Assembly: GCA_013152275.1 (NCBI GenBank)
Contig: JAADGS010000099.1
Location: 1-52,946 of the forward strand
Origin: Actinomycetota bacterium
Lineage (GTDB): Bacteria; Actinomycetota; Acidimicrobiia; Spongiisociales; UBA4744
Reading direction: 5' to 3'
Length of the DNA stretch: 52,946 nucleotides
Part shown: positions 1 to 52,946 of the stretch, in pieces
How positions within the stretch are numbered: position 1 is the stretch's first letter
How the letters are laid out: each line of letters opens with the position of its first letter
The notes under the pieces: model-generated
The model's input: only the letters and a program-made list of their open reading frames with translations
Databases searched by the model: none
Told to the model about the DNA's origin: nothing
Made by a program: the position numbers and the translations under genes

Positions 1-91
1 CATGACTATGTACCTGGGGTATCCCAGGTCTGAAAAACCTGGGGTCGGCAGTTCGATTCTGCCCCTGGCCACCAGCAAAACCCCAGGTCAC
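1..91 (+). repeat. Direct repeat copy 1, tRNA-Phe 3' half (att site)
   Basis: Identical to 5992-6082. Positions 25-29 and 37-41 form a 5-bp anticodon stem around loop CTGAAAA (anticodon GAA). Positions 47-63 form the T arm with loop TTCGATT, 64-70 are the 3' acceptor strand, and 71-74 are ACCA. The preceding 24 bases do not form a D arm or 5' acceptor strand, so this is a tRNA fragment and not a functional tRNA. The repeat may extend left of the window. The following bases (about 81-100) make a hairpin of ACCCCAGGT and its complement. Confidence 0.8.
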
Positions 92-255
92 AAACCTGGG
101 GTGCTCTCCCGAGCGCCGGCCCGGATGGGTGATTGCTCACCGATTGCTCACCAGACAAAACCTGCCAGATGTGTGACCTCGGGTGATGGTTGACGACGGG
201 GACCGCGACAGCTTTTCGACTGCCGGGGACACCACCGGTCTAGGCCCAACCGTGG

Positions 256-305
256 TTGACATCTACATACCGGGTATGTATGGTCCGCTACATACCCGGT
301 ATGCA
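256..305 (+). promoter_or_regulatory. Promoter with twin palindromic operator for the PadR operon
   Basis: A -35-like TTGACA (256-261) is followed after 17 bp by a -10-like TATGGT (279-284). Two near-identical palindromes, TACATACCGGGTATGTA (264-280) and TACATACCCGGTATGCA (289-305), lie in the spacer and just after the -10, centred 25 bp apart. They resemble PadR operators, which often contain ATGT/ACAT arms. Binding by the encoded PadR protein should block this promoter, giving autoregulation of the regulator and the ABC exporter. The assignment to PadR rests on position and form. Confidence 0.7.
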
Positions 306-316
306 TTGGGGAGACG

Positions 317-883
317 GTGGGAATCAAGGAAGGCTTGCTGGCGGTTCTGTCCCGGGGCGAGGCTCACGGTTACCAGATAAAGCTGGAGCTGGAGGCGGCC
401 ACCGGAGATTCCTGGCGGATCAACATTGGTCAGGTGTACACGACCCTGCAGAGACTCGTGCGTGATGGTCTGGTGGAACCGATCAACGGGGAGATCCATG
501 GTCGGATCCAATACACGATCACGACTTTGGGTCGTGAGGCGCTCGCCGAGTGGATGACAACGCCAGTGGAACTTGCCGCCGCCGGGCGGGACGAGATCAC
601 CCTCAAGATCCTCCTCGCCATCTCGTCAGGGACCGGCGATGCGCGTCGGGTCATCGAGATCCAGCGTGGGGCCGTCATGGGCTTGCTCCAGGACTACACC
701 GCGTTGAAGGCGGCGGACGATTCTGCTGATCTCGCTTGGCTGCTCTATCTCGATCGACTCATTCTCAGTGCCGAGGCCGAGTTGCGATGGTTGGAGCGCG
801 TGGAATCCCGTTTGGAGGAAGAGAAACCTTTGAGGAGGGCCGCAGTGGTCGATCTTCCTGAGATCGAGGACGTGGTGAGATGA
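317..883 (+). CDS. PadR-family transcriptional regulator
   Basis: A 188-residue protein with an N-terminal winged helix typical of PadR (GLLAVLSRGEAHGYQIK at residues 5-21, then an IGQVYTTLQRL recognition region and a GR.QYTIT wing) and a C-terminal alpha-helical part rich in charged residues, as in the Vir_act_alpha_C domain that dimerises these repressors. It starts at GTG 317, with GGGGAG five bases upstream. It overlaps the ABC ATPase gene by 4 bases (ATGA), so the three genes are one operon. PadR proteins next to ABC exporters usually repress them and are released by the exporter's toxic substrate. The ligand cannot be told from sequence. Confidence 0.88.
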   Translation: MGIKEGLLAVLSRGEAHGYQIKLELEAATGDSWRINIGQVYTTLQRLVRDGLVEPINGEIHGRIQYTITTLGREALAEWMTTPVELAAAGRDEITLKILLAISSGTGDARRVIEIQRGAVMGLLQDYTALKAADDSADLAWLLYLDRLILSAEAELRWLERVESRLEEEKPLRRAAVVDLPEIEDVVR

Positions 884-1596
884 GCGAGCCGATCCTGTCG
901 ATGGTCAGGGTCGGGAAGACCCACGGGTCCGGGGCGCAGCGGGTAGACGCCCTGGTCAACATCGACCTCGATCTCAGCCCCGGCGAACTGGTGGCTATCA
1001 CTGGCCGGAGCGGGTCGGGCAAGACCACGCTGCTCAACATGGCGGGCGCCCTCGATGAGCCCACAACCGGGAAGATCGTGGTCGACGGAAAGAACCTGGC
1101 GACGATGACCGCCAAGGAACTGGCTCGCCTGCGGCGCGTGTCGGTGGGGTATGTGTTCCAGCAGTTCAACCTCCTTCCCTCGCTCACCGCCGCGGAAAAC
1201 ATCGCATTGCCCCTGGAACTCGACGGCGTGGCTATCGAAGTGGCGCGCAGGTTCGCCGAGGAATCGCTCATCGAGGTGGAGATGGGCGGGATGGAGGATC
1301 GGTTCCCCGATCAGCTCTCCGGGGGCGAGCAGCAGCGAGTAGCCATCGCCCGGGGTCTGGTCGGTCCCCGGTCGATCCTCCTCGCCGACGAGCCCACCGG
1401 CGCGCTCGACGAGGCCACCGGAGAGAGCATCCTCAGACTCTTGCGGCGGCGCTGCGATAACGGGGCGGCTGCCTTGCTGGTCACCCATGAACCGGTGTTC
1501 GCGGCCTGGGCCGACCGAGTCGTGCGTCTCCGGGACGGTCGCATCGAGGGTATCTCGGTCCGATCCGGCGTCCCCCTCACATCGGCCGACCTTTGA
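880..1596 (+). CDS. ABC transporter ATP-binding protein, MacB/LolD type
   Basis: A 238-residue nucleotide-binding subunit. Visible motifs are Walker A GRSGSGKTT (about residues 42-50), Q-loop VFQQFNLLPSLT, signature LSGGEQQRVAIARGL, Walker B ILLADEPTGALD and the switch histidine in LLVTHEP. This subfamily powers mechanotransmission exporters of the MacB/FtsX/BceA type that move peptides, antibiotics or lipoproteins without a classical transport channel. It sits between the PadR regulator and the FtsX-type permease with overlapping stop and start codons, so it should pair with that permease at the inner face of the cytoplasmic membrane. Confidence 0.92.
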   Translation: MSEPILSMVRVGKTHGSGAQRVDALVNIDLDLSPGELVAITGRSGSGKTTLLNMAGALDEPTTGKIVVDGKNLATMTAKELARLRRVSVGYVFQQFNLLPSLTAAENIALPLELDGVAIEVARRFAEESLIEVEMGGMEDRFPDQLSGGEQQRVAIARGLVGPRSILLADEPTGALDEATGESILRLLRRRCDNGAAALLVTHEPVFAAWADRVVRLRDGRIEGISVRSGVPLTSADL

Positions 1597-4307
1597 TGAG
1601 TGGTCGCAGGGCTGCCCTCCGGGTCGCTCGTCGCACCGCCTGGCGCAACCGGAAGCGGACCTTCTTTCTCACTGCCCTGATTGGGGTTCCCGTGGCCCTG
1701 GCCGTGATCGTGGCCGGGGTGATGCGCGCTTCGGAACTGACCCCCGAAGAGTCGGCACAGGCGACATTTGGTGACGCCGACTACCGGATCCAGATCCCGT
1801 ACTCCCCAGAAGCTGACGAATGGATATCGTCCAATCTGGCAGACATCGATCCGAATGCCGAGGTTGTCTCCTATCACCGGATGTATGGCCGGTTGGCGAA
1901 ACGGGCTTACGGAAGCGTGTTGGATGTGGACACGACAGCTCCCATGGGGAAGTCGTTTCTCATGCTGATCGCAGGAGCGGCACCTACAGGCGATGCACAG
2001 GTGGCGGTCACTCCAGATCTTGCCGAACTGCTTGACGCCAGAATAGGTGACACGATTCAGCTGGAACTCGGTGCCACCAAGCAGGAGGGCTACGAGCTGG
2101 TCGGCCTGGTGAGGCCGCCGATCGTCGAGCACTCACCGATGGTCCTGGTCAGCCTGGAGCGGTTCGATGCCTTGATCGGCGAGCCATCGTCCCCGTACGC
2201 ATACAACGTCATGAGCACCTGGCTGGTTGCCGGCGATGACCCAACGACATCCGCGGCAATGCTCCAGCAGAGATGGAACGAAGATGAGTATCGGTTCTGG
2301 CCGAGCACCGCGGTGGTTCCGAAGCCTCCGGCGTTGGATTTCATGCCAAACCAACTCTATGCCTTTCTTGACCAGGCACAGGTTCATGCGCTGTTGGGGA
2401 TGGAGACAGGTGCGAACCAGAATGATGTGATCCAGGCGGCATACAAGATGGTCGATGAGTCGAACGTGGCCTTCGCGGTACTGCCTGACCTCAACGTGGG
2501 GAGCAGGGCTGTCTTCATCGAGTCCGCGAATTCGGACCTTCTTTCGTCACCTCCAGTGATCAGCACCGGGATCGCCGCTCTCATCCTGGTCGAAGTCGCC
2601 TTCATCGCGGCCGCGGCATTCGCTGCCGGGACGCGGCGGCGGCTCCGGGAGATCGGTCTTCTCGGGGCCAACGGTGCCGACACTCGGCATATCCGGCTCA
2701 CAGTGATCGGCGAGGGGTTCACCGTCGGCCTTCTGGGAGCGATGACCGGAGTCGCCTTGGGCTACTTGCTCCTGCTCTTCGGATCACCCATCCTGCGACG
2801 GTTCGCGTCCACCTTTGCCGGCGGGGTCGATCTAAACCTGGCGGATGTACTCGGCCCTGCCCTGGTTGCCGTCGCTGCATCCGTAATCGCGGCATGGGTC
2901 CCCGCTCGGACGGCGTCGAAAATCCCCACGGCTATCGCGTTGCAGGGTCGAATGCCGGCGCGGTCACCCCGGCCGTGGGTGGCCCCGCTTGGTGTCGGTA
3001 TGGCCGGTTTCGGAGGACTCCTCCTAGTGGTGGCTCTCGCCGCCGGCAAGACGCTGGGCAATGTGGTCGCTGTCATCGGGTCCCTTCTGATGGTTACCGG
3101 TGTCGCTCTTCTGGCCGGCCCGGTCGTGGCCTGGGTGAGCTGCGTCGCCAACCGGGTCAGGTCGACGCCTCGGCTGGTACTGCGCGACTCGGGTCGGCAC
3201 CGCACCCGGGCGTCGGTTGCGGTCGCCGCCACAATGGTGATCCTGCTCGCGCCGGCGTTGTCGCTGACGATTCAGAAGACTCACCAGGCGCGCGATCTTC
3301 TCTATGGACTCCCAGACGCGGGCAACCAAGTTCTGCTCATTGGAAGATACGACGGCTTTGGCTACTTCGGATCGACTGACGAGCCGATAACCGACTCCGA
3401 CATCGCCGAGTTGGCTTCGATCGTCCCGGCGGACAAGACCGCAGTCTTCTCGATGGTCAATGTGAGCGTTCAGTTGAAGAGCGAGGTGGAGCAGCGGCAG
3501 TCTGAGGCCGGCTCGGACATCACTGTGCTGGTCGGCGGCGGTCAGTCTCAAGAATGGGGAGCCGCCATTGCCAATGATGATCTGGTCGACGCGCTCGGCA
3601 GGCCAGAGGTCGGCGAAGTCTTGGCAGCCGACGGCGCGGTCGTTCTTGGTGTTGAAGATCGGGATAGTTGGTTTCTCATGAACGGTGAGAGGTATCAAGC
3701 CCGCGAGCTCGCCGTTCCGCTCCTTCGATCCGGGGTGCCACGGGTTCTGCTATCGGAGTCGATGGTGGCCGGCCTGGGGGAGGTTGAGACCAAGCCGCTG
3801 GTTTTGTTCACTCTCACTCGTCCGCTGACGAGTGATGAGCAGAAGGAGCTGGCCTTCACCGGCCTAAACACTCGGGGCGGTTGGTCCGACCTGACCCGGA
3901 ATCAGGTCTTCCTGATCGTCATCGGCGCCACACTGATCGCGGTCCTGATCGTGATCGCTCTGGTGACCGCGGTCGCCGCGGCAGAGATCAAGGAGGAGAT
4001 GGAGGTGATCGTGGCAGTCGGGGCTCCCGGTTCGATCCGCCGGCGGTTCCTCGGGATCCAGAGCTGGCTCTATACGGCACTGGCCGCATTGCTGGCGGTG
4101 CCCCTGGCGGTTGGGACCGTGAAGATCTTCGGGCTGTCCCAAGACGGCTACTACTCGGGGCCGTTCGGTGTGATGCGGAGCTCAAAGGTGGTGATTCCCT
4201 GGTTGGGCGTCGGGTTCCTGGTCCTGGTTCTCCCGCTGATCGTTGGACTCCTCACAGCTCTGGTGACCCGGTCGTCGCCAGTCACGCCACCACGTCGGGC
4301 GACCTGA
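1596..4307 (+). CDS. FtsX/MacB-like ABC transporter permease
   Basis: A protein of about 903 residues starting at ATG 1596, which overlaps the stop of the ATPase gene by one base. One membrane segment near the N-terminus is followed by a large extracytoplasmic region, a first FtsX-type cluster (about residues 330-530, with IGLLGANGADTRHIR, the coupling helix typical of the family), a second extracytoplasmic domain, and a C-terminal membrane trio (about 770-895, with VAVGAPGSIRRRFLGIQ). The duplicated FtsX layout is usual for single-subunit exporters of this class in Actinobacteria. A role in exporting or resisting an antimicrobial peptide or lipophilic drug is inferred from PadR linkage only. 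Confidence 0.88.
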   Translation: MSGRRAALRVARRTAWRNRKRTFFLTALIGVPVALAVIVAGVMRASELTPEESAQATFGDADYRIQIPYSPEADEWISSNLADIDPNAEVVSYHRMYGRLAKRAYGSVLDVDTTAPMGKSFLMLIAGAAPTGDAQVAVTPDLAELLDARIGDTIQLELGATKQEGYELVGLVRPPIVEHSPMVLVSLERFDALIGEPSSPYAYNVMSTWLVAGDDPTTSAAMLQQRWNEDEYRFWPSTAVVPKPPALDFMPNQLYAFLDQAQVHALLGMETGANQNDVIQAAYKMVDESNVAFAVLPDLNVGSRAVFIESANSDLLSSPPVISTGIAALILVEVAFIAAAAFAAGTRRRLREIGLLGANGADTRHIRLTVIGEGFTVGLLGAMTGVALGYLLLLFGSPILRRFASTFAGGVDLNLADVLGPALVAVAASVIAAWVPARTASKIPTAIALQGRMPARSPRPWVAPLGVGMAGFGGLLLVVALAAGKTLGNVVAVIGSLLMVTGVALLAGPVVAWVSCVANRVRSTPRLVLRDSGRHRTRASVAVAATMVILLAPALSLTIQKTHQARDLLYGLPDAGNQVLLIGRYDGFGYFGSTDEPITDSDIAELASIVPADKTAVFSMVNVSVQLKSEVEQRQSEAGSDITVLVGGGQSQEWGAAIANDDLVDALGRPEVGEVLAADGAVVLGVEDRDSWFLMNGERYQARELAVPLLRSGVPRVLLSESMVAGLGEVETKPLVLFTLTRPLTSDEQKELAFTGLNTRGGWSDLTRNQVFLIVIGATLIAVLIVIALVTAVAAAEIKEEMEVIVAVGAPGSIRRRFLGIQSWLYTALAALLAVPLAVGTVKIFGLSQDGYYSGPFGVMRSSKVVIPWLGVGFLVLVLPLIVGLLTALVTRSSPVTPPRRAT

Positions 4308-4718
4308 TTCACGTCAATGTCTCAATCGGATTCCCAGTCATGTTGAACGAACTCACTCCCAGGGCATTCATCCTTTTGGGCGGAAGGCAATCCCGGATCG
4401 TTCCGCAACGAGAGCGCCGCCGATCGATCCCGGCCGCCGACTGAATCCGAGCGCCCGGACTGAACCGACCCAACCGCCCTGCTGCGCGATGACCTTGGAC
4501 CGAAGGGTCCGTGCCAAGGAGTGTGGGATATGAGGACAGCCCGATTCGAAAGCAGCGCTTCCGGACCTCACTTGTCATCGCGCCGTCGGAAGGGTCGAGG
4601 TCCAAGACGGCCTCACCGCATCCTGCTGAACCATCTCGGTATTCGACCCTGACATCACACATGGGCGACGAAGAGCCATCGTCCTGCAGGATGACCTTCT
4701 CGCCGCCAAGCCGGACGA
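4308..4718. other. Gene-poor stretch between permease and antitoxin
   Basis: No convincing complete gene is seen. On the minus strand about 4552-4737 reads VILQDDGSSSPMCDVRVEY followed by a further acidic segment, which looks like a piece of a real protein because of its balanced composition, but I cannot name its family and it has no clear start context. It is best treated as a possible gene fragment in the decayed element. No terminator with a T-tract is obvious after the permease. Confidence 0.3.
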
Positions 4719-5180
4719 CTACACACCCTTTACCCAAAGCCGCCCACCGAGCTTCCGGCCGCCCTCTCCTGCTGCTGGAGTCGCCGTCGGTCTACCGGAT
4801 AGCCATGGGCCGTTTGACCACGATCCCCCATGGCAATCTACTCGAGACGCAACCTTGCCGCCGATGAGGATCGGGACGACGTGCTCCTCGTCGTCGTCCT
4901 CGAACACAGCCAGCAGTTCGAGACGGGCTCCCAGATATCTGAGGTAGTTGCGCAGAGTGGAGAGCTTCACGTCACCGGCCCGCTCGAGATGTGAGATGGC
5001 GGACTGGCTGATTCCCAGCTCGGCCGCCAACTCGGTCTGGGAACGGTCGAGGGCACGACGAAGCTCATAGAGGCCGATCTCAGGCGGTGTGTCTTCCCGT
5101 AGCGCATCGAGCCGCTCGGAAGCGCCCGGACGCGCCACCGCTTCTTCGTGAAGCCGGCGGTAGCTCTTGGTGGAAGGCAT
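4719..5180 (-). CDS. HigA-like XRE-family antitoxin
   Basis: A 153-residue protein starting at ATG 5180, with AGGAG seven bases upstream. Residues about 38-98 hold a cro/C1-type helix-turn-helix (SQTELAAELGISQSAISHLE) followed by a segment ending LGARLELLAVFEDDDEEHVV, typical of the antitoxin of HigBA-type pairs in which the toxin gene comes first. Relatives commonly end shortly after this point, so the last 45 or so residues, glycine- and arginine-rich, look like read-through into non-coding sequence after loss of the original stop. It would neutralise the upstream toxin and repress the pair, but that toxin gene is broken. Confidence 0.75.
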   Translation of the reverse strand: MPSTKSYRRLHEEAVARPGASERLDALREDTPPEIGLYELRRALDRSQTELAAELGISQSAISHLERAGDVKLSTLRNYLRYLGARLELLAVFEDDDEEHVVPILIGGKVASRVDCHGGSWSNGPWLSGRPTATPAAGEGGRKLGGRLWVKGV

Positions 5181-5195
5181 CAGCAGTTCTCCTGT

Positions 5196-5581
5196 TCAGT
5201 CGGTCGGGTCCTCGTCAAGTAGCCCTTCATCTCGCAGCTCTCGGAGATGGGTGTCGTAGAGGTCTTCCGCGACCGGGATCGCCCACTTGTACCACTCCTC
5301 CCATCGCCCTGACCTGTCCCCGCCCAGAGAAAGGATGCGTGTCGCCGTGGGCTGAACACGAACAGCACCTGCAACGCCCCGCCCTCGGACACCCGCAGTT
5401 CCTTCATTCGGGGATGGCGAAATGGCGTGACTTCGCCTACCGCAGGGCGCTTCAGAATGGGGCCGTGCTCGGCGAACAACATCGCTCGTTCGTCGAGCGC
5501 CTCCTGCTGCTCCTCGGCGAGTCCTCGCCACCATTCCTCGAACTCCTCGATGCACTCGATTTCCCACACCGACACAGACAT
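5196..5581 (-). pseudogene. RelE/HigB-family toxin, frameshifted
   Basis: It starts at ATG 5581. The first frame encodes a RelE-like N-terminus (EFEEWWRGLAEEQQEALDE, then RHPRMKELRVS and VLFVFSPRRHA). The family-typical end (GGDRSGRWEEWYKWAIPVAE, then DLYDTHLREL) is found only in the next frame, ending with TGA at 5198-5196, 15 bases before the antitoxin start. The switch lies near 5335-5345 and fits loss of one base. The toxin would be an mRNA-cleaving ribosome-dependent nuclease if intact. A sequencing error or programmed slip could mimic this, but no slippery heptamer is seen. Confidence 0.7.
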
Positions 5582-5718
5582 AAGTGCGCCTTTTGGAAGG
5601 TCTAGCCGATATCTGAGCCTGATCTCCACGGATCGGTATTGCGATTCCCCCTTCTCCGGTTGAGGCGCGTGGAGGTGGCAGAGCGGGAGCCCGGGGTTGT
5701 CAATGTCGCCGAAGGGTA

Positions 5719-5955
5719 CGGACCATTGCTCCGCGAGCCTTTCGAACGTCGTCAACGGTCGTCGCGGGTCGGTATGGGAACCGGTGATCAGATCGGCGGT
5801 GACGTTCTCGAGGAACCTTTCTGCCGCGGCCTTGGTCGAAAGCCGGCCTTCGTCTGCCACTGCCCAGCCGGGTCCTTCCAGACCGCTCGCCAGGAGATGT
5901 CGTTGCGGTCGGTGCTCTTCTTTGGATCCCTCTTGTACTTGTGCGTGTGAATCAC
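5719..5955 (-). pseudogene. Tyrosine integrase remnant (arm-binding domain only)
   Basis: Translation from GTG 5955 gives ISWRAVWKDPAGQWQTK. After a one-base slip near 5840 it continues with STKAAAERFLENVTADLITG and TFERLAEQW. This is the N-terminal arm-binding layout of actinophage and ICE integrases (R-W-x-D-P-x-G ... T-K-x-x-A-E-x-F ... DP ... E-x-A-E-x-W). The core-binding and catalytic domains are missing. The slip falls at a TTT run and fits deletion of one T. It lies 37 bases from the right att-like repeat with its 5' end towards it, the expected place for the integrase of the element covering 1-6082. Confidence 0.65.
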
Positions 5956-5991
5956 GGTCCGATTGCACAAGCAAGCATCTTTGAGCACAGA

Positions 5992-6082
5992 CATGACTAT
6001 GTACCTGGGGTATCCCAGGTCTGAAAAACCTGGGGTCGGCAGTTCGATTCTGCCCCTGGCCACCAGCAAAACCCCAGGTCAC
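5992..6082 (+). repeat. Direct repeat copy 2, tRNA-Phe 3' half (att site)
   Basis: Perfect 91-base copy of 1-91, including the GAA anticodon arm, the T arm, the acceptor 3' strand and ACCA. Identity stops at 6083. The 24 bases before the anticodon stem are the same in both copies and are not tRNA, so both junctions look like the same end of an element joined to the tRNA 3' half. This is the likely right boundary of the integrated DNA. A hairpin of CCCCAGGT and ACCTGGGG follows immediately. Confidence 0.8.
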
Positions 6083-6551
6083 CCGACCTGGGGGACAGGC
6101 TCGTGCCGACTTCACATAGGGTGAGAAGAGGCTTCTCCTCACACATTCCACTCGCCGACTCGACGTCGAGTAACCTCTGAGTAGGCTCGCCCCGTCAGTC
6201 CGTTCCTGGATGGGCTGTTTGTGACGGCGGCGACCTTCTCCCTGGCAGGTCGCCGCTGTCGCGTCCACCATCGACGTTTCCCCAGTGCCTCGATCCCCAA
6301 CCGTTACGCCGTTCCGCCGACCCCTTCCGGCTTCGCCGTACTCCCCCCAACGCTTGCTTCGCTCGCTGGGGGAGAAACAAGTCGCTTCGCTCCTTGGGGG
6401 AGGTGTCCTCGGAGATCCGGCCGAGGACGGAGGGAGTCTTGACGAGCGTTGTGAAGGTGGTCCGCCAGGGCCGAAGGGGGTCCATGGCAGGCGGCCTCGG
6501 TGGCGGAAGGAATCCACGTACTTTCTTGGGCCGGTGTTGCTCGACGGCTTC
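6083..6551. other. Intergenic region with palindromic repeat cluster
   Basis: No gene is supported. At 6120-6141 there is an imperfect hairpin (GTGAGAAGA and TTCTCCTCAC). From about 6320 to 6425 there is a cluster of short GC-rich hairpins, for example CCCCCAACG...CGCTGGGGG, followed by TCGCTTCGCTCCTTGGGGG. The cluster shares its opening with a second one at 27738-27860. Confidence 0.5.
6320..6425. repeat. GC-rich palindromic repeat cluster, copy A
   Basis: It opens with TTCCGGCTTCGCCGTACT followed by a run of C, almost the same as the opening at about 27742 (TTCCGGCTTCGTGGTACT plus C run). Both continue with alternating C-run/G-run hairpins whose loops contain TCGCTTCGCTCC or TCGCTGCGCTCC. 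The two clusters diverge in detail, so this is a family resemblance rather than a copy. It could act as a transcription terminator, REP-like element or transposon trace; nothing in the sequence decides this. Confidence 0.5.
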
Positions 6552-7322
6552 CTAATTGCTGTGGATGACCGCCATCAACGGTGCCCAATGGGCCACCGCT
6601 TCCCCATAACGGTCCCCCGCCGTCTTGAAGTCGCCCATATCCAGAGCTTCCAAGGATGCATGCACATCACCGGCCGTCTCATCGAATACCAACTCGGTAT
6701 CGTTGAAGAACCCCGCGACGGACCCGTAGTCCAGCTCCACCATCGACACTGCAGGAAAGTCGTCGAGCCAGGTTCGAAACTCGTCGAGTTCCTCCGTGAC
6801 CACATCCTCGAACCCTGCCCCCCGCAACGTGTCGAGGGCGGAAGTCACCCGGTCGGTCGCCTGCACCAACGAAGTCCGATACCGAATCGACGTGCCATCG
6901 ATTCGCGATACCAGTTCACGTTCTGTCGAATCAAAGGCCACAAACCAGCGCAACGGCACGTGCCATGCCGACGTGAGGATGTGCGACCGGAGCGACGGCT
7001 GACGGTCGTAGAGACGGGAGAGCTCATCGGCCGCCCTGGCAGCCACCTGCTCCGGCACGATCGCGTCACCGCCGATGTCCGAGTACGCGTTGTGGAAAGC
7101 GAGCAGACCTTCCAACACACGGAGCCGAGGAAAACGCGGGCAGAGGAACCGGTTTCCCCGCCACTCCGCGAGCAGCGCATCGTCCTGCATCGGCTCTGCA
7201 AGGAGGCCGAAGGTTCCTGCAGCCATGTGAGGCATCGGCGGATGGTCGACAACGACCTGCCCGGGCAACGTTTGCTCGGGAAGGTACACACGCAGGAAAG
7301 CTGTCCGAATCACAGGCGGCAT
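6552..7322 (-). CDS. Conserved hypothetical protein
   Basis: A 256-residue soluble protein starting at ATG 7322. I do not recognise a catalytic motif. It has a beta-rich N-terminal half (FLRVYLPEQTL, then TFGLLAEPMQDDALLAEWRG) and an alpha-helical acidic C-terminal half (DEFRTWLDDFP, then DVHASLEALDMGDF). No signal peptide or membrane segment is seen. Proteins with this look are common as single genes in actinobacterial chromosomes and have no known role. It is the first gene outside the tRNA-Phe repeats and runs divergently from the E1 dehydrogenase transcription unit, so the 7323-7432 gap holds two promoters. Confidence 0.7.
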   Translation of the reverse strand: MPPVIRTAFLRVYLPEQTLPGQVVVDHPPMPHMAAGTFGLLAEPMQDDALLAEWRGNRFLCPRFPRLRVLEGLLAFHNAYSDIGGDAIVPEQVAARAADELSRLYDRQPSLRSHILTSAWHVPLRWFVAFDSTERELVSRIDGTSIRYRTSLVQATDRVTSALDTLRGAGFEDVVTEELDEFRTWLDDFPAVSMVELDYGSVAGFFNDTELVFDETAGDVHASLEALDMGDFKTAGDRYGEAVAHWAPLMAVIHSN

Positions 7323-7432
7323 GCTACTCAGCCACGATCATTGACAGACACAAGATCGGGCATTCTCCGGGAGAATCATGCTCTCGGCCCACTACACTGA
7401 TAGCACCGGACAATGGGAAGGAGCAGTCGCGA

Positions 7433-7609
7433 ATGCGAGTAGCGGTCTACGGCATAACCCCTCTCGGCGTCGAGGTCGCCCTACGACTTCGTATTGTTCG
7501 CACAACCCGTTCCACAGCATCAGGTCCCGCCGCAGGCGGGACCAAGTCTTTTCTTGGACATCAGCACACGCCCGTCCCCGCCGGATGTTGCGGGATCGAC
7601 GGCGACTGA
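7433..7609 (+). CDS. Putative BCAA-rich leader ORF (uORF)
   Basis: A 58-codon ORF with a good ribosome-binding site (AAGGAG, 8 bases before ATG 7433) ends at TGA 7607-7609, 11 bases before the GTG of the E1 dehydrogenase gene. Of its first 23 residues 10 are valine, leucine or isoleucine (for example VEVALRLRIV at 13-22). A perfect terminator-type hairpin lies inside the ORF at 7523-7543. This resembles leader-peptide attenuators of branched-chain amino acid operons, but the ORF runs past the hairpin, which is not classical. It could instead be a short real protein or chance. Confidence 0.45.
   Translation: MRVAVYGITPLGVEVALRLRIVRTTRSTASGPAAGGTKSFLGHQHTPVPAGCCGIDGD
7523..7552 (+). terminator. 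Terminator-like hairpin in the E1 leader
   Basis: GGTCCCGCC (7523-7531), loop GCA, GGCGGGACC (7535-7543) make a perfect 9-bp stem, followed by AAGTCTTTTC. It has the form of an intrinsic terminator with a short interrupted T-tract and sits about 80 bases before the E1 gene start, after the isoleucine- and valine-rich part of the upstream ORF. It is likely a premature terminator (attenuator). Confidence 0.6.
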
Positions 7610-7620
7610 AGGGAGAAACG

Positions 7621-9651
7621 GTGGAAGTCGTTGCCGAGCTACAGGACAACCACAAGACCTTGGGCTTAACCGACGAGCAGGTCGTCAACATGTATCGGGG
7701 GATCCTGCTCACACGAAGACTCGATGAGCGAATCTGGGCGCTGAACCGCCAAGGGCGGGCTGCATTCGTCGTTTCTGCCTCCGGGCAGGAAGGATCACAG
7801 GTTCCTCCAGTGATGGCGATGAACCCCGACATCGACTGGGCCCTCCCGTACTATCGGGACCTCGGCACCGTGCTCACCTGGGGCTTGACGCCCGAACAGG
7901 TGCTTCTTGGTGTCATGGCCAAGGCCGACGATCCCTCGAGCGGGGGACGCCAAATGCCATCTCATTGGTCGCTGCGGGAACGTCGTATCTTCTCCCACTC
8001 CTCACCCATCGCAACGCAGTACCCGCATGCGGCAGGCATCGCCAAGGTGGTCCAGCGAGACGGTACCGGAGCGATCGTGTTCGTATCGGGTGGCGAAGGC
8101 TCCACGTCCGAAGGCGACTGGCACGAAATGATGAACTTTGCCGGGATCCATGGTTTGCCGCTGATCGTCCTCATCGAGAACAACCAGTACGCCATCTCCG
8201 TGCCCGAACGAGAGGAAGTCGGTGGACACATCGCCGCCAGAGCGGCCGGATACGGGGTATACGGAGTGGTTGTCGACGGCAATGATCCGCTCGCGATGTA
8301 CAAAGTCACCAGGGACGCTGCCGATCGCGCTCGGCGAGGTGACGGGCCGACCTTGATCGAAGCGCGAACATATCGTTACTACGCGCACACGTCGGACGAT
8401 GACGACACCCTCTACCGCAGCCGTGAGGAGGTCGAGATGTGGAAACGGCGCGACCCTCTCGGCCAACTCCGCCAGTACCTCATCGAGGCACGCCTGCTGA
8501 GCGACGAGGACGACGAACGCATGGAGGCCGAGATCGCCCAAGAGATCAAGCAGGCCGTCGCCGCAGTCGAGGCCGCTCCGGATCCCGACGATCCGTTCTC
8601 GATCGTGTACCTCAACCCGATCACTCCGGCACAGCCTGCCGTGGAACCCGAACCGCCAGTCGAAGGCGAGGAAACCAATCTCATCACAGCCATCAACCGC
8701 ACGCTGCATGAGATCATGGCGCGCTATCCGGACACGGTGGTCTTCGGTGAAGATGTCGCCGACCCCAAAGGGGGCGTGTTCAAAGCCACACAGGGACTCG
8801 AGGTCGCCTTCGGAAACGACCGCAGTTTCAACATGCCACTCGCCGAGTCCCTGATCGTCGGTGTCGGCGTCGGCATGGCGGCGGCCGGCAAGAAACCACT
8901 CGTCGAGATCGAGTTCGCGGACTTCATCCACCCCGCCTTCGACCAGATCGTCTCGGAGGTCGCCCGCATCCATTACCGCACGAAGGGCAGGTGGCAGTGC
9001 CCACTGGTGATCCGCGCACCGTACGGCGGCGGCATCCGTGGCGCCCTCTACCACTCGCAATCGGTCGAGGCGTTCTACACGCACATACCCGGGCTGAAAG
9101 TCGTCATCCCGTCGACACCGGCCGACGCCAAAGGTCTGCTCTGGTCCGCGGTAGAGGATCCGGATCCGGTGATGTTCCTCGAACCGAAGAAGCTGTATCG
9201 ACTGGCGACGGGTCCGTTCCCTGCCGGGGAGTATCGTGTCCCACTCGGCAAGGCCGCCATCCGCAGGGCGGGCACCGATCTCACGATTCTCGCCTACGGG
9301 ACCATGGCACGGTTCGCTCTCGAAGCCGCTGCTCAGCTTGCGGAGTTTGGCCTCTCCGCCGAAATCATCGACTTGAGGACGCTGAAGCCCCTCGATTGGC
9401 CGACCATCGAGGCCTCTGTCGAAAAGACGACTCGGGTACTCATCGTGTATGAGGACAATGAATTCGGTGGATACGGAGCAGAACTCGCGGCACAGATCGC
9501 GGACAAGGCGTTCGAGCACCTGGATGCGCCGGTCCGTCGCTACGCCAGCCCCGATGTGCCGGCGTTCCCGTTCAACGCCAAGCTCGAGGCAATGGTCATG
9601 CCCAACACGGCCGGCATCGTCGAGCACGCCTTGGAACTGTCCAAGTACTGA
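7621..9651 (+). CDS. Fused E1 alpha/beta subunits of branched-chain 2-oxo acid dehydrogenase type
   Basis: A 676-residue thiamine-diphosphate enzyme that decarboxylates 2-oxo acids and passes the acyl group to a lipoyl E2. The N-terminal half is E1-alpha, with the ThDP motif from GGEGSTSEGDWHEM to IENNQYAISV. The C-terminal half, from about residue 350, is E1-beta (VFGEDVADPKGGVFKATQGL, then FADFIHPAFDQI). An acidic proline-rich linker joins them. The start is GTG 7621, with GGGAG seven bases upstream; longer in-frame starts run into the leader. E2 and E3 genes are not nearby. Branched-chain specificity is favoured over pyruvate by its overall resemblance to BCKDH E1, but acetoin or pyruvate is not excluded. 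Confidence 0.88.
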   Translation: MEVVAELQDNHKTLGLTDEQVVNMYRGILLTRRLDERIWALNRQGRAAFVVSASGQEGSQVPPVMAMNPDIDWALPYYRDLGTVLTWGLTPEQVLLGVMAKADDPSSGGRQMPSHWSLRERRIFSHSSPIATQYPHAAGIAKVVQRDGTGAIVFVSGGEGSTSEGDWHEMMNFAGIHGLPLIVLIENNQYAISVPEREEVGGHIAARAAGYGVYGVVVDGNDPLAMYKVTRDAADRARRGDGPTLIEARTYRYYAHTSDDDDTLYRSREEVEMWKRRDPLGQLRQYLIEARLLSDEDDERMEAEIAQEIKQAVAAVEAAPDPDDPFSIVYLNPITPAQPAVEPEPPVEGEETNLITAINRTLHEIMARYPDTVVFGEDVADPKGGVFKATQGLEVAFGNDRSFNMPLAESLIVGVGVGMAAAGKKPLVEIEFADFIHPAFDQIVSEVARIHYRTKGRWQCPLVIRAPYGGGIRGALYHSQSVEAFYTHIPGLKVVIPSTPADAKGLLWSAVEDPDPVMFLEPKKLYRLATGPFPAGEYRVPLGKAAIRRAGTDLTILAYGTMARFALEAAAQLAEFGLSAEIIDLRTLKPLDWPTIEASVEKTTRVLIVYEDNEFGGYGAELAAQIADKAFEHLDAPVRRYASPDVPAFPFNAKLEAMVMPNTAGIVEHALELSKY

Positions 9652-9703
9652 CCCGGCCGATCGCCGGTGACCAGGGGACCGTCAGCGGGTACCCTTCTAC
9701 CCT

Positions 9704-11470
9704 ATGTCTCTCCTCGCGCGTCTCTCAGAAACCGTCGGTGATGCTTTCGAAGTCGCCGGAGTGGACCGCTCCTACGGATCCGTGGCCATCTCCAAACGCC
9801 CCGACCTGGGCCAGTTCCAGTGCACCGGCGCCCTGGCGGCCGCCAAGAGCGTAGGTAGGAACCCGCGCGAGATCGCCCAGACCGTCATCGATGCCCTCAG
9901 AGCCACGGAGATGTTCGCCGCAGTGTCGATCGCCGGGCCCGGATTCATCAACCTGACGCTGACCGATGCCGCAATTGCTGCGATGACCCAGGCGGTCGTG
10001 GACGATGAGCGATGCGGATGCGACCTGGTGGAGCATCCCGTCCGTTACATCGTCGACTTTGGTGGTCCCACCGTTGCAAAGGCGATGCACGTCGGTCATC
10101 TCCGGTCCACGATCATCGGCGACTCTCTCCAACGCCTCCTTCGATTCCTCGGTCACGATGTCACCAGCGATATCCACTTGGGTGACTGGGGAACACAGAT
10201 GGGAATGCTGATCATCGAGGTGGAACGCCGATACCCGGACCTTCCCTACTTCGACGCATCCTTCAGTGGCCCCTACCCGGCCGAGTCGCCCGTCACCCTC
10301 GACGACCTCCACGAGATGTATCCAGCAGTAGCGGCGCGCGTCGCAGGAGACGAAGCCGAAGCGGAGCGTGCTCGCCGGGCAACCACCGAACTGCAGAATG
10401 GACGACCCGGTTACCGGGCACTTTGGCAACATTTCGCGAATGTCTCCATCAGCGCACAACGTGCCGACTTCGAGGCCCTGGGAGTGAAGTTCGACCTGTG
10501 GTACGGCGAGAGCACGGTCCACGACCGAATCGCACCGCTCCTCGAACGCATCAAGTCTTCCGGTCGCGCCGTGATGAGTGACGGTGCTCTCGTGGTGCCG
10601 GTCGCGCAGGAGGACGACCAGATGGACATTCCTCCTATGCTCCTGACGAAATCCGACGGTTCCTACCTGTACACGACAACCGACCTCGCCACCCTCGACC
10701 AGCGGATCACCGAGCTGAAGGCAGAAGACATCCTCTATGTCGTCGACGCAAGGCAGGCCCTGCATTTCATCCAGGTGTTCAGGGCGGCCAGGCTCACCGG
10801 AGTCGTTCCCGACGACGTCGTCCTCGAACACATTGCCTTCGGCACGATGAACGGCACCGACGGCAAGCCGTTCAAGACACGCGAAGGTGGCGTCCTCAAA
10901 CTCAAGGATCTCATCGCGATGGTGACTGACGCCGCCCTCACACGCCTCGCCGAAGCTCGCATCGCAGAGAGCTATCCGGACGAGGAACGAGCAGAGATAG
11001 CGAAGGCCGTCGGCCTCGCTGCGCTGAAGTTCGGCGACCTGAGCAACCACCGCACGTCCAATTACGTCTTCGATCTGGACCGGTTCAGCTCGTTCGAGGG
11101 GAAGACCGGACCATATCTGCTCTACGGCGCGGTGCGAATCCGGTCGATCCTGCGCAAGGCCGCCGAACACGGGTTTGTTCCCGGACCGATCACGGACCCG
11201 TCCACCGATGTCGAGCGTGATCTGATGCTCTTCCTGGCTCGCCTGCCCGACTCGATCGCGAGGGCAGCAGAGTTGCGGGCTCCGAACCATATCGCCGAGT
11301 TCGCCTACGATCTCACGACCCGTTTCAACCGCTTCTACGAGCAGTGCCACATCCTCAGTGAGCAGGACCCCGAACGCCGCGGTTCCTGGCTGAGTCTGGT
11401 CGCCGTGACCCTTCGGGAACTCATCCTCACACTCGATCTTCTCGGCATCTCTGTGCCGGAGCGGATGTAG
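9704..11470 (+). CDS. argS: Arginyl-tRNA synthetase
   Basis: A 588-residue class I synthetase that charges tRNA-Arg. It has the N-terminal tRNA D-loop-binding (Add-1) domain (residues 1-85), the HIGH-type motif in FGGPTVAKAMHVGHLRSTII (about 119-138), GDWGTQMG, catalytic core segments SYLYTTTDLATLDQR and GTMNGTDGKPFKTREGG, and the C-terminal DALR anticodon-binding domain (ISNHRTSNY-like start, then YLLYGAVRIRSIL). The KMSKS loop is degenerate (GKPFKTR), as is normal for ArgRS. It is complete and lies 52 bases downstream of the E1 gene in the same direction. Confidence 0.96.
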   Translation: MSLLARLSETVGDAFEVAGVDRSYGSVAISKRPDLGQFQCTGALAAAKSVGRNPREIAQTVIDALRATEMFAAVSIAGPGFINLTLTDAAIAAMTQAVVDDERCGCDLVEHPVRYIVDFGGPTVAKAMHVGHLRSTIIGDSLQRLLRFLGHDVTSDIHLGDWGTQMGMLIIEVERRYPDLPYFDASFSGPYPAESPVTLDDLHEMYPAVAARVAGDEAEAERARRATTELQNGRPGYRALWQHFANVSISAQRADFEALGVKFDLWYGESTVHDRIAPLLERIKSSGRAVMSDGALVVPVAQEDDQMDIPPMLLTKSDGSYLYTTTDLATLDQRITELKAEDILYVVDARQALHFIQVFRAARLTGVVPDDVVLEHIAFGTMNGTDGKPFKTREGGVLKLKDLIAMVTDAALTRLAEARIAESYPDEERAEIAKAVGLAALKFGDLSNHRTSNYVFDLDRFSSFEGKTGPYLLYGAVRIRSILRKAAEHGFVPGPITDPSTDVERDLMLFLARLPDSIARAAELRAPNHIAEFAYDLTTRFNRFYEQCHILSEQDPERRGSWLSLVAVTLRELILTLDLLGISVPERM

Positions 11471-11487
11471 GTCGGTACGCTCGGGCT

Positions 11488-12372
11488 GTGGAGATCAGGA
11501 TTCGACCCGCCGTCGCCTCCGACAAAGAGGCCATTGCAGCGTTCACACAGACCACATTCGCCTGGGGCGACTACATCACCGACGAGTTCGATCGGTGGCT
11601 GAACGACCCACGAGGCCAGACGGCCGTCGCCGTCGGCCCGGACGACACACCGGTCGCCATGGCACGGTGGAGCCTGCTTTCTCCTACCGAGGTGTGGAGC
11701 CAGGGAGCAAGAGTCCACCCCGATCATCGCAGAAAGGGGATCTCGTCTCAGCTCATCGAGGCCGGTGAGCAGTGGGCGAGAGAACAGGGCGCCCAGGTTC
11801 TGCGACTTGCCATCGAGGATTGGAACACCGCCGCCCAGGCCCAGGTGACACGATCGGGATTCCGGAACGTTTCCAGGTGGACGATGTGGAAACGCCCCAT
11901 CGGTAATGCCGCACCGAGAGTCGCCGGCAACGGAGGCAGTCACGTTCCATCCGACGAGCACCTCACCCTTGCAGGCGAGTCGGAGGCCGGACCCGCCTAC
12001 CTCGCATGGTCTGCCGGATCGATGGCAGTCGTGAGCCACGGTTTCATCACCGAACGCTGGACCTGGCGCCGCTTGCACGCGTACGACCTGGCCGCCGCGG
12101 CCCGGCGGCGGGCGCTGTGGGTCTGCCCGGCAGGCTGGCTCGTCGGTGAGGCCGACGACGACGGACCGGACACGTTCTGGGTTTCGTGGGTGATGGCCGC
12201 TCCCGATGATGTGTATCGACTTCTCCGCGCGGCAATCGACAGGGCGTCATCGGAGGCCGCCGAGCGAATCGTGTTCCTCCTGCCGAAGGCCACGTGGACG
12301 GATCAGGCGGCGAGAAGGGCGGGGCTCGATGTCGGCCACCACCTCCTCGTCTACGAACGTCCCATCACCTGA
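11488..12372 (+). CDS. GNAT-family N-acetyltransferase
   Basis: A 294-residue protein starting at GTG 11488, 17 bases after argS. The N-terminal 150 residues are a GNAT fold: the acetyl-CoA pyrophosphate loop is VHPDHRRKGISSQLIE (about 76-91), followed by AREQGAQVLRLAIEDWN and the beta-bulge end FRNVSRWTMWKR. The remaining 140 residues resemble a second, degenerate GNAT-like half without a clear acetyl-CoA loop. The substrate is unknown. Close spacing to argS suggests co-transcription. Confidence 0.82.
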   Translation: MEIRIRPAVASDKEAIAAFTQTTFAWGDYITDEFDRWLNDPRGQTAVAVGPDDTPVAMARWSLLSPTEVWSQGARVHPDHRRKGISSQLIEAGEQWAREQGAQVLRLAIEDWNTAAQAQVTRSGFRNVSRWTMWKRPIGNAAPRVAGNGGSHVPSDEHLTLAGESEAGPAYLAWSAGSMAVVSHGFITERWTWRRLHAYDLAAAARRRALWVCPAGWLVGEADDDGPDTFWVSWVMAAPDDVYRLLRAAIDRASSEAAERIVFLLPKATWTDQAARRAGLDVGHHLLVYERPIT

Positions 12373-12410
12373 TTCGGTGCCAAGCCCTCACGAAGCGTGA
12401 CCCTCCCTCT

Positions 12411-12459
12411 GAACCCAGGGCTCGTAGGGGTCGTGGCGACCCCTACGGGCCCTGGGTTC
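12411..12459. terminator. Long perfect hairpin between convergent genes
   Basis: Arms of 23 bases (12411-12433 and 12437-12459) with a single G-T wobble and a 3-base loop TGG. It fills the gap between the ends of the convergent acetyltransferase and methyltransferase genes and has no T-tract, as in the I-shaped bidirectional terminators common in Actinobacteria. A mobile palindromic repeat is the alternative. Confidence 0.65.
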
Positions 12460-12464
12460 GCAGG

Positions 12465-13019
12465 TCAAGTGCTACGCGTGGCCACCAGGCGTGCCTCGTG
12501 GCGGTCGTCGAACCAGGCTTCCTCGAAGCGGACCACGGTCAGGCCCTTCACCAGGCCCGGCAACTCGCCTTCGTCGAGGACATGCTCGCGAGGGGGCCGC
12601 GCATGCCGCTCCAGATTTCGGACCGTCGCTATCGCGCACACGAGCACACCTCCGGGAGCGAGTGCCTCGACCATCTTCGGGAAGAGGTCTCTCTGCAGGT
12701 AGTGGAAGCAGAGGATCAGGTCCCATGGGCCGACAGGAAGAGCATCGTTCTCCAGATCGGCGTTGACCAGATCAATGGTGAGCCCGCGATCTCGAGCAGC
12801 TTCCGCGGCAATCGCCAATGCCGCGTCGGAAACATCCACAACCGTCACACTCAGCCCGCGATCGGCCAACCACAGGGCGTTGCGACCATTCCCCCCTGCG
12901 ACATCGAGCGCACGACCCGATCGAGGAAGAAGGTCCACAATCGACTCCAAGAATGGAGAGGGTTCCATCGGCCAGCCTTCACCATATCGCCGGTTCCAGT
13001 GCTCGCGGGCGTCGTTCAT
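12465..13019 (-). CDS. Class I SAM-dependent methyltransferase
   Basis: A 184-residue protein starting at ATG 13019. SAM-binding motif I is ALDVAGGNGRNALWLADRG (about residues 37-55), the acidic end of strand 2 is VTVVDVSDAAL, and motif post-I/IV is WDLILCFHYLQRDLF followed by MVEALAPGGVLV. The order and short length resemble TehB-like and ubiquinone-type small methyltransferases. The substrate cannot be assigned. It is convergent with the acetyltransferase and divergent from the crotonase gene. Confidence 0.85.
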   Translation of the reverse strand: MNDAREHWNRRYGEGWPMEPSPFLESIVDLLPRSGRALDVAGGNGRNALWLADRGLSVTVVDVSDAALAIAAEAARDRGLTIDLVNADLENDALPVGPWDLILCFHYLQRDLFPKMVEALAPGGVLVCAIATVRNLERHARPPREHVLDEGELPGLVKGLTVVRFEEAWFDDRHEARLVATRST

Positions 13020-13073
13020 AACAAGCGATGTTAGGAGGCCTGTGCTTTCATCACTTCGGCGAAGGAGGAAACC

Positions 13074-13817
13074 ATGCCGGTCAACTACGAAGGGATAGGA
13101 CCGATCGCGGTCATCACGATCGACCGTCCGCATCGACGCAACGCCATCAATCGCGAAACTGCCGACGCTCTCCTCGACGCGTGGCGGCGCTTCGACGCCG
13201 ACGACACCGCCACGGTCGGGATCCTCACGGGCGCCGGTGGCCACTTCTCCGCCGGAGCCGACCTCAAGGACTTCGACCTCTCCGACCGCCCCGAGGGATT
13301 CCTCGGATTCACCAGACTCGAAGTCACGAAACCGACGGTCGCCGCCGTCGGAGGATTCTGTGTGGCCGGAGGATTGGAGATGGCCTTGTGGTGTGATCTT
13401 CGAGTGGCCGACGAAGACGCCGTGTTCGGTTGCTTCGAGCGCCGGTGGGGCGTGCCGCTCGTCGATGGTGGCACGCAGCGCCTCCCGCGGCTCATCGGTA
13501 CTGGGCGCGCCCTCGACATGATCCTCACGGGGCGACCGGTTGACGCAGACGAAGCGCATCGGATAGGCCTGGTCGATCGCGTCGTGCCGGCAGGGACCCA
13601 TCTCGATGCAGCAATCCGGCTCGCCAACGAGATCGCCTCCTTCCCCCAGGCGACGGTTCGCTCGGATCGCTCCGCGCTCCTCGGAGGGTTCGGAATGCCT
13701 CTTGCAGATGGCCTCGATCTCGAGCGCCGACTCGGCATCGACGTGCTGGGCACCGCCGCCGAAGGAGCTGCCCGCTTCCGCTCCGAACGCGCCTCCGGAA
13801 GGCGAAGGGAGCGTTGA
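13074..13817 (+). CDS. Enoyl-CoA hydratase/crotonase family protein
   Basis: A 247-residue crotonase-fold enzyme with AAGGAGG seven bases before ATG 13074. The oxyanion-hole segments are GGHFSAGADLKDF and GGFCVAGGLEMALWCDLR. The catalytic glutamates of true hydratases have counterparts in GGLEM and FERRWGVPLVDGGTQRLPR, so hydratase activity is plausible. It would hydrate 2-enoyl-CoA in beta-oxidation or branched-chain amino acid breakdown, which would suit the E1 dehydrogenase 3.4 kb upstream, although the substrate is not visible from sequence. Confidence 0.85.
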   Translation: MPVNYEGIGPIAVITIDRPHRRNAINRETADALLDAWRRFDADDTATVGILTGAGGHFSAGADLKDFDLSDRPEGFLGFTRLEVTKPTVAAVGGFCVAGGLEMALWCDLRVADEDAVFGCFERRWGVPLVDGGTQRLPRLIGTGRALDMILTGRPVDADEAHRIGLVDRVVPAGTHLDAAIRLANEIASFPQATVRSDRSALLGGFGMPLADGLDLERRLGIDVLGTAAEGAARFRSERASGRRRER

Positions 13818-13964
13818 GGAGCACGGTGATGCCGGGAGGGGGACCGACCGTTGCAGCCGGAAAGGCTGAACGTACCGGAGTGATCTTGCCGCCGATCGGA
13901 CCGCGCGCTTCATATCGGGCATCGACCGCCCGGACGTCACCGGACGAGGCACTAGTCTGCGCGA

Positions 13965-15113
13965 ATGCAGACCGCACGACGTCTTCAGGCCTTCGGCCAG
14001 ACCATCTTCACCGAGGTGAGCCAGTTGGCGCTCGAACACGAGGCCGTGAATCTGGGTCAGGGTTTCCCCAACTTCGACGGTCCGGACTTCGTCAAGGAGG
14101 CCGCTGTCGCGGCGATTCGCGACGGCCGGAACCAGTACGCTCCACTGTCCGGAGTGTCCCGGCTCCGCAACGCCATCGCCGACCGTTTCTCACGCAGAAC
14201 CGGGATCCACACGGACCCCGACCGACACGTCACGGTGACTTCCGGCTGTACCGAGGCGCTCACGTCCGCGTTCCTGGGTCTGGTGGACCCCGGCGACGAA
14301 GTCGTGCTGATCGAACCGTTCTATGACTCCTATCCGGCAGACCTGGCACTCGCAGGCGCCACTCCTCGGTTCGTAACCCTGCGGCCACCGGATTTCGCTC
14401 TGGAGGAGGCAGACTTGCGTGCTGCCTTCGGCCCCAAGACGCGCGCCATCCTGCTCAACACGCCGCACAATCCGACCGGAAGGGTGTTCTCGCGGCCGGA
14501 ACTCGAAACCGTCGCTTCGCTCTGTAAGGAGTTCGATGCGATCGCCATCACCGACGAGGTCTACGAAGATCTCGTGTTCGACGGCGCCCACATCTCGCTC
14601 GCTCAGCTCGAGGGCATGTGGGAACGAACGATCACACTCTCGTCTCTCGGCAAGACGTTCTCCCTGACCGGATGGAAGGTCGGCTGGGCCGTCGGTCCGG
14701 ACGAGCTGACCGCCGGCTTGAGGGCTGCCCACCAGTTCGTGACGTTTGCGACCGGGACACCGCTGCAACACGCGGCAGCCACAGCCCTCAGGGCGCCGGA
14801 TGCCTTCTACACCGAACTCATCACCGACTACCGACGCCGCCGTGACCTTCTCACCGACGGCCTCGTCCGCCTCGGATTCGAGGTGTTCATACCAGAGGGC
14901 ACCTATTTCGTGCTGGCCGACCACACGCGCTTCGGGTTCTCGGACGACGTGGCGTTCGCCCGGCATCTGGTCACCAAGGTTGGCGTCGCGGTGATTCCAC
15001 CGAGTGCCTTCTACCACCGGAGCGAGGATGGTTCCTCACTCGTGCGTTTCGCCTTCTGCAAGGACGAAGCCACGATCGAGAAGGCGCTCCAGAGGATGGC
15101 TTCGCTCAAATGA
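13965..15113 (+). CDS. PLP-dependent aminotransferase class I/II (KAT/methionine type)
   Basis: A 382-residue fold-type I aminotransferase starting at ATG 13965. The N-terminus INLGQGFPNFDGP-like segment and AVNLGQG are typical of kynurenine/glutamine transaminase K and YbdL methionine aminotransferases. NTPHNPTGRVFS and ITDEVYEDLVFD contact PLP, and the Schiff-base lysine is in SSLGKTFSLTGWKVGW. The final arginine for the substrate carboxylate is in LVRFAFCK. It is likely cytosolic and transfers amino groups from a hydrophobic or sulfur amino acid. Its last 8 bases overlap the convergent membrane-protein gene. Confidence 0.88.
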   Translation: MQTARRLQAFGQTIFTEVSQLALEHEAVNLGQGFPNFDGPDFVKEAAVAAIRDGRNQYAPLSGVSRLRNAIADRFSRRTGIHTDPDRHVTVTSGCTEALTSAFLGLVDPGDEVVLIEPFYDSYPADLALAGATPRFVTLRPPDFALEEADLRAAFGPKTRAILLNTPHNPTGRVFSRPELETVASLCKEFDAIAITDEVYEDLVFDGAHISLAQLEGMWERTITLSSLGKTFSLTGWKVGWAVGPDELTAGLRAAHQFVTFATGTPLQHAAATALRAPDAFYTELITDYRRRRDLLTDGLVRLGFEVFIPEGTYFVLADHTRFGFSDDVAFARHLVTKVGVAVIPPSAFYHRSEDGSSLVRFAFCKDEATIEKALQRMASLK

Positions 15114-15702
15114 GCATGCCGTAGACGACGGCCACACCGACCGCCCACACGACGTAGAGCATCGGCAGTTCAACCTGGTCGAGCCACGGGCGATCGGCGA
15201 ACACGCGCCGGACACCCCACAACGCCACGAGGCCGACGACCAGCGTCCACGTGAACCCTGCAATGCCGGTCGCGACGACGACCTCGAGGGACTGGTCGAA
15301 CACGTGAGGGAGGTCTCCGATGTAGCCGAGTCCGATCCGCCCGATCACAAGCAGGATGATCCCCGTCACGAGTAAAGAAATGCCTCTGGCAACGGCCAGT
15401 TCGAGCTCGCGAGTCGAGTGCTCGCGGAGTTGACGAACGGGGCCTTCCACGGCGACGCCGATAGCGAAAGCGCCAAACACCGCGATGACGAGGCTGGAAC
15501 CGAGCATGGCACCGGTGCTCGTCGTGAGACCGAGTTCGACGACGCCGAACCCGTCGAGGAGAACAACCGCCGCCACCGCAACGAGCGCACTCCCCACCAC
15601 CATCAGGCCGACGTCGAACGTCGTGCCGAGCACACGCCAGAACAGGCGTAACCTCCGCCTCAGCGGACTCACATAGATCGTGGTCGTGTCGTACTCTTGC
15701 AC
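15106..15702 (-). CDS. Predicted membrane protein, four to five transmembrane segments
   Basis: A 198-residue protein with strongly hydrophobic stretches at about residues 30-53, 66-86, 105-127, 142-165 and 178-197, separated by short charged loops. The N-terminal 25 residues are basic (PLRRRLRLFWR) and cytoplasmic by the positive-inside rule. I recognise no family motif. The stop codon overlaps the end of the convergent aminotransferase gene by 8 bases. Nothing in the neighbourhood indicates a role. Confidence 0.72.
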   Translation of the reverse strand: MQEYDTTTIYVSPLRRRLRLFWRVLGTTFDVGLMVVGSALVAVAAVVLLDGFGVVELGLTTSTGAMLGSSLVIAVFGAFAIGVAVEGPVRQLREHSTRELELAVARGISLLVTGIILLVIGRIGLGYIGDLPHVFDQSLEVVVATGIAGFTWTLVVGLVALWGVRRVFADRPWLDQVELPMLYVVWAVGVAVVYGMLI

Positions 15703-15719
15703 GCAACCCTCCGGAGCGC

Positions 15720-16943
15720 TCAGCCTACCGTCCCCACCGCGTCATCGACTACCGCTTCCCAATACAGCTCGACGGGATGAACGACCCTGTACCACCCTTC
15801 GAGGTGGGAACGAAGCTGCATTTCACAGCCGACGTTGGCCGATGCGACGATCGTCGAGCCTGCCTGGTGGACCTGGGAGACCTTCCTGTCTGCGAGCGCC
15901 TCGGATGCCTCCGGATGGAGCAGCCCCCATGCGCCGGCCGCACCACAGCACAGCCCCTCCTGGTCGATCTCCACGATCCGATAGCCGGCGGCCTGCAGGA
16001 TGATGCGCGGTTGGTCGACAATGCGCTGGGCATGCCGGAGATGGCATGGATCCTGAACGGCAACGGGTCCCCGGTCGACGTTCGAAGTGGGAAGCCACCC
16101 TGCCTCGATGGCCTCTGCAACGACCTCGGTCACGTCCCTGGCTCGCGAAGCCAGGTCCGCCCCGTCCTCTCCGGCCCAATGTCCGTACTCCTTCAGGTGG
16201 GAACTGCACCCGGCTGCGTCGGCAATGACGACGTCGGCTCCGGAGAAAGCGGCTACGTTGCGCCGGGCGAGCCGCCGGGCTTCGAGCGCGGCACCTTCGT
16301 GGGCGGCCAGGGCACCACAGCAGGTCTGGTTTGGAGACGTGACGACTCTGTATCCGGCTCGCTGAAGTGTCTCGATGGTCGCAACATGGATCTGAGGGAA
16401 TCCCGACTCCATCACACATCCGAGCAGCAGGGCGGCGGTTCCTCGTTCGGGTCCGATCGCAGCGAACTCCCGCCCGCGCAACTCGATGCGGGCGGATGGC
16501 CGGAGGCCCGCAAGAAGCTTCGGCATCCATCGGCTCAGGCCCGCACGACGGACCAAAGCTGCCGCACCGATGCCCAACCTGACCAGCCCGGGCTTCGCGA
16601 CCCATCGTCCCAAGACCCTGTTGCGTACCTGGCGGGCAAGCGACGGTTGCTGCACGTTGATCTCTGCCCGGACTCCTTCGATCATCTTCCCGAACGGAAC
16701 GAGTGCGGGACATACCACCTGGCATGCACGGCACTGGAGACAGAATCCGATGACGTCGTCGAAGGTGCCGTCTATCGCAACGATTCCATCGGCTGCCGCC
16801 ACCATGGCCGCCAGCCGTCCTCGAGGCGATGCCGTCTCGTCTGCGGTGAGACGATACGTGGGGCACACTGCGAGACAGAGACCACATCCCACACACTGGG
16901 CCAGATCCAACGCGGTCGGCGCCTCCGGGGTGATCCAGACCAT
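15720..16943 (-). CDS. glcF: Glycolate oxidase iron-sulfur subunit
   Basis: A 407-residue protein starting at ATG 16943 behind GGAGGG. It has two ferredoxin-type 4Fe-4S motifs (CVGCGLCLAVCP near residue 18, CLQCRACQVVCP near 67) and two CCG domains (TCCGALAAHEG and LCCGAAGAWG), the standard GlcF layout. It would carry electrons from the GlcD/GlcE flavoproteins to the quinone pool during oxidation of glycolate to glyoxylate. Its start shares one base with the stop of the glcE gene (TGATG), showing a tight operon. Lactate dehydrogenase LutA-like function is the main alternative. Confidence 0.88.
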   Translation of the reverse strand: MVWITPEAPTALDLAQCVGCGLCLAVCPTYRLTADETASPRGRLAAMVAAADGIVAIDGTFDDVIGFCLQCRACQVVCPALVPFGKMIEGVRAEINVQQPSLARQVRNRVLGRWVAKPGLVRLGIGAAALVRRAGLSRWMPKLLAGLRPSARIELRGREFAAIGPERGTAALLLGCVMESGFPQIHVATIETLQRAGYRVVTSPNQTCCGALAAHEGAALEARRLARRNVAAFSGADVVIADAAGCSSHLKEYGHWAGEDGADLASRARDVTEVVAEAIEAGWLPTSNVDRGPVAVQDPCHLRHAQRIVDQPRIILQAAGYRIVEIDQEGLCCGAAGAWGLLHPEASEALADRKVSQVHQAGSTIVASANVGCEMQLRSHLEGWYRVVHPVELYWEAVVDDAVGTVG

Positions 16944-18055
16944 CAGATCCCTCCGGGGAGACGGCCGGAGTTCATGATTCCTGCCGGGTCGAACATGGCG
17001 ACGAGCCGCCGCTGGATGCCGACCGTCGACGGTGCGGTCCCCCACGGATCGAAAGCCAGATCGTCGGGAGCGGCTTCCACGACCAACCTTCCACCGACGG
17101 ACTCCGCCCACTCTCGCATCTTCACAAGAACGGCCTCGTCCGGATTCTCCGCGCCCATCCGCACCTCACCCACGCCGAAGGCCGCCCGGTAGGTCCATCC
17201 CGACGGCACGTGCTCGACGCCTTGACGGGTTAGACGCGCCGGCACTCTCAGAACACAGCGGAACGGCGACTGGAGTGGTGCGGGCCAGATCGCTCCCGGC
17301 AGAGACTCTCCGCCGAGGGCATCGACCTCGGCCTTCACCGTTGCAGGGAGGCCGCCGACGACCACGGAGCCCTGGCCATCGACCTCGAAGACCGCAAGAG
17401 GCCGATACGCGACCTTCAAGGCGTTCTCGGGACACACACCGACGATCGTGACGATCGACTGCGGTCGCGGCCACAGCTTGAGACTGACCACGGTGACGAT
17501 GCCCAGACGTCCGAAGGACCCCACTGCCAGCCGGGACAGGTCGTAGCCGGAGACGTTCTTGACCACCGTGCCTCCGGCGTGAACGATCCGTCCGTCTCCG
17601 GTGACCAGCGTCATACCCAACACCCGGTCGCGTGTCGGCCCGTACCGCAGGCGTCGGTGTCCCGAAATACCCGCAGCGACAACCCCGCCGATGGTCGCGT
17701 CGCCCGGATCCTCCGGCAGGACCGCCGTCTGTCCACCCTCGACGAGTCGTTGCTCCAGATCGGCCACGCGAACACCCGCTCCGACGGTGGCAGTCAGATC
17801 GTCGGGACGCCAGTCCAGGGTCTGAAGGTTACGGGTCGAGACCACGATCAGCGGGTCCACGGCCGCTCCATAGCCTTGATGGGTTCCACCACCACGAACG
17901 AGCACGGGCAACCGGTACTCGCTCGCCACCTGCATGATGCGGGCGGCCTCCTGCTCCGATGCGGGAGCGGCGCTCAGTGCGCCCTCCGGTGCTCCGGGAA
18001 TCGGGGCTCCGACGAGACTCCCGAGACGTTTTCGGACCACGGCGATCGAAGTCAT
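16943..18055 (-). CDS. glcE: Glycolate oxidase FAD-binding subunit
   Basis: A 370-residue FAD_binding_4 (VAO-type) protein. The PP-loop is LPVLVRGGGTHQGYGAAVDP (about residues 49-68), and the second FAD segment runs from DATIGGVVAAGISGHRRLRYG to the GGTVVKNVSGYDLSRLAVGSFG stretch near 160-185. The C-terminus FDPAGIMNSGRLPGG is typical. It lacks the iron-sulfur and larger FAD-oxidase C domain, as expected of GlcE rather than GlcD. It overlaps glcD by 4 bases upstream and glcF by one base downstream. It is cytoplasmic or peripheral at the membrane. Confidence 0.9.
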   Translation of the reverse strand: MTSIAVVRKRLGSLVGAPIPGAPEGALSAAPASEQEAARIMQVASEYRLPVLVRGGGTHQGYGAAVDPLIVVSTRNLQTLDWRPDDLTATVGAGVRVADLEQRLVEGGQTAVLPEDPGDATIGGVVAAGISGHRRLRYGPTRDRVLGMTLVTGDGRIVHAGGTVVKNVSGYDLSRLAVGSFGRLGIVTVVSLKLWPRPQSIVTIVGVCPENALKVAYRPLAVFEVDGQGSVVVGGLPATVKAEVDALGGESLPGAIWPAPLQSPFRCVLRVPARLTRQGVEHVPSGWTYRAAFGVGEVRMGAENPDEAVLVKMREWAESVGGRLVVEAAPDDLAFDPWGTAPSTVGIQRRLVAMFDPAGIMNSGRLPGGI

Positions 18056-19455
18056 CGTTCGCCGACCCGCTGGTCCGTCTTGCGCGAGCCGGGGGGCAGC
18101 ACCTTGCCGGGATTACAGCGCTCGTCCGGATCGAAGGCTTCTTTGATACACGCCTGCGCGTCGAGGTCGACGTCGCTGAAGATCAGGGGCATCAAGTCTC
18201 GCTTCTCGAGTCCGATGCCATGCTCACCACTGAGCGTTCCTCCGGCTTCGACACACACCGCGAGGATCTCTTTCGACGCCTCGTGGACACGATCGAGCAC
18301 ACCGGGCTCCGCTGCGTCGAATGTGATCATCGGATGGAGATTCCCATCACCTGCATGGAAGACGTTCATCATGACGAGGTTGTGCCGCTGAGCGATCTCA
18401 TAGATCTGATGGACGACGTCGACGAGCTTCGTGCGGGGAACCGATGTGTCCTGCAGGTAGTAGTTCGGAGCCATCTGGGTCACGGCCCCGAACGCCGACT
18501 TCCTCCCCTTCCACAGTTCGGCTCGTTGCCGCTCGTCCGATGCGGTGGTGACGTCGAATGCGCCTTCGGCGGTCATGATCTCTTCGACGGCTGCAAGCTC
18601 CACGTCTACCGAGGCGGCGTGACCGGAAACGTCGATGAGGAGCAGCCCGCCCGCGTCGACGGGCAGACCTGCGTGGAGAAAGTTCTCGAGAGCGATCGTC
18701 ATCTCGCGGTCGATCATCTCGAGCGCTGCGGGAACGATCCCGCTTCCGATTACCGCCGAGACGGCCGCCGCGGCCTGCTCGATGCGTTCGAATGCCGCGA
18801 GCACCGTCCGGGTCTCTTGCGGGTTCGGCGTGAGCTTGACGAGCACCTTCGTGACGATTCCGAGGGTGCCCTCGGAGCCGACCACGACCGCCCTGAGGTC
18901 CAGACCGATCGGGTCGGGAGCCTCCGATCCGATCGTGACCACCTCGCCGTCGGCGGTGACCAGTTCCACGGCGAGGATGTGCCCGACCGTCGTCCCTTCG
19001 GCCAGACAGTGCGGACCACCCGCGCCCGTGGAGACATTGCCGCCGACCGTCGACACCGACTGCGACGACGGGTCGGGAGCGAAGTGCAGACCGAGCGACT
19101 CCGTCTGCCTGGACAGGTCGAGGTTGACGATGCCTGGCTCGACCCATGCCGTCGCTCCGATCGGATCGACTTTCAAGATCCGGTTCATCTTGGCGACGGC
19201 AACCATGATCGCCGGGCCGATGGCGATCGCCCCCGACGCAAGACCGGTACCTGCGCCCCGTGGAACGACGGGAAAGCCGTGGGATGCCGCGATGCGCATG
19301 ACGTCGACGACTTCCTCGGTCGTCTCCGGCAACACCACGACGGTCGGGTCACCGCGCCTCATCCCCGAGTCCTTGCCGTAGATGTGCAGCCGCAGCGGGT
19401 CGGAGAGAACGCGCTCCGGGTCGAGCGCCGACTGAAGATCCGCTACGAGCGTCAT
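18052..19455 (-). CDS. glcD: Glycolate oxidase catalytic subunit
   Basis: A 467-residue FAD-linked 2-hydroxyacid oxidase starting at ATG 19455. It has the FAD-binding N-domain (GFPVVPRGAGTGLASGA, then VSTVGGNVSTGAGGPHCLAEG and LRAVVVGSEGTLGIVTK) and the FAD-oxidase C domain, with NVFHAGDGNLHPMITFD and EAGGTLSGEHGIGLEKR, whose histidines bind the active-site metal in this family. It oxidises glycolate (or D-lactate) with electrons leaving via GlcE/GlcF. It is the first gene of the operon and faces the glyoxylate aminotransferase gene across 113 bases. Confidence 0.92.
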   Translation of the reverse strand: MTLVADLQSALDPERVLSDPLRLHIYGKDSGMRRGDPTVVVLPETTEEVVDVMRIAASHGFPVVPRGAGTGLASGAIAIGPAIMVAVAKMNRILKVDPIGATAWVEPGIVNLDLSRQTESLGLHFAPDPSSQSVSTVGGNVSTGAGGPHCLAEGTTVGHILAVELVTADGEVVTIGSEAPDPIGLDLRAVVVGSEGTLGIVTKVLVKLTPNPQETRTVLAAFERIEQAAAAVSAVIGSGIVPAALEMIDREMTIALENFLHAGLPVDAGGLLLIDVSGHAASVDVELAAVEEIMTAEGAFDVTTASDERQRAELWKGRKSAFGAVTQMAPNYYLQDTSVPRTKLVDVVHQIYEIAQRHNLVMMNVFHAGDGNLHPMITFDAAEPGVLDRVHEASKEILAVCVEAGGTLSGEHGIGLEKRDLMPLIFSDVDLDAQACIKEAFDPDERCNPGKVLPPGSRKTDQRVGER

Positions 19456-19568
19456 GGACAGAATCGTACCCGGTGGACGGTGCCCGAGCGCCAAGAACCA
19501 GGGACTCTCAAACCTGGCTCCCAGAATGGGAATCCGGCGTCGGCGACAACTGGGGTATCGTGGGCATC

Positions 19569-20672
19569 ATGGACCGCATCCAGCCGCCACGCCGCTATCT
19601 CATGGGCCCAGGCCCCTCGCCGGTCGAGCCGTCTGTCCTCGCAGCCATGGCCAAACCGGTTCTCGGACATCTCGACCCGGTCTTCATCCAGATCATGGAT
19701 GAGGTCACGATCGCGTTGCGCGAGGTATTCCAGACCGCCAACCGTCTCACGTTCCCGGTCTCGGGTACCGGATCTGCGGGAGCGGAAGCGGCGATCGTCA
19801 ACATGGTCGAGCCAGGCGACCGGGTGGTCGTCGGCGTCGCGGGCGTGTTCGGGGCCCGTCTCGCCGAGATGGCGAGACGCGCAGGTGGAATCGTCAGCGA
19901 GATCCATGCCCCTTGGGGAACGGCGGTACCCGCGGACCAGATTGCGGACGCGGTCACGCAGCGGGGAGCCAAGGTCGTGGCGATCGTCCATGCGGAAACC
20001 TCCACGGGCATGCGCCAGCCGGTGGACGAGCTGCGTGCAGCGATCGGTGATGACCCGATTCTCATCGTCGACGCGGTCACGTCCCTCGGTGGCATCGAGG
20101 TGGACGTCGACTCGTGGGGGATCGACGTATGTTTTTCGGGCACGCAGAAATGCCTCAGTGTGCCACCGGGCCTGGCACCGATCACGTTCTCGGCACGTGC
20201 GGAGTGGAAGCTCGAGACCCGGTCCGCTCCGGTGCAGTCGTGGTACCTGGACGCGCGGCTCCTGCGTTCCTACTGGGAAGATGGAGAGAAACGTCGGGCC
20301 TACCACCACACCGCACCGATCTCGATGGTCTACGGCCTCCACGAAGGTCTCCGACTCGTTCTCGACGAAGGTTTGGATGCCCGCTGGGCCCGCCATCACG
20401 ACGCAGGCCGCTTCCTGCGCAACGCCCTCGTCGAGCGCGGCTACGAACCGTTCGCCGCCGATGGGTACCGGCTTCCTCAGCTCACCTCGGTCCGTCTCCC
20501 CAAGGGTGTCGACGACGCCGTGCGCCACGACCTTCTCAACGAGTTCGATATCGAGATCGGCGCCGGTCTTGGCGACTTGGCCGGCAAGGTCTGGCGCGTC
20601 GGGCTCATGGGCCTTGGGGCGCGCCGCGAACATGCCTTGCGCCTGATCCAGGCGCTCGACGCCTTGACCTGA
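19569..20672 (+). CDS. Alanine/serine-glyoxylate aminotransferase family protein
   Basis: A 367-residue class V PLP aminotransferase starting at ATG 19569. The opening RRYLMGPGPSPVEPSVL and HLDPVFIQIMDEV are hallmark AGT/SPT sequences. The Schiff-base lysine is in CFSGTQKCLSVPPGLAP, preceded by LIVDAVTSLGGIEVDVD. It converts glyoxylate to glycine using alanine or serine. Its position opposite glcDEF makes a glycolate-to-glyoxylate-to-glycine route likely, as in photorespiratory-type salvage of 2-phosphoglycolate or purine breakdown. Donor preference cannot be read from sequence. Confidence 0.9.
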   Translation: MDRIQPPRRYLMGPGPSPVEPSVLAAMAKPVLGHLDPVFIQIMDEVTIALREVFQTANRLTFPVSGTGSAGAEAAIVNMVEPGDRVVVGVAGVFGARLAEMARRAGGIVSEIHAPWGTAVPADQIADAVTQRGAKVVAIVHAETSTGMRQPVDELRAAIGDDPILIVDAVTSLGGIEVDVDSWGIDVCFSGTQKCLSVPPGLAPITFSARAEWKLETRSAPVQSWYLDARLLRSYWEDGEKRRAYHHTAPISMVYGLHEGLRLVLDEGLDARWARHHDAGRFLRNALVERGYEPFAADGYRLPQLTSVRLPKGVDDAVRHDLLNEFDIEIGAGLGDLAGKVWRVGLMGLGARREHALRLIQALDALT

Positions 20673-21046
20673 CGGTCTCAGGCGCAGCCTGGATCTCGAC
20701 GTCCCGGAGGCCGGTTCTACCGGCGATGGCGGCCGTTCCGGCTTCCCGTGCAGGTTCTCCTCCTTTGACGGTTCCCATCGGTGCGGAGGCCGCGCTCGAA
20801 CTCATGTCGACAGGGATCGACAGCACGGGCATCCTGACACCCGCCGCAGCTCGGATGGAGGCTGCCCCACGCGGCTGTCGCGAAGGAGTATGGGATCACG
20901 ACCTTGCCGAGCGTTTCGGCCGCCAGGTGGATGTGATCGGAAACCCGCTGCCCGCGTCCGCCGGAGGGATGCTCACCGTGCAGGCCTGCAACGACCGATT
21001 TCCACAGGACGCGCTGAAGATGGGGCCTCCCCGCCGAGGTGTAGCT
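20673..21046 (+). other. Gap with possible gene fragment
   Basis: No complete gene is seen. In the plus direction about 20690-21030 has an open frame containing IGAEAALELMSTGIDSTGIL and HDLAERFGRQVDVIG, which resembles conserved C-terminal stretches of saccharopine-dehydrogenase-like oxidoreductases (a 'EAAL.L..TGI..TG.L.PE' pattern). It has no start context and no N-terminal NAD domain. It could be a decayed gene end or chance in high-GC DNA. Confidence 0.25.
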
Positions 21047-22585
21047 CTACGCTTTCCCCCAGCCGCCACCACCGGGCGTCAACACTCGAAGCCGGTCCCC
21101 TGCCCGCACTTCGAACGTGACCTTTCCTGGGAGCCGTTCGGGCGCCGATCCCGGCCGGATCAGCCAGTCCTCACCGACCGCGCCAGGCCCGCCGCCGGCG
21201 AGTCCCCACGGCGGCACCCTTCGCCGCTCCCCCATCAACGACACGGTCGCGTCGGCGAGGAACTCGATCTCTCGTTCGATACCCTCCCCGCCGGAGAAGC
21301 GGCCTGCTCCTCCGCTGCCGTGACGCAGCCGGGTGGTGATGACCCGCAGCGGATAGGCAACCTGCAGCGCTTCGATCGGAGTGTTCTTCGTGTTGGTCAT
21401 CCCGGTGTGGACCCCGGACATGCCCGGCCTGCCTGGACGGCCGCCCTGTCCACCACCGACCGTCTCGTAGTAGGCGAAGTCGTCGTTGCCGGCGAGGATG
21501 TTGTTCATCGTTCCCTGTGATGCGGCAGGCACACGGTCGGGGGCCGCCTGGGCGAGAGCACCAAGGAGCACGTCGGCGATCCGCTGGCTGGTCTCGACGT
21601 TGCCGGCGGCCACCGCGGCGGGTGGTTCGGCGTTCACGAGCGTTCCCGGCGGAGCCAGCAGCTCGAGAGGCCGGTAGCAGCCGCCGTTGGCAGGGATCGA
21701 AGGATCGGTCGCCACTCGCACCGCGTAGTAGAGACACGAACGGGTGACCGCCTCGACGGCGTTGATGTTGCCTGCGACCTGGCCGGTCGTGCCGCCGAAA
21801 TCGGCGACGAGGTCTTCCCCTTCGATACGCACGGCAACCGAGATCGGCAAGTCCTCGTCGCCCCACTCCATCACGTCGGTGAACCGGTATTCGCCGTCGG
21901 GCAGCGCACCGAGTGCGGCGCGCATCCTGCGTTCCCCGTACGCGAGCAGCGCTCCGGTGACGGCCGTGAACCACTCCAGGCCTTCGGCTTCGGCGAGTGA
22001 GGCGACGCGTGCCGCCCCGACCTCGTTGGCGCCGAGCTGTGCGGACAGGTCACCGAGGCGTTCGGACCGTGTGCGGGTCGCGGCCAGGAACGGATCGAGG
22101 AACTCGTCGATCCACACGCCATCTCGAACCGCCGGGGTGGGGACGACGACATGGCCCTCCTGATCGATCGTCGTCGCATGCGCCGGCATCGAACCGGGGG
22201 CCTCCCCACCGACGTCGGCGTGATGTGCGCGGTTGGCGACCCAGCCGATGAGGATCCCGGACGCGAACACGGGCCGGACGAGAGTGAGATCGTTGAGATG
22301 GGTACCACCGTGATACGGGTCGTTCACCGCGTACTGCACGCCCGGTTCGGCACCGAGACGGTCCAGGACCGCAGCGACGGAGGCGGGCATGGAACCGAGG
22401 TGAACGGGAATGTGTTCCGCCTGGGCGAGCATCTCTCCGGACGGGACGAATACGGCCGCCGAGCAGTCTGCTCGTTCCTTGATGTTCGGCGAGTACGCCG
22501 TGCGCCGAAGCACCAATCCCATCTCGTCGGCGATCGCGGCGAGCTGGTTCCGGGCGACTTCGAGCGTGATCGGATCGACGGTCAC
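21047..22585 (-). CDS. hyuB: Hydantoinase B/oxoprolinase family protein
   Basis: About 512 residues from GTG 22585, which overlaps the stop of hyuA by 4 bases (GTGA) behind GGAG; a GTG one codon earlier is also possible. Family signatures are DPITLEVARNQLAAIADEMG, LRRTAYSPNIKERADCSAAV, NDPYHGGTHLNDLTLV, HHADVGGEAPGSMP and the glycine-rich end TPGGGGWGKA. With HyuA it forms an ATP-dependent amidohydrolase acting on N-methylhydantoin, 5-oxoproline or, in related complexes, acetone or acetophenone carboxylation. The substrate cannot be set from sequence. Confidence 0.9.
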   Translation of the reverse strand: MTVDPITLEVARNQLAAIADEMGLVLRRTAYSPNIKERADCSAAVFVPSGEMLAQAEHIPVHLGSMPASVAAVLDRLGAEPGVQYAVNDPYHGGTHLNDLTLVRPVFASGILIGWVANRAHHADVGGEAPGSMPAHATTIDQEGHVVVPTPAVRDGVWIDEFLDPFLAATRTRSERLGDLSAQLGANEVGAARVASLAEAEGLEWFTAVTGALLAYGERRMRAALGALPDGEYRFTDVMEWGDEDLPISVAVRIEGEDLVADFGGTTGQVAGNINAVEAVTRSCLYYAVRVATDPSIPANGGCYRPLELLAPPGTLVNAEPPAAVAAGNVETSQRIADVLLGALAQAAPDRVPAASQGTMNNILAGNDDFAYYETVGGGQGGRPGRPGMSGVHTGMTNTKNTPIEALQVAYPLRVITTRLRHGSGGAGRFSGGEGIEREIEFLADATVSLMGERRRVPPWGLAGGGPGAVGEDWLIRPGSAPERLPGKVTFEVRAGDRLRVLTPGGGGWGKA

Positions 22586-24492
22586 CACTCCACCTCCAGT
22601 GCCCCGCAGGGATGCACCGTGGCCCGCTCGCCGATGCCGAGGAACACGGTCGCGTCCGGCTCTTCGATCACGGCGGGGCCTTCGACGGTCGTCCCTGGCG
22701 CGAGTCCGGGTCGCCACCACACGTCGGCGTCGACCGCGCCGTCCGAGGTGAGCACCTCACGTGTCCCTCGCGCCGCCTCACCTTCGGGGACGGCATCGTC
22801 GAGATCGCTCCACCGCAGGGCCGGTGTCCCCAACGCGGCGGCCCGGACGGTGACCACTTCGACGGGGTCTCCGACCCTGGCGAATCCGTTCCGAGCCCGG
22901 TGGGCATCGTGAAAGCGGGCCTCCAGCACCTCCGTTCCCTCACCGGGCCGGTACGGGACCGTCGTCTCATGGGATTGGCCCCGGTAGCGAACGTCGACGG
23001 AGGTGCGAACCTCCACCAGGAAAGCGCCCGTCTCGGAGACAAGATGATGTGCCGCGTCTGCACGAAGATGTCCGACGGCCTCGTCGACCACCGCCTCGGG
23101 TCCGAGGCTCAGCGAAAGATCGACCCGCGGAGGGCTGAGCAGTAGGCCGAGCGCGCTGAACACCCCCGCATGAGGGGGCACGACGACGCCCGCCATGTCG
23201 AGACGCCGGGCCAACGCGGTGGCATGCATGCCGCCGGCGCCACCGAAGGCGACGAGCACCGAGCTTCTCGGATCGGCCCCTTCTTCGACGCTGACGGCGC
23301 GTACGGCGCGTTCCATGTGTGCCTCGACGACTTCGACGATCCCGAGTGCCGTCGCCTCACTGCTCAGATCCAGAAGTCTTGCCGTCCGCTGCACGGCGCC
23401 CTCTGCAAGGTCGTGCCGGAGGGCCATGCCACCGGCCAGGTGCTTCGCGAGACGGCCGATCATCAGGTCCGCGTCGCTGACGGTCGCCTCGGTACCACCA
23501 CGCCCGTACGAGGCGGGGCCGGGCACGGCGCCTGCCGAACGAGGTCCGACCCGCAGCGCACCGCCGGAGTCGACCCAGGCGACCGATCCGCCACCCGCCC
23601 CCACGGTGTGCACGGCGACGGACGGCAGCAGGCACGGATAGCCTTCGATGCTGCGCCGGTAGGCGGATTCCGGGCGTCCATGCTCGACACGGCACACGTC
23701 GGTCGAGGTACCGCCCATGTCGAAGGAGATCAACGTATCGTGGCCGAGCGCCTTGCCGAGTTCCGCCGACGCGACCACGCCGCCCGCGGGACCGGACAGC
23801 AGCACGGCCGCGGGAAGCTCGATGGCGGCGGCCAGGTCCATCAGGCCGCCGGAGGAGCGCATGACGAGGATGTCGTCGGGGAGCCCAGCCTGGCGTGCCT
23901 TGGTTTCGAGGTGCTGCAGGTAACGTCCGACGACCGGCGAGAGGTACGCGTTCAGGACGGTCGTCGAGGTCCGCTCGAATTCTCGAAACTCGGGAGCGAC
24001 TCTGCTCGACAGCGACACGGGGACGTCTGGAGCGATCGACCGTATCTTCTCGAGGATCTGCTCTTCCTCACCGGGATGCCGGAACGACCACAGCAGCGCC
24101 ACCGCGATCGCCTCGACGTCGGCGAGCGCGGCCAGGTCGCCGCCGTCCGGCAGGCGCAACGACCGGGGCACGAGCGGCTCCGGCCGGTCCTTGAACGCGT
24201 CGTACAGCGAGGGACGGTCCTGTCGCCCGATCTCGATCACATCGGTGAAGCCGGCGGACGTGACGAGCGCCGTCCTGGCTCCCTTGCGTTCCAGGAGGGC
24301 GTTCGTGGCGATCGTGGTTCCATGGAGCAGGATGTCGGCGGGGCCGTGAATGATTCGACGGGAACCGTCGATGACCCCGTCGCTCTGATCGGCGGTCGTG
24401 GAAGTCTTGCCCGCGACCAGACGGGTCCCATCCCATGCGGCGAAGTCGGTGAACGTGCCCCCGACATCGACTCCCAGCGCGTTGGCTACCAT
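22582..24492 (-). CDS. hyuA: Hydantoinase A/oxoprolinase family protein
   Basis: A 636-residue ASKHA-fold ATPase subunit: phosphate-1 motif ALGVDVGGTFTDFAAWDG at the N-terminus, LHGTTIATNALLERKGART, the second phosphate motif LISFDMGGTSTDVCRV, and the adenosine motif VLVAFGGAGGMHATALA. It activates the substrate by phosphorylation for hydrolysis together with HyuB. ATG 24492 is only 6 bases from the start of the divergent NifU-N gene, with no Shine-Dalgarno sequence in front, so a leaderless transcript is likely. Confidence 0.92.
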   Translation of the reverse strand: MVANALGVDVGGTFTDFAAWDGTRLVAGKTSTTADQSDGVIDGSRRIIHGPADILLHGTTIATNALLERKGARTALVTSAGFTDVIEIGRQDRPSLYDAFKDRPEPLVPRSLRLPDGGDLAALADVEAIAVALLWSFRHPGEEEQILEKIRSIAPDVPVSLSSRVAPEFREFERTSTTVLNAYLSPVVGRYLQHLETKARQAGLPDDILVMRSSGGLMDLAAAIELPAAVLLSGPAGGVVASAELGKALGHDTLISFDMGGTSTDVCRVEHGRPESAYRRSIEGYPCLLPSVAVHTVGAGGGSVAWVDSGGALRVGPRSAGAVPGPASYGRGGTEATVSDADLMIGRLAKHLAGGMALRHDLAEGAVQRTARLLDLSSEATALGIVEVVEAHMERAVRAVSVEEGADPRSSVLVAFGGAGGMHATALARRLDMAGVVVPPHAGVFSALGLLLSPPRVDLSLSLGPEAVVDEAVGHLRADAAHHLVSETGAFLVEVRTSVDVRYRGQSHETTVPYRPGEGTEVLEARFHDAHRARNGFARVGDPVEVVTVRAAALGTPALRWSDLDDAVPEGEAARGTREVLTSDGAVDADVWWRPGLAPGTTVEGPAVIEEPDATVFLGIGERATVHPCGALEVEW

Positions 24493-24498
24493 CGGTAC

Positions 24499-24756
24499 AT
24501 GGCTATCACTATCGAAGGAACGCCGAATCCCAACGCTCTCAAGTTCGGCGTCGGATGCGATGTCGGAGGACCGAAGACGTTTGTCGCCGGACGCACGGTC
24601 GACGACCCGATGGCGGAGAGGCTCCTCTCACTTCCGGGCGTGACGAGTGTGTTCATGACCGCCGATTTCGTGACACTGACAAAGGCTCCTGATGCGGACT
24701 GGGCCGCTCTCGCCGAACAGGCACGGCAAATCCTAGAGGGGCATTTCGGGGCGTAG
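24499..24756 (+). CDS. NifU N-terminal (Nfu_N) domain protein
   Basis: An 85-residue protein that opens ITIEGTPNPNALKFGVG, the characteristic Nfu_N segment, and continues with SVFMTADFVTLTKA before a helical end. The C-terminal NifU domain with the CxxC cluster ligand is absent, so this is a stand-alone scaffold-type domain of uncertain role in Fe-S protein maturation. The start ATG 24499 lies 6 bases from the divergent hyuA start and has no Shine-Dalgarno. TACCAT at 24487-24492 fits a -10 box (TAnnnT) for a leaderless message. Confidence 0.82.
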   Translation: MAITIEGTPNPNALKFGVGCDVGGPKTFVAGRTVDDPMAERLLSLPGVTSVFMTADFVTLTKAPDADWAALAEQARQILEGHFGA

Positions 24757-24798
24757 GGCCGCAGGTCAGATCGACATGGTTGCCTCGGCGGCTGCCAA

Positions 24799-25266
24799 TC
24801 AACCGCTGATGGGTGCCCACGTGGCATGCGCCACCCTGGCCAACTCGGCGATCGAGATCGGGAACACCGTCGTTGGCGTCCCTGCGGCCGCCCACACGGG
24901 GTCATGCCGGTTCAGTTCCGGGTCGGCAAAGACCCGACAACCGTGGCCGAACGGCGGGGTACCGCCGGCCGCGTAGCCGGTGGCGGCACGGACCTCGTCG
25001 AGCGATGCCCGGCGGCTTCCGCTCCCGCCGGCCGCTTCCGCCAACTTCTCGAGATCGAGCCGCCGATCGCCGGGAACCAACGCCACCACGGGCTCATCAT
25101 CTACCATGAACACGAGTGACTTCACGATCGCGGCGACGTCACAACCGACCGCTCTCGCAGCGTCGCCGGCCGTCTTGGTACCTTCGGGAAACACGCGAAC
25201 ATCGACATCGAGCCCCTCCCCGGCAGCCCAGTGAACAAGACGCAGCGACGCGGTAGGAAGATCCAT
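24799..25266 (-). CDS. YbaK/EbsC-family aminoacyl-tRNA deacylase
   Basis: A 155-residue protein starting at ATG 25266. KTAGDAARAVGCDVAAIVKS matches the YbaK fold, whose lysine (VKS) is needed for deacylation. Further motifs are VALVPGDRRLDLEKLAEA, ATGYAAGGTPPFGH and the end PTTVFPISIAELARV. These proteins hydrolyse mischarged Cys-tRNA-Pro or Ala-tRNA-Pro in trans. It is a single gene between the NifU-N gene and the VapBC-like pair. The family is clear; the exact tRNA target is inference. Confidence 0.88.
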   Translation of the reverse strand: MDLPTASLRLVHWAAGEGLDVDVRVFPEGTKTAGDAARAVGCDVAAIVKSLVFMVDDEPVVALVPGDRRLDLEKLAEAAGGSGSRRASLDEVRAATGYAAGGTPPFGHGCRVFADPELNRHDPVWAAAGTPTTVFPISIAELARVAHATWAPISG

Positions 25267-25298
25267 GGCAGCATCGTAGGACACGCAGCCGGGGGCCG

Positions 25299-25733
25299 TC
25301 ATTCGAACGGGTCGACTGCCTCGATGCCGTCGAACGTGCGGAAGTCCCGATCGCGGGTCCAGATCGTCCTCACACCATGTTCTCGCATCAGAGTCACGAG
25401 GTGGGCGTCGGACACCAGGTTGCCCCGCACGGGTATGCGGTCTGTCACGTCGCGGTACACACCCCAGAATCTTCGTCCTTCACCCGGCATGCGGACATGC
25501 GGTCGGTCGATGAGGCTACCGATGTTCTCCCTGGCGGCTGCGGGTGCGAGCGGATTGACGAACACGGCCGGATGTGTGGTGATCCGAAGGTACTCCGTCG
25601 TCACCGGCCAGAACAGATAGACCAGATCGGTGCCTTTGGCGAGATCCGCCGGCAGCTCTCTGGCACGACCATGCAATGCACTCCCCGTGTCCGATGCGCA
25701 GACAAGCAGGTTGGTGTCGACGGTCAGGCTCAC
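25299..25733 (-). CDS. PIN-domain toxin, VapC-like
   Basis: A 144-residue PIN nuclease starting at GTG 25733, overlapping the antitoxin stop by 4 bases. Acidic residues of the active site are visible: D in LTVDTNLLVCASDTG, E in VTTEYLRITTHP, D in LVSDAHLVTLMREHG, D in IWTRDRDFRTFDG. It would cleave RNA when not bound by its antitoxin. The tail EAVDPFE is normal. It appears intact, while its antitoxin gene carries a nonsense codon, which makes the state of this pair worth noting. Confidence 0.85.
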   Translation of the reverse strand: MSLTVDTNLLVCASDTGSALHGRARELPADLAKGTDLVYLFWPVTTEYLRITTHPAVFVNPLAPAAARENIGSLIDRPHVRMPGEGRRFWGVYRDVTDRIPVRGNLVSDAHLVTLMREHGVRTIWTRDRDFRTFDGIEAVDPFE

Positions 25734-25957
25734 GTCTCTTCGAACGCCTGATAGAGCCGGTCCTTGTCCTCGAGATCGAACCGGGCGCCCATGTCTTGAC
25801 TCGTCCACGACAATTCGGATGGATCGGCCTCGGGTCCGAAGATCGCTCGCACCGACAGTTCGGACACGAGCCTGCTGAGGGTCTTGCCTTCCGCGGCCCG
25901 CCGCTTCTTCATTTCTGCCGGCAGGGAGCTGTCGAGATCGATCGTCGTTCAGGGCAT
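25730..25957 (-). pseudogene. VapB-like antitoxin with a TGA at codon 3
   Basis: Reading from ATG 25957 gives M-P-stop-TTIDLDSSLPAEMKKRRA, then EGKTLSRLVSELSV and an acidic toxin-binding tail ending QAFEET. The TTIDLDSSL strand is the DNA-binding part of ribbon-helix-helix antitoxins, so the natural start is upstream of the TGA at 25951-25949, probably a CGA to TGA change. Translation from the internal ATG 25912 would give a 60-residue protein without the DNA-binding strand but with the toxin-neutralising tail. No Shine-Dalgarno is seen before either ATG. It overlaps vapC by 4 bases. Confidence 0.6.
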
Positions 25958-25994
25958 GACACACATGATGTTGCACGTCATCGCATCAGATGCA

Positions 25995-26894
25995 TCACCC
26001 GTCCACGTCCCACGGCGGAGCATCGAGCACGGTCGAGCCGTCCACCCACAGTGAGAGCGGCCAGCGGTTCCCTGCCGCGTCGGCAACCGTCACGACGATG
26101 CGCCAGCCGCCCGCCGCTCGGACCGCGGAGATCACCTTCGGATCACTCCCCCAGCCGTCGGCCTCATCCTCGACCACCGCCAGCAAAGATCTTGGGGGAT
26201 CTTCCTCCCCCTCTGGCCACAGAGCAACCCCGGCATCGGCCGGCACAACGGCGGGAGATGGCAGATCCACTACCGATGCCTTACCGTCCGTCACTTCGAT
26301 CACCACACCGACCGCACGCACCGGCAGTCTGGTCAGCGACTGCGTGTCAGGCCCGGCAAGCATCCCAAACACCACCGTTGCCCTGAAGAGATCCGGACCA
26401 ACGGTCCTGATCTCGGCACTGCGCGCCCACTCGACATACGACACCCCGGTTCCCCCGCCCGTGGGTATCTCGGCTCCGTCGGGAAGCGCCGCCACAACAC
26501 CGAGTGCCTCACCCGGACGGCCACCACTCCCGAAGTAGTCCCGCACGAACCACTCCGCCCGAACTGCCGCGAGCTGCTCCTGAGATCCGGGTACCAGTGC
26601 CATCAGGTCGGCCTCCGAATACAGCGGTGCCGTGGTCGACACGACGGTCGGAACGACGGTCGACACAACAGGTGATGTCGTCGATATCACGCTCGGGACA
26701 GCTTCGGAAGATGCCGGTGGTCCACCGGGAAGTGCCCGGGCCACGACCACGCCCAGCGCGGCCATGGCAAGCACGCCGGCGGCCACATAGGCGACCCATC
26801 GCGGGAACGGACGTTGTTGGGTCACGAGTTCAGACCACGGGATACTCTCGAGTTGCTCGTCGAGTGTGTCGTCCTCGTCGATATGTAGATCCAC
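25995..26894 (-). CDS. Single-pass membrane protein with extracytoplasmic domain
   Basis: About 299 residues from GTG 26894, which has GGAGA five bases upstream; an ATG at 26951 in frame lacks such a site. An acidic cytoplasmic N-terminus (DEDDTLDEQLESIPW) leads to one membrane segment (VAYVAAGVLAMAALGVVVA, about residues 34-54), a serine/threonine/valine linker, and an extracytoplasmic domain of about 200 residues (EWFVRDYFGSGG, then FRATVVFGML and WRIVVTVADAAG) with an NTF2-like look. I do not recognise the family. Its neighbour at 27000 has the same architecture in the opposite direction. Confidence 0.72.
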   Translation of the reverse strand: MDLHIDEDDTLDEQLESIPWSELVTQQRPFPRWVAYVAAGVLAMAALGVVVARALPGGPPASSEAVPSVISTTSPVVSTVVPTVVSTTAPLYSEADLMALVPGSQEQLAAVRAEWFVRDYFGSGGRPGEALGVVAALPDGAEIPTGGGTGVSYVEWARSAEIRTVGPDLFRATVVFGMLAGPDTQSLTRLPVRAVGVVIEVTDGKASVVDLPSPAVVPADAGVALWPEGEEDPPRSLLAVVEDEADGWGSDPKVISAVRAAGGWRIVVTVADAAGNRWPLSLWVDGSTVLDAPPWDVDG

Positions 26895-26999
26895 AGCGTC
26901 TCCTTCGTCCGGGGGTAAGGCGAACGTACGCCGCCGCGGAGACTCAAACAAGGGGTTTGCTTCCAGAACTTGCTTCCGGTCCGCTAACGTTGGACCGCG

Positions 27000-27611
27000 A
27001 TGAGCAACCCCGACCCGAAGCCTGGACGCTGGATCCTTCCTCTGATCATCATCGGCATGGTTGGTTTCACATACTTCTTCGTCAGCAGCCTTCCCTCACC
27101 CCAGCCTGTGGGCACGACGACGACGACCTCCGCGCGGACGACGACCTCGACAACGGAGGCAGGACCCGGCAGCTCCACCACGAGCACGACGATCCCCGAC
27201 GACGTGCAGGCCTACCTCGACAAGATGGCGGAGAAGAAAGCCGATCTGGACGCGCTCTCGACCGACCTCCTGGCAGCAAACGATCGCTGGGACCACAAGG
27301 CCGATACCGGTGCCACGTATTCGGAGACCAAGGCCGCCTTCCAGAAAGCTGTCGATGAAGCCACCGTCTTCTCCGACAGCATCGCGGCGACGACCCTTCC
27401 TGCCGGCTATTCGGATCTCGCGAGCTTGCACGCCGACCTCTCGACTGCCGCTGCCAAGATCCTGAAGGCCACCATCGCGGCCCTCGACGGACTCCAGTCC
27501 TCGGACACGGGTCAAAAACGCGCAGCTGCGATCGAGGAGTTCAACACGGCGGTCGCCGAGTTCAATGCCGTCTATGACAGCCTCGCTGCGGCGGCGACCC
27601 CAACGGGTTAG
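27000..27611 (+). CDS. Membrane-anchored secreted protein with threonine-rich linker
   Basis: A 203-residue protein: short cytoplasmic N-terminus, membrane anchor ILPLIIIGMVGFTYFFVS (about residues 12-29), a threonine/serine linker (about 38-66), then an all-alpha domain (QAYLDKMAEKKADLDALST through AEFNAVYDSLAAA) that should form a helical bundle or coiled coil. No catalytic motif is seen and I cannot assign a function. It is divergent from the single-pass protein at 25995-26894, with 105 bases between them. Confidence 0.7.
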   Translation: MSNPDPKPGRWILPLIIIGMVGFTYFFVSSLPSPQPVGTTTTTSARTTTSTTEAGPGSSTTSTTIPDDVQAYLDKMAEKKADLDALSTDLLAANDRWDHKADTGATYSETKAAFQKAVDEATVFSDSIAATTLPAGYSDLASLHADLSTAAAKILKATIAALDGLQSSDTGQKRAAAIEEFNTAVAEFNAVYDSLAAAATPTG

Positions 27612-27737
27612 AGCGGTCCCGGCACCGGCTCCGTGTCATGAGAGCGAAAGCGCCGTGGCAGCCAAGAAAGAAGGGGACAGGTTCCCTCCTGACGGGACGT
27701 TGAGCAAGCAACACCCTCCTGCCGGCTCACAGTGGTA

Positions 27738-27860
27738 CCCGTTCCGGCTTCGTGGTACTCCCCCCCGGGAAGCGGAGCGACCGTTGGGGAAAGAAGTGGT
27801 CGCTGCGCTCCCTGGGGAGAGATATGGTCGCTCCGCCCACCGAGGGGGAAACTCCCGAGA
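27738..27860. repeat. GC-rich palindromic repeat cluster, copy B
   Basis: It begins TTCCGGCTTCGTGGTACT followed by a C run, closely matching the opening at about 6326, and continues with hairpin units such as GTGGTCGCTGCGCTCCC and ATGGTCGCTCCGCCC separated by G runs. It ends at the stop codon of glnA and so may end glnA transcription. Just upstream, AAGGGGACAGGTTCCC (about 27671-27686) is a further short near-palindrome of a kind often scattered in bacterial intergenic DNA. Confidence 0.5.
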
Positions 27861-27863
27861 CTC

Positions 27864-29288
27864 TCAGATGTCGTAGTAGAGGTGGAACTCGTACGGGTGC
27901 GGCCGCAAACGCATCACATCGACCTCGCTGGAGCGCTTGTAGGCGATCCACGTATCGATGAGATCCTGGGTGAACACCTCACCTTTGAGCAGGAAGTCGT
28001 GGTCGGCTTCCAGCGCGTCGAGCGCCTCCTCGAGGCTCCCCGGCACCGACGGCAGGTTCGACAGTTCCTCCGGCGGCAGGTCGTAGATGTCCTTGTCGAC
28101 GGGCGGTGGCGGTTCGATCCGATTCTGAATCCCGTCGAGACCGGCCATGAGCATCGCCGAGAAGGCCAGGTACGGGTTCGCCGACGGATCTGGACAGCGA
28201 AACTCCAGGCGCTTCGCAGCCGGCTTCTGTGAATACAACGGGATGCGCACGGCCGCCGACCGGTTCCTCTGGCTGTACACCAGGTTCACCGGTGCTTCAA
28301 AACCGGGCACGAGTCGCCGGTAGGAGTTCGTTGTCGGTGCGGCAAACGCGAGCACGGCGTCCGCATGCTTCAAGAGGCCTCCGATGTACCAGCGAGCCAT
28401 GTCGGACAGGCCTGCGTAACCGCTTTCGTCGTAGAACAGCGGCTTGCCGTCGGTCCACAGCGACTGGTGGGTGTGCATCCCGGAACCGTTGTCCTCGAAG
28501 ATCGGTTTCGGCATGAACGTCACCGTCTTGCCTGCTCTCCATGCAGTGTTCTTGACGAGGTACTTGAACAGCGTCACGTGGTCCGCCTGCTTCAGAAGCG
28601 TCTCGTAGCGGATATCGATCTCGGCCTGGCCGGCGGTGCCGACCTCGTGGTGATGGACCTCGACCTCGATGCCGGCGTCTTCGAGCAGGGCGGTCATCTC
28701 CGAACGGAGATCCTGGAAATGATCCGTCGGCGGCACCGGGAAGTAACCCTCCTTGTAGCCGGGTTTGTAGCCGAGGTTGCCACCTGCTTCATCTGCCCCG
28801 CTGTTCCAGGCCCCCTCCACCGAGTTGACCTCGTAGAACGCGGAATGCTGATTCTGATCGAACCGGACGGAGTCGAAGATGTAGAACTCGGCTTCCGGAC
28901 CCCAGTAAGACGTCTCGGCGATCCCCGTACCCTGCAGATAGGCCTCGGCCTTCTTGGCGATATAGCGAGGGTCGCGATCGTACGGCTCACCGGTGGTCGG
29001 ATCATGCACGAAGCAGTAGATCAACAGCGTCTTGTGCGCCATGAACGGATCGGGCGTCGCCGTCGAAGCATCGGGAAGCAGCAACATGTCCGATTCCTGG
29101 ATCTCCCGAAAACCGCGGATCGAGGACCCGTCGAACCCGAATCCCTCTTCGAAGCCGGCTTCGGTCAACGTCCCGGCCGGAATCGTGAAGTGCTGCACCT
29201 GGCCTGGCAGGTCACAGAAACGAAGGTCGACGAACTCGAATCCTTCTTCTTCGATGTATCGGATCAACTCGCTGGGCGCGTACGACAA
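27864..29288 (-). CDS. glnA: Glutamine synthetase type I
   Basis: A 474-residue enzyme that makes glutamine from glutamate, ammonia and ATP. The start is TTG 29288 with GGAGGAG five bases upstream. Signatures are [12 protein letters not shown], the metal and substrate region ([27 protein letters not shown]), [18 protein letters not shown], and [19 protein letters not shown]. The adenylylation-site tyrosine lies in DIYDLPPEE, so control by GlnE is possible. It diverges from glnA2 across a 144-base region that carries a GlnR-like half-site array. Confidence 0.96.
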
Positions 29289-29330
29289 GAATGCTCCTCC
29301 TGGAAGACATGTGGTTTATACCCGAGGAGC

Positions 29331-29380
29331 GTTTCGCGTCAGTTGCCGGAATGTGAACGCCGTGTTTCATCTCTCGTTTC
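29331..29380. promoter_or_regulatory. 11-bp-phased half-site array between glnA and glnA2
   Basis: GTTTC at 29331, GTTGC at 29342, GTGAA at 29353, GTTTC at 29364 and GTTTC at 29376 repeat at 11, 11, 11 and 12 bp. On the minus strand these read GAAAC, GAAAC, TTCAC, GCAAC, GAAAC, close to the gTnAC-n6-GaAAC half-sites reported for actinobacterial GlnR. The array ends 43 bases from the glnA start and 53 from the glnA2 start. The GlnR-like gene is downstream of glnA2. Confidence 0.6.
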
Positions 29381-29432
29381 GAGTCGATGCCCGGCCCCGG
29401 CTCCGCTACCTTCTGTAGAGAAAGGAGCCCCA

Positions 29433-30758
29433 ATGGAGAGACAAGCCGAATACGTGCTCCGAACCGTCGAGGAACGAGGGATCCGTTTCATCCGCCTGTG
29501 GTTCACGGATGTACAGGGATTCCTGAAGTCGGTCGCGATCAATCCCGCCGAACTGGAGGTCGCCTTCTCCGAGGGAATGACCTTCGACGGGTCGGCCATC
29601 GACGGATACGCGCGCGTTCAAGAAGCCGACATGATTGCCAAGCCCGATCCTTCCACGTTTCAAATCATCCCGTGGCGGCCCGAACAGCAGGTCGCACGGA
29701 TGTTCTGCGATATCCTCACTCCGAGCGGTGAGCCCTTCGATGGCGACCCACGCTGGGTCTTGAAACGTAACCTTCGTCGGGCGGCCGACCTGGGATTCAC
29801 GTTCTTCGTCGGACCCGAATTGGAGTGGTTCTATTTCAAAGACTCGGGTCCGAACCCGCAAGTGCTCGACCGGGGCGGCTATTTCGACCTGACGCCGCTC
29901 GATGTGGCCCAGGAGTACCGGCGCACGACGATCAACGCGCTCGAGCAACTCGGCATCCCCGTCGAATCGTCGCACCACGAGGTCGCTCCCAGTCAGCACG
30001 AGATCGACCTGCGCTACACCGACGCGCTCACGATGGCGGACAACGTGATGACGTATCGGCTCGCCGTCAAGGAGGTCGCCATCGAGCACGGCATCTACGC
30101 GACGTTCATGCCCAAGCCCTTGGCCAACCACGACGGCAACGGAATGCACGTGCACCTGTCGCTCTTCGAGGGAGACCGCAACGCGTTCTACGAGGCCGGA
30201 TCCGACCTGGGCCTTTCGAAGGTTGCCCAGAGCTTCATCGCCGGGCTCATCAAGCACGGCCCGGAGATCACCGGGGTGACCAACCAATGGGTCAACTCGT
30301 ACAAGCGCCTCGTATCCGGATTCGACGCCCCCCTCTACCTGACGTGGGCCCGCAACAACCAGTCCGCGTTGGTGAGGGTGCCGTCGGTCAAGGCGGGCAA
30401 ACAGGCGTCGACGCGTGTCGAATACCGGGCACCGGACGCCGCATGCAACCCGTACATGGCCTTCTCGGTGTTGCTGGCAGCCGGTCTGACAGGAATCGAG
30501 AACGCATACGAGCTCTCCCCAGAGATGCCCCGGAACGTATACGACCTGACCAAGGCCGAGCGTGCGGCCGCGGACATAGGGACACTCCCGTCGAACCTGT
30601 CGGAAGCCCTTGACCTGATGGAGGACTCCGAGCTGGTGGCCGAGGCGCTCGGCGAGCACATGTTCGGTTGGTTCCTCAAGAACAAGCGCAAAGAGTGGGA
30701 CCGCTACCAACGTCACGTCTCACAGTTCGAGCTCGAGGAGTACCTCCCGATTCTCTGA
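29433..30758 (+). CDS. glnA2: Glutamine synthetase, GlnA2 type
   Basis: A 441-residue GS-I protein starting at ATG 29433 behind AAAGGAG. It has TFDGSAIDGYARVQEADM, FFVGPELEWFYF, ESSHHEVAPSQHEIDLRY, KPLANHDGNGMHVHLSLF and EYRAPDAACNPYMAFSVL, so the catalytic core is complete. It lacks a clear NLYDLPPEE adenylylation segment; NVYDLTKAE lies there instead, with the tyrosine kept but the context changed, as in GlnA2 proteins. Its main substrate could be glutamate or another gamma-glutamyl acceptor such as a polyamine. The next gene overlaps by one base. Confidence 0.9.
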   Translation: MERQAEYVLRTVEERGIRFIRLWFTDVQGFLKSVAINPAELEVAFSEGMTFDGSAIDGYARVQEADMIAKPDPSTFQIIPWRPEQQVARMFCDILTPSGEPFDGDPRWVLKRNLRRAADLGFTFFVGPELEWFYFKDSGPNPQVLDRGGYFDLTPLDVAQEYRRTTINALEQLGIPVESSHHEVAPSQHEIDLRYTDALTMADNVMTYRLAVKEVAIEHGIYATFMPKPLANHDGNGMHVHLSLFEGDRNAFYEAGSDLGLSKVAQSFIAGLIKHGPEITGVTNQWVNSYKRLVSGFDAPLYLTWARNNQSALVRVPSVKAGKQASTRVEYRAPDAACNPYMAFSVLLAAGLTGIENAYELSPEMPRNVYDLTKAERAAADIGTLPSNLSEALDLMEDSELVAEALGEHMFGWFLKNKRKEWDRYQRHVSQFELEEYLPIL

Positions 30759-31384
30759 TGCTGATTGCCGTCATCCCCCCCAAGCCGTCCAAGGGCCTCA
30801 CCGAGGCTCTCCTCGTCGCGGGCGTCACGTGGCGCCCGGCGCACGACCCAAGCGACGACTGGGACGAGGCCGGCGTGCTCCTCGTCGAATTGGGTGATGA
30901 CCCGGAGGGCCACCTCGCCTCGGCACGACGAATCTACGAGCGGTCGGGACTGCCGGCGGTCGCCGTGGCCGATCGTGCCGCCGCCGCGACGTTGGAGACC
31001 GCAGGGTTCCTCATGGACTTCATGTTCAACCCGCCGGATCCCGTGGAGCTGCGACTACGGCTGCGAAGACTGGCCGACGGGGCCGACGAGACCGAGGTGC
31101 TGCGCTTCAAGGATCTCGAGATGAACACGGCCACGTATCAGGCGCGCCTCGACGGAGTCCCCCTCGACATGGCCTACATGGAGTACGAGCTGCTCCGCTT
31201 CTTCGTCCAGCATCCGGGGAGGGTGTGGAGTCGTGAACAGCTTCTCTCGCGAGTGTGGGGGTATGACTACTTTGGCGGGGCACGCACCGTCGATGTCCAC
31301 GTGCGACGGCTCCGGGCGAAACTGGGCGAGCAGCGTGCCCGCTGGATCTCCACGGTGCGGTCGGTCGGCTACCGGTTCGGTTGA
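30758..31384 (+). CDS. GlnR-like OmpR-family transcriptional regulator
   Basis: A 208-residue protein whose ATG shares a base with the glnA2 stop (TGATG). The C-terminal winged helix (YEVLRF-like MEYELLRFFVQHPGRVWSRE, VWGYDYFGGARTVDVHVR, VRSVGYRFG) is very like GlnR. The N-terminal receiver-like domain is degenerate: the usual phosphorylated aspartate position reads LLVELGDD, with glutamate, and no obvious phosphorylation pocket is seen, as expected for GlnR, which acts without a kinase. It is likely the nitrogen regulator of the flanking glutamine synthetase genes. The alternative is another orphan OmpR-type regulator. Confidence 0.8.
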   Translation: MLIAVIPPKPSKGLTEALLVAGVTWRPAHDPSDDWDEAGVLLVELGDDPEGHLASARRIYERSGLPAVAVADRAAAATLETAGFLMDFMFNPPDPVELRLRLRRLADGADETEVLRFKDLEMNTATYQARLDGVPLDMAYMEYELLRFFVQHPGRVWSREQLLSRVWGYDYFGGARTVDVHVRRLRAKLGEQRARWISTVRSVGYRFG

Positions 31385-31441
31385 CCGTTCTCGTGACGCT
31401 TCAGGGGAATAATCCCCACCAAGCGTCACAAGAACGGTCAA
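31381..31441. repeat. Dispersed palindrome, copy 1
   Basis: A 61-base palindrome with 21-base arms (one mismatch): TTGACCGTTCTCGTGACGCT at the left, its complement at the right, and an inner GGGGAATAATCCCC. It spans the convergent ends of the GlnR-like gene and the NTPase-propeller gene and supplies both stop codons (TGA 31382-31384 on plus, 31440-31438 on minus). It is likely a bidirectional terminator here. Related copies lie at 36164-36214 and 43706-43756. Confidence 0.85.
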
Positions 31442-34400
31442 CGACACTCCGGCGGGTTCGAACAGCCGATCGCCACGATCGTGCCGCTCAGATCGCCAAC
31501 GATGATTGCACCGTCCAGGATCGCAGGCCGGCTGACAACCCGCCCATCCAACAAGTACCTCCAGAGCTCTTCGTGCGTCTCGAGATCGACCGCGTAGAGA
31601 TACGGCTCGTCGGTCGTGAAGTAGAGCACACCATCGCCGACGATCGGCCATCCGACTCTTCCTTCGAGAGGTGAGACCGTGCTTGTGCTCGGGAACTGCC
31701 AGAGCTGCCGGCGCGACACCGCATCCCACGCCTGGATGAAATTGTCGTTGGCGATGTACAGGACACCGTCCGCGTACGCGGGTGGCGACGTAACCGTGAT
31801 GCTGAGCAGGATGCCGGCTTCCGGGTTGCACGATCCGACCTGGACCGCATACAGATTCTGGGCATCCCGCGCGGGAATGAACACCGTGTCACCTGCGATC
31901 ACCGGCGGAGAAACGATCGTGTCTCCGGTATCGAAGCACTTTCTGGCCTCGCCCGTCAACGCATCGACAGCCCACAAGATCCCTCCCTCCGTGGGAACGT
32001 ACAGGATGCCATCGGCCGCGGCAGACGCCGCCCTGATCGGACTGGCGAGGTCGACATGCCAGCGCTCGTCGAATGGATCTGCCGTATCGGCTGCGTACAG
32101 GACACCCCGATTCGTCCCGAAGTAGACGGTGTCACCGAGCACGAGCGGCGCGCTGACAATCTCTCCGTCTACGACACCTTCCGTCGGAAACTGCCATACC
32201 TGCGCAGTCCGCTTGCGGGCATCGCTGCGAATCCGAAGCACACCGTCCTTGCTCCCGTAGTAGACCCGCATCCCACTGGTCGGATCGAGTCCGCTCATAC
32301 TCGTCAGGAATGCCAGAGTGGGCGGACCGATGATTCCATCTCCGGCGGAGTCCTCGATCCACAACGGCGGAACCCCGGAGGGCATCGCGATGCCGTAGAG
32401 ACTGCCGTCCTCGCTCCCGAAGATCACGCTCTCGCCGAACACGGCGGGCGACGATTCGATCCTGCCGCCGGCGGTGTATTTCCAGTAGTAGCCGTCGGCC
32501 GAACGCACACCTGTCCGTCTCGATGCGCCGGTATTGTGCGCGAGCCGTTCCTGATCGTCCAGATCGCCCGCGAACGTCCACTGGCCGACGACTGTGTTCT
32601 TGGCCGGAGGTCCGAGTTCGGTCTCCCAAATCTCCGGTGGACGAGTCGTCGTCGTGGTCGTTGGGGCGATCACGACAGGGGCGACCGTCGTCGTCGTTGG
32701 CGGCGGATTGACGACCCTGGCGAGGAACCCGCCACCGAGACCGATCGCCGTCACGGCGACCACGGCGGCGGCAACGCGAATCGAAGTCCATCGGAAGGGG
32801 CGTTTGCGCCGCTTCAAACCTCTCGCACGCCGTTGTGCCGGGCTGACCAGCCTGCCTTCGACACCGAGGCCTGCGTCTTGGAGTGCCTGCTCCAACTCCA
32901 CCGAGAGTCGCTCGGATGCCTCGTGGTACGCCTCGTCCCCGACTTCGGGAGCTGCGAGCGCTGCTGCAATCTCCGGAAGCGCCTGCCATGCCTCCCGCCA
33001 CTCTTCGGGGATGTGCGCTGCCATCGCCTTGACCGATGTGATCACCGCTGCAGCTCCCGGCTTGTTCCACAAGCGCCCCGCTTCAGCGGCTTCTGCGGCG
33101 ACCCCCGCCACTCCGAGTTGATCCGCGAGTGCCATCGCCTCGGCTGCCAGAGACGGGTCCCGTTCGGCTTTCGATCGAACGATGAGCAGCCGCGCCGCAG
33201 CGAGATACCACTCCGACTGCAGCAATTCGTCGGTGAGATCGAACGCTTCATCGGCATTCCATGCGTCTCCACTCGCCACACCGATGGCGAGCTGCACAAC
33301 TCGAATCCGCAGACGCCATCTGCGCCCATCGACACCCTTCGGACAGCTTTCGAGTGCCGCCTGCGCCTCTTCTTTCGCCTCTGCCGTCCGGCCCACACCG
33401 AACAGGGCTCTGGCCCGCAGGTATCGGGCGCTGTTCTCCCAGGCAGGTAGCTGCTGGAGAACCAATGCCAGCGTTTTGTCGGCAGCTTCGAGTGCCGTGT
33501 CCCATGCACCGAAACGAATCGCGCCCTCGGCAAGCGCCATGTGCGCCAGGAAGACGGGGCCGGCACTTACGTCGGCATGCCGGATCGACCGGCGCCTCAC
33601 AGCGAGAGCCCGGTCTGGGCGCCCGGCCATGAACAGTGCTCGAGACCACCACGCTTCCCTGTCCGCCATCAAAGCCGGTCCACCGGTGCATCTGGCCTCG
33701 TCGACGAGTCTCGCGAAACCGATCTCTGCGTCGCGCGCTCTCCCTTGGTCGAAGGCCACCCACGCCTCGTTGTAGCGCCCTCGCTGCTGCTGCTGTGCCG
33801 TCCCGTGGGAAGAGAGAATCTTCAACCCTTTGTCGAGTTCTGCATCGGCCTCCTGAGCGAATCCGAGTCGGGCGAGGGTTCTCGCGTGCAGCGTCAAAAG
33901 AGATCCGAGCATTCCGAACTCACCGGCGAGGATGGCTTCCAGAAGCCCTTCCGCCACCAGACGCTCGGCCTCTTGGGGAAGCTGCCGGTCGTCCGCAACC
34001 TGCCCTGCGTGGCCGAGCGCGTGGACGCGGTCGACACCAGACAACCGGTCTGCGGCCACCGTGAGGTCCTCCGCCGCCAGTTCCGACCAACCGGCAAGCC
34101 GGTAGCAGGTAGCTCGCGCCAGGCGGAGTTTTCCCTCCAGTTCGGGGTCTTCCGTGCCGGATGCCTCGTATGCACGAAGCGCACCATCGAGCAACGGATA
34201 CGCCTCCGCGAGATGCTGCCGATCCGCTCGCTCCAGGCCTGCGCGGGCCAGCAGGGGAAGTGCGTCTCCCCACCGGGCAGCATCGAGGTAATAGCCGCCG
34301 ACGAGACCGGGATCCCGCTCTGCGATTCCCGTACGAACGCCGGCATCGGCAAGAGCGCCATACAGTGCGGCTGTCCGCACAGAGCCCAGATACTCCCCGA

Positions 34401-35253
34401 GCCGACCTCTGCCTGGGAGGAAACCCTCCGCCGATTCCGTGGCCAATCCTGCAGCGACGAGGCGCTCACCGATATCGAGAACATCATCCTCGGGGAGGAA
34501 GAGGGCCGCCGCTGCGACGGCGACCGCAACGGGCCGGCGAGCGACAGCCAGCAGCTCTGCAAGCTTTCGTTCCGGACCTTCGAGATGGGCGGCTCGTCCC
34601 AGGACCCCGATCTGCGCGGGGATCGGGGTCCCGGTGGCTACCAGCGTGCCATCCCCCCACCGGACGGCGCCGGCCACCTCCCATGCCTCGAGTGTCTCCA
34701 CTACATTCCCTGCGAGTCCGCTCGATGAGCTGATCAGGTGTGCGGCAAGCCGGTCTGCGTCGCTCCCACCGAACAATCCCTTCACGTCGCCCAGATCCAG
34801 CCGGTCGAGGGTGAGTTCCCAGGACTGCCCCAATCTGCTCGCGGCTTCCATGAGATTCGCATAGGCAAACCGTCGATACCCGGAGATCTCCGAATGGGCG
34901 AGGACGATGATCAGCCCCGAGGAGGCTCGCGCCATCCTTGCTCTGAGCAGTGCAAGCGACGTCGCATCGGCCCACTGGGCGTCGTCGATGAGAAGGGCGC
35001 CTTCGAACTCCCCACCGAGGCCGAGTGCCTCACCGATACTGCCGGGTTCGATCTCGGTCGCCTTGAAAGCGGCCGCTCGCCGAACAGGAACCTCGTCCTG
35101 CGCGAGGCGGCGTTCGAATTCATCGAGGAGACGGGTGCGACCGCTGCCCGCCTCCCCCAGGATCGAGAGCAGCGCAACACCACCGTCACGAGCCACGTGT
35201 TCGGCTTGCTTCAGCGCTTCGAAGTGCTCTCTGCGTCCGAAGAACACGTCCAT
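31438..35253 (-). CDS. STAND-like NTPase with TPR region, membrane segment and external PQQ-type propeller
   Basis: A 1271-residue protein. Residues 1-240 are a STAND/MalT-like NTPase: P-loop GEAGSGRTRLL at 33-43, with arginine where lysine is usual, and Walker B ALLIDDAQWAD near 86-96. About residues 300-780 are alpha-helical TPR-like repeats. A basic stretch (RGLKRRKRPFR) precedes one membrane helix at about 822-845, a proline/threonine linker at about 846-875, and a seven-or-more-bladed PQQ/beta-propeller to the end (repeats of SSPAVFGESVIFGSEDGSLYG and AVDLETHEELW). The topology puts the NTPase inside and the propeller outside. It is probably a signalling receptor; the ligand and output are unknown. 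Confidence 0.82.
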   Translation of the reverse strand: MDVFFGRREHFEALKQAEHVARDGGVALLSILGEAGSGRTRLLDEFERRLAQDEVPVRRAAAFKATEIEPGSIGEALGLGGEFEGALLIDDAQWADATSLALLRARMARASSGLIIVLAHSEISGYRRFAYANLMEAASRLGQSWELTLDRLDLGDVKGLFGGSDADRLAAHLISSSSGLAGNVVETLEAWEVAGAVRWGDGTLVATGTPIPAQIGVLGRAAHLEGPERKLAELLAVARRPVAVAVAAAALFLPEDDVLDIGERLVAAGLATESAEGFLPGRGRLGEYLGSVRTAALYGALADAGVRTGIAERDPGLVGGYYLDAARWGDALPLLARAGLERADRQHLAEAYPLLDGALRAYEASGTEDPELEGKLRLARATCYRLAGWSELAAEDLTVAADRLSGVDRVHALGHAGQVADDRQLPQEAERLVAEGLLEAILAGEFGMLGSLLTLHARTLARLGFAQEADAELDKGLKILSSHGTAQQQQRGRYNEAWVAFDQGRARDAEIGFARLVDEARCTGGPALMADREAWWSRALFMAGRPDRALAVRRRSIRHADVSAGPVFLAHMALAEGAIRFGAWDTALEAADKTLALVLQQLPAWENSARYLRARALFGVGRTAEAKEEAQAALESCPKGVDGRRWRLRIRVVQLAIGVASGDAWNADEAFDLTDELLQSEWYLAAARLLIVRSKAERDPSLAAEAMALADQLGVAGVAAEAAEAGRLWNKPGAAAVITSVKAMAAHIPEEWREAWQALPEIAAALAAPEVGDEAYHEASERLSVELEQALQDAGLGVEGRLVSPAQRRARGLKRRKRPFRWTSIRVAAAVVAVTAIGLGGGFLARVVNPPPTTTTVAPVVIAPTTTTTTRPPEIWETELGPPAKNTVVGQWTFAGDLDDQERLAHNTGASRRTGVRSADGYYWKYTAGGRIESSPAVFGESVIFGSEDGSLYGIAMPSGVPPLWIEDSAGDGIIGPPTLAFLTSMSGLDPTSGMRVYYGSKDGVLRIRSDARKRTAQVWQFPTEGVVDGEIVSAPLVLGDTVYFGTNRGVLYAADTADPFDERWHVDLASPIRAASAAADGILYVPTEGGILWAVDALTGEARKCFDTGDTIVSPPVIAGDTVFIPARDAQNLYAVQVGSCNPEAGILLSITVTSPPAYADGVLYIANDNFIQAWDAVSRRQLWQFPSTSTVSPLEGRVGWPIVGDGVLYFTTDEPYLYAVDLETHEELWRYLLDGRVVSRPAILDGAIIVGDLSGTIVAIGCSNPPECR

Positions 35254-35298
35254 CGCTCCACCCTACGCCGACCCCGCGCCTCGTGCTGAAAGAAACCC

Positions 35299-36144
35299 TC
35301 AGCGACTCGAGAGTAACCCCAGCACCTTCTGCTCGATCTCCGGCCCGTCAGACCATCGGGCCTCGAGGTTCTCTGCTCCGACCCACGCGAACAGGGCCTG
35401 ACGCAGACCCATGTCGTAGCCCGAACCACTCCCGCAGTCGTATCCGCGTTCCGAGAGCGCGTCTCGCAGCACACGTGCCAACTCGGCATGGATCGGGACG
35501 AACTCGAGATCCTCGGGCCTCGGCAGGAGTAGCCGGTGGATCTCCATCAGCCGGTGCAGCTCGGCCACGGGATCGGTGTGGTCGTCGACGCGCAGATCGA
35601 CGGCCACGTCGCTGCCGGCCAGGTATCCGCCGCCTTGGCGCACGACGAGCAGCGCAGCCGACTGGCGGCCCCGCCGATCTCCCCCGGCGGCGTCACCGGC
35701 GGCCAGGGCGGCGAGCAGACGCGTTGCGAGCTCGCCGGCTCCTGCCTCGAACGCCTCCACCATCCGATCGACGACGTGGGGTCCCGCGAGGATGTTGCCC
35801 TGGCAGGCGTACCCGTCACCTGTACGGCCTCCCGCCCAGTCGAAACAGTCTGTGCCCGTGAACGAGGCCGGCTGCCCCAAGGCGTCGACCATGCCGACCT
35901 GACGAAGTTCACACTTGTCGTCGGCGTTCGTCAACCTCTGGATCGTCGCCTCGGCCGACTCGCCGGCTTCCATCGCCTGCAGCCCGTCCGGCCCGTACGT
36001 CACGTTCGCGTACGACTGGGTTGCGACAGCCCCGGCTCCTGCGCGAGCCCACGGCACAACCGATCCGACGGCCAGGAACTTCGACGCGACGGCCACACCC
36101 CACTCCTGGGCTGCCGGGTCATGAGCAACGATCGAGAAAGTCAT
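35299..36144 (-). CDS. DUF1028 family protein (Ntn-hydrolase-like)
   Basis: A 281-residue protein starting at ATG 36144. Its opening MTFSIVAHDPAAQEWGVAVA, then FLAVGSVVPWARAGAGAVAT and YGPDGLQAMEAGESAEATIQ, are typical of DUF1028, whose fold is related to Ntn hydrolases. A further segment, FTGTDCFDWAGGRTGDGYA, then CQGNILAG, follows the family pattern. The C-terminal part (about 200-281) matches the putative peptidoglycan-binding extension found in some members. The biochemical reaction is not settled. It is separated from the upstream ALDH gene by a palindromic repeat. Confidence 0.85.
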   Translation of the reverse strand: MTFSIVAHDPAAQEWGVAVASKFLAVGSVVPWARAGAGAVATQSYANVTYGPDGLQAMEAGESAEATIQRLTNADDKCELRQVGMVDALGQPASFTGTDCFDWAGGRTGDGYACQGNILAGPHVVDRMVEAFEAGAGELATRLLAALAAGDAAGGDRRGRQSAALLVVRQGGGYLAGSDVAVDLRVDDHTDPVAELHRLMEIHRLLLPRPEDLEFVPIHAELARVLRDALSERGYDCGSGSGYDMGLRQALFAWVGAENLEARWSDGPEIEQKVLGLLSSR

Positions 36145-36163
36145 ACAAGCATCCCCACTCTCT

Positions 36164-36214
36164 CGTTCTCGTGACGCTTCAAGGGAATAATCCCCGTCAA
36201 CCGTCACGAGAACG
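36164..36214. repeat. Dispersed palindrome, copy 2
   Basis: A 51-base palindrome with perfect 13-base arms, CGTTCTCGTGACG and CGTCACGAGAACG, around GGGAATAATCCCC. It sits between two genes of the same direction, 7 bases after the stop of the aldehyde dehydrogenase gene and 19 bases before the DUF1028 start. In this place it could end the ALDH transcript or lie in the DUF1028 leader. Confidence 0.85.
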
Positions 36215-36220
36215 GGAGGT

Positions 36221-37747
36221 TTATCCGAACTCGACGCCCTGGGCCAGGGGCATCTCACCGCTCCAGTTGATCGTCGTGGTCTGGCGGCGCATGTAGGCCT
36301 TCCACGCGTCCGATCCGGCCTCTCTGCCTCCGCCGGTCTCCTTCTCACCGCCGAATGCCCCGCCGATCTCGGCACCCGAGGTTCCGATGTTGACGTTGGC
36401 GATTCCGCAGTCGGAACCCTCGTGAGAGAGGAACTTCTCCGCGTTCCTCACCGAGTCGGTGAAAATCGCCGACGACAGCCCTTGGCGAACACCATTCTGG
36501 ATCTCGATCGCTTCCTCTACAGAGGACACCGCGATGATGTACAGCAACGGCGCGAATGTCTCCTCTTGAAGGATCGGGGCATCTTTGGGCATCTTCATGA
36601 TCGTTGGCTCGATGAAGTTCGCACCGAGATCTTCGAGCCGATCACCGCCGCAGAGCAATTCACCGCCCTGCTGCTTGGCGAGATCGATCGCCGTGAGCAT
36701 GTTGAACACCGCCGCCTCGTTGACGAGCGGACCCATCAAGATCCCTGGATCGAGCGGATCACCGACCGAAACCTGGCGGTACGCATCGACCATGCGCCTG
36801 GCAACTTCGTCGACGACTGTTTCGTGCACGATGAGCCTGCGAAGCGAAGTGCACCGCTGCCCGGCAGTGCCGACCGCAGCGAACAGGGCGGCACGCGTCA
36901 CAAGGCCCAGATCTGCATCGTCCATCACGATCATGGCGTTGTTGCCACCAAGCTCGAGCAGCGACCTCCCCAGACGCCGGGCGACGCCGACACCCACCTT
37001 GTACCCCATGTCGCATGAACCAGTCGCCGACACGAGCGGCACGCGGGCGTCCTTGACCATGAGGTCACCGACGTCGGCTCCACTACCGAACGCCAAGTTG
37101 AAAACCCCCTCGAACCCGCTTCCCTCCATCACCGAATGGGTGATGTTCGTTACGGCAATCGCTGCCAGCGGCGTCGAACTGGAAGGTTTCCAGACATTCG
37201 TGTCACCGCAGACGGCAGCGATCAGCGCGTTCCACGACCACACGGCGGTCGGGAAGTTGAACGAAGAGATGATGCCGATCGGTCCGAGCGGATGCCACTG
37301 TTCGTACATGCGGTGTCTCGGCCGCTCCGACGCCATCGTGACGCCGTACAACTGGCGGGAGAGGCCAACCGCGAAGTCGGCAATGTCGATCATCTCCTGA
37401 ATCTCTCCCTCGCCTTCGGAGAGGATCTTGCCCATTTCCATGGTGACCAGCGCACCCAGAGCGCTCTTCTTCTCCCGTAGCGCGTCGCCGACCCTGCGCA
37501 CATACCTTCCCCGCTCCGGCGCAGGGAGCATCCGCCAACGCTTGAACGTCTCAAGGGAATCCTGGATGACGGCCTCATAGTCTTCGGCCGAGGCACGAAC
37601 CACCTTCGCAATCACCTCACCGGTTGCCGGGTTGACCGACTCCATGGTCTTGCCGTGGGCCTGTTTCCAGCCGCTCGCATAGACACCCGAGTTGACCTCG
37701 GACAACCCGAGCGTGTCGAGAATCTCGTTCACATCCGTCTCCTTCAC
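36221..37747 (-). CDS. Aldehyde dehydrogenase, ALDH7 (alpha-aminoadipic semialdehyde) type
   Basis: A 508-residue NAD(P)-dependent dehydrogenase. The catalytic glutamate is in LGRSLLELGGNNAMIVMDDA, the catalytic cysteine in VGTAGQRCTSLRRL, and the NAD contacts in SSFNFPTAVWSWNALIA and WKPSSSTPL. The antiquitin-specific end is NVNIGTSGAEIGGAFGGEKE and GGREAGSDAWKAYMRRQT. It likely oxidises alpha-aminoadipic semialdehyde in lysine breakdown. Its start overlaps the upstream RidA-like gene by 4 bases, so the two are co-translated. Confidence 0.9.
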   Translation of the reverse strand: MKETDVNEILDTLGLSEVNSGVYASGWKQAHGKTMESVNPATGEVIAKVVRASAEDYEAVIQDSLETFKRWRMLPAPERGRYVRRVGDALREKKSALGALVTMEMGKILSEGEGEIQEMIDIADFAVGLSRQLYGVTMASERPRHRMYEQWHPLGPIGIISSFNFPTAVWSWNALIAAVCGDTNVWKPSSSTPLAAIAVTNITHSVMEGSGFEGVFNLAFGSGADVGDLMVKDARVPLVSATGSCDMGYKVGVGVARRLGRSLLELGGNNAMIVMDDADLGLVTRAALFAAVGTAGQRCTSLRRLIVHETVVDEVARRMVDAYRQVSVGDPLDPGILMGPLVNEAAVFNMLTAIDLAKQQGGELLCGGDRLEDLGANFIEPTIMKMPKDAPILQEETFAPLLYIIAVSSVEEAIEIQNGVRQGLSSAIFTDSVRNAEKFLSHEGSDCGIANVNIGTSGAEIGGAFGGEKETGGGREAGSDAWKAYMRRQTTTINWSGEMPLAQGVEFG

Positions 37748-38124
37748 CGACTCGCCACAACTTCGATCTCGACGAGAAAACCGCCGGGCAACGCAGCGAC
37801 TTCCACGGTCGCCCTCGCCGGCGGATCGCCCTCGAACCGCTTGCCATACACCTCGTTCACGATCGGAAAGTCGGCCATATTGGCCAGAAAGATCGTCGTC
37901 TTCACAACATCGGAGAACCCGAGACCGATATCGCCGAGGATCGCACCGACATTCGCCATGATCTGTCCGGTCTGGGCGGCAACATCGTCGGGAGCGCGTT
38001 CCCCGGTCGCCGGATCGATCGCAACCTGTCCGGAGATGAACACCAGGCCCCCTGCCTCCACGGCCACCGAATATGGTCCCATTGCTGCCGGTGCACTGGG
38101 TGTTTCGAGTACTCGTTTCGCCAT
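37744..38124 (-). CDS. RidA/YjgF family protein
   Basis: A 126-residue protein starting at ATG 38124. The opening ETPSAPAAMGPYSVAVEAGG, then FISGQVAIDPATGE, the arginine in DPPARATVEVAALPGG and the end LVEIEVVA are diagnostic. RidA proteins deaminate reactive enamine/imine intermediates and protect PLP enzymes. Overlap by 4 bases with the ALDH7 gene suggests it handles the cyclic imine (piperideine carboxylate) in equilibrium with the semialdehyde, or a similar intermediate; that link is inference. Confidence 0.9.
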   Translation of the reverse strand: MAKRVLETPSAPAAMGPYSVAVEAGGLVFISGQVAIDPATGERAPDDVAAQTGQIMANVGAILGDIGLGFSDVVKTTIFLANMADFPIVNEVYGKRFEGDPPARATVEVAALPGGFLVEIEVVASR

Positions 38125-38215
38125 GACTGCTCCTCGTTGCGTTGTGGGATCAAGGCTACCTCCCCCCAGTCTCGTCAATGCCGCTCGTACCGTTTCGCGC
38201 CGGCATCGACGAGAC

Positions 38216-39082
38216 TCAGTGAAGGTGCTCCGAGAGGAACCCGATGACCTCGCCGATCTGAGATCCGAACGACGCGAGGTCGCTGTGACCCGCACCCGGG
38301 ACGATCAGCACACGCCGTGTCGGCATTCGCTCGGCAAGTTCATACAGGTTGGCAATCGGGACGATCTCGTCGGCGTCGCCGTGCACGAGAAGCAATGGTG
38401 CCTGCACACGGCCGATGCGGTTGCGAGGGGCGATCTCATCGAAGTCGTAGCCGATGATGCGCTCGGTGGTATGCAGGGCGAAGTTGGCCAGAGGCCGGGG
38501 TAGCACATCGAACGGCTTCGAAGCTCCCATGAGCTCTCCGGGATGTGCGAACGCGGAGAGCGAGACCACTGCACCGAGATCGTCCCTCCGAGAAGCAGCA
38601 AGGATCGAGGCGCCGGCGCCCACCGAGTGACCGACGACGCCCACCGAGCTGACATCGTCGCGGGCGAGGAGCCAATCGACGGCAACGTCGAGGTCTTCGG
38701 CAAACCTCGGCATGGATGTGTGATCGTCGTGATCGCTCAGACCGTGATTCCGTGCATCCATGAACAGCGTGTGGAAGCCCGCCCGGTGCAGCGGCGGAGC
38801 GAACGGAAGCATCAATCCCGCATTGCCTCCCCATCCGTGGAGCACGACAACGGCCGGAGCGACACCCTGAGCCCGGATGAACCATGCGTGCAGCCGCTTG
38901 CCCCCGGGACCGTCGAGCCACACCTCCTCTTCGGGCAGGTCGAGATCCTTCGGAGTCTGCGGAATCGGACGCTGCGGCGGCCGAAACGCGAACTTCAGCG
39001 CTGCAGGGAACAGATAGACGAGCCCTGCACCGGCAAGCAGGGGCACCAGGAGCTTTCGTTTCATCGGGATGATGGTAGGCAT
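38216..39082 (-). CDS. Alpha/beta hydrolase with N-terminal membrane anchor
   Basis: A 288-residue protein. An uncleaved signal anchor (LLVPLLAGAGLVYLFPAALK, about residues 11-30) precedes an alpha/beta hydrolase: oxyanion segment VVLHGWGGNAGLML, nucleophile elbow GVVGHSVGAGAS (Ser in GHSVG, about residue 153), acid in LLVHGDADEIVP and catalytic histidine in GAGHSDLASF. It resembles the BAAT/bem46-like hydrolases. The start could be ATG 39082 or ATG 39064; neither has a strong ribosome-binding site. The substrate is unknown. Confidence 0.85.
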   Translation of the reverse strand: MPTIIPMKRKLLVPLLAGAGLVYLFPAALKFAFRPPQRPIPQTPKDLDLPEEEVWLDGPGGKRLHAWFIRAQGVAPAVVVLHGWGGNAGLMLPFAPPLHRAGFHTLFMDARNHGLSDHDDHTSMPRFAEDLDVAVDWLLARDDVSSVGVVGHSVGAGASILAASRRDDLGAVVSLSAFAHPGELMGASKPFDVLPRPLANFALHTTERIIGYDFDEIAPRNRIGRVQAPLLLVHGDADEIVPIANLYELAERMPTRRVLIVPGAGHSDLASFGSQIGEVIGFLSEHLH

Positions 39083-39263
39083 GGTTCAGTCGGCAACCGT
39101 CGGAGGCGCACTCCGCATTTCGCGATTCTTCGGTCCGACGTCCGTATCTCTGTCGACCGCGCAGAGGCAAAGCGCGGAGACCGGGTAGGAGGCACGGAGT
39201 ACCCACCGTCATGCATCTCGAAAGGAATCCCGATCCGACGACGAGCCGATCGAGACGGGCGGC

Positions 39264-39620
39264 TCAGTCGGTACTGCTGCTGCAGCCGCAGGCGCCGGCC
39301 ACATTTGGGTTGTCGATCGCGAATCCCGTGTACATCGGGTCGCTGCCGTAGTCGAGGGTTGAGCCGCGAACGTGCTCGAGCGATTCGGGATCTATCACGA
39401 CCCTCACACCCTCGCGAAAGTTCTCAACGATGTCTCCTGGTGAAACCTGCGTGTCGAAGTACAACTCGTACGAGGAACCGGAACAGCCGCCTGGACGAAC
39501 TCCGATACGCAACAGGAGGGAAGGATCGTCCTCGGCCCGCACGAGCTCGTGCACCTTCGCAATCGCCGCATCCGTCAAGGTCACTGCCCGCCTCGTGGAC
39601 TCGCTCTCGAGAGACTGCAT
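39264..39620 (-). CDS. HesB/IscA/ErpA-type iron-sulfur carrier
   Basis: A 118-residue A-type carrier starting at ATG 39620. VTLTDAAIAKVHELVRAEDD, then RIGVRPGGCSGSSYELYFD supplies the first cluster cysteine, and the C-terminal ACGCSSS supplies the other two. It holds and hands over Fe-S clusters to target proteins. It diverges from the Mrp/ApbC ATPase gene, with 40 bases between starts, an arrangement that suggests shared control of Fe-S assembly. ErpA versus IscA cannot be separated here. Confidence 0.9.
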   Translation of the reverse strand: MQSLESESTRRAVTLTDAAIAKVHELVRAEDDPSLLLRIGVRPGGCSGSSYELYFDTQVSPGDIVENFREGVRVVIDPESLEHVRGSTLDYGSDPMYTGFAIDNPNVAGACGCSSSTD

Positions 39621-39660
39621 CCGACCGCTCCTCCGCCTTCGATGGGCGACACCCTAGCTG

Positions 39661-40854
39661 ATGTCGGCAGATGGCAACATCGATGTAGTGGACACTCGTA
39701 TCTACGATGTCCCCGTGACCGAGGACCGTATTCTGACCGCGCTGCGTGGCGTGCTCGACCCAGAGCTCGGCGGTAACATCGTCGACCTGGGGATGGTGCG
39801 GTCCGTCGATACCGCACCCGACGGGTCCGTCACCATCGGTGTTGCCCTGACCGTCGCCACATGCCCGTTACGCGATCGAATCGAACAGGACGTGATCAGG
39901 AAGGTCTCCGCGCTCGAAGGGGTGACGGACGTCAAGGTGGAGACCCGCACGATGGACGCCGAGCAGCGTGCCCAACTCATGGCCGTTGCCCGGCAGCGAG
40001 CCCGCGACAATGCTCAGCCAACACACGTGAGCCCGCTGACCAGAGTGGTGGCGGTCGGCAGCGGCAAAGGGGGCGTCGGGAAGTCCTCGATCAGCGTCAA
40101 TCTGAGTTTCGCTCTCGCCGATCTCGGCCACCGTGTCGGCCTTCTCGATGCCGACATCTGGGGATTCTCGATTCCGAGACTCGTCGGAACGCAAACTCGG
40201 CTTTCGGCGGGAGAAGACCGCCTCATCGTTCCGGTGGACGTCTCGGGCATTCAGGTGGTCTCCACCGGACTGATCGTCGAGGCCGAAGACACGGCCCTCA
40301 TGTGGAGAGGGCTCATGCTCTCGAAGGCGCTCGAGCAGTTCCTCAACCAGGTCGCCTGGTCGGACGACCTCGACTACCTCATCATCGACCTTCCACCGGG
40401 CACGGGGGACGTGCAGATGGCACTCTCGCGCATGCTCCCCCAGGCGGAGCTCGTCGTCGTCACAACCCCACAGATCGCCGCCCAGAAGGTTGCAGCGCGC
40501 GCAGCCAACATGGCCCGGCGGTCGTTCCTCCCGCTGCTCGGCGTGATCGAGAACATGGCAGGCTTCACCTGCGAACACGGAACCACCTATGACCTGTTCG
40601 GCCAAGGTGGCGGCCAGAGCCTGGCAGATGACCTCGGTGTGCCACTCATCGGGCAGATACCCCTCGACCCGCTGGTCGTCGCCGATGGCGATGCCGGTTC
40701 ACCGACCGTTCGCGCCCACCCCGGGTCGCCCACGGCGGAAGCGTTTCGCGATGCCGCAATGCGGCTCGCCGAGGCCTTGCCACCGGCCGGGGATGAAACC
40801 TGCACCGGTCGAATCGCCCGCATTCTCGAGGAACTCCAAGACCCCACAGACTGA
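39661..40854 (+). CDS. Mrp/ApbC-family iron-sulfur carrier ATPase
   Basis: A 397-residue protein with an N-terminal MIP18 domain (ILTALRGVLDPELGGNIVDL, then TVATCPLRDRIEQDV) and a P-loop domain (deviant Walker A VAVGSGKGGVGKSSISVNL near residue 130, LDADIWGFSIPRLVG, DLPPGTGDVQMALS, IENMAGFTCEHG). Many relatives carry a CxxC for the bridging cluster; here only CEHG with a single cysteine is seen, a pattern also found in actinobacterial Mrp. It would carry 4Fe-4S clusters to apoproteins. Confidence 0.92.
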   Translation: MSADGNIDVVDTRIYDVPVTEDRILTALRGVLDPELGGNIVDLGMVRSVDTAPDGSVTIGVALTVATCPLRDRIEQDVIRKVSALEGVTDVKVETRTMDAEQRAQLMAVARQRARDNAQPTHVSPLTRVVAVGSGKGGVGKSSISVNLSFALADLGHRVGLLDADIWGFSIPRLVGTQTRLSAGEDRLIVPVDVSGIQVVSTGLIVEAEDTALMWRGLMLSKALEQFLNQVAWSDDLDYLIIDLPPGTGDVQMALSRMLPQAELVVVTTPQIAAQKVAARAANMARRSFLPLLGVIENMAGFTCEHGTTYDLFGQGGGQSLADDLGVPLIGQIPLDPLVVADGDAGSPTVRAHPGSPTAEAFRDAAMRLAEALPPAGDETCTGRIARILEELQDPTD

Positions 40855-40994
40855 CGCCTGCTGGGGCGAAACAAAGGACTAGTCACTGCGAGGGAAGTCA
40901 CAACAGACCCCAGGTCGCGAGGATCGATGGTCGATACTTGAGACAGAACGTGCCTGAACCGCTGGGAGGCGCACCGCACGAGCGCTGGGAGCAT

Positions 40995-41025
40995 GAGGGC
41001 CGGCAATGCCGGCCCTCTTTTTCTT
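40995..41025 (+). terminator. Intrinsic terminator after the Mrp gene
   Basis: GAGGGCCGGC (40995-41004), AAT loop area, GCCGGCCCTC (41008-41017), then TTTTTCTT. This is a perfect 10-bp stem with a clear T-tract. It ends plus-strand transcription before the convergent M23 peptidase gene. The 140 bases between the Mrp stop and this hairpin hold no recognised gene. Confidence 0.88.
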
Positions 41026-41037
41026 ATCCACCTTCTC

Positions 41038-42204
41038 TTATCCGCACAGGCCCTTCACCAACGGGTACGGGTCGACTGCGTCGCCGTGATCAGGATGAAA
41101 CTCGAAGTGGAGGTGCGGCAACCAGTCGGGAGCGTTTCCGGAGGAACCGACATAGCCGATGAGCTCGCCCGTCGCGACGATCTGCCCGACGCGGAGTCCA
41201 TCCGCCCAGGCCTGAAGGTGGGCGTAGTAATAGGAGTCGCCCGAGTCCGAGTGCAGCCAGATCGTGATTCCCCCAAGACCTCCCTCCTTGAGTTGATAGA
41301 TCGAACCGGACTCGATCGCCACGATGGGTGTCCATCGTTCGGCCATCATGTCCACTCCCTTATGAGTCCGGCCTCCCGAGCGGGCGGCACCCCACGTATC
41401 GCTGAACGCCGTGAAACCGTCGATCGGACACGCCTGAGTGACACCGGATGGCGGGACTGTGGTGGTCGTCGTGGTCGTCGTCGTAACGCCGGATGTCGTG
41501 GTCGTCGTCGTGGCGCCGGTCGTCGTGGTCGTTGTGGTAACTGTCGTCGTCGTGGCAGCTCGGCGGGCAGCCTCCTCGGCGGCCCTCCTCGCCGCTTCAG
41601 CCTGCCGGGCGGCCTCCTCGGCCGCTCGCCGGGCTTCCTCTTCGGCGCGCCGGGCCTTCAATGCCTCGTATGTCCTCTGGGCATCGGCGATCTTCTCGGA
41701 GAGATCGGCAGCGAGCGCCTGCATGTCCTGGGTGATCGCGACCTGGTCTTGACGAGCGACCTCGAGATCGGAGAGCCGGCGTTCGTACACGCCCTTGAGG
41801 ATGCCCAGATCATTGACGAGACGCTGATCTGCCGATGCAGCCTCCTCGAGGTATCCGTATTCGGGACTCACACCGCCGTCCAACACCATCAGCGCGAACA
41901 TGTCCGATCCGCGTGCATTCATGTACATCTGCACTGCCCGATCCTGGACCTTGCGTGTCGCGAGGTTCACTTCGACTCGTGAACTCGCCACCATCTGCTC
42001 CAAGGATGCGACCTGATCCTCCAACTCCGAGGACTTTGCCCATGCGTCCCCGTACTGGACGGCGAGCACATCGGCCTCTCGCCTCAATTGGTCGAGTTGG
42101 CGAGCGGCTCTATCGAGATCTTCCTGGTTGACTTCGGCGAGCGCCGGTGCCGCGAGCGCCACGACGAGGATCACAGCCGCTGCAATTCGGAGTCGGTGCC
42201 TCAT
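41038..42204 (-). CDS. Secreted M23 metallopeptidase with coiled coil (EnvC-like)
   Basis: A 388-residue protein. Signal peptide RIAAAVILVVALAAPALAEV (about residues 6-25), then a long coiled coil (about 30-215: LDQLRREADVLAVQYGDAW through an Ala/Glu/Arg-rich end), a nearly pure threonine linker, and a C-terminal M23 domain with zinc ligands in GGRTHKGVDMMAE and PHLHFEF. It should cut or regulate peptidoglycan. The linker is coded by a microsatellite-like ACN repeat (41459-41556 on the complementary strand). ATG 42204 overlaps the upstream gene stop by 4 bases. Confidence 0.88.
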   Translation of the reverse strand: MRHRLRIAAAVILVVALAAPALAEVNQEDLDRAARQLDQLRREADVLAVQYGDAWAKSSELEDQVASLEQMVASSRVEVNLATRKVQDRAVQMYMNARGSDMFALMVLDGGVSPEYGYLEEAASADQRLVNDLGILKGVYERRLSDLEVARQDQVAITQDMQALAADLSEKIADAQRTYEALKARRAEEEARRAAEEAARQAEAARRAAEEAARRAATTTTVTTTTTTTGATTTTTTSGVTTTTTTTTTVPPSGVTQACPIDGFTAFSDTWGAARSGGRTHKGVDMMAERWTPIVAIESGSIYQLKEGGLGGITIWLHSDSGDSYYYAHLQAWADGLRVGQIVATGELIGYVGSSGNAPDWLPHLHFEFHPDHGDAVDPYPLVKGLCG

Positions 42205-42965
42205 CGTGGTCTCACCGCATCCGCCTCGGCATCGAACCGCACCCTCCGATCCTCGTCGAGTTTGGCAAGATGAGCCCGCACCGCAACCGCCGCAAGAGCG
42301 TGGAGCTGCGGGTCGACCTGCGCGTAGATGTCTTCCACAATGGCCGCGACAGATGTTGCTCCCGATTGCACCGCCGCGAGGATCTGGCCCTCTCGCTCCA
42401 GACGATGCGACAGATAGTCTGCAATGACCACCTGGGGGTCATGCATCGGTGGGCCGTGTCCCGGATACAACGTGCGCAGTGACAGTTCCTGCAACCTACG
42501 TAGCGATGTCATGTAGGCGCCTACGTCTTCGACGAACACCGAAGATCCGCCCATGATGTGATCCCCGGTGAAGAGCTCCTCACCGACCAGGTAACACAGA
42601 TGGTCCCCGCTGTGTCCGGGTGTGGCCACGACACGCAACTCGGTACTCCCGAACGGAACGACGTCGTTATCGGACAGTGTACGGTCCGGCTTGAATCCGG
42701 GACCTGGTCCGAAGCCCGCGGCCGGTACGTCCAAGTGCCTCGCAAGCGAGTTGGCGAGCGGCGCGTGGTCGGAGTGCGTGTGGGTAACCAACACCATCAC
42801 CGGTGTACGGTCTCCGAGCGCCTCGAGGATCGCCGAACGATGCTGCCCATCGATAGGGCCGGGATCGATCACGAGCACATCGGCCCCAGAGCCGACCACG
42901 TAGGTGTTGGTGCCTTCGCCCGTGTAGGGGCCGGGATTCGGAGCGAGAACACGCCGGACGTTCAT
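42201..42965 (-). CDS. MBL-fold hydrolase (LACTB2/glyoxalase-II-like)
   Basis: A 254-residue metallo-beta-lactamase fold protein: metal motif LVTHTHSDHAPLA (THxHxDH), ATPGHSGDHLCYLVGEELFT, FTGDHIMGG and YPGHGPPM, plus a C-terminal winged-helix-like region of about 70 residues as in LACTB2-type proteins, some of which are endoribonucleases. The opening NVRRVLAPNPGPYTGEGTNT is family-typical. It overlaps both neighbours by 4 bases (Nudix gene upstream, M23 gene downstream), so the three genes form one operon. Confidence 0.88.
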   Translation of the reverse strand: MNVRRVLAPNPGPYTGEGTNTYVVGSGADVLVIDPGPIDGQHRSAILEALGDRTPVMVLVTHTHSDHAPLANSLARHLDVPAAGFGPGPGFKPDRTLSDNDVVPFGSTELRVVATPGHSGDHLCYLVGEELFTGDHIMGGSSVFVEDVGAYMTSLRRLQELSLRTLYPGHGPPMHDPQVVIADYLSHRLEREGQILAAVQSGATSVAAIVEDIYAQVDPQLHALAAVAVRAHLAKLDEDRRVRFDAEADAVRPR

Positions 42966-43687
42966 TCACCTGCCTCCTCGTATCCGGAGTCGCCCGGCAT
43001 GAGAAGCCGGAAGAACCCCTCGCGCACCACGATGCGAGGTTCGATCCGCGGCACGACAGCCTGACCTTGGGCAAAGGCCAGCACCGCCCCCGGATCCTCG
43101 AAAGTGCTCAGCAGCCTCAGGGTTGCCACCGTCGGGGGAACGAGGGTCCACCCACGCTCCCTGGAATAGGTGAGGGCGTCACGGGGGGTCACCCAGACCG
43201 CCTCGGTCACTTCCGCCGCGTCCGGCACGGCCTCGAGACCGGCCGGCGCGTCGGTCACGAAGAACCGGGTATCGAACCGACGGGGCTCTCCCTTCGGCGT
43301 CACCCAGTTCGACAGGTAGGCGAACCGTCTCGCGTCGAATACATAGCCGTCATCGTCGAGCATTCCGAGAAGACGTGATCCTTTGGCACCTTTCGGGACG
43401 GTGGGCTGTCCGGGACCCGCCGGGATGACCACGCCGGCCTCCTCTGCAGTCTCCCTGACGCCGGCCGACAGCCACGGCGAGAGCGCACCATCGCCGAAGA
43501 TCCGACGCGCCGTTTCGCTGCGGTCCGCCGCATCGACGGCACCTCCCGGAAACACGTAGGCACCACCGACGAACGCAGAGGAGGCTGCTCTCCGCACCAT
43601 CAGAACTTCCAACCCCCGGGTGCCCGGACGGAGCACACAGACCGTCGATGCTTCCCGAATCGGTTGATCGGCATAGGGAAGGTCCAT
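42962..43687 (-). CDS. Nudix hydrolase
   Basis: A 241-residue protein with a Nudix fold: GAYVFPGGAVDAADRSETAR, then GVRETAEEAGVVIPAGPG completes an interrupted Nudix box (the usual G-x5-E-x7-REUXEEXGU with an insertion between the glycine and REXXEE). The size is larger than house-cleaning Nudix enzymes and fits the RNR/coenzyme-A-type group sometimes found beside LACTB2 genes. Substrate: nucleoside diphosphate-X of unknown kind. First gene of the Nudix-MBL-M23 operon; start ATG 43687, 19 bases from a palindromic repeat. Confidence 0.85.
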   Translation of the reverse strand: MDLPYADQPIREASTVCVLRPGTRGLEVLMVRRAASSAFVGGAYVFPGGAVDAADRSETARRIFGDGALSPWLSAGVRETAEEAGVVIPAGPGQPTVPKGAKGSRLLGMLDDDGYVFDARRFAYLSNWVTPKGEPRRFDTRFFVTDAPAGLEAVPDAAEVTEAVWVTPRDALTYSRERGWTLVPPTVATLRLLSTFEDPGAVLAFAQGQAVVPRIEPRIVVREGFFRLLMPGDSGYEEAGE

Positions 43688-43705
43688 GTATCAAGATTAG
43701 GCACC

Positions 43706-43756
43706 CGTTCTCGTGACGTCTCGCGGGGATAAACCCGGTCAAACGTCACGAGAACG
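43706..43756. repeat. Dispersed palindrome, copy 3
   Basis: A 51-base palindrome with perfect 14-base arms CGTTCTCGTGACGT and ACGTCACGAGAACG around GCGGGGATAAACCCGG. It lies in the 85-base gap between the divergent Nudix and selA genes, so it cannot serve only as a terminator at gene ends; it overlaps the likely promoter area of both genes. Confidence 0.85.
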
Positions 43757-43772
43757 TGAGTACCCTTTCCCA

Positions 43773-45119
43773 ATGGCGCTGCGCGATCTTCCCTCCGTCG
43801 ACACGCTCGTTCGATCTCTCGAAGCCGAGGGACTTCCCCGGCTTCTCGTCGTGGACGCCGTCCGAGCCGCCATCGACGAGGCGCGGGAGATCACGGCCGC
43901 AGGCGGGACCGCCGACCCGCGCCAGAAGGCCCGTGCCGCACTCCAGACGCTCCGCTCCCTTCGCCACCGTCCCGTACTGAATGCAACGGGAGTCCTCCTG
44001 CACACGAACCTTGGGAGGGCGCCGCTCCATCCCGCGGCCGCCGACGCCGCCCGGGCGGTGGCAACCTCCTACGGGAACCTCGAATTCGACCTGGACAAGG
44101 CGAAACGGGGAGGCAGAGCCGGATACGTGCACGCCCTTGTTTGTGCACTTGTCGGAGCGCAAGCCGCTCTCGTCGTCAATAACAATGCCGGCGCGCTGCT
44201 CCTGGCTCTTGGTGCTTTGGGCCGTCGCCATCCGGTGGCCATCTCACGAGGCGAGCTGATCGAGATCGGTGGGTCGTATCGACTCCCCGAACTCATGATG
44301 GCTTCTGGAGCACGCATGTTCGAGATCGGAACGACGAATCGAACTCGTCTTGCAGATTATGAGCAGGCTCTCGATGACGGCGCCGGGATGATCCTGAAGG
44401 TTCATCCGTCCAACTACCGGGTCGTCGGTTTCGCCGACTCGGCACCCCTCGACGATCTTGTCGCTCTGGCGCACCGGAGAAACGTCCCTCTGGTCTATGA
44501 CGTCGGTAGTGGCCTGCTCGACGAGAGCGCCCCGTGGCTCGATGGTCCGCCACCCCGCTGGCTCCGTGACGAACCGGGCATTCGACAGGTCCTCGATGCG
44601 GGAGCGGATCTGGTGACGTTCTCAGGTGACAAGCTCCTCGGAGGGCCCCAGGCCGGAATCATCACCGGGACGGCGCACCTGATCTCCGAACTGGCACACC
44701 ACCCGATGGCGCGCGCTCTGCGCATTCCCGGTCCGACGATCGCGGCGCTGACGGTGACGCTCGAGATGTACGCCGATGGGAGAGGTTCGGAGATCCCGTT
44801 CTGGGCAATGGCATCGGCTTCCTACGAGTCTCTGGAGCGTCGAAGCAAAGCCGTGCTCGACGCATCGCGCGTCAAGGCAGACGTCGTCCCCGGAGCATCG
44901 GTGCCGGGCGCCGGCTCCGTTCCCGGTGCAGAAGTTCCCTCTCCACTCATCAAGATCGGCGAGCCAGGTGCGTCCGTCCTCTGGCCAAGGCTCCTTCGTG
45001 CCACTCCACCGATCATCACGCGGCGAGACGCGGGAAGACTCATACTCGACCTCCGAGCAGTCTCCCCCAAGGACGACGAACGCCTCGCCGCGGCCCTGGA
45101 ATCCGCATGCCGGTCATAG
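43773..45119 (+). CDS. selA: L-seryl-tRNA(Sec) selenium transferase
   Basis: A 448-residue PLP enzyme converting Ser-tRNA(Sec) to Sec-tRNA(Sec). LRHRPVLNATGVLLHTNLGR, LVVNNNAGALLLALGAL, LKVHPSNYRVVGF, and the Schiff-base lysine region LVTFSGDKLLGGPQAGII are diagnostic. The N-terminal domain that binds tRNA is present (residues 1-60). The start is ATG 43773; selB overlaps its end by 13 bases. It is normal in length. It acts in the cytoplasm as a large oligomer. Confidence 0.96.
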   Translation: MALRDLPSVDTLVRSLEAEGLPRLLVVDAVRAAIDEAREITAAGGTADPRQKARAALQTLRSLRHRPVLNATGVLLHTNLGRAPLHPAAADAARAVATSYGNLEFDLDKAKRGGRAGYVHALVCALVGAQAALVVNNNAGALLLALGALGRRHPVAISRGELIEIGGSYRLPELMMASGARMFEIGTTNRTRLADYEQALDDGAGMILKVHPSNYRVVGFADSAPLDDLVALAHRRNVPLVYDVGSGLLDESAPWLDGPPPRWLRDEPGIRQVLDAGADLVTFSGDKLLGGPQAGIITGTAHLISELAHHPMARALRIPGPTIAALTVTLEMYADGRGSEIPFWAMASASYESLERRSKAVLDASRVKADVVPGASVPGAGSVPGAEVPSPLIKIGEPGASVLWPRLLRATPPIITRRDAGRLILDLRAVSPKDDERLAAALESACRS

Positions 45120-46897
45120 GAACCGCCGGACACGTCGATCACGGCAAGTCGACCCTCATCCAGGCGCTCACGGGCCGAGACCCGGACCGCTGGAAAGAAG
45201 AGAAACAGCGGGGCCTCACGATCGATCTCGGCTTCGCCTGGACCACACTTCCCAATGGGACAGAAGTCTCCTTCGTGGATGTTCCCGGCCACCAGCGTTT
45301 CATCAAGAACATGCTTTCGGGTATCGAGGCCATCGACGTCGCCCTTTTCGTCGTTGCCGCCGATGAAGGCTGGATGCCACAGTCCGAGGAACACCTGGCA
45401 GTTCTGGACCTCCTCGGCATCCGCTACGGCGTCATCGCGATCACCAAGACCGAAGGTGTCGACCCGGATCTCGTGACACTCGCCGGCCTGGAAGTCGAAG
45501 ATCGCCTCGAAGGGACGACTCTCGAGGGATCGACGATCGTCGCCGTCGACTCGCCCACGGGATTTGGGATCGACGCGCTCGAAGCCGCCTTGGTCGACGT
45601 GGTCGGGGCGGCAATGGAAGACTTTCATGATGCAGGGCGAGCGCGCATGTGGATCGATCGTGCGTTCACCATTGCCGGTTCCGGCACCGTGGTCACCGGT
45701 ACCCTGCTCGACGGCCCCCTCTCCGTCGACGACAAAGTCATGCTCTGGCCGGACCGAATCGGCGCTCGCATTCGCTCACTGCAGAGCCACGAACGCAGCC
45801 ACACCACCGTCCAGCCTCACACCAGGACTGCAGCCAACCTCGCCGGCATCGATCATCACGACGTCTCACGCGGCGCCATGCTCGGTGCCCCCGATGCATG
45901 GTCGACGACAAGGCGCTTTCTCGCCTCGATCGACACTGCCCGCTATGTCGAAGAACCCCTCACGGCCAAGGGAGCGTTCCATCTGCATCTTGGCAGCGGA
46001 GCGAGACCCGTTCGCGTCCGACCCCTCGCCGGCAGCGGGATCCTGGGCTCGTCGTATGCACTCCTGTCGATAGATGAACCCGTTGCAGTCAAGATGGGGG
46101 ATCGATTCATCATCCGAGAGGTCGGACGCAGACAGGTCGTCGCCGGTGGGCGGGTCCTCGATCCAGAACCCGCCGGCCGAGGCCGAGGCGCGTCAGTGGC
46201 CGGGCCCGCTTTGTCCACCGTCCTCGATCGTTCCCCGGCAGAGATGGCCACCGCCCTGTTGCAGGTGCGGGGCTCCGACGAGATCGAGCAAATCGCACGC
46301 CACACCGGAGGCGGCACACCCACCGGCCTGCTGGCCGGCGGACTGGCGATCTCCAACGACACCGCACGCGACCTGATCGGCCGAATCTCACACGAGGTAC
46401 AGACCTTTCATGATGAGAACCCGCTCCGGCCCGGGTTGCCCAAAGCCGACCTTGCCGGCCGTATCGGGGTCTCGGTATCGATCCTCGACGCGCTCATCAC
46501 TCGTTCCCCCGACGTGCGAGATGAAGGCCCGGTCGTCGCTGCAACCACATTCTCACCTGCCTTGGGACCCGCGGAGAACGCCGCTCGCACAGCGGTGATC
46601 GCCACTCTGGAAAGAGCCGGCCTGACCGTGCCACGAGTTCAAGACCTCGGGATCGATCAGGAACTGCTTCATGCGCTCCTACGAAGAGGAGACCTCATCC
46701 AGGTATCCGAAGATCTCGTTTTCCTGCCGGCACACATCGAGACGATCAGATCGAGCTTGAGCGATCTTCCCAATCCTTTCACCGTCGCCGACTTCAGAGA
46801 CCATCTCGGGATTTCACGCAAATACGCGGTGCCCCTCCTCGAATGGCTCGATGCCGCCGCGACGACCAGGCGCAGCGGGAACCTTCGCAGCTATTGA
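45107..46897 (+). CDS. selB: Selenocysteine-specific elongation factor
   Basis: A 596-residue GTPase: G1 GTAGHVDHGKSTLIQALTG, switch region KEEKQRGLTIDLGFAW, G3 VDVPGHQRFIKNML, G4 AITKTEG, followed by EF-Tu-like beta-barrel domains II-III and C-terminal winged-helix repeats (from about residue 430, ending FTVADFRDHLGISRKYAVPL and EWLDAAATTRRSGN) that bind the SECIS hairpin. It brings Sec-tRNA(Sec) to UGA codons. It begins inside selA in another frame (ATG 45107). selC and selD are not in the window. Confidence 0.95.
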   Translation: MPVIGTAGHVDHGKSTLIQALTGRDPDRWKEEKQRGLTIDLGFAWTTLPNGTEVSFVDVPGHQRFIKNMLSGIEAIDVALFVVAADEGWMPQSEEHLAVLDLLGIRYGVIAITKTEGVDPDLVTLAGLEVEDRLEGTTLEGSTIVAVDSPTGFGIDALEAALVDVVGAAMEDFHDAGRARMWIDRAFTIAGSGTVVTGTLLDGPLSVDDKVMLWPDRIGARIRSLQSHERSHTTVQPHTRTAANLAGIDHHDVSRGAMLGAPDAWSTTRRFLASIDTARYVEEPLTAKGAFHLHLGSGARPVRVRPLAGSGILGSSYALLSIDEPVAVKMGDRFIIREVGRRQVVAGGRVLDPEPAGRGRGASVAGPALSTVLDRSPAEMATALLQVRGSDEIEQIARHTGGGTPTGLLAGGLAISNDTARDLIGRISHEVQTFHDENPLRPGLPKADLAGRIGVSVSILDALITRSPDVRDEGPVVAATTFSPALGPAENAARTAVIATLERAGLTVPRVQDLGIDQELLHALLRRGDLIQVSEDLVFLPAHIETIRSSLSDLPNPFTVADFRDHLGISRKYAVPLLEWLDAAATTRRSGNLRSY

Positions 46898-46916
46898 GAT
46901 TCGGCGGTCGGACCTG

Positions 46917-47174
46917 TCAGACCGAACGGAGCACGAACTCGCGGCGCTCACCCTCGGTGAGGCCTCCCCATATCCCGTACGGCTCCTTGATGTCCAATGC
47001 CGCACGCAGACACTCTTCTCTCACGGGACAGACCTTGCAGATCGCTCTCGCTCGTGCTTCTCGACGTTCTCGTTCATCCTTGCGTTCGAAGGCACTCGGC
47101 GGAAAGAACAAATGCGAATGGTTGCCACAGCACAGCGCGCGGGGCTGCCAAACATCACGAGAAGGTGCGAGCAC
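46917..47174 (-). CDS. WhiB-family iron-sulfur regulator
   Basis: An 85-residue protein starting at GTG 47174 behind GGAGGG. The four cluster cysteines lie in ALCCGNHSH (15/16), CKVCPVREEC (46, 49, 55), followed by the beta-turn YGIWGGLTEGERR (66-78) that contacts sigma factor, and a short basic tail. An unusual feature is the doubled cysteine at 15-16. WhiB proteins are specific to Actinobacteria and their phages and respond to redox or NO. It is convergent with selB, 19 bases apart. Confidence 0.9.
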   Translation of the reverse strand: MLAPSRDVWQPRALCCGNHSHLFFPPSAFERKDERERREARARAICKVCPVREECLRAALDIKEPYGIWGGLTEGERREFVLRSV

Positions 47175-47335
47175 GAAATCCCTCCATGGTCGTTGAGCGT
47201 ACTGAACCTAGTACCTCGGCAAGGGTGCGGCCAGGAAGCATCTGCCAAATCAAGGAGGTTTTTCGCGCTCTTGATTCGGGACCAGGACCGCTTCTACGGA
47301 CGGTGGCCTTGCGACAACCGACTAAGGTTCTGACG

Positions 47336-47704
47336 ATGAAAGTGCTGGCCATCGCCGACGCTCCATGGGTTCGAAATGAGATTGCTGCAGCGGTAAGCAG
47401 TTCCGATCTCGAACTGATCGAGGAATCCGATCCTCGGTCGGCGGTCGCCGCCTGCGCGAGATCCGCTCCCGACATCGTCATCGTTGACCTTCAAGTGGGC
47501 AGCATGGGCGGCATGGCAATAACGAGGTCACTGCGAAGTGCCATCCTCTCCGGAGAAATCGAAGACACGACCATAGTGCTGCTGCTGGACAGAGAGGCCG
47601 ACACGTTCCTGGCCGGCCGGTCGGGCGCGGACGCCTGGCTGGTCAAACCGTTCACCACCCAACACCTGAGGGCACTCCTCGCCCCGGTTGCGGCAGGGGA
47701 GTGA
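47336..47704 (+). CDS. Single-domain response regulator (CheY-like receiver)
   Basis: A 122-residue receiver: acidic pocket in LAIADAPW (weak, only one aspartate), phosphoacceptor aspartate in DIVIVDLQVGSMGGMAI (about residue 52), and the lysine in ADAWLVKPFTTQHL. No output domain. The start is ATG 47336; no strong Shine-Dalgarno is seen. The partner kinase is not nearby. It is followed after 19 bases by the CNNM/CBS gene, so the two may be co-transcribed. Confidence 0.8.
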   Translation: MKVLAIADAPWVRNEIAAAVSSSDLELIEESDPRSAVAACARSAPDIVIVDLQVGSMGGMAITRSLRSAILSGEIEDTTIVLLLDREADTFLAGRSGADAWLVKPFTTQHLRALLAPVAAGE

Positions 47705-47723
47705 TCTCCCCGAATACCGGTGC

Positions 47724-48980
47724 ATGATGACCCCCCTCCAGGTAGTCCTCCTCGTGGTTCTCGGTCTCTGCATCGCTTCCTCCGGCTTCTTGTCAGGCTC
47801 CGAAACGGCGATCGTGCGCGTTCCGCGAGAACGTGCCCATCAGTTCGCGGAGCAAGGAAGAAAGGGCAGACACCTCGAGGAACTCCTTGCCGACCTGGAA
47901 GGCACGATCGGCACGCTGCTCGTCGCCAACAACTTTGTGAACATCCTCGCTGCGTCGGTGGCAACGGCACTCGCCATCGCCCTCGTGGGAGCGACATGGG
48001 GGCCATGGCTGGCCACGGTCGTCGTCACAGCGATCATCCTCATCGTTGGTGAAATCACGCCCAAAACCCTCGCCACCCGCCGACCCGACCAATACGCGCT
48101 CGCCGTTGCCGGAGTTCTCTTTCGCCTCACCCGAATCCTCGATCCGATCACCGCCGTGTTCGTTGCGATCAGCAGGGGGATCCTTCGTGTCTTCAAGGTC
48201 ACCCAGGACAATCGTGCGGCGATGGTCACCGAAGAAGACATTCGGGCGCTCGCCGTGCTCGGAGAACGCTCCGGCGAGATCGAACCCGCAGAACGAGAGA
48301 TCATCGATTCACTCTTTGAAGTAACCGACCGGCCCGTGCGAGAGGTGATGACCCCGCGAGTCGACATCGTCACACTCGGAGCTTCACTCACGGCCGAGAC
48401 CATTCGTCAGGCCGTCATCGAGACCGGCCACTCCCGCTACCCGGTCGTCGAGCGCGAGGGAGATCTCGATCACATGCTGGGAGTCCTCAACGTCAAGGAT
48501 CTCTTGCGGGCGCCGGGAGATCCCACACCGGAACAGCTCATCGAACTCCTGCGCGAACCCCTCTACATACCGGAGAGCGCGTCGGTCCTCGAAGCACTTC
48601 AACTCTTGCGCCACAAACGGTCCGGATTTGCAGCGGTCCTCGACGAACACGGCAGCGTCGAAGGGATCCTGACGATCAAGGACCTCGTCTCAGAGCTCGT
48701 GGGTGAGCTCCAAGACGAGTTCGACCCTGGAGTGCCCGTCACCGTGAGCCTTGGCGACAACGGCTGGATTACCGACGGGCGCGTCACCGTCGAAGACCTC
48801 GCAGAGCAGACCGGAGCCGACCTCCCCGAGGGGCCCTATGGAACGGTGGGAGGCCTCTATCTGTTCGTTTCAGGCGACATCCCCCGCGAAGGCGACTCGA
48901 TCGTCATCGCCGGCCTGCGCTTCACCGTGCTCCACATGGAGGGCAGGCGCATCGATCGGTTGCGTGTTCAACGAGTCTGA
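47724..48980 (+). CDS. CNNM-CBS-CorC_HlyC family transporter
   Basis: A 418-residue protein starting at ATG 47724 (or the next codon, also ATG). The DUF21/CNNM membrane domain is at residues 1-190 (GLCIASSGFLSGSETAIVRV, VANNFVNILAASVATAL, VGEITPKTLATRRPDQYALA). Two CBS domains follow (VREVMTPRVDIVTL, IPESASVLEALQLLRHKRSG), and a CorC_HlyC C-terminal domain (GWITDGRVTVEDLAEQTG). The family includes Mg2+ (and other divalent ion) exporters, historically labelled hemolysin C. It is complete and ends 37 bases before the tRNA-Pro gene. Confidence 0.9.
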   Translation: MMTPLQVVLLVVLGLCIASSGFLSGSETAIVRVPRERAHQFAEQGRKGRHLEELLADLEGTIGTLLVANNFVNILAASVATALAIALVGATWGPWLATVVVTAIILIVGEITPKTLATRRPDQYALAVAGVLFRLTRILDPITAVFVAISRGILRVFKVTQDNRAAMVTEEDIRALAVLGERSGEIEPAEREIIDSLFEVTDRPVREVMTPRVDIVTLGASLTAETIRQAVIETGHSRYPVVEREGDLDHMLGVLNVKDLLRAPGDPTPEQLIELLREPLYIPESASVLEALQLLRHKRSGFAAVLDEHGSVEGILTIKDLVSELVGELQDEFDPGVPVTVSLGDNGWITDGRVTVEDLAEQTGADLPEGPYGTVGGLYLFVSGDIPREGDSIVIAGLRFTVLHMEGRRIDRLRVQRV

Positions 48981-49017
48981 TCCGGCCCTCCCACGGGCTG
49001 GTATCATCCCGGGCCTT

Positions 49018-49094
49018 CGGGACGTGGCGCAGTTTGGCAGCGCGCAGCGTTCGGGACGCTGAGGTCGCCGGTTCGAATCCGGCCGTCCCGACCA
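49018..49094 (+). tRNA. tRNA-Pro (CGG)
   Basis: Acceptor CGGGACG (49018-49024) pairs with CGTCCCG (49084-49090), followed by ACCA. The anticodon stem CAGCG/CGCTG holds loop TTCGGGA, anticodon CGG. The T arm is GCCGG-TTCGAAT-CCGGC. The whole tRNA is intact, with CCA encoded. It is the left boundary of the integrated element that follows; its 3' end probably serves as the att core. Confidence 0.95.
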
Positions 49095-49174
49095 GAAAGG
49101 TGCTGGTCAGGGCTCTGTCACCAGGGTTCTGGCCAGTACCCGATTCTTTTCATCCCGCGTTTATCCCGCGACCG

Positions 49175-49214
49175 TTCCTTGACATTCCTTGACATTCCTC
49201 GACATTCCTCGACG
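49175..49214 (+). repeat. Tandem decamer repeats beside the integrase
   Basis: Four consecutive 10-base units: TTCCTTGACA, TTCCTTGACA, TTCCTCGACA, TTCCTCGACG. They lie between the tRNA-Pro 3' end and the integrase gene, the usual place of arm-type integrase-binding or excisionase-binding sites in attL. Just upstream ATCCCGCG occurs twice (49152-49170 area). Function is inferred from position. Confidence 0.6.
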
Positions 49215-49294
49215 ACAACTCATTGCTCATGAGCGGAGACCCCAGCGGCTTTCTCGATCAGCATCGGCACACGGTCAGAGATGCCGGCGAACTG

Positions 49295-50425
49295 TCATGA
49301 ACCTTCTGGCCCGGCCACCGCGCTCCCAGAATCGGTGGTCGACGGCATCAACCTCGCCCCCAGCTTCTCCGCAGCCGACCGGTCTCCCTCCGCTGTCGCC
49401 TGGGCGTAGATGGCCAGGGTCAACCGTGGATCGGAGTGCCCGAGCCGGGCCTGCGCCGTCTTGACATCCACTCCGTCGAGGGCCATCGCCGTCGCATTGG
49501 TCCGCCTCAAGTCGTGGAACCCGAGGCCCGTCAAGTCGGCACTCTCCACGGCTGGCAGCCACACCCGCCGCCTCCAATTGGAATAGTCCAGCGGTCCGCC
49601 GTCCGCATTGGCAAACAAGAAGGCGTCAGGCTCGGCACCCGTCAGTCCACGATGCGCAAGATGGATGCTCAGAAGGTTTGCCAACGCCACTGGGATGGTC
49701 AGAGTTCGGTGCCCAGCAGCGGACTTCGGCGGACTCACGAAGCCCACGCCGCCCATGCCCCGCGTCACCTGTTCGGCCACAGTCACTGTCCTGCGCAACA
49801 GGTCGATGCGCCCAACCCGCAGCCCGGCGACCTCACCCCATCGAAGCCCTAACACCGCCCCCAGCCACACCATCGGCGCGAATTCCGCCGGCATCGAATC
49901 CGCCAGGCGAATGAGGTCTCCGGGCTCCACGATCCTCGCCGTTGCAGGCTCGACTGCTGGAAGCCGGATCCCCCTGCACGGTGACCGCAAGATCAGATCG
50001 GTTTCGACCCCGTAATTGAGGACCGCCCGTACAGTTCCGTACATGCGACGAACGGTCCGGGGTGCCATCCTGAGCGACCAGTCGGTCACCAACGCGCGGA
50101 TGTCACCGGGCGTCAACGATCCAATCTTTCGCTGCCCCAGTGCGGGCAGTACATGCACCCGAAGAGCACTCTCGTCGCGTGCGAGGGTGGATTGCCGCTT
50201 GGCCGGGTTGCTCTGCAACCACTCCATGGAGAGCTCGGCCAACGTGACGTTCGCACCTCGCGGATCGACCCAAGCTCCCCTCGCCTTCGCCGTACGCTGA
50301 GCGGCCTCGTACTCAACGGCCTCTCACTTGGTCCGTAACGTTCGTGACACCTCGCGTCCGTCAGGGCCGCGCAAGCGCACCTCATAGACCTTGCCTTTTC
50401 GGGTGCTGCGTTGATGGATACTCAT
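49295..50425 (-). pseudogene. int: Tyrosine integrase with TGA at codon 34
   Basis: From ATG 50425 (with AAGGAGG five bases upstream) the frame gives VYEVRLRGPDGREVSRTLRT, K, stop, then EAVEYEAAQRTAKARGAW and VDPRGANVTLAEL without any shift, so a single TGA at 50326-50324 interrupts an otherwise complete integrase of about 376 residues. The catalytic residues are all present: R in LGLRWGEVAGL, K in PPKSAAGHRTLTIP, H-x-x-R in FHDLRRTNA, H in RLGHSDPRL, Y in LAIYAQ. Translation could restart at TTG 50242, giving 315 residues without the arm-binding domain. The change looks like CGA to TGA. Confidence 0.75.
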
Positions 50426-50541
50426 AGCGCCTCCTTGTGACGTCCCGTCAGGAAACATACAACCCATCTCTGACAGCACGACCCCCAACGATGTCGATGC
50501 TGGCTACTCGGGCGAGACAAAAGGAGGTCCACGGATCGAAC

Positions 50542-50736
50542 CTACCCAGCCCGCGAGGTTTCATGCTGCTCTTGCAGTCGATCTACGAACTCAGCCAACG
50601 CGCGAGCAGGGACGCGCCTGCTCGTGTCGATCCGGACGGATGCCAACCGACCGTCGCCGATCAACTCGTACACTTTCGAGCGGCCGATCGACAGCACCGT
50701 GGCCGCTTCCTCCGGTGTCAAGAGCAGCTTGTCCAC
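50542..50736 (-). CDS. Excisionase-like helix-turn-helix protein
   Basis: A 64-residue protein starting at GTG 50736 behind AAGGAGG. LLLTPEEAATVLSIGRSKVY, then ELIGDGRLASVRIDTSRRVP form the MerR/AlpA-like winged helix of the excisionase family, ending in a short basic/acidic helix (ALAEFVDRLQ). It should bend DNA at att sites and direct integrase towards excision. It sits directly upstream of the integrase gene in the same direction, 116 bases from its start. Confidence 0.82.
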   Translation of the reverse strand: MDKLLLTPEEAATVLSIGRSKVYELIGDGRLASVRIDTSRRVPARALAEFVDRLQEQHETSRAG

Positions 50737-51348
50737 CGCTTCCTCCTTTCGGCTTCTGCGAGCAGCGGATCGAGGTTGTTCATGGCCCGAGTGTGCGATG
50801 GGACCCTGTTATTTCGTTGCCATTTGGGTGTCAACAGGCCTGTCATTCGGATGCCATTTCGGTGGTTTGCCCTGATCAGCGGACTTTCTAGAGATGTTCG
50901 AAATCGGTGCACACCGGATCGTTCTGTGGCTGTCGGCGGGGCGGTTGGAGGGTTTCTGAAACTCTGCCGAAAGGGTTTCTGACACTCTGGTGAGAGGGTT
51001 GTCTCGTCTACTGGCCGTCATGGACCCTGTCCGCAGCGTCGAGCACCGCAAAGGTCGGAACGTCACCGCAGGCCTGACGTTCGTCTGGACGGATCTCTGG
51101 AACCCACGCATCGAAGCAGAGTCGGCGACGATTCCGGATACGAACCAGGAACCAACTGGACCAAAGCTTCACGACCGGTACGGATCCTCAGCGGCCGTTG
51201 AAGGCGAGATCACCCGATCCGAAACAGCCACCATCCGTGGACACCAAGACCTGATCGACCGCGACGCCCCCACCAAGATAGACCGTCTCCAGAACGATCG
51301 TCCTTGGCGACACACGCATTTGCAACCAGTTGCTCCCGGAGGTGTGTT
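50737..51348. other. Non-coding region before the relaxase, with direct repeats
   Basis: No convincing gene is seen in these 612 bases. GGGTTTCTGAAACTCTG (50950-50966) and GGGTTTCTGACACTCTGG (50973-50990) are direct repeats 23 bases apart, followed by a third partial match GAGAGGGTTG. Such repeats before a relaxase gene are candidates for the nicking region (oriT) or relaxase/accessory-protein binding sites. The region also has to hold divergent promoters for the excisionase-integrase and the relaxase genes. Confidence 0.45.
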
Positions 51349-52908
51349 GTGTTGAGTTTGGCCAAGGCCGCCAAGGACTATTACCTGCGCAAGCTGGGGG
51401 AGATCTCCCCCGGGGAGGACTACTACCTGCGCGGTGGCACCGCCACCGGCATCTGGCGAGGGAGCGGCGCCGCCGAGTTGGGCCTGGAGGGTGCGGTGTC
51501 GGCGGAGCGTTTGGTGCGCCTGTTTGATGGTCAACATCCCGCAACCGGCGAGCGGCTGGGACGCAGTCTGCGCAAGGATGGGGTCGCGGCGTGGGATGTG
51601 ACGTTCTCGGCGGACAAGTCCGTGTCACTGCTCTGGGCTCTCGGCGACGAGAACACCCGACAGCAGGTGTTGGAGGCGTTCGAGGAGGCCACAGGGGCGG
51701 CCTTGGGGTATTTGGAGTCGGTCGCGTCGGCCACCCGAGGCGCCACCAAGACTCCGCTCATCGACGACCAGGGCAACCCGATCCTCAACGGGAACGGGAC
51801 ACCCAGGTTTCGGGTCCAGACCTGGCCGATCGCCACGTCAGGGTATGTGGCGGCGTCGTTCACCGAGTTCACCTCCCGCGCCGACGACCCACAGTTGCAC
51901 ACCCACGTGGTGGTCGCCAACAAAGTCAAAGGCACCGACGGGATATGGCGCACCATCGACGGCAGGTTGCTATATCGGCGTCAGCTGGCCGCCGGCTACC
52001 TACACGAAGCCGTCCTCCGCAAGGAACTGACCGAACGCTTGGGGGTGCGGTGGCAGCCGGTCCACAACGGGATGGCCGACATCGCCGGGTTTACCCGCCC
52101 CCAGATCGAAGCCTTCTCCAGGAGACGTCACCAACTCGAGGAGTGGCGGGAGAACCAAGGCCTCCCGGACACCGCGGCGGCCAGGCAAGTAGCCGTGTTG
52201 GCCACCCGCACCCCAAAGACAGACCATCCCCTCGCCGACCTCGAAACCGAATGGAAACAGCGGGCCGCCCAGGTGGGTCTCACCCCCCACCGGATCGGCC
52301 ACCTCATGGGTTCCGGCCGGGAGGTCGCACCGGCCGATGCGGAGGTGCTGTTCGAACGGTTGGCGTCGGCGGAGGGTCTCACGAAGCGGGCTTCCACCTT
52401 CGGGCGGGCCGAAGTGGTCAAGCAGGTAGCGGCGGCCTTGCCGGAGGGAGGCACCCGAAGCCAGATCGAATCCCTCGCAGAGGCGTTCCTCAACACATCC
52501 GACGTCGTACCGCTCCTACCCGGACGCGACACCGGACGGGTCGAAGAACCCGAAGGATTCGTCGATGTCGAACAGAACCGGCTCCCGACGGCCGAACTGA
52601 CCGACAACGTCCGCCAACACGAGCCGTGGGAACGTGTCGCCCTCACCTACCTTCGAGACGGGTCCGTCGACCAGGCGATCGACGCCTACCAACAGCATCA
52701 GCGGCTCATCATCGGAAAGGACCCAAACGACACCACGGCACGGGCTGTGGCCGACTGGTATCGCCACGTCACCGCCACCGGTGACCCCACCTCCGGGCTG
52801 CTCATCGCCTACGACAACGACACCGTGAACCAACTCAACCAACAAGCCCGCACCCTAGTCCGTCCGAACAGCGACTCTGCTGGATTCCCGCTCTCAGAGA
52901 TGAGCTGA
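51349..52908 (+). CDS. MobF/TrwC-type relaxase, helicase core deleted and C-terminus cut
   Basis: About 519 residues from GTG 51349 (GGAGG six bases upstream). The relaxase domain is complete: N-terminal tyrosines KDYYLRKL (11-12), WDVTFSADKSVSLLWALG, the three-histidine metal motif DPQLHTHVVVANKV (about 181-194), and NGMADIAGFT. After residue 400 it jumps from LLPGRDTGRVEEPEGF to NRLPTAELTDNVRQHEPWER, a late helicase segment, so the Walker A and B part normally between them is missing. The normal helicase then stops after LNQQARTLV, followed by an unrelated tail ending SEMS. It could nick oriT but not unwind DNA. Confidence 0.78.
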   Translation: MLSLAKAAKDYYLRKLGEISPGEDYYLRGGTATGIWRGSGAAELGLEGAVSAERLVRLFDGQHPATGERLGRSLRKDGVAAWDVTFSADKSVSLLWALGDENTRQQVLEAFEEATGAALGYLESVASATRGATKTPLIDDQGNPILNGNGTPRFRVQTWPIATSGYVAASFTEFTSRADDPQLHTHVVVANKVKGTDGIWRTIDGRLLYRRQLAAGYLHEAVLRKELTERLGVRWQPVHNGMADIAGFTRPQIEAFSRRRHQLEEWRENQGLPDTAAARQVAVLATRTPKTDHPLADLETEWKQRAAQVGLTPHRIGHLMGSGREVAPADAEVLFERLASAEGLTKRASTFGRAEVVKQVAAALPEGGTRSQIESLAEAFLNTSDVVPLLPGRDTGRVEEPEGFVDVEQNRLPTAELTDNVRQHEPWERVALTYLRDGSVDQAIDAYQQHQRLIIGKDPNDTTARAVADWYRHVTATGDPTSGLLIAYDNDTVNQLNQQARTLVRPNSDSAGFPLSEMS

Positions 52909-52946
52909 GTCGGCGGACAACCACCGATCAAGAGGGGGCAGCGATC

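Follow-up and report, generated by a model that had tools for sequence, protein, structure and literature searches.

Between a divergently transcribed gene and the gene for a fused E1 alpha-beta subunit of a branched-chain 2-oxoacid dehydrogenase, the window (the whole 52,946-nt stretch of DNA analysed here) carries a short open reading frame (ORF) that encloses a hairpin followed by a T-rich stretch (Table 1). The activity of E1 on branched-chain oxoacids is deduced from the leucine dehydrogenase (LeuDH) gene that adjoins it in relatives, and E1 is the gene that would be controlled by an element in this leader. The original prediction was of an amino-acid attenuator in front of E1, and its description of the layout stands: ten of the first 23 residues of the ORF, recounted, are Val, Leu or Ile; a good ribosome-binding site precedes the start codon; the perfect hairpin and its T-rich tail lie inside the frame; and 11 bases separate the stop codon from the GTG start of E1. 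Further upstream, a -10-like element makes a transcription start ahead of the ORF likely, and transcription would begin at about position 7405; TAnAnT-like boxes also lie 5′ of LeuDH in 17 listed loci.

Table 1. Features of the leader region in the window. G000 is the window genome and G001 the second genome of its genus; G002 and G003 belong to other genera of the same family.
Feature	Positions	Strand	Remarks
Divergent gene, 256 aa, no Pfam family, bounding the leader	6552-7322	-	Also adjoins the leader in G001 and the intact LeuDH-E1 pair in G003
Putative -10-like element TACACT	7393-7398	+	G001 has TAGACT at the equivalent position, as does G003 ahead of LeuDH
Shine-Dalgarno-like GGGAAGGAG of the ORF	7415-7423	+	Read from the sequence; GGAAGGAG retained in G001
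58-codon ORF, translation starting MRVAVYGITPLGVEVALRLRIVR	7433-7609	+	Stop codon 7607-7609; 7433-7609 reads MRVAVYGITPLGVEVALRLRIVRTTRSTASGPAAGGTKSFLGHQHTPVPAGCCGIDGD
Codon 3, GTA	7439-7441	+	Makes up 10% of valine codons; inherited from LeuDH, where it is the top synonymous outlier among 129 columns
Second, upstream hairpin CGAGGTCG-CCCTA-CGACTTCG inside the ORF	7471-7491	+	Both arms identical in G001
Perfect 9-bp hairpin with 3-nt loop, GGTCCCGCC-GCA-GGCGGGACC	7523-7543	+	Encoded by the LeuDH motif GPA(L)GGT; terminator-like stem
T-rich stretch AAGTCTTTTCTTGGA 3′ of the stem	7544-7558	+	Unchanged in G001
GGGATCGACGGCGACTGA, like the last codons and stop of the G002 LeuDH (GGATCGAAGTAGACGGAGACTGA) with a 6-nt deletion	7592-7609	+	Read from the sequences
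E1 Shine-Dalgarno AGGGAG, immediately 3′ of the relic stop codon	7610-7615	+	Unchanged in G001
Fused E1 alpha-beta, branched-chain 2-oxoacid dehydrogenase, 676 aa	7621-9651	+	PF00676, PF02779, PF02780; LeuDH neighbour in relatives

The stem begins 30 codons after the start of the ORF, which reads through the hairpin to 7609; the hairpin tail is AAGTCTTTTC, and the sequence after the stem reads AAGTCTTTTCTT. Taken alone, the pattern is not beyond chance, a scan having found two terminator-like sites in 2 kb against 1.6 expected in shuffles, and it is the comparison with relatives (G001 and the LeuDH genes across this order of Acidimicrobiia) that raises the hairpin above chance. A genome-wide repeat or operator was ruled out, as the palindrome is single copy in the 3.07-Mb window genome even when one mismatch is allowed. 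The covariance models of Rfam 15 (T-box, riboswitches, attenuators) gave no relevant match over 6500-8500 at E values up to 10, and, with z = -0.3, folding of the complete leader is on a par with that of shuffled versions, giving no alternative global fold. The second, upstream hairpin could be a pause hairpin. Elsewhere in the window, on the minus strand at 4719-5567, a helix-turn-helix ORF (4719-5180) comes after a RelE/HigB-like stretch containing IEEFEEWWRGLAEEQQEAL; judged by eye only, this is a possible toxin-antitoxin pair.

The ORF has a recognizable ancestry. Its place is occupied by a LeuDH gene in sister genera and in most relatives. In G002 and G003, LeuDH ends about 11 bases before E1, and the gene order of G003 (divergent 286-aa gene, LeuDH, E1) parallels that of G000 and G001 (divergent gene, ORF, E1). 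At the DNA level, the leader of G001 aligns with the LeuDH 5′ region (CGTACCATCCGCACAACCCGCTCCACAGCATCAGGTCCCGCCGCAGGCGGGATC versus CGGACCATCATCGCAATCCACTCCACAGCCCTCGGTCCCGCTCTCGGCGGGACT) with a score of 49 against a shuffle maximum of 35, and the leader of the window genome with a score of 39 against a maximum of 38; at the protein level, LRTIRTTRSTASGPAAGGIKSF in the relic matches LRTIIAIHSTALGPALGGTRF in LeuDH. A LeuDH profile search ranked the two relics first and second among 1002 sequences, with modest scores. Neither G000 nor G001 was found to have an intact LeuDH-type gene at another locus, and the LeuDH coding pattern is absent from both; each has three PF00208 matches, all in 461-695-aa open frames with a full-length domain, unlike the LeuDH type. 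As synteny, DNA alignment and profile search show, the ORF is not a dedicated leader peptide but an in-frame LeuDH relic, composed of the N-terminal codons and the last few, which now forms the leader of E1. Its richness in Val, Leu and Ile is thus largely inherited from the N-terminus of the enzyme and is by itself no evidence of tRNA sensing. A Rossmann-fold remnant, considered because RVAVYGITPLG resembles a nucleotide-binding motif, was dropped since the alignment puts the ORF on the LeuDH N-terminus.

Comparison of the relics in G000 and G001 separates the peptide from the RNA. Differences affect 25 of 177 positions, with no gaps, and are distributed 7/8/10 over the codon positions; pN is 0.12 and pS 0.20 (pN/pS ~0.6), while E1 has a pN of 0.03 and a pS of 0.33. 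The flat codon-position pattern and the ratio indicate that the relic peptide is barely constrained. The hairpin has a single change in 21 nt (G-C to G-U), the 15-nt tail has none and the stretch 7499-7558 has two in 60, so that constraint, for the two genomes compared, seems to fall on the RNA element and scarcely on the peptide; G001 keeps the ORF length, the hairpin and the T tract of G000. The intergenic stretch before the relic shows 28 mismatches and 6 gap positions in ~110. It could be argued that ORF and hairpin are functionless leftovers of a recently deleted LeuDH gene, as the flat codon-position pattern and the pN/pS ratio would allow; the genus is represented by only two genomes, in which an open frame is unsurprising (in simulation, it stays open after 25 random changes in 53% of cases), and within the relic the contrast of hairpin plus tail with the rest reaches only P = 0.03. 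This reading is nevertheless improbable: hairpin and T tract together are changed at one position in 36, far less than expected from the E1 synonymous rate of 0.33 (P ~1e-5), the hairpin is held at synonymous sites of intact genes, and it outlives LeuDH at the same place in two other families, with compensatory change.

In the intact LeuDH genes of the order, the motif GPALGGT is spelled GGT CCC GCN NTN GGC GGG ACY almost everywhere. All nine pairs are present in 65 of the 81 LeuDH genes in the order and in 2/56 outside it, where pooled codon usage would predict 0.43%; these genes are related by descent, so that 65/81 does not amount to 65 independent events. An alignment of 34 non-redundant LeuDHs (mean identity 59%) has 129 columns with a conserved amino acid; synonymous codon choice stands out most at codon 3 and along the unbroken run of eight codons for GPALGGTR, in which GGT reaches 94% (16% pooled) and GGG likewise 94% (21% pooled). 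In full-stem genes, the second codon after the Arg is TTT for 35 of 38 Phe and TAT for 24 of 26 Tyr, each used at 18% in the pooled set, and some Leu codons in the T-rich part after the stem are TTA or TTG. The terminator rule of the scan is satisfied by 42 of 58 LeuDHs in the order and by 1 of 24 outside; the combination of a G+C-rich stem and a close T run is thereby found in these 42 genes, in the window, and in G064 and G132, two genomes discussed below. Of 51 LeuDH genes of the order, 46 have the stem beginning 36 codons past the start codon. A looser hairpin pattern occurs in 74 of its 137 genomes, usually just once and then at LeuDH; the reversed pattern, used as a control, turned up rarely. 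Most of the genomes compared are metagenome assemblies.

Order-wide selection on the hairpin at synonymous sites, affecting both stem and T tract, is well supported by these codon choices. The palindrome is no mere by-product of the protein motif, which is spelled with different codons outside the order. Nor does adjacency to E1 suffice to explain it: in G505 and G513, members of the same class, LeuDH adjoins E1 and the palindrome is missing. Within the order, the full stem is absent from the LeuDHs of family f2, from the second copies G044:C79 and G050:C49 and from G118, none of which lies on the contig stretch of E1. The element is also dispensable, at least one pair being lost in seven LeuDH genes located on the contig of E1, and also in GPS variants. 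Outside the order, two LeuDHs of family f20 carry a full 9-bp stem (G205:C108:15136, locus L195, where a distant E1-like gene adjoins LeuDH, and G270:C32:2438), while the other listed f20 LeuDHs do not; chance, transfer or convergence are all possible. In four f4 loci (L009, L018, L022 and L021), a TAGAGT box lies ~20 nt before the LeuDH start, which suggests that the transcript is nearly leaderless and that the coding sequence would be almost the whole leader.

Where the protein changes, the pairing tends to follow. In f3 LeuDHs with Leu in place of Thr, the partner base on the other arm has changed as well, converting U-A into G-C (three sequences); in the G134 LeuDH, Thr to Ala turns the pair into U-G; and in the stem of G064, G-C is replaced by A-U with pairing kept. 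Wobble pairs are tolerated at six of the nine stem positions. In a chosen set of 25 sequences, which was not picked for pairing alone because broken or weakened LeuDH stems were included, 93.8% of cells are paired and covariation is 0.209, versus 0.164 ± 0.010 after shuffling (0 of 500 shuffles as high). Together with the location of the T run on the sense strand, these observations point to an element that would act as RNA rather than DNA. The hairpin might accordingly act on the finished mRNA, as a processing or stability element or as a protein site (possibly for LeuDH itself) in the 5′ coding region, a role with which the stem, its G-U tolerance and its retention 5′ of E1 are compatible; this is highly improbable, as it leaves the sense-strand T tract unexplained and as G131 and G132, two genomes of one genus, have different stem sequences, unlike what a protein site would require.

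Upstream regions of E1 that lack the LeuDH coding pattern (18 were read) show that the hairpin has been retained before E1 in three LeuDH-less lineages, namely G000/G001, G064 and G131/G132. These belong to three families in which other members have an intact LeuDH, so the losses are most simply regarded as independent. In G064 (family f7), GATCCCGCC-CCA-GGCGGGATC is followed by ACTTTTTT (also read as ACTTTTTTGG), 127 nt after TACAAT, and the open frame across the hairpin reads DPAPGGITFL, which is the LeuDH frame. In G131 (f8), GGTCCCGCC-CCG-GGCGGGACC is part of a 14-bp palindrome without a T run, whereas its congener G132 has AGGCTCCGC-CCCA-GCGGAGCCT and then TCTTGTTT at the aligned place, the differences between the two being paired. 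In G064, G131 and G132, just as in G000/G001, a -10-like element precedes the hairpin by 120-134 nt. Gene and hairpin have both been lost at this place in f2 (G006-G009), f5 (G028, G029), G061, G112, G113, G115 and G118.

Two of these families have leaders of their own. In the four f2 loci (L234, L235, L236 and L237, from G006-G009), a conserved short ORF beginning ATG GGC GAT ATT TCC (MGDISGR...) lies just 5′ of E1; it has no hairpin, and in G006 its stop overlaps the next ATG. It is perhaps another LeuDH remnant, serving as a translational-coupling leader. The f5 leaders (L016, ~1180-1500, and L019, from G028/G029) are long, similar to each other, G+C-rich and without LeuDH; one frame 5′ of E1 holds AKTAGPSYRGHF, resembling a decayed STALGPALGGTRF, and an Rfam scan of this leader gave no match.

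Termination at the hairpin is likely. In the LeuDH genes, however, a spacer of 2-3 nt (CG or CGY) separates stem and T run, so that termination would be weaker there and a hairpin-stabilised pause would also fit; the G131 stem without a T run likewise speaks against a terminator. Such pauses are known to form ~11 nt from the base of the stem, where a G stands 10 positions ahead of the pausing base. The LeuDH genes show this arrangement at CC|G, and CCG is found in 38/65. RNA polymerase would then halt until the first ribosome arrives, in the manner of the his and trp leaders, instead of terminating. We regard this as unlikely, however, given that the T run is itself under selection, that G064 and G132 have near-canonical terminators, and that CCG no longer stands at that place in the relic and in G064.

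The preferred reading, to which we give a probability of roughly 0.6, is that the hairpin is a terminator-like attenuator within a gene, which translation would relieve and which stayed behind as an orphan leader once LeuDH was lost. In most of the order, the element would consist of codons 37-47 of LeuDH (GPALGGTRFFP), the gene directly before E1, the two genes forming a pair for branched-chain amino acid breakdown. An RNA polymerase arriving before the ribosome has cleared the first 36 codons would tend to stop or pause, whereas a closely following ribosome would cover the stem and allow LeuDH and E1 to be transcribed. The pair would thus be expressed when its own first codons are translated briskly and cut short upon stalling, for example at uncharged Val, Leu or Ile tRNAs; such stalling would switch a catabolic operon in the right direction without an antiterminator. 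In the genus of the window, LeuDH would have lost its middle by deletion; what persists as the 58-codon ORF is its N-terminal codons with the hairpin and T-rich stretch, followed by its last codons. This retention leads to the proposal that E1 kept the attenuator, and suggests that the hairpin regulates branched-chain amino acid breakdown.

Codon 3 bears on the signal. It is GTA in 44 of 51 LeuDH starts of the order (e.g. L023:387-395 and L008:4629-4637, the latter on the minus strand), where the surrounding sequence is TTG/ATG GGN GTA TTC, and in none of 7 outside; GTA persists in the relic; the LeuDH start codons are weak (TTG in 32 of 51). A weak start followed by a rare GTA would render ribosome arrival sensitive, and these two features by themselves make it possible that the leader senses charged branched-chain tRNA. 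A more explicit version is offered tentatively, and would more probably fail than hold in all its parts: the first 36 codons of the enzyme would be the leader peptide of the operon, GTA and the weak start would set the arrival of the ribosome, the terminator at codon 37 would read it, branched-chain amino acid breakdown would be transcribed only while Val, Leu and Ile tRNAs are charged, and the lost gene would leave an orphan attenuator. As for the expectation that relatives' leaders would share both control codons and hairpin, the hairpin is conserved (in G001, in LeuDH genes and at LeuDH-less loci), and the relic peptide hardly is beyond the GTA, two genomes being compared.

The prediction of an attenuator before E1 is therefore upheld for a conserved terminator-like hairpin in a probable leader, inside an ORF, but not for a purpose-built leader peptide. 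Blocking of the hairpin by translation, suggested from the outset, is the mechanism that would best fit an ORF running through the hairpin. Mutually exclusive folds were not found: when 28 LeuDH 5′ regions are folded to a consensus, the terminator hairpin is its sole helix, making a classical antiterminator unlikely. An amino-acid attenuator of the classical kind, in which a dedicated peptide rich in Val/Leu/Ile is combined with alternative RNA folds, is accordingly very improbable. The 10/23 composition and the rare GTA at codon 3 recommend it, and the ilvB leaders of Actinobacteria also overlap a terminator with Ile/Val/Leu codons (PMC1262725); against it, the composition comes largely from LeuDH, the peptide is hardly conserved, the consensus fold offers no antiterminator, no Rfam family matches, and the ORF, instead of stopping before the terminator, continues past it.

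Searches for bacterial regulatory RNA usually target the gaps between genes; the terminator-like element described here appears to be written into the codons of a conserved enzyme motif. It has been kept by selection in one order, is largely absent outside and has outlived the enzyme gene in three lineages. A hairpin without its enzyme gene constitutes a clean natural test of protein-independent function, offers a plausible route for the birth of leader peptides from an enzyme gene, and makes it possible to test attenuation in an operon for catabolism instead of biosynthesis. No published description of the element was found in the open-access literature searched.

Among known systems, the leucine/valine dehydrogenases (Glu/Leu/Phe/Val dehydrogenase family) are the source of the relic, which aligns to their N-terminal region with GPALGGT, but G000/G001 no longer have the catalytic and NAD-binding portions. 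The pyrL ORF of Escherichia coli itself runs through its terminator, without an antiterminator, and the frame likewise reads through the hairpin in G000, G001, G064 and intact LeuDH genes; pyrL, however, is a dedicated leader peptide and the signal for pyrBI is UTP. In both cases, an intrinsic terminator, here a probable one, is tied to a translated leader ORF; at pyrL a close ribosome prevents the hairpin through coupled translation (PMC5021804), as would be the case here, where the leader is or derives from the N-terminus of the enzyme itself and the operon is catabolic. The ilvB leaders of Corynebacterium, Mycobacterium and Streptomyces similarly have an Ile/Val/Leu-rich short ORF overlapping a terminator hairpin with poly-U (PMC1262725), but they are biosynthetic, with a dedicated leader and no enzyme gene carrying the hairpin. 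In E. coli, terminators function well when placed within the first 100 bp of a coding sequence, and a ribosome following closely suppresses terminators (PMC4824070). Such intragenic terminators (tR2 constructs and predicted E. coli sites) resemble the present element in lying early in a coding region and, as is proposed for it, in being opposed by translation (PMC4824070, PMC5021804); they are engineered or incidental, whereas the element found here is held at synonymous sites throughout an order and outlives its host gene.

Follow-up and report, generated by a model that had tools for sequence, protein, structure and literature searches.

Two glutamine synthetase genes face away from each other in the window analysed here (the whole stretch of 52,946 nucleotides), and the 144-bp gap between glnA1 on the minus strand and glnA2 on the plus strand holds a series of short repeats. 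The question raised by this locus is which regulator reads these repeats, and for which of the genes. In the window sequence, four 5-mers lie in one 11-bp register, GTTTC (29331-29335), GTTGC (29342-29346), GTGAA (29353-29357) and GTTTC (29364-29368), with steps of 11, 11 and 11 bp, and an extra GTTTC (29376-29380) follows at a step of 12 from the preceding 5-mer. An earlier, sequence-only reading had described five 5-mers repeating every 11 (last 12) bases, GAAAC, GAAAC, TTCAC, GCAAC and GAAAC on the minus strand, a description that the sequence confirms. The features of the locus are as follows.

27864-29288, minus strand: glnA1, type I glutamine synthetase, 474 aa (NCBIfam TIGR00653, 670 bits against a cut-off of 429)
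29315-29320, minus strand: TATAAA, -10-like hexamer of glnA1, 10 bp from the array
29331-29368, minus strand: predicted four-site GlnR-type operator array GAAAC-n6-TTCAC-n6-GCAAC-n6-GAAAC, reading towards glnA1 (sequence, conservation and co-occurrence with glnR)
29364-29368, minus strand: half-site 1, GAAAC, distal to glnA1 (sequence and alignment)
29353-29357, minus strand: half-site 2, TTCAC (sequence and alignment)
29342-29346, minus strand: half-site 3, GCAAC, which would sit at the -35 of glnA1, judging from the -10-like hexamer
29331-29335, minus strand: half-site 4, GAAAC, proximal to glnA1 (sequence and alignment)
29376-29380, minus strand: fifth 5-mer after a 12-bp step, common to the same-genus relative only and probably outside the operator
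29407-29412, plus strand: TACCTT, -10-like hexamer of the glnA2-glnR promoter, 38 bp from the array
29433-30758, plus strand: glnA2, second type I glutamine synthetase-like gene, 441 aa (NCBIfam TIGR00653, 479 bits against a cut-off of 429)
30758-31384, plus strand: glnR-like gene for an OmpR-type regulator, 208 aa (structure-database matches, tree and fold)

The gene overlapping glnA2 had been called GlnR-like, and this was upheld. The overlap is one base (TGATG), and the best solved-structure matches of its product are actinomycete GlnR proteins (8hig, 127 bits; 8hih, 123 bits; 8hml, 113 bits), the next being PhoB with 78 bits. The recognition segment RTVDVHVRRLRAKLG is the same in the window regulator, 8hig and 8hih. 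In a tree of 28 proteins, a split with support of 100/99 separated 20 GlnR-like proteins of this study and 2 known GlnR proteins from the remaining 6 OmpR-type proteins, namely RegX3, MtrA and four paralogues from the window's own genome; the branch order within the GlnR side is weakly resolved. With the predicted structure (mean pLDDT 87, pTM 0.54), a fold search placed the M. tuberculosis GlnR transcription complex 8hih (8hih_N) at rank 1, and the predicted DNA-binding domain was superposed on 8hig_A with an rmsd of 1.2 Å. Full-length superposition was poor (TM 0.45). KdpE, PhoP and other OmpR-type structures ranked close behind, and the fold alone therefore fails to single out GlnR. By sequence and tree, the protein is of the GlnR type. 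In its receiver domain the window protein carries Glu at the Asp-50 position; on a weak domain alignment, 21 Glu and 5 Asp (L041, L059, L060, L064 and L075) were counted in 26 rows from the order.

Some further elements of the locus can be recorded here. In GlnA2 (29433-30758) and in part of the order's GlnA2 proteins, the Glu of the NSYKRLxxGxEAP motif is replaced by Asp, and GlnA2 activity may differ from that of an ordinary glutamine synthetase. Just after glnR lies a palindrome (31380-31442) with 31-nt arms, 84% complementary and 1 nt apart. It belongs to a dispersed family sharing about 53 bp, with at least 74 matches on both strands and at least 40 places in the genome (40 of 62 candidates scored), including another copy within the window (36164-36215), and looks like a REP- or MITE-like element. 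Downstream of glnA1 there is an inverted repeat (27759-27849) with 24-nt arms, 83% complementary and 43 nt apart.

Concerning the array itself, a half-site matrix, built from 16 arrays including the window's own and hence partly circular, gave the window array a score of 37.5; the runner-up in the window reached 6.3, and the maximum in simulated sequence was 22.7 (12.0 million positions). The degenerate pattern KHMAY n6 x4, picked after the arrays had been seen, has a single occurrence in the 3.07-Mb genome, which is the array, while the reversed control gave 0. A model of 28 arrays, one of which is the window array, scored it at 39.0 bits in its own genome (E 2.4e-9). These 28 arrays from the window's order align free of gaps, each with four half-sites of 5 bp and spacers of 6 bp and with no indel, and an A is invariant at the 4th position of all four half-sites in 28/28. 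In a review, the 4th-position A is given as the irreplaceable base for GlnR (PMC10704036). A typical GlnR target carries two boxes and hence four such half-sites. As for the a-site/b-site pattern that had been proposed, the 11-bp register and the 4th-position A were borne out; the strict a-b-a-b order, gTnAc / GaAAc, is departed from by the window half-sites, which run GAAAC, TTCAC, GCAAC, GAAAC. That order is no requirement for a GlnR site, since published sites off the strict order include GTnAC-n6-GTnAC in S. venezuelae and GAAAC-n6-GTATC in S. avermitilis, both in table 2 of the same review (PMC10704036). In 39 Acidimicrobiia arrays, the half-sites read along the coding strand of glnA1 or glnII.

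The locus was compared across 59 genomes, the window's own included, of which 46 carried the regulator (called at E <= 1e-30) and 13 did not; the surroundings of the regulator were taken from 45 relatives, grouped in families designated f1 to f8. glnA2 lies directly upstream of glnR in 45/45 of these loci, although as a partial gene in four (L036, L039 and L074 at contig ends, L076 not at a contig end). A divergent glnA1 is found upstream in 15 relatives (f1, f4 and f8), with a four-site array in 15/15. A comparison in relatives had been called for, and loss of the array among those keeping the three genes was seen in 0/15. In f3, glnA1 is located elsewhere in six relatives, and the array was found upstream of it in 6/6, with scores of 23.9 to 37.5, the weak one of 23.9 being that of L081; beside the glnA2-glnR loci of these six relatives there was no array. 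Another gene takes the divergent place in f2 and f5, where the array is retained in 13 loci, and in f7, where the genes run glnII-glnA2-glnR, three loci (L059, L060 and L075) have the array ahead of glnII. GlnII was named by NCBIfam in L048, L058 and L059 (f7) and by tblastn for two named f5 records, the remaining glnII assignments in f2, f5 and f7 being made from position and sequence. The fetched stretches of L065 and L071 (f3), L061 and L076 (f5), L074 and L077 (f7), and L036 and L039 (contig ends) contained no array. The strong array of G002 lies before its glnA1 (L080), and the assignment of arrays to genes leaves out the strong arrays of G034, G039, G048 and G053. The array travels with the main glutamine synthetase gene, glnA1 or glnII. 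Because it stays when glnII replaces glnA1, the operator outlives the enzyme.

The presence of the array was then set against that of glnR. The array model drew its 28 arrays from 28 of the 46 regulator genomes, and matches with E < 0.002, a cut set after the list had been seen, were counted as strong. A strong array was present in 42/46 genomes with the regulator and 0/13 without it (Fisher p 6e-10), genomes that are not independent, as 8/13 of those lacking GlnR belong to f6 and three are <80% complete. The number of independent losses is accordingly few (f6, G026, G058 and perhaps f7). Since 28 of the 46 genomes had fed the model, the fair count is that with the model-building genomes left out, 14/18 against 0/13 (one-sided p about 1e-5, hand-worked). 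The regulator genomes without a strong match were G013, G038, G042 and G044, and the array of G013 was found by the half-site matrix. The best GlnR-less genomes gave partial matches with E values of 0.0047 (G030) and 0.014 (G043). No glnA2 orthologue was identified in the 13 GlnR-less genomes (three of them <80% complete): 8 have only glutamine synthetase genes of <=38% identity, and 5 gave no match at E <= 1e-20. The idea of one array per genome was dropped. The glutamine synthetase array model gives at most one strong match in each genome, but it is too strict and misses arrays before amtB that the half-site matrix finds.

For amtB, 49 places were located in the 59 genomes and 45 were examined, leaving out the second copies of G008, G022, G036 and G040. 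An array at a shuffle p <= 0.01 was present in 30/35 loci with the regulator and 0/10 loci (nine genomes) without it (Fisher p 9e-7). The amtB coding strand outscored the other strand in 35/35 loci of GlnR carriers, as against 4/10 of non-carriers. Control registers of 9, 10, 12 and 13 bp gave a median best score of 5.1, compared with 20.8 for 11 bp; a control register exceeded the 11-bp score at L207, L215 and L218. The amtB of the window's own genome (L206, G000:C78:11950-13164) has six sites in one 11-bp register, GTAAC, GTAAC, GTCGC, GTAAC, GCAAT and GGAAC, the third of which is degenerate, and a -10-like hexamer, TTAGAT, 10 bp after them. Six sites are also described for S. coelicolor amtB (PMC5826061).

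Conservation, co-occurrence with the regulator gene and the half-sites at amtB strongly support the GlnR-type operator that had been proposed, and we regard 29331-29368 as most probably a four-site GlnR activator operator of glnA1. As relatives devoid of the regulator are also devoid of the sites, the array would very likely be a switch for ammonia assimilation in this little-studied bacterial group. From the array, its conservation and orientation, the glnR co-occurrence, the amtB half-sites and the distance to the -10-like hexamer, all computed here, we infer binding, activation and a nitrogen signal in the following form. The GlnR-family OmpR-type regulator (30758-31384) would bind the four half-sites, phased at 11 bp, in a head-to-tail arrangement along a single face of the DNA. 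Bound GlnR would replace the -35 contact, with half-site 3 at about -35 and half-site 4 10 bp from the -10-like hexamer, and would activate glnA1 under nitrogen shortage. Exactly 10 bp past the array, 12/12 arrays of f1 and f8 and 3/6 of f3 have a hexamer that starts with TA. In f2, f4, f5 and f7, the hexamer at 10 bp is a poor -10 (GACTCT, CATAGT), with A2 and T6 kept in 19/21. The placement of half-site 3 resembles that of the a2 site of S. coelicolor amtB, reported at about -35 (PMC5826061).

The sequence-only reading had gone further, letting one regulator control both glutamine synthetase genes and itself. For glnA1 this is the probable reading; for glnA2-glnR it draws on a spacing and cannot be general. 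On the glnA2 side, a TANNNT is found 37-39 bp from the array in 17/19 loci of f1, f2 and f8, the exceptions being L053, at 27 bp or one 11-bp period less, and L068, at 131 bp. Apart from L068, the loci (18) have no other TANNNT in the gap. (L068 carries an insertion, L068:1926-2081, between the array and the glnA2 promoter, with a hairpin recognized by eye.) The identity of the array-glnA2 spacer between families is 0.31, against 0.29 expected from composition (18 loci), so that the distance is kept without the sequence. The 37-39 bp spacing suggests two-sided control in these families, and we lean towards the view that, from upstream and at a fixed helical phase, this bound array controls the divergent glnA2-glnR promoter as well, and hence glnR.

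A real possibility, if one we find less convincing, is that the array serves only glnA1 (or glnII), its constant distance from the glnA2-glnR promoter being no more than a by-product of how compact the intergenic space is. In the six f3 relatives the array accompanies glnA1 rather than glnA2-glnR, in the three f7 loci it stands before glnII, and its boxes read along the glnA1 strand, all of which would agree with service to one side. The distances to the glnA2 hexamer in f4 and f5 would also agree: they are 48, 95, 95, 119, 119, 119, 120, 198, 206 and 206 bp, that is, 95 to 206 bp in 9/10 loci. A by-product of compactness accounts less readily for a distance held at 37-39 bp in 17/19 loci, with one exception shorter by just an 11-bp period, over a spacer whose sequence is not kept. 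Taking into account the f3 loci without an array and the distances of >=95 bp in 9/10 of the f4 and f5 loci, control of glnA2-glnR by the array cannot be general, and dual control can hold only in families whose glnA2-glnR promoter lies close by. Control of glnA1 is much better supported than that of glnA2-glnR.

We consider it unlikely that GlnR at the array represses glnA2-glnR, in negative autoregulation, while activating glnA1. The shared operator and the fixed spacing would suit such an arrangement, and GlnR can reportedly repress some genes (PMC4140684). However, the array stops about 15 bp short of the would-be glnA2 -35, on the upstream side. The core promoter is left uncovered, and repression from the array would thus need another mechanism.

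There is very little to recommend an operator with five working sites. A fifth GTTTC occurs in the window and, at an equal offset, in the same-genus relative L035, but it is 1 bp off register, and the other 14 relatives that share the gene order, L037 and L038 of the window's family among them, lack it at that offset. As this 5-mer is unconserved beyond the genus, we rejected it as part of the operator, which we describe as four-site rather than five-site. Of the five sites originally proposed, then, four are conserved across the order, and the fifth was found only in L035 among 15 relatives.

Least probable of all, to the point of being scarcely credible, is that the array is read by another OmpR-type regulator, one of the PhoP, RegX3 or MtrA type with boxes that likewise recur at 11-bp intervals; TTCAC resembles a PhoP unit, and the window's own genome holds 7 other OmpR-type matches. 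PhoP and GlnR sites do overlap at glnA, glnII and amtB in Streptomyces (PMC10704036), but relatives of the OmpR-type paralogue L002 persist in 13/13 GlnR-less genomes with a strong array in 0/13, which indicates that loss of the array follows GlnR, and 0/10 amtB loci in nine GlnR-less genomes have an array at p <= 0.05.

Beyond Acidimicrobiia, named genomes were scanned with GlnA2 and the best 80 of 470 loci were taken, 5 of them titled Acidimicrobiia or Acidimicrobiaceae; the regulator protein as query gave no match against named genomes. Among the best 80 of 470 loci, four-site arrays were found in 20 outside the Acidimicrobiia titles (L202, L163, L196, L167, L181, L144, L187, L175, L171, L161, L140, L160, L165, L184, L159, L168, L166, L177, L172 and L139) and in none of the fetched DNA of the other 55. 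The titles of the 20 include 14 of Dehalococcoidia or a subgroup, three of Chloroflexi/Chloroflexota and one of Aquicultor, and those assigned by title to Thermodesulfovibrionales and Deltaproteobacteria may represent mislabelled bins. GTAAC-n6-TTAAC-n6-GTAAT-n6-GAAAC is an example from the Dehalococcoidia/Chloroflexota/Aquicultor arrays. Upstream and on the same strand, 13/20 records have a GlnR-like gene, at 28 to 125 bp in 8 and at 1.5 to 1.8 kb in 5; amtB follows the array in 15/20, and a TANNNT stands exactly 10 bp after it in 20/20. The best solved-structure matches of the GlnR-like protein of L202 are 8hig (118 bits) and 8hih (114 bits), with RegX3 at 102 bits. These arrays are identified by the half-site matrix and the -10 spacing and not by the stricter 28-array model R1, with which the best records were L167 (14.0 bits, E 0.038) and L145 (E 0.064). 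In L137, L138, L142, L143, L146, L190, L192 and L200, where a GlnR-like gene is situated just after GlnA2, no half-site-matrix score of >=14 was obtained. The Dehalococcoidia clusters combine a GlnR-like gene, a four-site array 10 bp from a TANNNT, and amtB-glnK-glnA.

The directly adjoining glnA2 and glnR invite a more speculative thought. Their adjacency in 45/45 loci, together with their joint absence from 13 genomes, fits an operon lost as a whole, and also a sensing pair. In the latter case glnA2 and glnR would form one sensing unit, GlnA2 reporting nitrogen status to GlnR by direct contact, much as in Firmicutes a feedback-inhibited glutamine synthetase signals to an unrelated GlnR. Such a unit would predate Actinomycetota, as the GlnR-like gene, the array and amtB-glnK-glnA occur in clusters in Dehalococcoidia too. 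We hold this to be improbable. The input signal of actinomycete GlnR is described as unknown in PMC10704036, and the overlapping pair with its joint absence may point to where that signal might be sought.

By these results, GlnR control of nitrogen assimilation would reach beyond the well-studied actinomycetes into Acidimicrobiia, where its targets (glnA1 or glnII, and amtB) can be listed from sequence. The regulator would predate Actinomycetota, given the GlnR-like genes close to arrays with this geometry in Dehalococcoidia. Our literature searches found nothing on GlnR in Acidimicrobiia and, by titles and abstract openings, no GlnR control in Dehalococcoidia or Chloroflexota. As far as these searches show, a conserved four-site GlnR operator is new here in taxon and gene setting, not in kind.

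Among known systems, the pho boxes of PhoB/PhoP are likewise 11-bp direct repeats that are read by a winged-helix OmpR-type regulator and end about 10 bp from the -10. The window array differs from them in half-site sequence and in regulator, and its presence tracks GlnR and not the PhoP-like paralogue. The GlnR of Firmicutes is of the MerR type. The Firmicutes glnRA operon also has a gene called glnR beside a glutamine synthetase gene, but of a regulator family unrelated to the OmpR type of the window. Its GlnR is a repressor, with glutamine synthetase as the sensor (PMC9249791). The GlnR proteins of M. tuberculosis and Saccharopolyspora erythraea (8hih, 8hig and 8hml) rank at the top by sequence, with 8hih first by fold and the recognition segment identical; the window regulator differs from them in its diverged receiver domain, with Glu at the Asp-50 position, and in the overlap of its gene with glnA2. 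Compared with the GlnR boxes of S. coelicolor glnA, glnII and amtB (gTnAc-n6-GaAAc), the window half-sites lack strict a-b-a-b alternation, and the array is located in the class Acidimicrobiia, between two divergent glutamine synthetase genes, one of which overlaps glnR. PMC10704036, citing Shi et al. 2023, describes a GlnR activation complex in which each of four sites carries a DNA-binding domain, the four being arranged head to tail; the window array at glnA1 fits this arrangement.
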